From a virus: a DNA stretch of 33,625 bases. The DNA lies in the IMG/VR virus record IMGVR_UViG_3300037247_000977, positions 1 through 33,625 of that record; one strand, given 5' to 3'. Under the pieces are notes generated by a model. The model was not told the origin of the DNA, made no database searches, and saw nothing but the letters and a program-made list of their open reading frames with translations. A program made the translations under genes and the position numbers. Shown in pieces: positions 1 to 33,625 of this stretch; within the stretch, counting starts at the first letter, position 1; each line of letters begins with the position of its first letter.

Positions 1-231
1 CTGGTGACTAAGAAGAAATGTGTACATCATGTGGGCGATGCAGTATTAGGCGTCGTCTGTAATAGATGTAATCAACTTCTTGGTAATGAGTCAGAACAGC
101 GTATGATGCGTTTGTTAGCCTGCAAACTGTGGATTGAAGATTCACAGTGGGATTATGATATAGTCCGGTCTGCATGGAGACATGCAGAGGTCGGCAGAAA
201 TGATCGACCCAACACAGTAATGTGTGAGTAA
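1..231 (+). CDS. Endonuclease VII-like homing nuclease, 5'-truncated by window edge
   Basis: The reading frame is open to the first base of the window, so the start is probably outside; a GTG at 4 is the first possible start inside. The visible part carries the second half of a recombination endonuclease VII (His-Me finger/HNH) signature: C-V-H-H, then G-V-V-C-N-R-C-N-Q-L-L-G, followed by a helical tail. The first zinc-binding Cys pair would lie upstream. In this family these residues hold a structural zinc and form part of the nuclease site. Such genes are usually mobile homing elements in phages. It ends only 8 bases before the capsid gene reading frame, and that gene seems to lack its N-terminus, so the nuclease has probably split or interrupted the capsid gene. 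Family call is by motif only; length and N-terminus are unknown. Confidence 0.6.
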   Translation: MVTKKKCVHHVGDAVLGVVCNRCNQLLGNESEQRMMRLLACKLWIEDSQWDYDIVRSAWRHAEVGRNDRPNTVMCE

Positions 232-239
232 CAAAAACG

Positions 240-1532
240 ATGGCCCGTCTCGTTCACCGAGACTTTAGTGACGAAGTCGCCAACTTTGGTGACGTGGTAA
301 ACACTCGGCGTCCGTCCGAGTTCAAGACACGGCGTAAGACTGACGCCGATGATGTTGAAAACCAGGATGCGATCAGCACGAACGTGCAGGTGCCTTTGGA
401 TCAGCATGTTTACATCTCGTTTACGATCAAGGACGGTGAGTCTACGAAGGCTTTCCAGGATTTGGTCGATATCTATCTGACACCTGCCGCGATGCAAGTT
501 GCGCGAACGGTTGACCGTGTCTTGATTGGGCAAGCCCATCAATTCCTGGCCAATAAAGTTGGCCGTCTGATGGAGATGGACGAAACGAACGCCAAGGAAT
601 TTATGCTGGAAGCGCGGGAAGTGATGAATGTCAACAACGCGCATTCGAGCGGCCGGAATCTGGTCTTGGCTCCTCAGTCTGAGACTGACATGCTGAGCAC
701 AGAACTGTTTATCAGCGCTGAGAAGCGCGGTGATGATGGTACGGCTCTTCGCGAAGCCAGTCTGGGTCGTGTCCTTAGTTTTGATACTTACATGGATCAG
801 AACACGCCCGCCATCTCGAAGACGGCGACGGTCGATTACCTTGATGGTGTCACCGATGAGGATGAGCCCATTGGTGAGACTACGATCAATGTAACGATTG
901 CTGGCTATGCTGCCATTCCCGGCGAGTATATCTGGTTTGCGACTGAAGGTCAGCCGCATGTTGTCGAAGCCTCGACCGGTACTGGTGCGACAGACACCGT
1001 GGACATTGTTGACGGTTTGAAAACAGCTGTGGCTGCTGCTGCTGTTTGTACGCTGTACAAGGCGTGTGATCTAGCCGCCAACTACGCTGCCGGGTACTCT
1101 AAGGGCATCGTCCTGGAGAACTACACGGCGACTAAACCGCCCGTTACTGGCCAGTTGCTGGCTTTCGGTACTGGTACGACACGTCAAGTGTACACCATCA
1201 TCGAGGCCGAATTGGTTGGCAGCGATTACACGGTTTATATGGATCGTCCACTGGAACTCACAGTCACGTCTGGTGCCGACACCGCGTTCCCAGGGCCGAC
1301 TGGTGCGTTCAACCTCGCGTTCCACAAGAATGCTCTCGCACTCGTTACACGACCGCTGGCTCTGCCGAACACCTCTCTTGGTGTGAAGTCTGCCGTTGGT
1401 TCGTACAACGACGTGGCGATGCGTGTTTCGATGCAGTACGATATCACCGCTCAAGGTACTATCGTGACTCTGGATCTCTTGTGTGGTGTTGCAATGCTGG
1501 ATGAAAATCTGGGTTGCGTTCTGCTCGGCTAA
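240..1532 (+). CDS. Major capsid protein, P22 coat-like (probably missing its N-terminal segment)
   Basis: The 430-residue product has the features of the P22-type coat protein family (HK97 fold): L-V-H-R-D-F near the start, G-D-V-V-N-T-R-R-P, then Q-D-A and I-K-D-G-E-S, and an I-domain-like beta-rich middle. It forms the shell of the phage head. Related proteins normally carry about 25-30 residues before the L-V-H-R-D motif; here the frame begins at residue M-A just before it. An in-frame TGA at 225-227 blocks extension, and no good Shine-Dalgarno precedes ATG 240, although most other genes in the window have one. This suggests that the true first segment lies upstream of the nuclease gene at the window edge. 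A strong terminator follows at 1554. The family call is firm; the start is doubtful. Confidence 0.85.
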   Translation: MARLVHRDFSDEVANFGDVVNTRRPSEFKTRRKTDADDVENQDAISTNVQVPLDQHVYISFTIKDGESTKAFQDLVDIYLTPAAMQVARTVDRVLIGQAHQFLANKVGRLMEMDETNAKEFMLEAREVMNVNNAHSSGRNLVLAPQSETDMLSTELFISAEKRGDDGTALREASLGRVLSFDTYMDQNTPAISKTATVDYLDGVTDEDEPIGETTINVTIAGYAAIPGEYIWFATEGQPHVVEASTGTGATDTVDIVDGLKTAVAAAAVCTLYKACDLAANYAAGYSKGIVLENYTATKPPVTGQLLAFGTGTTRQVYTIIEAELVGSDYTVYMDRPLELTVTSGADTAFPGPTGAFNLAFHKNALALVTRPLALPNTSLGVKSAVGSYNDVAMRVSMQYDITAQGTIVTLDLLCGVAMLDENLGCVLLG

Positions 1533-1553
1533 TCCGAGTCAAGTTGATTTTAC

Positions 1554-1590
1554 CCGGGGTGAGGCATCTCACCTCACCCCGGTTCTTTTC
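1554..1590 (+). terminator. Rho-independent terminator after the capsid gene
   Basis: An 11-bp perfect stem (CCGGGGTGAGG with CCTCACCCCGG, 1554-1564 and 1572-1582) encloses a 7-base loop and is followed by TTCTTTTC. It lies 22 bases past the capsid stop codon and would separate abundant capsid mRNA from the connector genes. Confidence 0.85.
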
Positions 1591-1611
1591 ATTAACTCGG
1601 AGGGAGTGGCT

Positions 1612-1920
1612 ATGGATGTATTGGTTTTTGATTGGCAAACTATGCTGCGAGAACTAGGCCCCTTGATGGGTGTCATTCTCTTCTTCATTTGGCGTGATTG
1701 GAAGCGAGAAGTACGCCTTTCTGAGCGCGTAGAAAGACTCGAAGAATATCAAAGAGAGACTCTTGTCCACCTTGTGGAAAAGGGTACAGCTGCCCTCGTA
1801 CAAAGCTGCGAAGTTATTAAGTGGATTAGTCGTACACTTGATCGTGTGTCTACGAAGTGTCCTTACATGGGGGCTTCTTATCGAGACTTGCCTGATATAA
1901 CGGATGTTCCCGATGCCTGA
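1612..1920 (+). CDS. Small membrane protein with coiled coil (holin-like, unproven)
   Basis: ATG 1612 is chosen because GGAGGGAG sits 5 bases upstream; an earlier in-frame codon at 1483 lies inside the capsid gene. The 102-residue product has one hydrophobic segment at about residues 15-28 (L-G-P-L-M-G-V-I-L-F-F-I-W). A charged helix with heptad-like spacing follows (R-L-S-E-R-V-E-R-L-E-E-Y). One transmembrane span plus a charged helix is compatible with a small holin or holin-associated protein, but the position between capsid and connector genes is not a usual lysis location. Its 3' end overlaps the next gene by up to 17 bases. No family was recognised. Confidence 0.7.
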   Translation: MDVLVFDWQTMLRELGPLMGVILFFIWRDWKREVRLSERVERLEEYQRETLVHLVEKGTAALVQSCEVIKWISRTLDRVSTKCPYMGASYRDLPDITDVPDA

Positions 1921-2416
1921 TGAAAATCGATCACTTAATCGTTTCATTAGACGTACTCTGTACAGTTTGAAAAGACAGTACGGTAGTAGGGTCGATGTAT
2001 ATCAACTTAATGATGCAGATACAGACTACGAAACTGGTGTTAAGACGGTTGACAAGTCAGTAAATATTGTGCGAAAGTGCATTGTATTACCGGCTAAAGT
2101 TGCCCGCGAAGTCGTGCAGACGATTTCCAGCATATCAGCAAACAAGATGTTTGTTATGGGTGGTTCTTATGATGCTGGAACGCGAATGTTCATTATTGAC
2201 ACAAGAGACATGCCCACTGATTATGAGTTCACTATGGATGACTGGATCATCTATAATGGGCGTCGATACGATATGAAAAGTGTCGAGGAGTTTGAACAAC
2301 ATACAGCTTGGACGATTATTGGCAAAGAAATAAAGGGCGTGCGACCAGAACAAGTTTTCTTCGCACACGTTACCGATAAATTGACGCTAGAACAAGATGC
2401 CGATGGAGTGGTCTAA
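1904..2416 (+). CDS. Probable head closure / head-tail adaptor protein
   Basis: The product has about 170 residues. The later part (D-D-W-I-I-Y-N-G-R-R-Y-D-M-K-S-V-E-E) followed by T-A-W-T-I-I-G-K-E resembles the beta-barrel of siphovirus head-closure/connector proteins, where a line such as 'G.rY.v..v.....' is usual. The position after capsid and before a tail-terminator-like gene agrees. Starts at 1904 or 1913 are both possible and neither has a clear Shine-Dalgarno; translation is probably coupled to the preceding gene, whose stop is at 1918-1920. The assignment rests mainly on gene order and size. Confidence 0.55.
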   Translation: MFPMPDENRSLNRFIRRTLYSLKRQYGSRVDVYQLNDADTDYETGVKTVDKSVNIVRKCIVLPAKVAREVVQTISSISANKMFVMGGSYDAGTRMFIIDTRDMPTDYEFTMDDWIIYNGRRYDMKSVEEFEQHTAWTIIGKEIKGVRPEQVFFAHVTDKLTLEQDADGVV

Positions 2417-2431
2417 CTGGAGTGGTATATT

Positions 2432-2926
2432 ATGGCAACAACATTGGACGAGAACCTGGCACGTTGGGTTTTTGCTTCAGTCGCAGTGTATTTTAAGAGC
2501 ATTGCGGACGGACTTAGTTTACCTCTCTTAGTTGAAGGCGTTGATGAGCGCGAATCTGAAACAATGGAAGAGGACCACGCGGAACTGCGTTTAAGCGGCC
2601 CTTTTGTTAGAGAAGTTAGTCACGGAATGTGGCGAACATGGACTGACATTAACATTTTGCTGACTACTAGAATGTTAATGTCACAGGAGGACGCGTATGG
2701 AATCGCACGTCTGGGCGGTAAGTTTGAACAGGCTATGACGGAACGCATCCCTATTTACAAATACGGCCCTGATGTTGGCGATGACGATTCGTTAATCGGC
2801 TGCTTGACCCACAAGAAGGGGAAAGCAGAATCAATCAGACTAGTCCACTTTGGTCAAATAAGTCGTACAGACCGAATTCGTCAAGCGGTGATAGACGGTC
2901 GCTATGAAATGTACTTGAAGGTATGA
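2432..2926 (+). CDS. Probable tail terminator / tail completion protein
   Basis: The product has 164 residues and a GGAG site 10-15 bases upstream of ATG 2432. It is a mixed alpha/beta protein with an N-terminal helix followed by strands such as W-T-D-I-N-I-L-L-T-T. This layout is typical of lambda U/SPP1 gp17-type tail terminators that cap the tail tube and join it to the head. It sits after the head-closure candidate and before the tail tube genes, interrupted only by a homing endonuclease. Its stop overlaps the next start (ATGA at 2923-2926). No diagnostic motif is visible, so the call is by context. Confidence 0.5.
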   Translation: MATTLDENLARWVFASVAVYFKSIADGLSLPLLVEGVDERESETMEEDHAELRLSGPFVREVSHGMWRTWTDINILLTTRMLMSQEDAYGIARLGGKFEQAMTERIPIYKYGPDVGDDDSLIGCLTHKKGKAESIRLVHFGQISRTDRIRQAVIDGRYEMYLKV

Positions 2927-3543
2927 GCATGTGGTATCTTTATACAATCACTAACCAAGTAAACGGCAAGCAGTATGTTGGTATTTCTAGCCAGGTAGCA
3001 CATCGATGGATTGAACATAAAAATGGCCACGGATCAAAGCTAGTTTATCAAGCAATCAAGAAATATGGTCTTGAGAATCTGAGATTTGATCCTCTCTATG
3101 GGGGTTGTAAAGATGACATCAAGCGACTTGAAGTTATCTTGATACGCGAATGTGGAACAATGGCACCTAGCGGCTATAATTTAACTGAAGGCGGTGAAGA
3201 TTCTACAGGTTGGAAAGCTAGCATTGAAACGCGCCGGAAAATGAGCAAAGCACGAACTGGCGAGAATAACGCTATGTATGGTAGGAAGCATAGTAAGGAA
3301 ACTAAGAAGAAGATAGCTAAGAAAGCTAAAGCAAGAAAATGGACCGAAGAACACTGTAAAAAGAACTCAAGGTCAGGGAGTAAGAATCCCAAAGCTAGGA
3401 AAGTTCTTGTAAACAATAAGAAGTATGACTGCATGAAAGATGCAGCAGAAGCCACAGGAATGAAAGCTGCCACTTTACGTGCGCGACTCAGTCGTTACAA
3501 CAAAACTGGTAACTGGCCCTCTGGGTGGTGTTACTTAGACTAA
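2923..3543 (+). CDS. GIY-YIG homing endonuclease with NUMOD-type DNA-binding repeats
   Basis: The N-terminal 90 residues form a GIY-YIG nuclease domain: Y-L-Y-T-I-T, N-G-K-Q-Y-V-G-I-S, the catalytic-type Arg in H-R-W-I-E-H-K, an acidic helix (R-L-E-V-I-L-I-R-E-C) and S-G-Y-N-L-T-E-G-G. A basic NUMOD3-like stretch follows (G-E-N-N-A-M-Y-G-R-K-H, then many K/R residues). A C-terminal helix-turn-helix-like element (K-D-A-A-E-A-T-G-M) resembles NUMOD1. Such enzymes make a site-specific break and copy themselves into gene homologues. The gene is wedged between tail-completion and tail-tube genes, overlapping the former by four bases, and is somewhat richer in A+T than its neighbours. All expected motifs appear intact. 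Confidence 0.9.
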   Translation: MSMWYLYTITNQVNGKQYVGISSQVAHRWIEHKNGHGSKLVYQAIKKYGLENLRFDPLYGGCKDDIKRLEVILIRECGTMAPSGYNLTEGGEDSTGWKASIETRRKMSKARTGENNAMYGRKHSKETKKKIAKKAKARKWTEEHCKKNSRSGSKNPKARKVLVNNKKYDCMKDAAEATGMKAATLRARLSRYNKTGNWPSGWCYLD

Positions 3544-3565
3544 ATTTTTGTACAGGAGATACATC

Positions 3566-4630
3566 ATGGCCAGAATCGAGTTAAGGGATACAACCATCTA
3601 TATTCAAGATGGCTTGAGCGGCTCCGCAACAGTTGAGGAAGCTACTCCAGGCGCAACAGATACCGACGTTGATATCAATACGGTAGTTCTGAATTCGACC
3701 ATCACTACGTTAGTGCCGGTCGGCGCACGATTTACTGTTAATACCGCGAACAACGTAACTACATATACTGTCACTGCTCGTTACGGTGTCAATGAGCAGG
3801 TGACTGTTAACATTGATGACGCTTCCTCGGGTGGCAACTTCACTCTAACATTTGGTGGCGACACTACGGCAAATATTGCCTATGATGCCGCCTCCTCTGT
3901 TGTTGAATCTGAATTAGAAGCATTGACGGCAATTGGTGCTAACAATGTAAGTGTGACTGGCGGCCCTGGTCCAACGACAGATTGGGTCATTGAATTCGTT
4001 GGCACTCTAAGAGGTACGGATGTAGGTGCAGTAACGGGTGATGGAAGCAATCTTACTGGTGGCTCTACAGTTGTTACTATTACAGTAACGGTGCCGGGCG
4101 ACACAAATACAATAACTAATGTTGAGTTTACACCGGCTTGGGGCACGTACCCCCCTTCTACGAGTGACGTTGTCACCTTCATCTCACAACGGATTGAGGT
4201 GAAAATTGGCGAAGGCAACATCAGTTGGACAGAGGCCAAAGAATATGAATACTTGCTTGATCGTGGCGACCTCGACACGGTTAAGGAAGGTGACGAGCAA
4301 CCGCTTGAAGTGTCCTTGGAATTTGTCTATGAGCATATCACAACTGGTACTGGTGAGGATATTACACCGGTCGATGCTCTGAAGCAGCAAAATGAAGCTT
4401 CAGAATGGGTATCAAGTTCTTCTGACTTGTGTGAACCTTATGCTATCGACATGATTGTGATGCATTGTGTGCCGTGTGGTAGTGAAGAAGACGAGCAAAC
4501 TGTCTTCTCTGACTTCCGATACGAATCACTAGACTTCGACCTTAGTGAAGCAACTATCGCTGTTTCTGGTCGATGTAACGTAAGTGAAGCTACCCCAACC
4601 CGTGGAACTATGGGCGATTGTAGCGCTTAA
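3566..4630 (+). CDS. Tail tube protein, long form with inserted Ig-like domain
   Basis: ATG 3566 follows the leader TTGTACAGGAGATACATC, giving AGGAG at good spacing. The 354-residue product shares its first about 75 residues and last about 170 residues with the next gene, with very few changes. It is called a tail tube protein from its C-terminal half (E-V-K-I-G-E-G-N-I-S-W-T-E-A-K, E-Q-P-L-E-V-S-L-E-F-V-Y-E) and its position before the tail chaperone. Between residues about 76 and 185 it has an extra beta-rich domain (F-T-L-T-F-G-G-D-T-T, I-A-Y-D-A-A, G-A-N-N-V-S-V-T-G-G-P-G-P). That pattern belongs to a repeat found widely in phage virion proteins. The inserted domain would be displayed on the tail surface. 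Cysteines near the C-terminus are conserved in both copies. Confidence 0.8.
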   Translation: MARIELRDTTIYIQDGLSGSATVEEATPGATDTDVDINTVVLNSTITTLVPVGARFTVNTANNVTTYTVTARYGVNEQVTVNIDDASSGGNFTLTFGGDTTANIAYDAASSVVESELEALTAIGANNVSVTGGPGPTTDWVIEFVGTLRGTDVGAVTGDGSNLTGGSTVVTITVTVPGDTNTITNVEFTPAWGTYPPSTSDVVTFISQRIEVKIGEGNISWTEAKEYEYLLDRGDLDTVKEGDEQPLEVSLEFVYEHITTGTGEDITPVDALKQQNEASEWVSSSSDLCEPYAIDMIVMHCVPCGSEEDEQTVFSDFRYESLDFDLSEATIAVSGRCNVSEATPTRGTMGDCSA

Positions 4631-4662
4631 TCAAACCTAAATTCTTGTACAGGAGATACATC

Positions 4663-5418
4663 ATGGCCAGAATCGAGTTAAGGGATACAACCATCTATAT
4701 TCAAGATGGTTTGAGCGGCTCTGCTACAATCGCAGAGTCGACTCCAGGTGCAACAGACACCGACGCTGATATCAATACGGTTGTTCTGAATTCAGCTGAC
4801 ACTGATTTAGTGCCGGTTGGCGCACGCTTTACAGTAAACACTGTGAATAACGTAACTACGTATACTGTTACCGCAAGGACACCGGCTACTACGAGTCCAA
4901 CAACGAATGTTGAGTTTACGCCCGCTTGGGGCGCAGAAACTCCTAGTCAGAATGATGTAGTAACCTTCATCCCGCAACGGATTGAGGTGAAAATTGGTGA
5001 AGGCAACATCAGTTGGACAGAAGCTAAGGAATATGAGTATTTGCTTGATCGCGGCGATCTCGACACGGTTAAGGAAGGCGACGAGCAACCGCTTGAAGTG
5101 TCCTTGGAATTTGTCTATGAGCATATCACAACTGGTACTGGTGAGGATATTACGCCGGTCGATGCTCTGAAGCAGCAAAATGAAGCTTCAGAATGGGTAT
5201 CAAGTTCTTCTGACTTGTGTGAGCCCTATTCCATTGACATGATTGTGATGCATTGTGTTCCGTGCGGTAGTGAAGAAGACGAGCAAACTGTCTTCTCTGA
5301 CTTCCGGTACGAGTCATTGGATTTTGATCTTTCAGAGGCAACAATCGCTGTTTCTGGTCGATGTAATGTAAGTGAAGCTACCCCAACCCGTGGAACTATG
5401 GGTGATTGTAGCAGCTAA
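4663..5418 (+). CDS. Tail tube protein, short form
   Basis: The 251-residue paralogue of the preceding gene has the same ribosome-binding leader directly upstream (TTGTACAGGAGATACATC) and the same first 18 residues. It lacks the roughly 105-residue Ig-like insertion and runs from T-V-T-A-R directly into T-P-A-T-T-S-P-T-T-N-V-E-F-T-P-A-W-G. The C-terminal about 170 residues are almost identical to the long form. A strong terminator follows. Probably this is the basic tube subunit and the long form is a decorated variant, or the two are mixed in the tube; this is inference. Confidence 0.85.
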   Translation: MARIELRDTTIYIQDGLSGSATIAESTPGATDTDADINTVVLNSADTDLVPVGARFTVNTVNNVTTYTVTARTPATTSPTTNVEFTPAWGAETPSQNDVVTFIPQRIEVKIGEGNISWTEAKEYEYLLDRGDLDTVKEGDEQPLEVSLEFVYEHITTGTGEDITPVDALKQQNEASEWVSSSSDLCEPYSIDMIVMHCVPCGSEEDEQTVFSDFRYESLDFDLSEATIAVSGRCNVSEATPTRGTMGDCSS

Positions 5419-5426
5419 GTATTTTA

Positions 5427-5458
5427 GTAGGGGCGGGCACGCCCGCCCCTACATTTTC
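5427..5458 (+). terminator. Strong Rho-independent terminator after the tail tube genes
   Basis: GTAGGGGCGGGC (5427-5438) and GCCCGCCCCTAC (5441-5452) form a perfect 12-bp stem, realistically closing a 4-base loop, followed by ATTTTCT. It lies 9 bases after the short tail tube stop and would keep tube protein mRNA abundant relative to downstream genes. Confidence 0.9.
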
Positions 5459-5479
5459 TAACCCTTGGGAGACTTTGAA

Positions 5480-6028
5480 ATGAAAATCGGTGGAATTGAA
5501 ATCAAAGGTCCAGCAGAAGAAGTTCTTGTTCTGCCACGACTGGATGGTGATGACATTGTAATCCATGCAATTGCTGTATCGGATATGGATGAGTTCGAGG
5601 CTCTTTGCCCTGTGCCCAAACCGCCAGGGATTCGCACAAAGGCTGGCTGGACGCCTAATGAAAATGACAAAACGTATAAGGAGCAAGTAACGCAGCATGG
5701 CGAGATGAGATTCGCTTACATGGTGTTGAAGTCGCTTGAGCCTAGTGAGATCGAGTGGGAGAATGTCGACTCAGATAATCCTGCTACTTGGCTCGGTTGG
5801 CAAGACGAACTTAAAGAAGCCGGTATTTCGACTACGGAAGTTAATAGGATTATCGTCTGCGTCATGCAAGCAAATGCTTTGGATGAGGCCAAATTGAAGG
5901 AAGCCCGCGAGGTTTTTCTACGTGGTCCAGTTCAGGAGCAAAGCGAATCTTATGGCCCCGCTACCGAACTGGAGAACACTCCATCTGGCGATCCTGCACC
6001 CGTCTCGGAATCCGCCCCCCAGGAGTAA
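5480..6028 (+). CDS. Tail assembly chaperone (gpG-like)
   Basis: ATG 5480 has GGGAGA seven bases upstream. The 182-residue product lies between the tail tube and tape measure genes, the usual place of the G/GT chaperone pair that coats the tape measure during tail assembly. It has a compact N-terminal domain, a helical middle (N-R-I-I-V-C-V-M-Q-A-N-A-L-D-E-A-K-L) and a flexible Pro/Glu-rich tail. The stop at 6026 lies just after a run of six C (6015-6020). A -1 open frame continues to 6180, as expected for programmed frameshifting. Function is assigned from position and architecture. Confidence 0.75.
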   Translation: MKIGGIEIKGPAEEVLVLPRLDGDDIVIHAIAVSDMDEFEALCPVPKPPGIRTKAGWTPNENDKTYKEQVTQHGEMRFAYMVLKSLEPSEIEWENVDSDNPATWLGWQDELKEAGISTTEVNRIIVCVMQANALDEAKLKEAREVFLRGPVQEQSESYGPATELENTPSGDPAPVSESAPQE

Positions 6029-6180
6029 AAGAATCTTGGGATGACAATGATGTATGGACGCAGGCACTCATCTTAGCTTTTAATCAAGTCTGTGAATATG
6101 ATGAGACAGAGGAGAAAAAGGCTATGCTTGGAGGCGGTGCCAAGCCGCCAATAGCTAAAGGACGTAGGAGACGACGATAA
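6016..6180 (+). CDS. T-segment of the tail chaperone, reached by -1 frameshift
   Basis: In the -1 frame relative to the preceding gene, translation passes the stop at 6026 and runs to TAA 6178-6180. It encodes about 50 residues, including S-W-D-D-N-D-V-W-T-Q-A-L-I-L-A-F and a C-terminus of five arginines. There is no start codon with a ribosome site of its own, so it is probably made only as an extension of the chaperone. The likely slip site is the C run at 6015-6020, where the CCC codon at 6017 can re-pair in the -1 frame. This matches the gpG/gpGT organisation of siphoviruses. The exact slip position is inferred; the -1 frame is open for some distance upstream. Confidence 0.6.
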   Translation, partial: PPGVKESWDDNDVWTQALILAFNQVCEYDETEEKKAMLGGGAKPPIAKGRRRRR

Positions 6181-6692
6181 TGAGATGGACGCCAAACTTT
6201 ACGGCACTCACTCTTAATCTCTCAGCTTACAAGGCTGCTCTTGATAAGCACATGCAAGATTGGATCATCCAAGCTGCTAAAGCGTGGCTACGTGCCGCTG
6301 TCTTACTAATTCCTACATGGTCCAAAGCATCCAGGGCCACGTTTCAGGCCCTTGCCCGTGATATTGGTACAAGTGTTTCTTATGGTCCTCGACAAAGTCG
6401 AAAGGATAGAGAAGACTTAGGACTCTCTACGGGCGAGGGCGGGGTGGAACCTAGTTCTGGAAAATATCGCTGGTATTTTTTCTACCGCACTTCACTACGG
6501 TATCTTATATACAATGAATACAATCGTGCTGTTTGGGGTCCAGAGCCCCCAGCGCCGTTTCGCCGTGCTGGATTGATTCACCCTACACCTTACCATTTCC
6601 AAGAAGCTGGGGAAAAAGAATTCAGAGAATTCGCACGTTACACGAGTTTGCCCAATCCGTATAAGTTTCTCAAAAAAGAGAAGATAAAGTAA
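6180..6692 (+). CDS. HK97 gp10-like / minor tail completion protein
   Basis: The 170-residue product starts in a TAATG overlap with the frameshift product, with AGGAG at 6166. It shows the pattern of gp10-like neck or tail-completion proteins: a helical N-terminus with L-I-P-T-W-S-K-A-S-R, then F-F-Y-R-T-S-L-R-Y-L-I-Y-N-E-Y and near the end P-Y-H-F-Q-E-A-G-E-K. These proteins commonly carry 'a.....p..tG.l..s' and 'Y....e.G' features and act at tail completion. The unusual point is its place between chaperone and tape measure rather than before the tail tube. The stop overlaps the tape measure start (TAATG). Confidence 0.5.
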   Translation: MRWTPNFTALTLNLSAYKAALDKHMQDWIIQAAKAWLRAAVLLIPTWSKASRATFQALARDIGTSVSYGPRQSRKDREDLGLSTGEGGVEPSSGKYRWYFFYRTSLRYLIYNEYNRAVWGPEPPAPFRRAGLIHPTPYHFQEAGEKEFREFARYTSLPNPYKFLKKEKIK

Positions 6693-9600
6693 TGCCAGAG
6701 GAAATCACTCAAAGGCTAGGATTCAACGCCTCGCGCGCAATCGAAGAATTGCGCAACTTGCAAAATCAGCTTAATACATTTAAGCAGAATTTGCAAACTA
6801 TAGCCAGTGCATTAGGTAGATTTCCTACCCAAGCCATGCCAGCTATCCAAGCTTTCAGGCAACTAGCCATCGACGCTAATAAAGCTAAAGTCGCAATGCA
6901 GGGCTTGGCACAATCCGGAACTGTGCCTGCAAGTGTTGCTGCTTCTGCTAAAACTGCGGCTACTTCAATGAGTAATTTAGGGCAAAAAGCCCAATCTGCT
7001 GGTCAGAAGGTTCAAACAGCCGTTACACAACCATTTAGTTCCGCCGCCGTCGCATTAAAGTCACTTGCTGCGACTTCTAAGGTGACTACGCGGGCCATGA
7101 AAAAATCAAGCCAATCTATGGCAGCAGGGGGAAAAAAAGCTGCTAAAGCACTGAAAGATACTGGCGAAGCAGGTTCAAGTGCGGCAAAGTCAATTACTTT
7201 GTCTTGGACAACTATGGCCCGAGTCGTTAAAACCCAAATACTCATACGTGTCCTTAGCAAACTGATTAGTCTTTTCATTGAGTCCCAAAAGGCTGCGGCT
7301 GATTTCTCCATAAGTATCGGCGAAGTTTCTACAATCTCGACCGGTGCTCTTGGCCCCATAAATCAAATCAGTAGCTCTGTTCTTGAATTATCTCGCAGCC
7401 TGGGACTTGCAGCTGATGAAATAGCCGAAGGTCTATACCAAACTTTGTCAAATCAGGTTGTTGATGCTGCTGATGCATTACGATTCACGGAGCAGGCTGC
7501 AAAACTTTCAATCGCAACAAACTCCCAATTGAAAGAATCTGTCAATGCTCTGTCTTCGGTTATGAACAGTTATGGACTGGATGTATCGGAGGTTGGTCAC
7601 GTTTCTGATGTATTGTTTAAGACTATTGAATTAGGTCGTTTACGGATGGGGGAATTTGGCGATGTTCTTGGTCGTCTTACGCCTCTCACAGCGACTTTAG
7701 GTATTAGTTTTGAGGAGATGTCCGCGTCTTTAGCAGCCCTCACTCAGAAGGGCATCCCCGCACACACTGCAATTACGCAATTGACTCAAGTATCACAAAA
7801 ATTATTGCGACCGACAACGAAGCTGCAAGAATTATATCATGAGTGGGGCGTTGAAACAGGGCCGGAGGCAATTCGTCGTTTTGGCGGTCTTACAGGTGTG
7901 CTACTTAAAATGAAAGATGCTTCTGCTGGAAATGACGCAGAATTTTCTAATTTGCTTGGCCGTGTCCGCGCTCTAGTTGCCGGTTTGAATCTTACAACAG
8001 AGGGAGCCAGCGCCGTAACTAAAGCCTTGAATGCGATGAAAAATGCTGCTGGAGCCAGTAATGAGGCCTTTGAAGAAGTGGAATCGACCATTGGCCGTAG
8101 AGCAGTAAAATCATGGAATGACTTATCAGTTAGCGTGCTCCAATTTGGGGAGGCAATGCTGCACATCACCATCCCGATAACTGACGTGCTTGGCTTCCTT
8201 CTCAAGAATTTTGATCTTGTTATAGTTGTTCTTGTTGGCCTTACAGCGGGAATAGGCGTCATGGCCGGCGCCGTTGCGCCCGCAGTAGTTGCTTTAACTG
8301 GGCTAGGAGCTACTGTTGTAGCCTTGAAAGCTTCCCTGTTGTCACTTTGGCCTATTGCTGTAGCGGTCGGCGCTGCTCTAGCCGCAGCTTTTATTATCAA
8401 AGGCATTGCCGCGTCATTAGACAAGGTTACGGACTTAGTCACTGAACATAAAAAGCAGTTGGAAGAGCTGACCCTCGTCCATGAAAAAGAAGCGAAAAAA
8501 CGGATCGCCGCTACTAAGGGCGAGTTTGAAGCGCAAAACAAAATTACAGGGCAATATTTTTCCAACCTCACTTTGGAGTATAGGAAGAGTTTTGAAGGGA
8601 TGGCAAGAGCGAGCGAAGTAGTAAGTCATGTTCTGGAAGGCACCCTAAAAAATCTGTCAGCTCAAAGACAAAAAATGATATCGGAGATAGCGAAGGCCGT
8701 TAATGATGGCGATGATATCATTAAAGAGTCAGCGAAGGAAGTTACAGAGACACAAGAGAGTATTTCTGAGACATCTTTCAAGCGCGAACTCAAGCGAATG
8801 AACACGCGTCAACAGCTATGGGCTAAAGTAACTAGAGCCCAAGAGACAGCAACGAGGGCCGTCGTCGCGTATGCTGAAGCCGGGACCAGTGAAGAGGCTA
8901 TAAAACAAGCGCGAGAACTGTCGCATCTCGCTGAGAAAAAAAGTGAAGAGGCTCTGGAACATGCAATAGAGATGAAAAATTACGGTGCTATTAAGAAAGC
9001 AGAAACGGCTCTTACGAATGTTCGAGGCGCGCGGATACGTGCCGAAGGTACTTTTCAAGCAAAGAGGAAACAACTTCAAACTGAGGTCCATAAAAGCAAC
9101 TTGCTTCAACTTGAAGAATTTGAAAAGCGATTTGAATTACTTTCAGAACGCATTCAAGAACTCATGGACCCCTTAACTAGTGAGGGGTTAAAGAAGCCAA
9201 AACAATTTGAACAAGATATAAAACGTGCTATAGAGCTACTGCCGCAATTAAAAGAAGCTCTTACAGACACTTTGGATATTGATTTAGCTGAGGAATTTGG
9301 ATTCAGTAGCGAATTAGCAAGGCTGGAGAAAAACATTCTGAAGGCTTTTGAAACTGCTCAAATTGACTACTCTAAAGTTGGAGATAATTTTGAGGAGGCT
9401 TTAAGGTCAAGAACGTACACTGCTGATGTTGTGATAGACATTAAAAATCCGCACCTCTTAGAAAAACGCATTGAAAAGTTTGGTGAGATTGATCTCAGAG
9501 CAGATGCCGGTAGGGAAAGTGAACGTGTAAATATAGTCGCCCAGGAAGCTATCAAGGAGTTTGAGTCTCAACAAACTCGGGTTAATGAGAAAATTAAGGA

Positions 9601-11083
9601 CACTGATCTCCTCATAGACAGTATCAATAAGAAGCTTGAAGACGAAAATTTCTTTACGTGGGCAGACAGGGCAAAGACTAGCTTAACAGGCATAGAAGAA
9701 GGGTTTCTTAGTGCGTTTGGCGCAGTTGATACAGCTGGCACAGCAGGCCAGGCATTGCAAGGCATGCTCAGGCAAGCTGTCAGTGATATTAGAGAAGCTA
9801 ACCGTAGTGAGAAACAACTCAGTCAAAGCGCGTTCGACAACATAAACGCGCTGCAAAATTATGCTTCTGCAGCTGAGAGTGCTGGTGCGATTAGTACTAA
9901 TACAACAAAACAAACTCTTGAGATTCTGAAACTTATTTTCAAAGCCAATGAAAACCTCATAGACATTGTCAAAGACACCACCGATTTAGATAAGCGATCA
10001 GGTGCTTATCAAGAAGCATTAGAGATCGGAAATGATACAGTAGCGGCAGCTAGAGACGAGGTTGCTGCCCGAATTCTCGCTACTGACGAGAGTATAAACA
10101 CTAAAAATGCATTGGAAGGAGCAAAGGAAGAGGCCCTCAAATTACCGGCCGCAGCGGCCGAAGGAGCCGCTGCTCTATCGGGCGAGACAAGTCAGGCCGA
10201 GCAATTGAAGCTAGAGCTTCAAGGTGCGGTTGAAGCTAAGAAAGAGTTGAATCAAATTCAGTCGCAGCCCGCTGGCCCTTCAATCACCCAAGTTGCCGAA
10301 ATAACTGCACCTGTACCTGCTGAAAAAACTGGGGCAGCCCTTGAAGCAACGGCCAAGAGTGCTGACCGAGTAATTCACGGGATTACAGTTATCGATCAGG
10401 CAGTCGAGACAGTTCGAGTAGACCTTGAAAGGTTACCTCAAATTATGGGCGGCCTAGGCACGGCTGCTGCGCAGATTCCTCAGACTTTTACTAAAACTAC
10501 TTCAGCATCAGGGGCATTGTTAATCAATCTTACTGACACAGCGCAGCAAGTACAAAACAGCTCTACCGCAATGGCTAATCTTAATGACTCAACTGTTAAT
10601 GTGAAGACAAATACAGACACAGTTATTGCATCAACGGCCAATTTAACAACTAACCTGAACGCCGCCACTGCTGCTGGCTACAGGCTGATGAAGGCCATGC
10701 AAGCTGCGGCCGAGGCCGCTGCCGCTGCGGCTAGAGCTACTGCTGCTGCCAGTGGAAGTGCTAGTGGTGCTTATTATGGCGGCCCTGCGATACGTTATCG
10801 TCAATCAGGTGGCTTTGCACCAAGAGGTAAGGACCGCATCCCAGTTATGGCCTCTGCCGGCGAGTTTTTTGTGAATGCTAGAAATGCTCGTCGTTTCTCT
10901 TCGGAACTTCAAGCTATAAATGCTGGAAGTCAACCTACTTACAGGGATCACGGCGGGCCAGTTACAAACGTTGGGGATATCAACGTTTCGGTGACGCAGG
11001 GAGAGGCGGCAAATCAAACAGCGCGTCAAATTGCCGCAGCTTTACGTCGAGAACTGAGGCGCGGAACTTCACGACTCGATTAA
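6692..11083 (+). CDS. Tail tape measure protein
   Basis: At 1463 residues this is by far the longest gene and lies directly after the chaperone region. The N-terminal 190 residues are helical and Ala/Gln-rich. Residues about 200-440 match the TP901-type tape measure core (A-A-D-F-S-I-S-I-G, G-L-Y-Q-T-L-S-N-Q-V-V-D-A, S-S-V-M-N-S-Y-G-L, F-E-E-M-S-A-S-L-A-A-L-T-Q-K-G). Residues about 508-572 are hydrophobic and may insert in the host membrane at DNA ejection. Long coiled coils follow, and the C-terminus has the usual G-K-D-R-I-P-V-M-A-S-A-G-E-F-F-V motif. The protein sets tail length; by the rule of about 1.5 angstrom per residue the tail would be near 220 nm. It starts in a TAATG overlap with the preceding gene. 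Confidence 0.95.
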   Translation: MPEEITQRLGFNASRAIEELRNLQNQLNTFKQNLQTIASALGRFPTQAMPAIQAFRQLAIDANKAKVAMQGLAQSGTVPASVAASAKTAATSMSNLGQKAQSAGQKVQTAVTQPFSSAAVALKSLAATSKVTTRAMKKSSQSMAAGGKKAAKALKDTGEAGSSAAKSITLSWTTMARVVKTQILIRVLSKLISLFIESQKAAADFSISIGEVSTISTGALGPINQISSSVLELSRSLGLAADEIAEGLYQTLSNQVVDAADALRFTEQAAKLSIATNSQLKESVNALSSVMNSYGLDVSEVGHVSDVLFKTIELGRLRMGEFGDVLGRLTPLTATLGISFEEMSASLAALTQKGIPAHTAITQLTQVSQKLLRPTTKLQELYHEWGVETGPEAIRRFGGLTGVLLKMKDASAGNDAEFSNLLGRVRALVAGLNLTTEGASAVTKALNAMKNAAGASNEAFEEVESTIGRRAVKSWNDLSVSVLQFGEAMLHITIPITDVLGFLLKNFDLVIVVLVGLTAGIGVMAGAVAPAVVALTGLGATVVALKASLLSLWPIAVAVGAALAAAFIIKGIAASLDKVTDLVTEHKKQLEELTLVHEKEAKKRIAATKGEFEAQNKITGQYFSNLTLEYRKSFEGMARASEVVSHVLEGTLKNLSAQRQKMISEIAKAVNDGDDIIKESAKEVTETQESISETSFKRELKRMNTRQQLWAKVTRAQETATRAVVAYAEAGTSEEAIKQARELSHLAEKKSEEALEHAIEMKNYGAIKKAETALTNVRGARIRAEGTFQAKRKQLQTEVHKSNLLQLEEFEKRFELLSERIQELMDPLTSEGLKKPKQFEQDIKRAIELLPQLKEALTDTLDIDLAEEFGFSSELARLEKNILKAFETAQIDYSKVGDNFEEALRSRTYTADVVIDIKNPHLLEKRIEKFGEIDLRADAGRESERVNIVAQEAIKEFESQQTRVNEKIKDTDLLIDSINKKLEDENFFTWADRAKTSLTGIEEGFLSAFGAVDTAGTAGQALQGMLRQAVSDIREANRSEKQLSQSAFDNINALQNYASAAESAGAISTNTTKQTLEILKLIFKANENLIDIVKDTTDLDKRSGAYQEALEIGNDTVAAARDEVAARILATDESINTKNALEGAKEEALKLPAAAAEGAAALSGETSQAEQLKLELQGAVEAKKELNQIQSQPAGPSITQVAEITAPVPAEKTGAALEATAKSADRVIHGITVIDQAVETVRVDLERLPQIMGGLGTAAAQIPQTFTKTTSASGALLINLTDTAQQVQNSSTAMANLNDSTVNVKTNTDTVIASTANLTTNLNAATAAGYRLMKAMQAAAEAAAAAARATAAASGSASGAYYGGPAIRYRQSGGFAPRGKDRIPVMASAGEFFVNARNARRFSSELQAINAGSQPTYRDHGGPVTNVGDINVSVTQGEAANQTARQIAAALRRELRRGTSRLD

Positions 11084-11115
11084 CTTTGAGTAGATAACTA
11101 CAGGAGGAGTAACAA

Positions 11116-11613
11116 ATGAATTTTACAAGTAAGTTCCAGCCGCGCGGCAGCTTTCTTATTGAACATCGCAATAGGGCTGGCAAGCTAATCGGCGTGTATC
11201 GTGTACCAAACGGTATTGTTAATGAAGGTATGGAGATGATTCTCGATACCATGTTCTATGCTGGGTCGCAATCTTCGACTTGGTATATTGGTCTAGTGGA
11301 TAATTCTGGCTTCACGGGATTTGATGACACAGATACTATGTCGTCTCACACGGGTTGGAGTGAGAGTACTGTTTATTCTCAAGCTACGCGTCCTCAATGG
11401 ACTGTTGGAGCCGCTGCATCTCGTCAGAGTACGAATGCCAGCACAGTTGATTTTAGCATCAATGGCAGCGCGACCCTGAAAGGCATCTTCATTACTGACA
11501 ATAACGTGAAGAGTGGCACGTCAGGAAATCTGTGGTCAACAGCAGCGTTTAGCTCGACCGTTGGCGTTTCTAGCGGCGACACTTTGAAACTCACTTACAC
11601 TGTTAGCGGCTAA
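11116..11613 (+). CDS. Minor virion protein with N-T-N-E-G-like motif (tail-associated)
   Basis: The 165-residue product has a strong AGGAGG site before ATG 11116. It begins with a short strand-rich segment, then V-N-E-G-M-E-M-I-L-D-T-M-F, then S-T-W-Y-I-G-L-V-D-N-S-G-F and a Ser/Thr-rich beta domain. This arrangement recurs in uncharacterised phage structural proteins from many environmental tailed phages. It sits right after the tape measure gene and is followed by a terminator, so it is probably expressed at high level as a virion or tail-surface protein. The exact role is not known. Confidence 0.6.
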   Translation: MNFTSKFQPRGSFLIEHRNRAGKLIGVYRVPNGIVNEGMEMILDTMFYAGSQSSTWYIGLVDNSGFTGFDDTDTMSSHTGWSESTVYSQATRPQWTVGAAASRQSTNASTVDFSINGSATLKGIFITDNNVKSGTSGNLWSTAAFSSTVGVSSGDTLKLTYTVSG

Positions 11614-11637
11614 TAGGGATCTCTCTCCCTCGGTCAT

Positions 11638-11675
11638 CTGGGCGTGGACGTTTTCGCCCACGCCCAGGTGTTTTT
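11638..11675 (+). terminator. Rho-independent terminator
   Basis: CTGGGCGTGG (11638-11647) pairs perfectly with CCACGCCCAG (11658-11667) around a 10-base loop and is followed by GTGTTTTT. It ends the transcript of the preceding minor virion gene. Confidence 0.85.
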
Positions 11676-11696
11676 CTAATGTAAAGGTGCATCAAA

Positions 11697-12728
11697 ATGG
11701 CTTTATTATGGGTCGACGGCTTTGAAGGTTATGGCGAAACTGTGGATGGTTCCCCAGCGCCTACTGGAGTATTGCAGCGCAAATACAGCGTCACTGCTGG
11801 TACTACTACTATGCTTACTAAAGCTGGAAGATATGGGGGAATGTGCATCTATTTCGGTGGCAGCACTAACTCGCTTTTTACTGCGAGCCTTACAACACAT
11901 GATACATTAATTGCTGGTTGTGGTTGGTACAATAATAACGCTGGCGACTGCGCGATCCTCACTTTTGCAGACACGGGTACTTATGGGATGTGGGTACGGA
12001 AGAAAAGTGGCGTTGGAGAGTTAGAACTTATGCGCGGCGCTGCAGTTGTGGACACGACAAGTGGCCTCGGCCTTAGTTTATCGACTTGGTACTACGTCGA
12101 AATGAAAATTAAGTGTCATGATTCCACTGGTACTTATGAAGTTAAAGTAGGCGGGAGTACTGTTTTAAGTGCCACAGGTGTTGACACGAAAATCAGTTCA
12201 AATAATTACCACGATTCTGCCGGCTTCCGTCCCGTAGCCTCTAGGGCTCCTAATTATGATGATTTTTATATTTGCGACGGCAGCGGAGCAATTAACAATG
12301 ATTTCCTTGGCGATTGTAAAATTGTGCGAATTGATCCCAATGGTGATGACACTGCAAATTGGAGCACTTCTACTCCTTCGGCGAATCATTACGAAAATGT
12401 TGACGAAGTTGAAACAGATGATAACACATCTTATATTGAAGAAACCACTACTAATACAACGGACCTATTTGACTATGAAAATGTGTCTGGGTTAAGCAGT
12501 ATCAAGGGCGTTCAGATTTGTACGGAGTGTCGCGAAACCGACGCGAACTCATATTCAATTAAAACACCTATAGAATCTGGTGGTAATCAATATGATGATT
12601 CGGCACAAACAATCGGGACACCTAACTATGTTACCAAGGTGAGAGTAGCCGGTACTGATCCTGATACAGGAGCGCTTTGGACGGAGTCAGGGTTGAATGC
12701 AGCTAAATTTGGTGTAAAGGTTGGTTAA
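11697..12728 (+). CDS. Virion protein with concanavalin/LamG-like domain
   Basis: The 343-residue product begins M-A-L-L-W-V-D-G-F-E-G-Y-G, a common opening of phage structural proteins with an N-terminal jelly-roll (concanavalin A/LamG-like) fold. The stretch W-Y-Y-V-E-M-K-I-K and Y-E-V-K-V-G-G-S supports this fold. A second part has I-V-R-I-D-P-N-G-D-D, Y-E-N-V-D-E and repeated Asp/Thr turns. Such proteins are thought to bind glycans or decorate the tail; the role here is inferred. The gene follows a terminator with only a weak AAGG site, and its stop is directly followed by the next start codon. Confidence 0.6.
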   Translation: MALLWVDGFEGYGETVDGSPAPTGVLQRKYSVTAGTTTMLTKAGRYGGMCIYFGGSTNSLFTASLTTHDTLIAGCGWYNNNAGDCAILTFADTGTYGMWVRKKSGVGELELMRGAAVVDTTSGLGLSLSTWYYVEMKIKCHDSTGTYEVKVGGSTVLSATGVDTKISSNNYHDSAGFRPVASRAPNYDDFYICDGSGAINNDFLGDCKIVRIDPNGDDTANWSTSTPSANHYENVDEVETDDNTSYIEETTTNTTDLFDYENVSGLSSIKGVQICTECRETDANSYSIKTPIESGGNQYDDSAQTIGTPNYVTKVRVAGTDPDTGALWTESGLNAAKFGVKVG

Positions 12729-14225
12729 ATGGCTTTACGAGTAACCAGGCAATATGGTGAAGCTCTAGTCGCAGGTGACGGCGAGCTTCGCGTCACGCGC
12801 CAATATGGCGAGGTCCTCGCCGCTGGCGACGGGAAAGTTCGCGTCACCAGGCAGTATATCGAAGTACTAGCGCTCGCGTTTGCTGATTACACAGAGAATA
12901 TAACACATACGCTTAGCTTGACGCAGAATGCTTCTGTTGAAGCTAGTCTTGAAAGAGGCCTTTCTGATACGTTGAGTCTCACTCAAAATGCCTCAGCAGC
13001 CCTTGCCCAAGTTTTCACTGAGAATGTAGCCGACACGCTGAGTTTCTCTTCTATAGCGAGTCGGGCAGTTCCGGTCTCGGCCTCTAATACAATGAATTTT
13101 ACCCAGGTTGTCATTGATAACCTCATTCTGCAAGACTTTTTCCCTCTGTCTTCAACTATTAGCTTTACACAGCAAGTTGACATAGGTGGACATAACTACT
13201 GGCTTTCTCACGACCTCGGTCTCTCACAGCAAATTGATTGGCAAGGACCAAAATACCACTATATTGTCACATACCTCACAATCTTAGACCAAGAAGTGAC
13301 CTGGTCTATGGGTGTCCCGTGGGCACCAATTGAGATTGGGCATTCTCTCGATCTTGCTGAAGTTATAAACTTAGCTTGGCCATACACGCTCAACAATGTG
13401 ATAACGTTATCGGATGAAGTGTATCGGAGTCAAACTTCGGTGGATCCTTTAGGCTTAATTCAAACAGTTGAAAATGGGAAAGGACCCGCCCTCCCGGCAG
13501 CGGATCTAGGAATTGACCATGCAGTGGTTCTTAATGCTACCTTCTTACGCACAGTTGTTGACGATGCTGCGATTGGACACGCCCTAACATACTACATTGA
13601 TAGTGCATGTGGCAATAAGCAGTATGCGCCATTCATTGGTGAAAATACAATCAGTGATTCACCGTCGCCTCCTTCTAATGATTTGCCATTAATTCAAAAT
13701 GACCCCACAACAACACGTTTCAAACTATCTTACCCGGCTCTAGCATCTCCAACCGCAACAGTAGAATTGAGGGCACCGGAATTAGACAATATTGATCGAG
13801 TCGCGTTTAATAGAATTAGCCGCGAGACGCGCGGTGGGAAGTTAACTGTCTTTGCTGACCCCCAGTGGCCCCAAGTGCAAACTGTCATTGTTACATTTGT
13901 TGGTTTAACGAAGACAGAAATAGATGATTTACAAGACTTCTTTGTAGCATATATTGGTGAAGAAATTGGCATGGCCGACTGGGAAGGTCGAGAGTGGGTG
14001 GGCATTGTGACTACACCTAATGAAGCAGCTGTTCAAGACGGGAAGGGAGGCTGCGGGGAAGGAAGCTGGACAGTTACATTTGAGTTTGAAGGCGTCTTAG
14101 TAGACAGCTTTATTCCTGGCAACCGTATGAGTCTAACGGACTCGCTAGGAATAGATGTTGATTATGTTCGTGGGTTTACTGACACAGTGGAGTTGGTCCA
14201 AGCTGCATCTTATATCAAGGCATAA
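12729..14225 (+). CDS. Repeat-bearing tail protein with C-terminal distal-tail-like domain
   Basis: The 498-residue product opens with three near-perfect repeats of R-V-T-R-Q-Y-(G/I)-E-(A/V)-L-A-A-G-D-G. At least five degenerate repeats of the form D-T-L-S-L-T-Q-N-A-S follow to about residue 250. A linker S-P-S-P-P-S-N-D lies near residue 315. The last about 150 residues (F-K-L-S-Y-P-A-L, D-D-L-Q-D-F-F-V-A-Y-I-G-E-E, W-E-G-R-E-W-V-G-I-V, S-W-T-V-T-F-E-F-E-G) align well with the whole of the next gene product. Probably it is an elongated fibre-like or tail-tip associated protein built by repeat expansion. No enzymatic motif is visible. Confidence 0.6.
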   Translation: MALRVTRQYGEALVAGDGELRVTRQYGEVLAAGDGKVRVTRQYIEVLALAFADYTENITHTLSLTQNASVEASLERGLSDTLSLTQNASAALAQVFTENVADTLSFSSIASRAVPVSASNTMNFTQVVIDNLILQDFFPLSSTISFTQQVDIGGHNYWLSHDLGLSQQIDWQGPKYHYIVTYLTILDQEVTWSMGVPWAPIEIGHSLDLAEVINLAWPYTLNNVITLSDEVYRSQTSVDPLGLIQTVENGKGPALPAADLGIDHAVVLNATFLRTVVDDAAIGHALTYYIDSACGNKQYAPFIGENTISDSPSPPSNDLPLIQNDPTTTRFKLSYPALASPTATVELRAPELDNIDRVAFNRISRETRGGKLTVFADPQWPQVQTVIVTFVGLTKTEIDDLQDFFVAYIGEEIGMADWEGREWVGIVTTPNEAAVQDGKGGCGEGSWTVTFEFEGVLVDSFIPGNRMSLTDSLGIDVDYVRGFTDTVELVQAASYIKA

Positions 14226-14231
14226 GACACT

Positions 14232-14615
14232 ATGTTCAAGTTAGAAGCGCCTTTTCCGGGCTACCAAACTACCCTCATTCTTCCAAGTCCAGTTTGGGGT
14301 GATTCGGTCGAGATTGCTGCCTCTGTGTCCACGCTGCGATCCATGAACGGCACTTCATACACTTATGTTAAACAAAGGGAAGGGCGGAAGCGCCTGCACT
14401 TCGACTTTAAGATTGCAAGACACAAGGCATTAGAACTACGAGCATTTATCAAAGTCTACTATGCCACACCAATGCGTCTCACTGACCATAATGGTATTCA
14501 GTGGCTCGCCTATTTGCAAAATAATCCTTTTGAATCTGCGGGTGATTCAAAAGCAGAACCGTTTCCCGGTGGAGAGACTATGACAGTAACCCTCGAATTT
14601 GAGGAGCGTGAGTAA
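14232..14615 (+). CDS. Distal tail-like minor tail protein
   Basis: The 127-residue product begins with F-K-L-E-A-P-F-P-G and contains R-L-H-F-D-F-K, L-E-L-R-A-F-I-K-V-Y-Y, L-T-D-H-N-G-I-Q-W-L-A-Y-L and a final T-V-T-L-E-F-E-E. This is the pattern of small beta-rich minor tail proteins placed between tape measure and tail tip in siphoviruses. It is homologous to the C-terminal domain of the preceding gene, suggesting a domain duplication. Its TAA overlaps the next ATG (TAATG at 14613-14617), which couples translation to the tail-tip gene. Confidence 0.6.
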   Translation: MFKLEAPFPGYQTTLILPSPVWGDSVEIAASVSTLRSMNGTSYTYVKQREGRKRLHFDFKIARHKALELRAFIKVYYATPMRLTDHNGIQWLAYLQNNPFESAGDSKAEPFPGGETMTVTLEFEERE

Positions 14616-17536
14616 TGAGAACAGTTGCACCTCAGACATTGAGCTACTTGCAAAAGAACCATGGGACTGAGCCGATTTTGGTTCTTGGGGTCGAGTGGAC
14701 AGAGAACAGCCAAGAGGTTTTGTATTCGGATCAAAGGATTGAGGGCGCAAGTTACCCGCATCCAACAATCATTCAAGTAAGCGGCTTTGACACTGCGTTA
14801 ATGGTATCTGGCTCGGGCGATTCCCAGTCAATCAACGTGACTCTGGACGATGTTGACGGCCGGTTAAAATGGATCTTCAATAACCACGATATCCATAAAC
14901 GCCCAGTAAAAGTCTACCACCACTTTCGTGGTTTGAATCTCAATTACAAGTTCCTCATTTTCCAGGGCGAAATCAACAGTCCTGTCGTTTGGAATGAAGG
15001 CGAGCGACAGCTTTCTTTCACCATCTTGACACACACAGAAGATGCTGAGGTCGCCTTCTCGATGGAAGAGGGTGATTTCCCGAATATTCCGGATGATGCC
15101 TTGGGCAAGGTCTGGCCCCTTATCTTTGGACAAGTATGCAATATGCAGGCCGTCCAAGTTCGGGCTCCCCGGAAAGGCTATCTACTGAGTGGCGAAGGGT
15201 GGCATGATTTCACACTGCATCCACGCATCTGCCAAGCACGATACATTCAATGCCCGTCTATCGCCATCGGAGAAGTTACAATCATCACTCCTGGAGCCGA
15301 TGATACCTATCAAACTAATACTGCGATGGATTACGGCCCTGACCCTAATTGTGTCGATGATCGTTTTGAGACTCTTTGTGCTTTACTGGATCGTCTCGAC
15401 CAAGAGCTAAGTTACGAGCACAATCCTATAACTATTCGTGGCGGCGACAACTTCCCCCAGGGCGAGACTATCAAACTTAATGTGGATGATGCTCTATTGG
15501 AAGGCAGTTTCAGCGGCGAATCTTTCACCATTACAAGTAGGGAGCACCCAGATTATGCCGACTGGGAACATGACGAGTGTGTGCCAATTGCAGATCATTC
15601 CTACACTATTGGTGCATCACGATGGAACAGTAATTGGGACGTGACAGCTTCTGGCACTGCCTGGTATCGTAATGAGTTCCCTCTTGAGACATTAGCTGAT
15701 TGTGAGCCTGAAAGCGGTGTATTCCGTCAGCAACCGTCTGGCGGCTCCTCTGCGTCCTGGAAAGCTTACGAAGATATGGAAGCCGCAAGCTTCGTTTGGA
15801 AACCCGCAGGCTCCGAGGTATTTATGGAGGGTGAGGCTGAGATTCTGTACATCGTAAGTCTTATACCTGGAACAGTCGATAGTGTGGCTGCCTATAGACA
15901 GATGGCAACTGGTCGCAGCCTCTTGATGGAGGTTCCATCAGACTATTACACTGTCTATGAAACAGATTACGATGGCTACACCGTCGTAGAAATTGGCTTT
16001 GATAAGAGGCTATCTCTTTATGATTCAGATTGGAGTGATGACATTTATGTCTCCTTCACCTCAGATGAAGGTCCCAACCCCGTTGATACCATTGAATGGC
16101 TTCTGACTAAGTACACAAGCCTCACATTTGACTCAACGTCGTTTAATGATGTTAAGTCAAAGTTAGCTAATTACCCCTGCAACTTCTGGGTCAAGGATCG
16201 GAAGAATGTTTTGGACTTGGTTCACGACATTGCATATCAGAGTCGCTGCGCCGTGTATATCCGTAACAACATAATGTACATCAAGTACCTATCTGAAGAG
16301 CCGACTTCTGTCCGTACAATCACAGAAAGTGATATCGTTGCAGACACATTTGAGATACACTTAACAGAGACAGAGGATGTAGCTACAAAACACACTATTG
16401 ATTGGCAGAAGGCCGAGGCAGGCGTTGAGTCTACTGACGAGACAGATTTGAAGATTATTCTGAAGCACAATGTGTCTAAGTACGGGATTGCTGAAGAAAA
16501 TTGGGACTACTACTCGCAGAATACATTTGATACGATCTTGAAGTCAGCTACTTTCTGGTTGATTCGACGGGCCAACACCTGGAAGCGAGTAGAATTCGAT
16601 ACTCCATTATCCCAGTTGGACCTCGACATATTCGATTGCATCACATTAGATGTAGCACAGTTCTCTAGCAGTGCGATCAAAGTAGTCATTGAATCATCGA
16701 CGTATAATCCAGACTCGAACACAATACACTTTGAATGTTGGACCCCGGTGCTTGCAGGTACGGAAGAAGAGTACATCTTAGCGTGGCCTGCATATCAAGA
16801 CGCCGCAGTTAGATTCCCGCAGACAGAAGAAGAGTTGTATGCAGGCGCCGGGTATGACTTTGAAGTGACGCCTCCAATTGGGCACATTTTACGTAGTGGT
16901 TATCAAGACATTGGTGATGCTCCAGTTGTGATTGAGTCGGCGGGGGATCAGAATCCTTCTGATTTAGATGACACTTTCCCGACCGTCACTTGCGAGCTAT
17001 CTGACACGATGGACGTTGAAGAGGATGACCCAGCGTTTACAGCCCTCAAACTAGCCAGGAATACACGCAGTAGCCTCGCTGAGAACCAGCAAAGCCCCTC
17101 ACCGCCTAGTAACGATGACAAGAAGAAGCCCAGGAGAGTATGTGGCCTCCCTGTGTATGGCGCTGGCTGCCTATACGAGGTCTATGTGACGTATGTTTAC
17201 GTCATCAGCATTACTTCCGGCAGAATTCTTGGCGGCTGTGCTGGCGGTCCGTGTACGCGATTTGGGTGTGGTAATGTCTGTACGAGTACCTTCTCAGGTA
17301 TGTGCCATACTTTTGGTGCTGCTTTCTCGGCCTCGCTGTTCATACAGAATAAGCGAGTAGAGATTAACGCCTTGCGCGAGGGCTGTGGCTATTGTGTCGG
17401 GGGCACATACCCTTATATGGTAGGAACACCAAAAACAGTTGAAGACCCTTCAGCCCCTTGGGATGTTTGTAGGCCACTACCAGGGGACCCATCTGAACCT
17501 AATCAAGGCGAACCATTTGCACCATCGCCAGTGTAA
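14615..17536 (+). CDS. Tail tip / baseplate hub protein
   Basis: The 973-residue product is the largest after the tape measure and follows the distal-tail-like gene, where the tail-tip attachment protein is expected. The first half has hub-like features: V-L-G-V-E-W, a beta-rich segment with I-N-V-T-L-D-D-V-D-G-R-L-K, V-W-P-L-I-F-G-Q-V and later N-P-V-D-T-I-E-W-L-L-T-K-Y with V-L-D-L-V-H-D-I-A-Y-Q-S. From about residue 830 a linker S-P-S-P-P-S-N-D leads into a basic patch and a Cys-rich domain with about ten cysteines, many in G-G-C/C-G contexts, then a proline-rich end. The Cys-rich tail could bind metal or be disulphide-bonded and may contact the host; this is inference. Confidence 0.65.
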   Translation: MRTVAPQTLSYLQKNHGTEPILVLGVEWTENSQEVLYSDQRIEGASYPHPTIIQVSGFDTALMVSGSGDSQSINVTLDDVDGRLKWIFNNHDIHKRPVKVYHHFRGLNLNYKFLIFQGEINSPVVWNEGERQLSFTILTHTEDAEVAFSMEEGDFPNIPDDALGKVWPLIFGQVCNMQAVQVRAPRKGYLLSGEGWHDFTLHPRICQARYIQCPSIAIGEVTIITPGADDTYQTNTAMDYGPDPNCVDDRFETLCALLDRLDQELSYEHNPITIRGGDNFPQGETIKLNVDDALLEGSFSGESFTITSREHPDYADWEHDECVPIADHSYTIGASRWNSNWDVTASGTAWYRNEFPLETLADCEPESGVFRQQPSGGSSASWKAYEDMEAASFVWKPAGSEVFMEGEAEILYIVSLIPGTVDSVAAYRQMATGRSLLMEVPSDYYTVYETDYDGYTVVEIGFDKRLSLYDSDWSDDIYVSFTSDEGPNPVDTIEWLLTKYTSLTFDSTSFNDVKSKLANYPCNFWVKDRKNVLDLVHDIAYQSRCAVYIRNNIMYIKYLSEEPTSVRTITESDIVADTFEIHLTETEDVATKHTIDWQKAEAGVESTDETDLKIILKHNVSKYGIAEENWDYYSQNTFDTILKSATFWLIRRANTWKRVEFDTPLSQLDLDIFDCITLDVAQFSSSAIKVVIESSTYNPDSNTIHFECWTPVLAGTEEEYILAWPAYQDAAVRFPQTEEELYAGAGYDFEVTPPIGHILRSGYQDIGDAPVVIESAGDQNPSDLDDTFPTVTCELSDTMDVEEDDPAFTALKLARNTRSSLAENQQSPSPPSNDDKKKPRRVCGLPVYGAGCLYEVYVTYVYVISITSGRILGGCAGGPCTRFGCGNVCTSTFSGMCHTFGAAFSASLFIQNKRVEINALREGCGYCVGGTYPYMVGTPKTVEDPSAPWDVCRPLPGDPSEPNQGEPFAPSPV

Positions 17537-17554
17537 GAGATTTGGAGAGAGAAA

Positions 17555-17932
17555 ATGGTGAAACGAATTTGTGAGTGGCAGGATGTGGTATTCGCGGTAA
17601 ATCTCAATGTTCATGTTTCAAGATGTGAACACAAAAATAGTGCGCGTTTTCTCGGCCCAGTTAATGAGGATATTTGTAAAGAATGTCCTTATAGACTTCC
17701 TATCAAAGGGACAGACCAATTAGCTGCTTCAATGATGGATGATGTCTATGGTATTGAGCCAGAAGGGCGGGCAGATACGTTGATCGAGACCTTGTTTAAC
17801 ACCCATTGCATGGGGTGTCCTCATTATGACAAGACCGATCATATGTGTAAAAGATTGTTGTGTGACCATGCGGTGCAGCTAAAAACCTTGATGAAGAGCC
17901 CCAGCATCCGTTGTCCAATGGAGCTATGGTAA
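17555..17932 (+). CDS. Cys-rich zinc-knuckle-like protein
   Basis: ATG 17555 is preceded by GGAGAG. The 125-residue product has cysteines in pairs: I-C-K-E-C-P-Y-R in the first half, then H-C-M-G-C-P-H-Y, C-K-R-L-L-C, and C-P-M-E-L-W at the very end. The C-terminal layout 'C..C..Y....C....C.......C-P..-W' is the same as in the next gene, so the two are related. This pattern is that of a small zinc-binding domain seen in phage tail-region proteins of unknown role. It lies directly after the tail tip and overlaps the next gene by one base (TAATG). Confidence 0.6.
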   Translation: MVKRICEWQDVVFAVNLNVHVSRCEHKNSARFLGPVNEDICKECPYRLPIKGTDQLAASMMDDVYGIEPEGRADTLIETLFNTHCMGCPHYDKTDHMCKRLLCDHAVQLKTLMKSPSIRCPMELW

Positions 17933-18756
17933 TGAAAAACCTCCCGTGCCAGAAACGCCGACGCGTTATTATTCGTAACAGAGATGGAAGTCAGGAGCAA
18001 GTATACCGCTGTGCAAACGGGCTTGTCAGTACGTACAGGAGTGACGTAGACGTGCCAACATGTGCAGGGTGCCCGCTTCGACGCCCTCTACTACAAATGA
18101 GCCCTGCCTGCAAGGAACACCCGCCCGCGAAGCCCACATGGCCTGAGCCTTACTACGGCGAGAATGATAATCTCATATACCCTTATCAGGAAGACGCTGA
18201 GCAACCACCTGTGCCGGCAGGGTATGCACGTAAGGGCGAGGCGGGACCTGATAGTTTCTGGTTCATAAACGAATGGGGCAAGTGTACCTACCGTCAAATG
18301 GTGAACCGGCGAACGCCTCGGGGTGACGTGCAGATCAATGCTTACTGCATGACACGGGCAGCTAAGAAAGTGGGCTGCGAGGACTGTGAGCAGTGCTTAG
18401 CCGATTTAGCCAAAGTCGGGGGTGATCTTGACAAGAAGACTGTTGAGGATAACGTCCCGATTCCAGAGCCAATGAAAGAAGAACTCGGTGAGGGCGCAAT
18501 CCCCCAGTTCCCTGGTGCTGGCGATATGATTGACAATTACTGGAAGGCAGTTAAGAAGTGGATTGCGGCGGGGCGACCAATTCGCGGCAACACAGAAGTG
18601 AAAAAGATTCACGAAGAATTCTGTTCCAGTTGCGATTGGTATGATGCTGATTCACAGCGTTGCAAAGGATGTGGTTGTCAAGTGAAGCCCAAGGGTATTG
18701 CTTTACTCAACAAGATCAAGATGGGTTCGGAGCATTGTCCAAGGTCGTTTTGGTAA
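17932..18756 (+). CDS. Cys-rich protein with C-terminal zinc-binding domain
   Basis: The 274-residue product starts at ATG 17932, overlapping the previous TAA and with GGAG eight bases upstream. It contains an early C-A-G-C-P pair, a middle C-E-D-C-E-Q-C cluster, and a C-terminal domain F-C-S-S-C-D-W-Y-D, R-C-K-G-C-G-C and H-C-P-R-S-F-W. The last domain matches a common phage zinc-ribbon-like module and resembles the end of the preceding protein. The middle part has no recognised domain. Context places it with tail genes, possibly as a tail-tip partner or assembly factor; the role is not known. Confidence 0.6.
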   Translation: MKNLPCQKRRRVIIRNRDGSQEQVYRCANGLVSTYRSDVDVPTCAGCPLRRPLLQMSPACKEHPPAKPTWPEPYYGENDNLIYPYQEDAEQPPVPAGYARKGEAGPDSFWFINEWGKCTYRQMVNRRTPRGDVQINAYCMTRAAKKVGCEDCEQCLADLAKVGGDLDKKTVEDNVPIPEPMKEELGEGAIPQFPGAGDMIDNYWKAVKKWIAAGRPIRGNTEVKKIHEEFCSSCDWYDADSQRCKGCGCQVKPKGIALLNKIKMGSEHCPRSFW

Positions 18757-18845
18757 ACCAACAGCAGGTTCGTGATATACTAATAGCTGGCAAGCAGGAA
18801 ACTGCGATAGTCAGGCGACCTGCTATTTACAAAGGAAGAGATACG

Positions 18846-18962
18846 ATGGGATGTTGTGGCGGGAATAAGAAGAAGAGAACCAAGAGGAACCCGGTCAGTC
18901 GGGGAATCAAGAAGATGACACGATCAGGTAAACGAAGAATGAGGCGGGCAAGTAAACACTAG
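18846..18962 (+). CDS. Very small basic protein starting M-G-C-C-G-G
   Basis: ATG 18846 is preceded by GGAAGAG at good spacing. The product is only 38 residues: M-G-C-C-G-G followed by a tail with about 15 Lys/Arg residues. Short proteins with this Cys-Cys-Gly-Gly opening occur in other phage tail regions, but their role is unknown; nucleic acid or membrane association through the basic tail is possible. Its stop shares the palindrome CTAG with the stop of the opposing exonuclease gene. A longer in-frame reading from 18660 has no ribosome site and overlaps the previous gene. Confidence 0.6.
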   Translation: MGCCGGNKKKRTKRNPVSRGIKKMTRSGKRRMRRASKH

Positions 18963-19597
18963 CTGCCAAACGCTTGAAGCATACGTCGATATAGTTCACC
19001 ACCCGCCCGTGCGTCACATAGTGCGTCATGGGCGTTTTCTATATCTATGCCGAACTTCGAGCACATTGAACCAAGGCCCATATAATTGAACGCTATGTCT
19101 TTCCCGTGATAGGCACACGCATCATTGATACTTATTGCAAACAGCATCGTGTCCCTCGGATGGAAATGGAACAATTGATTGAATGTCTCGATGCCGAGCC
19201 ACTGCATTAAGAAACCCCTCTCAAACGCATAGTTATGGGCAAGAGGTACTAGCTGCTTCTTATATGGCAAATTCAGCCTCGTCACCCACTCGTCAAATAG
19301 ATCAGCCGCTTTATCTTGGCTTGGAGCCTCGGCGATCAACTCATCAAGGTCAAGGCCATGGACCATTGTAGCTGTCCCTTCAGCCCTCTCTGGATGCCTC
19401 GGCGCAATATTCATGTAGAAGGGATTCAAGTCAGGCACGGGTTTGATCTCACTCGTGAGAGGCTGAACGCCAATCTGGATTATCTCATGGTAGCCTGCTA
19501 ACCGCCCAGTCGTCTCAACATCAACTGCGCAAAGCATATTACCATTCAGGTGCAAAAGACTATTGGGGATTGTCGGAAGATCAGGTTTCATTGTCAT
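18959..19597 (-). CDS. DEDDh 3'-5' exonuclease (DnaQ-like)
   Basis: The 212-residue product has the three exonuclease motifs: A-V-D-V-E-T-T-G near residue 24 (Exo I), H-N-Y-A-F-E-R-G-F-L in the middle (Exo II, with Glu in place of the more usual Asp) and H-D-A-L-C-D-A-R-A near the C-terminus (Exo III, H....D). DnaQ-type enzymes remove 3' nucleotides from DNA or RNA for proofreading or processing. ATG 19597 is chosen because GAGGT lies about six bases upstream; it overlaps the preceding gene by 17 bases. It is the last gene of the leftward replication block and could provide proofreading to the primase or a host polymerase. Confidence 0.85.
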   Translation of the reverse strand: MTMKPDLPTIPNSLLHLNGNMLCAVDVETTGRLAGYHEIIQIGVQPLTSEIKPVPDLNPFYMNIAPRHPERAEGTATMVHGLDLDELIAEAPSQDKAADLFDEWVTRLNLPYKKQLVPLAHNYAFERGFLMQWLGIETFNQLFHFHPRDTMLFAISINDACAYHGKDIAFNYMGLGSMCSKFGIDIENAHDALCDARAGGELYRRMLQAFGS

Positions 19598-19811
19598 AGT
19601 TATACCTCAAAAGATAGTGTGTCTGTTTCTTCTGCCCATAGCCGGGACCAACCTTTGTGAATCTGGCATTAGCCAAGGCTAAGCAGTTTCTATGAACATC
19701 TTCGACTGCTCCGCCAAAAAAGCTGAGCTTCCCTAATCCGCAATCAATAAGATTCTGCACATCAAACACTGCGGTTGAGTCAGCTAATGCATCGTGTATT
19801 GTAATGGCCAT
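19581..19811 (-). CDS. Small protein of unknown function
   Basis: The 76-residue product starts at ATG 19811 with GAGGTATAA directly upstream, almost the same ribosome leader as for the exonuclease gene that follows. It contains D-V-Q-N-L-I-D-C-G-L-G-K-L-S-F-F-G-G-A-V-E-D-V-H, a compact mixed alpha/beta pattern with one cysteine. It overlaps the exonuclease by 17 bases, so the two are probably translated together. No family was recognised. Confidence 0.65.
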   Translation of the reverse strand: MAITIHDALADSTAVFDVQNLIDCGLGKLSFFGGAVEDVHRNCLALANARFTKVGPGYGQKKQTHYLLRYNYDNET

Positions 19812-20277
19812 TTATACCTCATTCAATGTTGCAAATTCGCCGTGATATTTCTTAGCCGCCTCGTTGTGTACACGGGCGGCTTCATTCTTGTCATCGGAGA
19901 GGGCAAGATAAATTGACTTGCCTTGCGAATTTAGTCTAACTCGCCACTTACCTTGACATGCATCAACTCCGTGATATTTAGAGGTAGTCCCTTTTCGCTT
20001 AGTGACATTACATAAATTCTGGCAGTGCCGGGCGGACGAAGATTTTGTCGTCTGTTATCACATCTCTTGCGGTTTCTGTGGTCTGAATCCTCAAAATTCT
20101 TAAAGCCTTCCGCTCAAGAATTACACGGTGCATGAGAACTGTCGTCTGTTTCTTGTTTAAGGGGGCGTATTCATTACGAACAACATAACCACTATTACTG
20201 TAGTACCACTTCCACTGCACCAGATACTCGTAGTCGCACTCATCGACAAGTGCAAATTTACCCTGCGTTAGTGGCAT
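19812..20277 (-). pseudogene. Decayed HNH-AP2 homing endonuclease (two frameshifts)
   Basis: Starting at ATG 20277 the frame reads P-L-T-Q-G-K-F-A-L-V-D, Y-E-Y-L-V-Q-W-K-W-Y-Y and L-M-H-R-V-I-L-E-R-K, the standard opening of phage HNH-AP2 endonucleases. Near 20106 one base seems lost, because the next frame gives F-K-N-F-E-D-S-D-H-R-N-R, including the second part of the HNH site. Near 20030 a second shift occurs, after which a third frame gives Q-N-L-C-N-V-T-K and a full AP2 domain (K-Y-H-G-V, G-K-W-R-V-R-L, E-A-A-K-K-Y-H-G-E-F-A-T-L-N) to TAA 19812. The start overlaps the upstream gene by 20 bases. Sequencing error at short G/C runs cannot be excluded. Confidence 0.75.
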
Positions 20278-20713
20278 CTTCTTCGTCTTTATCTTTCCAT
20301 CCTTCCCCCGATTCCTCCCAATTTTTCGGTCGCTCATTCTCAGGCTTCCAGTCATCTTCAGCGAAATACCCCTTATTAGGAATGTCATCAGTAGGAATGC
20401 CGGAAATATCAACTTCCCCGATGACGGGCTTCTTAGGCGGCTGGCTCTGGCCGGGCTTAATGCCTTTCGGACAAAACATGTCCTTGGCGCACATTTCGAG
20501 CCATATCTTTGACGATTCACTTACGCCCTCGATATCGAATCGCCGCTTGTTTAACCACTCACGGTAAGCTTCGATGAGTCTATCATTCGGATACTGTCCG
20601 CCAATGACGAACGGTGTTCCTACTGAACCGATGTAAGCAATCAAATCACACAAAGCGACTCCGAGTAGTTTTCTCGTCGCTTCTTTGATTTCACGCATTC
20701 GCTCGTTCGGCAT
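20258..20713 (-). CDS. Protein of unknown function with acidic, proline-rich tail
   Basis: The 151-residue product has a helical N-terminal part (R-K-L-L-G-V-A-L-C-D-L-I-A-Y-I-G, L-I-E-A-Y-R-E-W-L-N-K-R) and a long disordered C-terminal half rich in Pro, Glu, Asp and Lys. ATG 20713 overlaps the upstream gene; ATG 20698, inside the stop of that gene, is an alternative start. It sits in the replication block between the diphosphohydrolase-like gene and the decayed endonuclease. No domain was recognised; the disordered acidic tail might bind a replication protein, which is speculation. Confidence 0.65.
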   Translation of the reverse strand: MPNERMREIKEATRKLLGVALCDLIAYIGSVGTPFVIGGQYPNDRLIEAYREWLNKRRFDIEGVSESSKIWLEMCAKDMFCPKGIKPGQSQPPKKPVIGEVDISGIPTDDIPNKGYFAEDDWKPENERPKNWEESGEGWKDKDEEDATNAG

Positions 20714-21167
20714 CTATCTTCGCCTTAATCTTAGGGTTTCTGTTCAGGAAGTCTTCCTCGTCGAATGTTTTGGCGAAATCGTCAAAAGCATCCGCAAAGT
20801 GTGTGATATCTTGAGAGGGTCTATCATCTCCGTCTTGGAAAGTATTGACATAGTGTCGAAGCATTAGCAGGTTGCAAATTACGCAGTCCAGGTGATGTTC
20901 TCCTGATTCTTCATCAATATCCTCGCCGAGCCAAAACCACTTACCCAGGTGTCGGAAGATACAGTCTAGCGGAACACTCCATGGCATCCCTTTCGCCCAG
21001 TTCCAAGATGCATACTTGAGCTTCCCCCCCATGAACACGCGGGCCGCACCGGCTAGGAGATGATAAGGTGCAAGCGTCATAGACACCTTGCCTTTGTTTG
21101 CTCGGGCACCAGAGCCTTTCGCACCACTATTTACATCCCCGACTGCCATATCTAGCTTCTTATTCAT
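20691..21167 (-). CDS. dATP/dGTP diphosphohydrolase-like protein (N-terminal-domain type)
   Basis: The 158-residue product has the core L-A-P-Y-H-L-L-A-G-A-A-R-V, G-G-K-L-K-Y-A-S-W-N-W, D-C-I-F-R-H-L-G-K-W and G-E-H-H-L-D-C-V-I-C-N-L-L-M-L. This matches the phage family named dATP/dGTP diphosphohydrolase N-terminal, an all-helical fold related to MazG-type enzymes that use acidic and His residues to bind metal. It probably acts on the nucleotide pool during replication. ATG 21167 is chosen because it overlaps the primase stop (ATGAATAA) with GGAGAG eight bases upstream; a start at 21206 would need a 47-base overlap. Substrate specificity cannot be read. Confidence 0.7.
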   Translation of the reverse strand: MNKKLDMAVGDVNSGAKGSGARANKGKVSMTLAPYHLLAGAARVFMGGKLKYASWNWAKGMPWSVPLDCIFRHLGKWFWLGEDIDEESGEHHLDCVICNLLMLRHYVNTFQDGDDRPSQDITHFADAFDDFAKTFDEEDFLNRNPKIKAKIDAERANA

Positions 21168-23904
21168 TCGTCTCTCCATGCTGTTGTACTCGAAGTTTCC
21201 CGCCACTCACAACGAATTTAGGAGCTTTCTCTCCTACTGAGGTGTCGTCGAAACTCACATTACCGATGCATACTTTATTCCCCGAGTAGTTCCCAACTGG
21301 AAACACCTCGGGCATATTTTGTCGAATCTTGCCTTTCGTCCAAACTGTTTGCTCATACGCAGACAGTGTGGACTGGAATCTATCATAGAAGTCTTTGAGT
21401 GTGAGATATTTACCATTCCTGATGAAGCAATGCTCTTGAATAAACCCTTCAAGAGGGGATCGGTGCATTTCCATGAGTGATTCTTTTGTACCCGTCTCGA
21501 TCACAGGTAACCGAAGACGAGTCAATGATTCTGGCATTGGCACAGTCATTAGAGTCTTCATAAAATGCGGGGCTTCTTCTTCGCACTTCTTTAGAAGTAG
21601 ACGCTTAGGGATTTCCTCAATCAATGGCTCCACACTAGCACAGACAATACGAGTATCTCCAGGAATAATGGGGCAGGCATCTCGCTCATTGGCAAGCTGA
21701 ATAAAGTGCAAACTGTTTCGTTGCTGGAAAACCTCCATGCCTTTACGATGAATACTGATATTCAAACTCGTAACCCATTCCTTGATCTTGTTATAAACGG
21801 TTGCCCCGGCCCGCGCAATGTTCTTTTCGTCAATAACAGCTAGGACACCATTTGCTAACTCTCCATTAAAGTCACCTTGACTAGTTATAGCTGTGTCAGC
21901 TTTGACAATGCCACCCGTCACTAACAAGGCTATAGCCTCATGAAGAATGGATTTGCCGCTGTTCTGCTGCCCGTAGAAAAACAGATATGGTAAAGGCTCA
22001 AACGGCTCCCGGAACATACAAGCGATCCAAGCAATTAGATAATCCTTACCAGCATAGATGCCCCATTTCTTGCACCAGTAGGAGTCCTTGATCGTACTAT
22101 CCAGATCGGCACCAAGATGGCTAAGAATCCTGTCCCAGTGAGGATGTTGAGGGTCATCTGTATCTGCGGCTTGGTACTTGAATTGAGCAGCACCGTAGTT
22201 CCATAGCCTCCCCCCCGGGTGCTCCGGATGGAACGGCATATTCACTAGAGTCCATTGGTTAAGAATAGCTGTGCCCATGATTTTATTCTCGTCACAAGAG
22301 GGTGACACAGCTTTTAGGACTCGAACTACATTAGATGCTGGAGATCGTACCCAGACCCCCCCGGTCCTAAGCATCCATCCCGCATCAGAATTAGCAGGTG
22401 TGCGAACAGATCGTGTGAGTGAATCAAATTCAGAGTAGTCTCGTTCTTCTTCGACAAGGTTTGTATTGATATTGCAGATGATGTGCCAGTGATCTTTCTT
22501 CTCCAGCCAGTCATCAAAACCAACATCCCCCTCCCATTTAGCAATTTCACAAATCAGTCGTCCATCCTTATGGCGTCTCAGGGTAGTCTCTCGGCCTTCA
22601 TACTTGTTCTTTTCAGGCAAGAGGAGCTTAGCTCCAATAGCTTTAACTGCATTCTGTGCAAGATCTGCTGATGCAAAGATATAGCTTCCTTTTTCATTCT
22701 CCCTACCGCCATAAGCTAAACATGCTTGACGGAGTTTAGGCTGCCAGTTGAACTTAGTCCAAGTCCAGCCTACATCGTCTTGACTCCATAGCTTATGTTC
22801 TGGAGTACCCTTGCCAAAACGATAAACCAACCATGATCCTTTTGGTCCTGGAATAATAAATGCGTTCGGCTTTCCTAAGTCTGATCCGCCAGAGAGAGTC
22901 TCAAAGAATCCTTTCATCGGATGGCCGTCTTCGGCCCACTTATCATGAACGATCTTTAAGGCCCTGGTATGTGTGTGCGCGAGATGGTGGTCTGCGATCC
23001 ATATCACACTGGCCCCTGTTTGTTCCAAATCATTCAAAATGGCTTTGTGTACGTCATTCAGTTCATACTTGATTCGAGCCGACGCGAGTTCAGCTAAAGA
23101 ATCTTGATCGTCAATCTTCTTTCCATCCTCGCCATAACCTACGACGCGAATCTTAGTCTTACTACCGGAAGTGATGACTTCTAAATGATCTCGCCAATTG
23201 GGCGGCATATCGTCAGCCGTGAGGGGTTGCTGTGCTTTCTTAATCCATTCATATCCTCCGTTTTCAGGAGTCGCCTTCTTTCCCCAGATCCACATTATCT
23301 GACCACATACATCTAAATGACTCCCGAAGTCAAAGCCGACTTCAGTTGACATTTTCCCAAGCAAAGCACGAGCAACGGCACTATGTTCATTATGGTTAGC
23401 AGTCTTAGGAGTATTTTCCCTGTCGAACCTGATGTATAAATGAATGCCCTTCCCGCCCGTAGACTTGATAACATCTACATAAGGGAGAGCCATCGCCTTC
23501 TCCTTGACCTCTTCTAGCTGATAATCGTCAATACCAACACCAGGGGCGTGGCCTGTAATATCATCAAAGTCATAACCAATGTGATAAGACTCACGATTGA
23601 CCCAGTTCCAGCCAGTTGTTCCTATGAATGTGCAATGATCCTCAAGAAGAAACTCAAGCTCGCGATCACGCCAGTAAGGTTCCGCCATCGCATTTCTTGG
23701 CCACCTGATATGCGACCATACGTCGCCCTTTCCATCGGTCCATGCGTTTCTACGTTCCTCTACAGGAAACCCTCCCTCTGGGGAAACGAATACTTGAGTC
23801 TCAAGCTGTGGACTCCACCAAGATATCAATTGCGGGTTATTGTGCTTTCCTTGATCTACAAGAGAGTTAAGAAAGTTTGCGACGGCTTCTGTTATGAGTG
23901 CCAT
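21160..23904 (-). CDS. AEP primase fused to SF3 helicase (primase-helicase)
   Basis: The 914-residue product joins two replication activities. Residues about 90-210 carry archaeo-eukaryotic primase motifs: Y-D-F-D-D (111-115), S-T-G-G-K-G-I-H-L-Y (148-157) and H-L-D-V-C-G-Q (196-202). Residues about 620-770 form an SF3 AAA+ helicase: Walker A G-Q-Q-N-S-G-K-S (645-652), Walker B L-A-V-I-D-E-K-N (688-695), a sensor Asn in F-I-Q-L-A-N-E (near 739) and an Arg in G-D-T-R-I-V (near 752). The roughly 400 residues between are not recognised and contain H-H-L-A-H-T-H-T and several Trp-rich strands. As a fused protein it would prime, and perhaps extend, DNA at the fork while unwinding it. It is the main gene of the leftward block. 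Confidence 0.9.
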   Translation of the reverse strand: MALITEAVANFLNSLVDQGKHNNPQLISWWSPQLETQVFVSPEGGFPVEERRNAWTDGKGDVWSHIRWPRNAMAEPYWRDRELEFLLEDHCTFIGTTGWNWVNRESYHIGYDFDDITGHAPGVGIDDYQLEEVKEKAMALPYVDVIKSTGGKGIHLYIRFDRENTPKTANHNEHSAVARALLGKMSTEVGFDFGSHLDVCGQIMWIWGKKATPENGGYEWIKKAQQPLTADDMPPNWRDHLEVITSGSKTKIRVVGYGEDGKKIDDQDSLAELASARIKYELNDVHKAILNDLEQTGASVIWIADHHLAHTHTRALKIVHDKWAEDGHPMKGFFETLSGGSDLGKPNAFIIPGPKGSWLVYRFGKGTPEHKLWSQDDVGWTWTKFNWQPKLRQACLAYGGRENEKGSYIFASADLAQNAVKAIGAKLLLPEKNKYEGRETTLRRHKDGRLICEIAKWEGDVGFDDWLEKKDHWHIICNINTNLVEEERDYSEFDSLTRSVRTPANSDAGWMLRTGGVWVRSPASNVVRVLKAVSPSCDENKIMGTAILNQWTLVNMPFHPEHPGGRLWNYGAAQFKYQAADTDDPQHPHWDRILSHLGADLDSTIKDSYWCKKWGIYAGKDYLIAWIACMFREPFEPLPYLFFYGQQNSGKSILHEAIALLVTGGIVKADTAITSQGDFNGELANGVLAVIDEKNIARAGATVYNKIKEWVTSLNISIHRKGMEVFQQRNSLHFIQLANERDACPIIPGDTRIVCASVEPLIEEIPKRLLLKKCEEEAPHFMKTLMTVPMPESLTRLRLPVIETGTKESLMEMHRSPLEGFIQEHCFIRNGKYLTLKDFYDRFQSTLSAYEQTVWTKGKIRQNMPEVFPVGNYSGNKVCIGNVSFDDTSVGEKAPKFVVSGGKLRVQQHGETNE

Positions 23905-23907
23905 ATA

Positions 23908-24366
23908 CTATACCTTGTTCAAAACTGAAAATTCGCCATGATATTTCTTAGCCGCCTTGTTGTAAGCGAGGGCGGCTTCTTTCTTATCGTCGAAGTATCC
24001 AGGATATTTAAGCTTTCCATTTACCCTTATCCGAGCACCCCATTTCTCATTTCGCTTATCCCAAAAAACGCCAACATAGCCGGAAGTATTATTGCTTTGC
24101 TTTCCGCGATTACAGTTATTCTGATAGCGGGTCGCTGGTCGAAGATTGCATCTGCAATTATTCACACCATCTCGATTTATGTGGTCAGAATCTTCAAAAT
24201 ACTTGAAACCCATACGTTCGAGAATCACGCGATGCATGAATATTAGTCGCTTAGGACCACGACGAGCAGCATACCCCCTATTATACTACCACTTCCACTG
24301 CATCAGATATTTATAGTCCTCCGCATCAACGAGGGCTACCTTACCCTGCGTAAGAGGTATTGTCAT
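23908..24366 (-). pseudogene. HNH-AP2 homing endonuclease interrupted by an amber codon
   Basis: From ATG 24366 the frame reads T-I-P-L-T-Q-G-K-V-A-L-V-D, Y-K-Y-L-M-Q-W-K-W and then TAG at 24286-24288. It continues in the same frame with Y-N-R-G-Y-A-A-R-R, M-H-R-V-I-L-E-R, D-H-I-N-R-D-G-V-N-N-C-R (HNH) and an AP2 domain ending E-F-S-V-L-N-K-V. The paralogue at 19812-20277 has Tyr codons at the matching place, so one base change explains the stop. A restart at ATG 24237 would still include the HNH core and AP2 domain, lacking only the N-terminal 43 codons, so residual activity is possible. The stop lies three bases before the primase start. Confidence 0.75.
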
Positions 24367-24430
24367 TGTATCGGTGTTGATTATTTTCACTGTTAAGGCT
24401 ACATCTCAGAATAATTTTGTTAACTCGCTG

Positions 24431-24460
24431 TTGCCGTACACTTGCCTTCTATTGGATAAT
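24431..24460 (+). promoter_or_regulatory. Candidate sigma70-type promoter, rightward (ParB block)
   Basis: TTGCCG (24431-24436) and GATAAT (24455-24460) are 18 bases apart. The -10 region is embedded in the palindrome CTATT-GGAT-AATAG (24449-24462), which is a likely operator. The same arrangement is found in the opposite direction at 24738-24709, which supports both. Confidence 0.55.
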
Positions 24461-24497
24461 AGGCAATTCAGCTACGAAACGGAAGGAAATAATGGAA
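24449..24497 (+). repeat. Inverted repeat, left copy (promoter -10 and 5' leader)
   Basis: This 49-base segment matches the reverse complement of 24672-24720 without gaps at 40 of 49 positions. Shared blocks are the -10 palindrome with AGGCAA after it, and GAAACGGAAGGA followed by AATGGAA. The two copies point toward each other, with about 175 bases between. Confidence 0.85.
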
Positions 24498-24518
24498 AAA
24501 ATACTAAATTCACCTTAA
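24492..24518 (+). CDS. Possible leader peptide of the ParB transcript (8 residues)
   Basis: ATG 24492 follows GGAAGGAAATA and opens a frame M-E-K-I-L-N-S-P ending at TAA 24516. It lies about 30 bases after the predicted transcription start. The equivalent frame on the other strand, with the same ribosome site, begins with the same M-E. Translation of such a short ORF could control downstream expression; no regulatory structure was proved. Confidence 0.35.
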   Translation: MEKILNSP

Positions 24519-24579
24519 TGGGGGGTTCTGAATGTACCGACGAGTTAATAAATCAGTTAATAGTTATGGAGTTAAGCCA

Positions 24580-24597
24580 AAAAGTGAGTTCACTTTT
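24580..24597. promoter_or_regulatory. 18-bp palindrome in the control region (operator or hairpin)
   Basis: AAAAGTGA and TCACTTTT flank a central GT. It lies near the middle between the two promoter copies. Neither strand has a proper T tract directly after it beyond the stem bases, so an operator or origin element is as likely as a terminator. Confidence 0.4.
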
Positions 24598-24638
24598 CCA
24601 AAAAACATCTTACTGATCTAGGCGGAGTATATATTCCA

Positions 24639-24677
24639 TTAACTCTTAACACCCACTAAAAATCCTGGAAATTCCAT
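24639..24677 (-). CDS. Possible leader peptide of the replication transcript (12 residues)
   Basis: On the - strand ATG 24677 follows GGAAGGAGAAA and opens M-E-F-P-G-F-L-V-G-V-K-S, ending at TAA 24641-24639. It is placed like the 8-residue ORF of the opposite copy. Conservation of ribosome site and start codon while the later codons diverge suggests translation initiation, not peptide sequence, is what matters. Confidence 0.35.
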   Translation of the reverse strand: MEFPGFLVGVKS

Positions 24678-24720
24678 TTTCTCCTTCCGTTTCACAGCGA
24701 TTTTGCCTATTATTCAATAG
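24672..24720 (-). repeat. Inverted repeat, right copy (promoter -10 and 5' leader)
   Basis: Reverse-complement partner of 24449-24497. It keeps the -10 palindrome, the Shine-Dalgarno-like GGAAGGAG and the ATG of a leader ORF, whereas the bases after the ATG differ from the left copy. Confidence 0.85.
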
Positions 24721-24738
24721 AGGTGTGGACATGGACAA
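24709..24738 (-). promoter_or_regulatory. Candidate sigma70-type promoter, leftward (replication block)
   Basis: On the - strand TTGTCC (24738-24733) and AATAAT (24714-24709) are 18 bases apart, with the palindrome CTATT-GAAT-AATAG at 24720-24707. The -35 box overlaps the ParB start codon at 24731, so transcription leftward and translation initiation of ParB use the same bases. Confidence 0.55.
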
Positions 24739-25654
24739 CCAAGTGGCGCATATCGAACTTACACAACTACGCGAGTGTAGGGTTCAGCTTCGACCGGTAG
24801 ATAAAAGGACAGTAGAATACCGTGAATTGCGTGACTCCATCAAAACTCATGGTTTATGGCAACCAATCTTGGTTAGGCCAGCAGCCAATGGCGCATTTGA
24901 AGTAGTGGATGGCTTTTATCGTTACAGTTGTTGTAGAGAATTACACCATTCAACTATCCCGTGTCTTATACGTGAGTTAACTGATGCAGAAGTGATTGTC
25001 GTTCAGATTCAAGCTAATGCCGTCAGGTTGGAGACTGACCCAATTGATTACGCCCGTCATATCTGGCGAATTATTAAGGAAGATAATGCAATGACGATCG
25101 GGCAAGTGGCGCATGTGGTGAAGAAAAGCCCAATGTGGGTAAGGAGGATGTTGAAGATTACTAGGCTCTGTTCCGAAGTGAGTACTGCTGTACGGCGCGG
25201 GCAGTTGTCAATTACAATAGCGCATGAATTTGCAAAACTCACTGCCCCGTTGCAGCGAGAATTATTAGCGCAAGCCTTAGTAATTCCAGCCATTGATTTT
25301 CTTCCTGTTATTAGAGCTAGGGTGAAAAAGTTCAGAGAGGCAGTTAAGAATGGCAGCATGGAAGTTTACTATCGCTCGTTTGTCGAGCCGGTGGCGCATC
25401 TTCGCAAGATGAGACACCTCAAGGCAGAGTTGAAAAATCCTACAAGAGGTGCAACTTTGGCATTACGGATGGGATTGGAGACACCTATGGATGGGTGGAA
25501 TTTGTGTTTGAAATGGGTTTTACACCTTGATCCTGATGCAGTAGTGGAGCAGAAAAAGAAGCTCGCTTTTCGGCACGATCAGGACATTAAACAGGCCGAG
25601 CTACGTAAACAAGATCGAGAGACTTTGAGAACTGGAGAATTGGAAAATGAGTAA
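24731..25654 (+). CDS. ParB-like nuclease-domain protein (DNA-binding)
   Basis: ATG 24731 is chosen because AGAGG lies eight bases upstream; GTG 24725 is too close to it. The 307-residue product has a ParB N-terminal domain: I-K-T-H-G-L-W-Q-P-I-L-V-R-P, F-E-V-V-D-G-F-Y-R-Y (the usual 'GERR-Y/W' region) and T-I-P-C-L-I-R-E-L-T-D-A-E. Helices follow, with a helix-turn-helix at about 115-145 (T-I-G-Q-V-A-H-V-V-K-K-S-P-M-W-V-R-R-M-L). No ParA is nearby, so it more likely regulates or acts on phage DNA than partitions a plasmid. It is the first gene of the rightward block and may bind the repeats just upstream. The stop overlaps the next gene by eight bases. Confidence 0.8.
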   Translation: MDNQVAHIELTQLRECRVQLRPVDKRTVEYRELRDSIKTHGLWQPILVRPAANGAFEVVDGFYRYSCCRELHHSTIPCLIRELTDAEVIVVQIQANAVRLETDPIDYARHIWRIIKEDNAMTIGQVAHVVKKSPMWVRRMLKITRLCSEVSTAVRRGQLSITIAHEFAKLTAPLQRELLAQALVIPAIDFLPVIRARVKKFREAVKNGSMEVYYRSFVEPVAHLRKMRHLKAELKNPTRGATLALRMGLETPMDGWNLCLKWVLHLDPDAVVEQKKKLAFRHDQDIKQAELRKQDRETLRTGELENE

Positions 25655-26369
25655 TGATTTGATTCCTTTTAGTGCGGACCAACTTCCGAGCGTCGAACTG
25701 GCAACTGATACTGAGCTTCAGGAACTTACTAAAGGTACTGATTTCCTGCAACGAGTGCAGTTGGTGACAAAGGGAAAGTATGTTGACAATGGGAAAATTA
25801 GCCCGGGTAGTTATGGTGTGCCTCAGCCCGGGGGTGAGGAGATTCTTGATCTCGGCTCCGAGATTGACATTCTTCCTCTGGCTGTGCGTGCTAAAGCGTT
25901 GGACATGCGAGACCATGACGCGATTATCGCAGTCTATGACATGAACTTACCAGAGTTCCAACGCATTCAGACACTTTCACAAGAGGCTAACTCTTCGTGT
26001 ATGTGGGGGCCTTCGTTCCTGGTCTTGGAACGAAACACAGGCAACCTCTTTGAATTCTTCATGGGTAATAAGTCGGCCCGGCAGGAATCGGGCAAGCTTA
26101 CTCCGTTCCTTCCCTTGAGCAAGGAGAAGGCGGAAGCGACTGGTGAAGAACCACACGGGCCTATTCCTTGCACACTGAAGAATCGTTATATCAAACGGCG
26201 TGATTATGGCTGGCACGTTCCAGTTGTGACCAAGTGCTCAGAGCCTTTTACCAGCCTGCCCCCACTTGAGCAGATTCGGACAGAGGTCGAGAAGTTCGCC
26301 GCCACTAAGGATAATGGCATCGAACGCGTGACAGAGGGAGAGGAAGCTTCTTCTAGCCGCGCACGTTAA
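25647..26369 (+). CDS. Conserved-looking phage protein of unknown function
   Basis: The 240-residue product overlaps the ParB-like gene by eight bases and is probably co-translated. It contains D-F-L-Q-R-V-Q-L-V-T-K-G-K-Y-V, L-G-S-E-I-D-I-L-P-L-A-V-R-A-K-A-L-D, M-W-G-P-S-F-L-V-L-E-R and a basic stretch L-K-N-R-Y-I-K-R-R-D-Y-G-W-H-V-P-V. The mix of beta strands with aromatic and basic residues and a charged, flexible C-terminus (about 40 residues) recalls single-stranded DNA-binding proteins encoded next to replication genes. No defining motif is visible, so that is only a suggestion. Confidence 0.65.
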   Translation: MSNDLIPFSADQLPSVELATDTELQELTKGTDFLQRVQLVTKGKYVDNGKISPGSYGVPQPGGEEILDLGSEIDILPLAVRAKALDMRDHDAIIAVYDMNLPEFQRIQTLSQEANSSCMWGPSFLVLERNTGNLFEFFMGNKSARQESGKLTPFLPLSKEKAEATGEEPHGPIPCTLKNRYIKRRDYGWHVPVVTKCSEPFTSLPPLEQIRTEVEKFAATKDNGIERVTEGEEASSSRAR

Positions 26370-26384
26370 TAGGAGTTACATGGT

Positions 26385-26406
26385 TGGACGGGGTAATACC
26401 CGTCCA
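26385..26406 (+). terminator. Hairpin after the ParB operon (weak terminator or processing site)
   Basis: TGGACGGG (26385-26392) pairs with CCCGTCCA (26399-26406) around a six-base loop. No T tract follows, so it may stabilise the 3' end or attenuate, not terminate fully. Confidence 0.4.
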
Positions 26407-26432
26407 GCCTACTTCTAATAAAGGGGGTTATT

Positions 26433-26492
26433 ATGAACACATTCGAGGTACTTGTCTTACTTCTTTTGTTTATTTTAGTCCTCAAGAGTTGA
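26433..26492 (+). CDS. Micro membrane protein, 19 residues
   Basis: ATG 26433 follows AAGGGGG at good spacing. The product M-N-T-F-E-V-L-V-L-L-L-L-F-I-L-V-L-K-S is almost all transmembrane segment. It lies between the ParB operon and the band-7 gene; its stop overlaps the -35 box of the promoter candidate for the band-7 gene. Very short single-span proteins often modulate larger membrane proteins; a partner here could be the band-7 protein, which is inference. Confidence 0.5.
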   Translation: MNTFEVLVLLLLFILVLKS

Positions 26493-26517
26493 CAAAGGCA
26501 ATTCTATGTGATAGGGT
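26489..26517 (+). promoter_or_regulatory. Candidate promoter for the band-7 / accessory block
   Basis: A perfect TTGACA (26489-26494) is followed after 17 bases by TAGGGT (26512-26517), preceded by TGA as in an extended -10 (TGn). It lies about 60 bases before the band-7 start codon. Confidence 0.5.
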
Positions 26518-26575
26518 TGAGTAGAAGGTTTGGCGAGGTTAGACCATTTCATTATTTTGTTAGGAGACACTCTCT

Positions 26576-27478
26576 ATGAGTCCGAGGCAAATCATGTTAT
26601 TGAGTTTTGGCGCATTGTTAGGTTTGGTCGTACTTATTGGCGGCTACCAGTGCATTAAAACAGTTTCGGCCGGCCATGTTGGGGTAGCAACACTGTTTGG
26701 AAATGTGGTGGATGACACCTATTCGGAAGGGATGCATTTTCCAGTCAATCCATTCTACAAATGGGACTCTTATGATGTTCGGGAGAAAAGTTTGAATGTT
26801 CGTAGGGTTCCAATGCCCACGAGCGACCAGCAAGTATCTCTGATTGATATTAGCGTCCAGTATCGAATTAATTCGGCTGCTTGTTCACGGGCTAAGTCTA
26901 ATGTTGGCTTGGTTAATTCTATTGTCAGCGTGAAGATTGAACCGAATATCCGATCTCTCCTTCGCTCGGAGGGCAAGGCGGTTACCCGCTGCGAGGATTT
27001 GTTTAATAATTCAATTCAGCAAAAAATGCAACTCAATCTTGCTGCAAACTTGCAAAAGAGAGTTGGTGACTATGTTATTGTCACTGCTGTGTTAATCCGC
27101 AACATTGATCTTCCTGCTCATATCAAAACAGCTATCAAGAATAAGAAAGTTCGAGAACAGCAGGCTGAGGAGCAGAAAGCTGAATTGGCTCGCTTTAAGA
27201 CAGAACAGGAACAGCAGGTTGCTGTCGCTGCCGCCGAGCGTCTTGCCGCCGAGGAGCGAGCTGCCATGAAGCGAACTCTGGCTGATGCTGAAGCTTATGA
27301 GATTGAGAAAGTTAATGCAGCTTTGGCGGATAGCTCCGCCTATATTAGGCTGCGAGCATTGGAGACGCTGGAGGGTATGGCTGATGACCCTGCTACAAAG
27401 ATTTACTTCTTGAACGGCGATTCGCCCACTCCGTTGCCTCTGATGCACCTAGGTGAAATTGGCGCAGTTACTAAGTGA
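26576..27478 (+). CDS. SPFH/band-7 membrane protein (prohibitin/HflC-like)
   Basis: The 300-residue product has an N-terminal membrane span (about residues 5-26), then the SPFH domain: V-S-A-G-H-V-G-V-A-T-L-F-G-N-V, G-M-H-F-P-V-N-P-F-Y, V-S-L-I-D-I-S-V-Q-Y-R-I-N, and later L-I-R-N-I-D-L-P-A-H-I-K-T-A-I. A Glu/Ala/Lys-rich coiled coil follows (about 190-260). Band-7 proteins form large rings or cages in membranes and in bacteria control membrane proteases such as FtsH. A phage copy could change host membrane protein turnover or superinfection behaviour; this is inference. ATG 26576 follows TTAGGAGA. A terminator lies after the gene. Confidence 0.9.
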   Translation: MSPRQIMLLSFGALLGLVVLIGGYQCIKTVSAGHVGVATLFGNVVDDTYSEGMHFPVNPFYKWDSYDVREKSLNVRRVPMPTSDQQVSLIDISVQYRINSAACSRAKSNVGLVNSIVSVKIEPNIRSLLRSEGKAVTRCEDLFNNSIQQKMQLNLAANLQKRVGDYVIVTAVLIRNIDLPAHIKTAIKNKKVREQQAEEQKAELARFKTEQEQQVAVAAAERLAAEERAAMKRTLADAEAYEIEKVNAALADSSAYIRLRALETLEGMADDPATKIYFLNGDSPTPLPLMHLGEIGAVTK

Positions 27479-27493
27479 TGTTGCCTTTCGTGC

Positions 27494-27530
27494 GGGGTCG
27501 CTCAGCGGCAACTTGGGCGACCCCTTATTT
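27494..27530 (+). terminator. Rho-independent terminator after the band-7 gene
   Basis: GGGGTCGC (27494-27501) pairs with GCGACCCC (27517-27524), followed by TTATTT. Bases GTTGCC (27480-27485) could alternatively pair with GGCAAC in the loop (27507-27512), giving a pseudoknot or a competing fold. Confidence 0.7.
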
Positions 27531-27548
27531 AATCTACTGGAGTAAAAC

Positions 27549-27755
27549 ATGAAACGTGTCTATTACAATCTGTCCCGTGGCTGGCCCAACCGCTGGTCTT
27601 TGGCGAGAATCAAATGGTATCTGCGTCAACTTCTTCCGTTGACTTACCGCAGCCACTACAAGCATAATCAGATACGACGCTTTGCTGTCTGGCAAATGTG
27701 GTTTGGCTATGTTTTCAATTACGATGATGTAGCAATTGATTCTTACATCTGCTAA
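27549..27755 (+). CDS. Small basic aromatic-rich protein, unknown
   Basis: The 68-residue product has a CTGGAGT ribosome site just upstream. It is rich in Arg, Trp and Tyr (R-G-W-P-N-R-W-S-L-A-R-I-K-W-Y-L-R, W-Q-M-W-F-G-Y-V-F-N-Y) and could be amphipathic. It begins a new unit after the band-7 terminator. No family was recognised. Confidence 0.6.
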   Translation: MKRVYYNLSRGWPNRWSLARIKWYLRQLLPLTYRSHYKHNQIRRFAVWQMWFGYVFNYDDVAIDSYIC

Positions 27756-27778
27756 TCTTTAATCCAATGGAGAGATAC

Positions 27779-28399
27779 ATGAAGAGTTTTCTGATTAAGT
27801 TTACTGTCGTATTCGCAGTTGTTGTTGGCGCGATCTATGTCCTTGCTGATGACACAACCACCTCTGTCCCGGATGTTACGGTTGAATCACTTGATGACGC
27901 AATTGACACTACTCTGGATATTGCAGTTCAGTATGTTGATGATGCTATACGTCCGATTACATCTGATCTCGGTCCCCAGGCCGATGCCGTGCTGTTCAGT
28001 TTGACAACGAATCTCGCAGACTTGAGTAGTAGAGGTATCAATTTTACTGGGTTGCAGACACTTACTGATGAGGCGACAATAAAATACAACTACGCCCGCA
28101 AGATGTTTTCAAAAGCCATGGTGTATATTGATCTTGGCGACATTCTTGCTTCTGAGGCCGAGGACGCCATGGATGCGGAAGCGTATGCTTTGCGTGTCAA
28201 GGCGGCGGCGTGCTACTATGAAGCTGCGATCTTTCTTGTACGTTCGCGAACAGCCCTTGAAACTGTTCTTGAGATTGGTGAGGAGGCAGCTAGTTTTGTT
28301 GAGGAGTTGATGTTAACAGACACATATGACGATATGGCGGGGCGATACCACCTGCGGAAACGCACAAAGCGATTCTTCAAACGCTCTGTGACTGTGTGA
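27779..28399 (+). CDS. Exported helical protein with signal peptide
   Basis: ATG 27779 is chosen since GGAGAG lies upstream; the ATG at 27767 overlaps that site. The 206-residue product has a signal peptide or anchor (K-S-F-L-I-K-F, then T-V-V-F-A-V-V-V-G-A-I-Y-V-L-A, cleavage possible before D-D-T). The rest is mostly helical with TPR-like spacing (Y-A-R-K-M-F-S-K-A, A-E-A-Y-A-L-R-V-K-A-A-A-C-Y-Y-E-A-A). The C-terminus is very basic. It probably acts in the periplasm or at the membrane, near the band-7 gene. Function is unknown. Confidence 0.65.
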   Translation: MKSFLIKFTVVFAVVVGAIYVLADDTTTSVPDVTVESLDDAIDTTLDIAVQYVDDAIRPITSDLGPQADAVLFSLTTNLADLSSRGINFTGLQTLTDEATIKYNYARKMFSKAMVYIDLGDILASEAEDAMDAEAYALRVKAAACYYEAAIFLVRSRTALETVLEIGEEAASFVEELMLTDTYDDMAGRYHLRKRTKRFFKRSVTV

Positions 28400-28441
28400 T
28401 GTGGAACCGCTAACATAGCTGAGATTGTGAAGGTAAAAGTG

Positions 28442-28726
28442 ATGGATATCAACAAAGAACAGGCTGAAGAAATTCTGCATCTGGCTGGCTTATGTGATGC
28501 CGGAGGCTGCTTAGGCAGCGCCGACGTGACGCTGAATCTTCTTGAAGCTATTGTTATCGCTCATCCAGATCTTCTTGAATCCAATATTTATATTTACCAA
28601 AGCGTTGCTAGCTATAACTGGTATCTTAATCTCTCTGTGGCGGACCAGCTTTTACCTCACAGTGAAAGACCAAAGAGACCAACGGGTTGGTGGAAACCCG
28701 GCGTAACGATCGAAGGGCTGTTTTAG
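28442..28726 (+). CDS. Small protein of unknown function
   Basis: ATG 28442 has AAGGT about nine bases upstream; a GTG at 28427 has no ribosome site. The 94-residue product starts with a helix (I-N-K-E-Q-A-E-E-I-L-H-L-A-G-L-C-D-A-G-G-C) and continues with L-N-L-L-E-A-I-V-I-A-H-P-D-L-L-E. It lies just before the tRNA-Met gene. No family was recognised. Confidence 0.6.
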   Translation: MDINKEQAEEILHLAGLCDAGGCLGSADVTLNLLEAIVIAHPDLLESNIYIYQSVASYNWYLNLSVADQLLPHSERPKRPTGWWKPGVTIEGLF

Positions 28727-28776
28727 GATGAATTGGGAGCTTGCTAGAACCAAATAGCGTCTTGGTTCTTGCATGG

Positions 28777-28848
28777 TGCAGGGTTGAGAAACGGCATCTC
28801 TCTGGCCTCATGAGTCAGAATGCGTAGGTTCGATTCCTGCCCTTGCAA
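28777..28848 (+). tRNA. tRNA-Met (anticodon CAT)
   Basis: The full cloverleaf folds: acceptor TGCAGGG with CCTTGCA (one G-T pair), D stem GAGA/TCTC with loop AACGGCA, anticodon stem CTGGC/GTCAG with loop CTCATGA, variable loop of five, T arm GTAGG-TTCGATT-CCTGC, discriminator A; 72 bases, CCA not encoded. The anticodon stem lacks the G-C triplet of initiators, so it is probably an elongator Met tRNA; an Ile tRNA with modified C34 cannot be ruled out. Confidence 0.9.
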
Positions 28849-28860
28849 TTGGAGTAAATT

Positions 28861-29208
28861 ATGGCATTGAAAACTTGTCCAGAATGTGGTAGTAAGCATG
28901 GAGCACGCAAGAAAAAGTGCAAGTGTGGCCACGCATTCATTAGTAAAGCGAGATCGTTAAGTCCCGAACCTGGCGGTTGGGTACTTGACGACACAAGAGG
29001 TATGCCAAAGATTGAACCACCTGAGCCTTTACCTAGTGGAAAATTGACAAACCAAGAGGTGGCAACTTGCATAGCTTATGAAGGACTGGGCTTTGCGATT
29101 TACACTCTCATCCCTTCAAGTAGAATCAAAGACAAAAGGCTTGCTCAACTTTGGAAAAAAGCCCGTTCTGAGATGCAAAAGATTGTCGAGCATCTCGAAG
29201 TAATCTAG
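28861..29208 (+). CDS. Zinc-ribbon protein, unknown function
   Basis: The 115-residue product starts 12 bases after the tRNA-Met, with TTGGAGTAAATT as ribosome leader. The N-terminus is a zinc ribbon: T-C-P-E-C-G-S-K and K-C-K-C-G-H-A-F. A proline-rich link and a helical C-terminal part (A-I-A-Y-E-G-L-G, L-W-K-K-A-R-S-E-M-Q-K-I) follow. The next gene has nearly the same ribosome leader. Role unknown. Confidence 0.65.
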   Translation: MALKTCPECGSKHGARKKKCKCGHAFISKARSLSPEPGGWVLDDTRGMPKIEPPEPLPSGKLTNQEVATCIAYEGLGFAIYTLIPSSRIKDKRLAQLWKKARSEMQKIVEHLEVI

Positions 29209-29222
29209 TATTGGAGTAAATA

Positions 29223-29495
29223 ATGAAAATTTCTAAGGCACTACTTCTTTCAATTATTAAGACAGCTACAGCGGAAGACGCAGCAAACAATGACAAGTTG
29301 GCTGAACATGTGCGCCTCACTCTTAGCAAGAATACGGCAATGATTAGTAAATATCAGAGTCTTATGTCAGAGCGAACTGATTTGGTAGGCGATATTGCTG
29401 CGATCGATACCCGCGTCACAAATATGCAAAGCAGATGCGCACACGAGTTAACAGACGGCATTAGTCTTTGTCTCACTTGCGGAGCTACTGTCTGA
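29223..29495 (+). CDS. Small coiled protein with C-terminal zinc motif
   Basis: The 90-residue product has TTGGAGTAAATA before ATG 29223. It is mainly helical, and ends with C-A-H-E-L and C-L-T-C-G, which can form a small zinc site. Its TGA overlaps the next start (TGATG). No known family. Confidence 0.6.
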   Translation: MKISKALLLSIIKTATAEDAANNDKLAEHVRLTLSKNTAMISKYQSLMSERTDLVGDIAAIDTRVTNMQSRCAHELTDGISLCLTCGATV

Positions 29496-29710
29496 TGCTT
29501 GACGAATTGATTAGCAACTTGATAGCTGCCTCTGGTAGAATTCTGTGGAAGTTCAGTGAATATGAGGAAGACTGGAGCGAGTGGGGGCGTCTTCGGGACA
29601 CCTTAGAGGCCGTCGCTCCATTTTTGTCCCCGGAAGATCGGACGCGTGTGTTGGATATAGTCGCGGATTTTGACTGTCGCTTGTCAGTTAATATGATTGG
29701 ACGACCATGA
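29495..29710 (+). CDS. Small acidic helical protein, unknown
   Basis: ATG 29495 is used since it overlaps the previous stop and GGAG lies about ten bases upstream. The 71-residue product is helical and acidic (E-Y-E-E-D-W-S-E-W-G-R-L-R-D-T-L-E). Its stop overlaps the next start by four bases (ATGA). No family was recognised. Confidence 0.6.
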   Translation: MLDELISNLIAASGRILWKFSEYEEDWSEWGRLRDTLEAVAPFLSPEDRTRVLDIVADFDCRLSVNMIGRP

Positions 29711-30105
29711 GCCAGACTGAGAAATTATCTGTGGCGGTTGTTCTTTCCTTGTCACGTTATAAGCAAGCCATGCAATCTCGCAGATTTTCTGCGTCTACTC
29801 GGCATGTGACAATTATTGATGCAGAACAACTCTGCGAGGGGTTAGAGCAGTGGCGTAAACAAGCTCAGCATCTTCTTGCCAGAGTTATTGACAGTGAAAA
29901 TCTGGCAGTCCCAATTGACCGATCAGATGAGCTTCGCCAAGCCTACAAGTTTGTTAAAACTCTCATGCTCCAGATCGACACGCTTCGCGAGGGCATAAGG
30001 GATTACCATGCAGGTAAGGCAAAATTACTTACAACTGTAATGGATGAACTACGAAAGGCACGTTCGTCTAATGGACAGGACACCGGGCCTTCAACCCGGC
30101 AATAG
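29707..30105 (+). CDS. Helical protein whose 3' end overlaps a tRNA gene
   Basis: The 132-residue product is almost fully helical, with Gln/Arg-rich heptads (E-G-L-E-Q-W-R-K-Q-A-Q-H-L-L-A-R-V). The last 16 codons lie inside the tRNA-Glu gene, and the TAG at 30103-30105 is formed by bases next to the tRNA variable loop. The end therefore reads as a tRNA-derived tail (R-S-S-N-G-Q-D-T-G-P-S-T-R-Q). Probably the original stop was lost when the tRNA arrived. Role unknown. Confidence 0.6.
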   Translation: MSQTEKLSVAVVLSLSRYKQAMQSRRFSASTRHVTIIDAEQLCEGLEQWRKQAQHLLARVIDSENLAVPIDRSDELRQAYKFVKTLMLQIDTLREGIRDYHAGKAKLLTTVMDELRKARSSNGQDTGPSTRQ

Positions 30106-30128
30106 GGGTTCAATTCCCCTACGTGCTA
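30057..30128 (+). tRNA. tRNA-Glu (anticodon TTC), with C at position 33
   Basis: Acceptor GGCACGT with ACGTGCT (first pair G-T), D stem GTCT/GGAC, anticodon stem CCGGG/CCCGG with loop CCTTCAA, T arm AGGGG-TTCAATT-CCCCT, discriminator A; 72 bases, CCA not encoded. The seven-base loop puts TTC at 34-36 and C at 33, where U is almost universal. Other features are of the Glu type. Confidence 0.85.
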
Positions 30129-30153
30129 CCTTTTACCCCGGAGATTTAAGACG

Positions 30154-30543
30154 ATGCTTGGAAAACTTAATGTACTTTCGTTACTGGCAAGAGCCAACAA
30201 GGCTGATGCAACTGCTGACAAGGCTCTAGGTGTGGCGAAGAAAGCACGCTCTGATGCAGCGAGGCAACGCGTACTGGTTGATCGAGTCTTAGTGGAACAG
30301 AATGCCGTGCGACTAGAGAGAGAAGCCACCGCCGCTGCGTTAGTGTCTAGCCAAGCCTCCCAGGATTTTCAACTTGCACAACAGCTTCAGAATGATGCCG
30401 ATTCAGCGTTGAAAGCAGCCGATCGGAATGTGGAATTAGCTTGGCAACATCTTGACAAGTGTAAGACTAAGTCTAAAGATGCTGTTAGAGTGGCTAAGGT
30501 AGTTCGCGATCACGTCCCTGAAACAAAGAATGAGAATGTTTAA
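30154..30543 (+). CDS. Coiled-coil protein, unknown
   Basis: The 129-residue product has CGGAG upstream of ATG 30154 and starts 25 bases after the tRNA-Glu. It is Ala, Lys, Arg and Gln-rich throughout and should form one long coiled coil (A-D-K-A-L-G-V-A-K-K-A-R-S-D-A-A). Its stop overlaps the next start (TAATG). Scaffold- or chaperone-like roles are possible; nothing specific can be seen. Confidence 0.6.
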   Translation: MLGKLNVLSLLARANKADATADKALGVAKKARSDAARQRVLVDRVLVEQNAVRLEREATAAALVSSQASQDFQLAQQLQNDADSALKAADRNVELAWQHLDKCKTKSKDAVRVAKVVRDHVPETKNENV

Positions 30544-30980
30544 TGGCAACTAAAGGAATCCCCCTTCCCAATCCGGCCGCAGTGCCCTCACCTATTGTTG
30601 AAATTCCCGCGCAGACTAATATAAATGCCGACTCAGTCGTGAAGCAAACCTCCGAGGTTTCTATGGCACAGGCTGTTCAAACCTTCGTGCTTATGGAAGC
30701 GAGGGCAAAGGCTGAAGCAGCAGAGTTGCAGAAGCGTTTAGTGATGCAACAATTTCGTCCGTGTAAAATCTATCCAGTCCTTATCTATCATGATGGGTTA
30801 CGGTGGGTTTGTGAGTATGCCTTGCTTGGTACTGAATTTCAGCAACATGATGGAACTCGTGCTGTCACTTATGGTATGTGTCCCGAGGAAGCTATGCAGA
30901 ATTTCGACACATTATGGGTAGACACGTTGAAGGAATCCTTGGAAGAGGGAGGAGAGGAATTAGGAGATGAGGACGTATAA
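30543..30980 (+). CDS. Protein of unknown function with proline-rich N-terminus
   Basis: The 145-residue product has a flexible N-terminus rich in Pro, a central helix (Q-A-V-Q-T-F-V-L-M-E-A-R-A-K-A-E-A) and a beta-rich domain with Y-P-V-L-I-Y-H-D-G-L-R-W-V-C-E-Y-A. An acidic tail ends the protein (E-E-G-G-E-E-L-G-D-E-D). The start overlaps the previous stop. The beta part followed by 'G.~.P.eA...F' resembles small phage proteins of unknown role. Confidence 0.6.
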   Translation: MATKGIPLPNPAAVPSPIVEIPAQTNINADSVVKQTSEVSMAQAVQTFVLMEARAKAEAAELQKRLVMQQFRPCKIYPVLIYHDGLRWVCEYALLGTEFQQHDGTRAVTYGMCPEEAMQNFDTLWVDTLKESLEEGGEELGDEDV

Positions 30981-31365
30981 CGGAGTAGATAGCGACATGG
31001 TTACTGACTATGTAGAGGGGGCATTGCCTCGATATTGCTCTTACTGTGGCGGTCGGTGCTGGGGAATAAAGGAATATCCGTATGCTTGCAGGTGTTCGGA
31101 TTGTTCTGCTTATTTTCATCGTTGTTTCTTGACGTGTGATGACTTAGAGAGTGAAGGATATGATATCCATCTCTGTACTGAGTGTCACAATGTTGCTGCT
31201 TTGCGAATCTTTGAAATGGCCGATGCTCGGCTAGTGGAAGTTTGTCAAGGCTGCGCCCGGTGGCTTTATGGAGAGGGCTACATTACAGAAGAATGTGAGG
31301 TATCTAATGGAGAAGATGACGACTCCTTTAACTGTGTCTTTAGGGAACCCGACTACTCAATATGA
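30967..31365 (+). CDS. Zinc-finger-like Cys-rich protein
   Basis: The 132-residue product has a strong AGGAG site. It has at least four Cys pairs: Y-C-S-Y-C-G-G-R-C, C-R-C-S-D-C, L-C-T-E-C-H and V-C-Q-G-C, spaced like a double zinc ribbon. The pattern is suited to structural zinc binding and protein or nucleic acid contact. It overlaps the previous gene by 14 bases and a possible small gene at its end. No specific family recognised. Confidence 0.65.
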   Translation: MRTYNGVDSDMVTDYVEGALPRYCSYCGGRCWGIKEYPYACRCSDCSAYFHRCFLTCDDLESEGYDIHLCTECHNVAALRIFEMADARLVEVCQGCARWLYGEGYITEECEVSNGEDDDSFNCVFREPDYSI

Positions 31366-31471
31366 ATATAGAGGCGAAGTAAAACTGCCTGTGAATGACA
31401 CTTTGGCGTGGTTAGACGAGGAAATAGGAGATAGGTATGAATCCAGGTGTCGCGTTAGTTCTACTGACTAA
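31307..31471 (+). CDS. Possible overlapping small gene (54 residues)
   Basis: ATG 31307 has GAGGT seven bases upstream. The product would overlap the end of the zinc-finger gene by 59 bases and the start of the next gene by 35 bases, yet fills the gap between them. The unshared middle (Y-E-Y-R-G-E-V-K-L-P-V-N-D-T-L-A-W-L-D-E-E) looks like a normal protein. No family recognised. Confidence 0.45.
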   Translation: MEKMTTPLTVSLGNPTTQYEYRGEVKLPVNDTLAWLDEEIGDRYESRCRVSSTD

Positions 31472-31967
31472 GATGGACTTGGCGCACTTTTTGCCTCTTT
31501 CCAGAGATATACTAGGTTATAGTCCGGCCAAAGCGGCAGATGGCGTTACAGTTCCTCTCCAAGATTTACCACACCAGCTTGCATGTGTTGCCGCTTTTAA
31601 GGATGAGCAAACCCTCCCAACTGTTAGGGCGGCAGCCCCTCAGTTCGATTTGTTTTATGCTGGTTTCCTCATCGCTGCTGATGAGCGGGATATGTTAGAG
31701 GTTCTTGAAGTCGCCAGTCTGCCTTTTACATACACTAACACTCTGATACGAGGGGTTGATGCAGCTATTATCAGCGGCTCGCTTTCGCAGTGGCGTGACG
31801 CCGTGAAACTAGCTTGTCATCCAAAGACAAACTTGTCTCGGGGCGCCCATTACACATTCAGCGTTATCTATCAGCTTCTCTGTAAAGAAGGTCTGAAGGG
31901 CATGTTCGATGACCTGCAAGCTACAAAGCAATCAGATCATACACTCTTATTGGAGCGGAAACGATGA
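31437..31967 (+). CDS. Protein of unknown function (S-G-S-L-x-Q-W motif)
   Basis: The 176-residue product has AGGAG before ATG 31437. It is alpha/beta with L-F-Y-A-G-F-L-I-A-A-D-E-R-D-M, D-A-A-I-I-S-G-S-L-S-Q-W-R-D-A-V and a helical end. The S-G-S-L-x-x-W block recalls a small part of flavin-dependent thymidylate synthase, but the catalytic R-H-R motif is missing. Its end (A-T-K-Q-S-D-H-T) repeats in the next gene. Function unknown. Confidence 0.6.
   Translation: MNPGVALVLLTKMDLAHFLPLSRDILGYSPAKAADGVTVPLQDLPHQLACVAAFKDEQTLPTVRAAAPQFDLFYAGFLIAADERDMLEVLEVASLPFTYTNTLIRGVDAAIISGSLSQWRDAVKLACHPKTNLSRGAHYTFSVIYQLLCKEGLKGMFDDLQATKQSDHTLLLERKR
31918..31944 (+). repeat. 27-bp direct repeat, copy 1
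   Basis: The segment encoding A-T-K-Q-S-D-H-T at the end of the 31437 gene matches 32184-32210 at 25 of 27 positions, in the same orientation and about 266 bases apart. Confidence 0.85.
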
Positions 31968-32215
31968 CTAGAACCTTCTGGCGCAAGACTTATCTTTACC
32001 ATCCATTCAGGGCAACGAGTGAACGGGTCACTTTAATCTACAACTCCCATTCACTGGCGGAACTGATAAAAGCTCACGGGAAATACCTTTGTGAGAGATA
32101 TGAGCTAGTAACTGAGTCGGTTACCAAGTTCACTTTTAAGGAACTGAAACAACTCGATCAAGAAGGCGTCACTCCCTGTGAGGAAGCTACAGAGCAATCA
32201 GATCACACACATTAA
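31964..32215 (+). CDS. Small paralogue of the C-terminal domain of the gene at 32810
   Basis: The 83-residue product begins T-R-T-F-W-R-K-T-Y and has L-A-E-L-I-K-A-H-G-K, K-F-T-F-K-E-L-K-Q and E-G-V-T-P-C-E-E. These match the last 85 residues of the 32810 product in order and spacing. It overlaps the preceding gene by four bases. The last residues (A-T-E-Q-S-D-H-T) come from a 27-bp direct repeat also found at the end of that gene. Function unknown. Confidence 0.65.
   Translation: MTRTFWRKTYLYHPFRATSERVTLIYNSHSLAELIKAHGKYLCERYELVTESVTKFTFKELKQLDQEGVTPCEEATEQSDHTH
32184..32210 (+). repeat. 27-bp direct repeat, copy 2
   Basis: Second copy, at the end of the 31964 gene, encoding A-T-E-Q-S-D-H-T. 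Both copies lie at the very end of neighbouring genes, which suggests local duplication. Confidence 0.85.
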
Positions 32216-32228
32216 CTAGGAGACGATA

Positions 32229-32312
32229 ATGTCAGTTGAACTAATGCTTTTCAGCTTGGTAACTGCGTATGTATTCATTGTCCTATTTTACCTATATGAT
32301 CGGAGACGCTAA
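32229..32312 (+). CDS. Micro membrane protein, 27 residues
   Basis: ATG 32229 follows TAGGAGACGATA. The product has one membrane span (L-M-L-F-S-L-V-T-A-Y-V-F-I-V-L-F-Y-L-Y) and a D-R-R-R end, so the C-terminus is likely cytoplasmic. Its TAA overlaps the next ATG. First of three such small genes in a chain. Confidence 0.55.
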   Translation: MSVELMLFSLVTAYVFIVLFYLYDRRR

Positions 32313-32389
32313 TGTACTACGTGCTGACTATACTGGGTGTCATGGCATTTATAGTGTTAGTGCATCTTTGTGATTGGTGGCATCGATGA
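32312..32389 (+). CDS. Micro membrane protein, 25 residues
   Basis: ATG 32312 overlaps the previous stop, with CGGAGACG seven to fourteen bases upstream. The product has one hydrophobic span (V-L-T-I-L-G-V-M-A-F-I-V-L-V) and ends C-D-W-W-H-R. Its stop overlaps the next start. Confidence 0.5.
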   Translation: MYYVLTILGVMAFIVLVHLCDWWHR

Positions 32390-32508
32390 TGGATTTAGAC
32401 TATTTATTCCGGCTTGTATTTGATGCAGCGATTAGCATCAGCATAGTCACTTTAACTCTTGCAGGGGTGGTAGGTGTGATGAGGCTAATTAACAGGTGGA
32501 GACGATGA
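32386..32508 (+). CDS. Micro membrane protein, 40 residues
   Basis: ATG 32386 (or 32389) overlaps the end of the previous small gene. The product has one membrane span (A-I-S-I-S-I-V-T-L-T-L-A-G-V-V-G-V) and a basic end N-R-W-R-R. The stop overlaps the start of the next gene. Together the three genes could make small membrane effectors. Confidence 0.5.
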   Translation: MMDLDYLFRLVFDAAISISIVTLTLAGVVGVMRLINRWRR

Positions 32509-32813
32509 TGAATCAAGACTTGATTGATATGGCATACGATCTCGCACGGTGGCAACGAGCGAACGGGCAAAAGTGCGTCATGGTACTTTTCCCATCAATA
32601 GAGTGGCGGCATACACTTTGCCAAGAGGAAGGCATCTATACGCGTTTCTCAGACGTTCACAGTAGTCTAAAATCCCTGGCAATTGATACATTGATTCTTG
32701 TTGGCTCCGCTGACGATTACTGGGATGAGGACGGCGTGCGACGGGTTAAGGAGAGAGTACGCATTTCAAGAACCTCTAAAATCTTGTACATCAGCGGGGA
32801 AGAAGTATTATGA
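32508..32813 (+). CDS. Paralogue of the middle domain of the gene at 32810
   Basis: ATG 32508 is six bases after GGAG; ATG 32505 is also possible. The 101-residue product reads N-Q-D-L-I-D-M-A-Y-D-L-A, G-Q-K-C-V-M-V-L-F-P-S, W-R-H-T, E-E-G-I-Y-T-R-F-S-D and L-A-I-D-T-L-I-L-V-G. All of these match residues 81-180 of the next gene. The alternating strand/helix pattern with I-D-T-L-I-L-V-G suggests a Rossmann-like fold without a P-loop. Function unknown. The stop overlaps the next start (ATGA). Confidence 0.65.
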   Translation: MNQDLIDMAYDLARWQRANGQKCVMVLFPSIEWRHTLCQEEGIYTRFSDVHSSLKSLAIDTLILVGSADDYWDEDGVRRVKERVRISRTSKILYISGEEVL

Positions 32814-33619
32814 GAAACCACGTTCTTTGGAGCATTGAGGAAGACTCTAATGGATTTATACCAACTCTTGATAGAGATTCCACTTCCAGTGTGATGGAGG
32901 CTCTTATCAAATTAAAGGGTCGCTTACATTATTCTGAGCTTACTGAGATGGGCGTAATATACCAAATTGCACTACCTGAAGGTTCGAGAGAAACGTTCGA
33001 GAAGCTTGCAGGTTACTTACTTTCTTACTGTACCGAAAGAGGAGCTACGATGAAACAAGACATGATTGACAAGGCATACGACCTTGCACGCGAGGGACTA
33101 GCCAAGGGGCAAAAGTGCGTAATGATACTCTTCTCGACACAGGCATGGCATCATACACCACGTCCAGAAGAAGGCATTCATGTACGTTATTCAGATACTC
33201 CCAGCGGGCTTGAATCTTTATCAGTTGATACACTGATTACTGTCGGCGATGCCAAGGAATTCAGTAGGGAGGGGTTCGACTATATCTGGGATAGGATGCG
33301 AGTCGGCAGCGGAACGAAAGTTACCGGTGTTACGGATGATTGGCCCTGTTTCCCACCGACAAAGACTTTTTGGCGGAAAACTTACATCGGCTTACCTGAT
33401 GGGTTAATGGGCGGCGAAGCTGAGTTATCTCGCAAATATCGTTCATTGGAGAAATTGATAAAGGATCACGGAACTCATCCTTGCGAGAAGTATGTGCTAG
33501 TGTCTGAAGCAACCACCAAATTTACCTTTGAAGAGCTAGAGCAGTTCCAGCGAGAAGGTGTTACCTCCTGTGAAGAGGTTAACCAGCGAATGTGGCGGAA
33601 CAATGATGAAAGCGTATGA
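32810..33619 (+). CDS. Three-domain protein, apparent fusion of duplicated small genes
   Basis: The 269-residue product has three parts: residues 1-80 are unlike anything else in the window. Residues 81-180 (M-K-Q-D-M-I-D-K-A-Y-D-L-A onward) match the 32508 product. Residues 184-269 (T-K-T-F-W-R-K-T-Y onward) match the 31964 product. A strong AGAGGAG with a five-base spacer precedes the internal ATG at 33050, in frame, so the last two domains could also be made alone. The start overlaps the previous stop. No known family, so the joint function is not known. Confidence 0.65.
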   Translation: MRNHVLWSIEEDSNGFIPTLDRDSTSSVMEALIKLKGRLHYSELTEMGVIYQIALPEGSRETFEKLAGYLLSYCTERGATMKQDMIDKAYDLAREGLAKGQKCVMILFSTQAWHHTPRPEEGIHVRYSDTPSGLESLSVDTLITVGDAKEFSREGFDYIWDRMRVGSGTKVTGVTDDWPCFPPTKTFWRKTYIGLPDGLMGGEAELSRKYRSLEKLIKDHGTHPCEKYVLVSEATTKFTFEELEQFQREGVTSCEEVNQRMWRNNDESV

Positions 33620-33625
33620 ATTCTG

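Follow-up and report, generated by a model that had tools for sequence, protein, structure and literature searches.

Two mirror-image copies of a putative phage-specific promoter, read as back-to-back, between the replication and ParB operons of uncultured phages

The promoters recognised by the sigma factors of phages phiEco32 and 7-11 carry long, near-identical intergenic motifs that were found by pairwise comparison, and long repeats also occur at the promoters of Xp10 (PMC4331800). In phiEco32 and 7-11 these motifs lie upstream of middle and late operons, including the operon of the sigma gene itself, and are hard to detect with standard motif methods (PMC4331800). A face-to-face promoter switch is attributed to coliphage 186 (Dodd 1990, as cited in PMC3004801), while in Cluster O mycobacteriophages the divergent promoters PL1 and PR2 lie in one AT-rich intergenic region of genomes with a genome-wide repeated motif and a ParB-like protein (PMC4351075). 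The locus analyzed here resembles the latter in combining what appear to be divergent promoters in one intergenic region with a repeated motif and a ParB-like protein. It lies in a virus record of 33,625 nt (hereafter the window), a fragment of a larger phage that ends 9 kb downstream of parB, and consists of an inverted repeat that a preliminary description had taken for two promoters pointing at each other. We consider it very probable that the two arms are instead copies of one phage-specific promoter, placed back-to-back and directed outward, with a third copy at the packaging operon in relatives, the activity and timing of all copies being deduced from sequence.

The inverted repeat and its neighborhood

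The arms of the repeat (24448–24497 and 24672–24721) are 50 nt long each, lie 174 nt apart and are complementary at 41 of 50 positions. The pair had an E-value of 6e−9 when the record was searched against itself, and its ungapped score was 27.5, whereas 40 shuffled versions of this region reached 13.0 at most, so that the inverted repeat claimed earlier (40/49) was borne out. All the motif pieces listed for it (CTATT-N4-AATAG, AGGCAA, GAAACGGAAGGA, and ATGGAA) were found in the repeat, and its core is present in two copies only within the window (0.05 expected by chance). Based on the repeat, the nearest relative and the two-block profile described below, the right arm (24672–24721, + strand) would be a rightward promoter copy leading into the ParB-like operon, with a –35-like block CTTCCG at 24684–24689 (also found at the matching place in the nearest relative), a –10-like TATTAT at 24708–24713 and transcription expected to start near 24718–24721, an interval rather than an exact site. 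Its outer edge carries AGAGGTG (24719–24725, +), by its sequence the likely ribosome-binding site of parB. The left arm (24448–24497, – strand), for which the repeat, the shuffles and the two-block profile are the evidence, would be the leftward copy, with CTTCCG at 24485–24480 and TATTAT at 24461–24456, both on the – strand.

The left part of the window encodes a coat protein, a tape measure and tail genes, and the repeat sits between leftward replication genes (primase, dATP/dGTP diphosphohydrolase and exonuclease) and a rightward operon of the ParB-like protein and small genes. The first gene of the latter (24731–25654, +) encodes ParB_N and HTH_ParB domains (PF02195, 2.9e−14; PF17762, 3.4e−6) with homology to Noc/Spo0J (PDB); an SPFH/Band 7 membrane protein is encoded in the same operon (26576–27478, +). 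The leftward operon is headed by a primase-helicase (21160–23904, –; phrog_1156, 2.5e−19; PF19263), whose gene in one relative is interrupted by ~960 nt inserted between residues 347 and 349 (L131:7011–7975), a possible intein or intron. Between left arm and primase lies an HNH/AP2 endonuclease gene of homing type (23908–24366, –) that is interrupted by an in-frame TAG and likely a decayed pseudogene; HNH genes also occur upstream of the primase in relatives (three copies in L116, a broken one in L117), and this site seems to have been invaded repeatedly. The dATP/dGTP diphosphohydrolase (PF18909; 20694–21206, –) adjoins the AEP-like primase-helicase and a DnaQ-like exonuclease, an arrangement that recalls 2-aminoadenine phages; no PurZ-like gene was found in 18 records and the idea of a Z-genome was dropped.

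The spacer between the arms (24498–24671) contains repeats facing each other, with GAGTTAA at 24542–24548 and 24569–24575 (+) and TTAACTC at 24639–24645 (–), as well as a perfect 18-nt palindrome (24580–24597). The spacer repeats of the window are not significant on their own (p = 0.14); the nearest relative has the same geometry (AGTTAAT at spacer positions 42+, 68+, and 137–), and strong iterons facing each other (AGTGGAT, 6–10 copies) occur in the spacers of four other loci (L117, L118, L120, and L137). It is plausible that the spacer serves as a replication origin or a binding array.

Conservation, third copy and turnover in uncultured relatives

No DNA relatives were found among cultured phage records, and none among viral contigs with the ParB-like protein alone as query. 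Searches with the primase, and then with a primase alignment, gave about 100 loci, four of which are in bacterial bins (three Planctomycetota and one Anaerolinea). In the Planctomycetota bin of L213, the phage segment occupies 33–71 kb of a 444-kb contig on which ABC transporter genes of host type are found from 265 kb onward, a hint that the contig contains a prophage or is a chimera; our literature search found nothing on point about Planctomycetota phages of this kind. A scan with short motifs yielded 112 contigs, whose motif matches were at chance level. The divergent layout (primase leftward, ParB-like protein rightward) is present in about 62 distinct loci after removal of duplicates, and the search of relatives for the repeat, which the preliminary description had named as a check, recovered an inverted repeat with one arm < 100 nt from the parB start in 51 of the 62. 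The other 11 are without an arm near parB, and among these L168, L170, and L202 have a strong repeat further off.

The nearest relative, L141, whose primase and ParB are 75% and 67% identical to those of the window, has arms that match each other at 50 of 57 positions and are unlike those of the window except for CTTCCG and TAGAGG at matching places. In L120 the arm extends across both the ribosome site and the ATG of parB, and one clade lacks the spacer, its arms being joined into a ~90-nt palindrome. Many genomes of one clade (L149, L158, L160, and kin) have a small palindrome, GCGTTTATACGC or GCGTGTAAACGC, in the primase 5′ leader downstream of the putative left promoter, possibly an operator or leader element, and a fourth promoter-like copy, 78% identical, lies inside the spacer of the L178 genome (L226; G023:2372–2422).

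Averaged over 46 genomes, the arms share ~20 nt at the outer edge (an edge sharpened by the choice of arms for within-genome similarity) and a second block 33–37 nt inside, and outside the outer edge their identity is that of the background. Motif discovery returned the outer motif only (TnTAnTrTAGGTG), and this was modest. The genomes of L120, L140, and L137 contain exact matches of 19–20 nt to the arms at a distance of ~40–43 kb; each lies no more than some 60 nt ahead of one and the same ~178-codon gene, in outward sense. BLAST searches with the arms of 24 genomes yielded further cases. A single third copy, 25–55 kb away, in outward sense and just upstream of this gene, is present in 12 of 12 testable genomes, i.e., those with called arms in which the site was located by the gene itself. 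Over these 12, the third copy scored on average 26.8 against the genome’s own arm, compared with 7.6 for the reversed arm and 7.9 for the arms of other genomes; the weakest were L213 (11.5) and L143 (13.0). In a further genome, L215, TTTTGGCGTTTATA is found both at the third-copy site and in the inverted repeat, and alignments of the three copies display the two blocks again. The downstream gene appears to encode a small terminase subunit, judged by an N-terminal zinc-knuckle motif and without a family match, and in G017 it is followed by the genes for the large terminase subunit and the portal. The 33.6-kb window does not include the third copy. Together with the two blocks, the third outward copies suggest that the arms are the divergent members of a promoter set for three operons.

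Arm identity is 0.77 within a genome (inflated by the same choice of arms), 0.31 between genomes with 45–60% ParB identity and 0.16 at 30–45%, with 0.12 for random sequence. Even in L117 and L118, whose ParB proteins are 93% identical and whose intergenic DNA is nearly collinear, the same three-base block is changed in both arms (GGCGTA/GAGCTA). The blocks match in most genomes while the stretch between them differs among copies, a pattern more readily explained by selection through a shared recognizing factor than by plain copying: the copies would change together because all must fit one factor, and the stretch between the blocks would drift. In L120 and L140 near-identity extends past the blocks, a sign that recent copying probably contributed there too. 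The set thus appears to be alike within a phage and replaced wholesale between phages, with all copies in step; a literature search on concerted evolution of phage promoters found nothing on point.

Direction of the promoters and competing explanations

On the face-to-face reading of the preliminary description, a rightward start would lie near 24467 and a leftward one near 24702, and the two mutually antisense transcripts would run across the spacer from opposite sides; coliphage 186 offers a parallel. The window does contain good sigma-70-like inward hexamers (TTGCCG 18 nt before GATAAT and TTGTCC 18 nt before AATAAT), and an E. coli sigma-70 matrix scores –35/–10 pairs there at 8.5 and 7.3 inward and at 5.1 and 5.5 outward; over the whole set the inward –10s are slightly above the outward ones (z 0.8 vs. 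0.2), which does not settle the direction. The TTGnC boxes at equal 18-nt distance are present as claimed, but both lie outside the repeated arms, where the 46 genomes share nothing and where inward –35s would have to be; neither is retained in L141, and the right one is the reverse complement of the ParB codons ATG GAC AA (Met-Asp-Asn), hence coding sequence. The common inward leader and ribosome site fared no better, as both the inward ATG and the inward ribosome site are missing from L141 and the inward ATGs head frames of just 8 and 12 codons. The shared inner block at 33–37 nt, the lack of shared sequence outside the arms, the position of the right arm directly at the parB start in relatives and the outward sense of every third copy lead us to read the promoters, on present evidence, as back-to-back and firing outward, and face-to-face promoters as very improbable. 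Two promoter-like copies on an inverted repeat, recognizable by one factor, are retained from the earlier account; antisense overlap of the transcripts is disfavored, and the contrast it drew with usual back-to-back promoters falls away, the pair itself being best read as such. The novelty suggested for face-to-face phage promoters does not hold either, as they were already known in coliphage 186 (Dodd 1990, cited in PMC3004801).

Other explanations keep the repeat and assign it a different role. The arms might be operators beside promoters, bound by the ParB-like protein or a repressor whose binding would maintain their likeness: the neighboring gene encodes a ParB/Noc-like protein, and several lineages have a partial palindrome in the outer block (CTATT-N4-AATAG in the window, CTAC-N8-GTAG in L117). 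We regard this as unlikely, as the blocks are oriented rather than symmetric, their –10/–35 spacing and fixed relation to gene starts favor promoters, and the likeness of arms does not follow that of the ParB HTH more closely than common ancestry predicts (partial rho 0.10). A structural or recombination element (an origin hairpin, or an invertible segment with arms kept alike by recombination) would account for the iteron-bearing spacer flanked by arms, the ~90-nt palindrome of one clade and the near-identity over 60–77 nt in L120 and L140, which suggests copying. Yet the arms have a lone third counterpart 25–55 kb away that changes along with them, which makes an inverted pair unnecessary; the sequence separating the blocks can diverge freely, and the spacers of the close relatives compared (window/L141 and L117/L118) are collinear, with no inverted orientation among these few pairs; such an element has, in our view, a very small chance of being the explanation. 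T7-type single-subunit RNA polymerases typically use promoters that resemble each other inside one phage and differ from phage to phage, and outward promoters of that kind, used by such a polymerase instead of a sigma factor, would match the likeness within and difference between the phages considered here. We hold this to be the least probable of all the explanations: PF00940 had no match in 13 large relatives (a search in which the control was also silent), sigma-like genes are present instead, and each genome has only three promoter copies.

Candidate sigma factor and comparison with phage promoter sets

For the two outward promoters and their third copy, the proposed recognition sequence is a ~20-nt block that comprises the –10 region and start and extends to the outer edge, plus a block around –35. 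Leftward firing from the left arm would transcribe the primase-helicase (replication) operon and rightward firing from the right arm the ParB-like/early operon, and the third copy, in relatives, would serve the packaging operon, with one factor able to switch on all three together. This factor could be a sigma-70-like protein of the phage, which would then act in positive feedback. Such a protein was recognized in G020 (phrog_351, 1.8e−10), and a search with an alignment of nine such proteins detected homologues in 24 of 34 records, among them the distant lineages G001, G004, G007, and G011, and none in a few large contigs (G002, G018, and G023). In 19 of 19 genomes with both positions known, the sigma gene is on the parB strand, 12–42 kb downstream of parB; it is absent from the window, which stops short of that distance. 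A weak sigma-region-4 match in an orthologous gene of 410–535 aa was rejected, the product being a metallophosphoesterase/exonuclease with an HTH rather than a sigma factor. The similarity of arms to that of sigma proteins had a partial rho of 0.08 (0.17 for region 4), no clear link beyond shared descent. As this correlation is no stronger than descent predicts, we put the sigma-70-like protein downstream of parB forward tentatively as the likeliest candidate, with a little less than an even chance of being the recognizing factor and thereby of giving positive feedback.

Somewhat more tentatively still, a large group of uncultured phages may use a private promoter of which copies stand at three fixed sites (replication, ParB/early and packaging), all repeatedly rewritten together as the phage’s own sigma factor changes, which would amount to dozens of matched and mutually foreign sigma-promoter pairs in one gene layout. 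If true, the direction of the earlier finding would be corrected and a single repeat would become a family-wide rule (alike within a phage, replaced between phages), sigma-promoter coevolution could be tested on dozens of natural pairs, the transcription units of uncultured phages could be predicted without cultures, and mutually foreign sigma-promoter pairs could be used as tools.

In coliphage 186, two phage promoters share one control region; there they converge and interfere, whereas here the evidence points to divergence. The repeat of Cluster O mycobacteriophages differs in being a 17-bp palindrome in > 30 copies that is separate from their SigA-like promoters (PMC4351075). The closest likeness is to phiEco32 and 7-11: a motif of > 20 nt that points into gene starts recurs in more than one intergenic region of a genome (three copies in 12 of 12 testable relatives; two copies in the window). 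A sigma-like gene is encoded in 24 of 34 relatives’ records and absent from the window fragment, and its position downstream of the putative parB promoter recalls phiEco32-like phages, in which the sigma gene follows such promoters (PMC4331800). In contrast to those phages, there are three copies here in a fixed layout, two of them forming, between primase and parB, a mirror-image pair read as divergent; the sigma family, hosts and genomes are others, and the putative promoter sequence turns over between close relatives. We therefore regard the arms as a probable variant of the phage-sigma promoter sets of the phiEco32/7-11 type, distinguished by a mirror-image pair and by fast, coordinated turnover.
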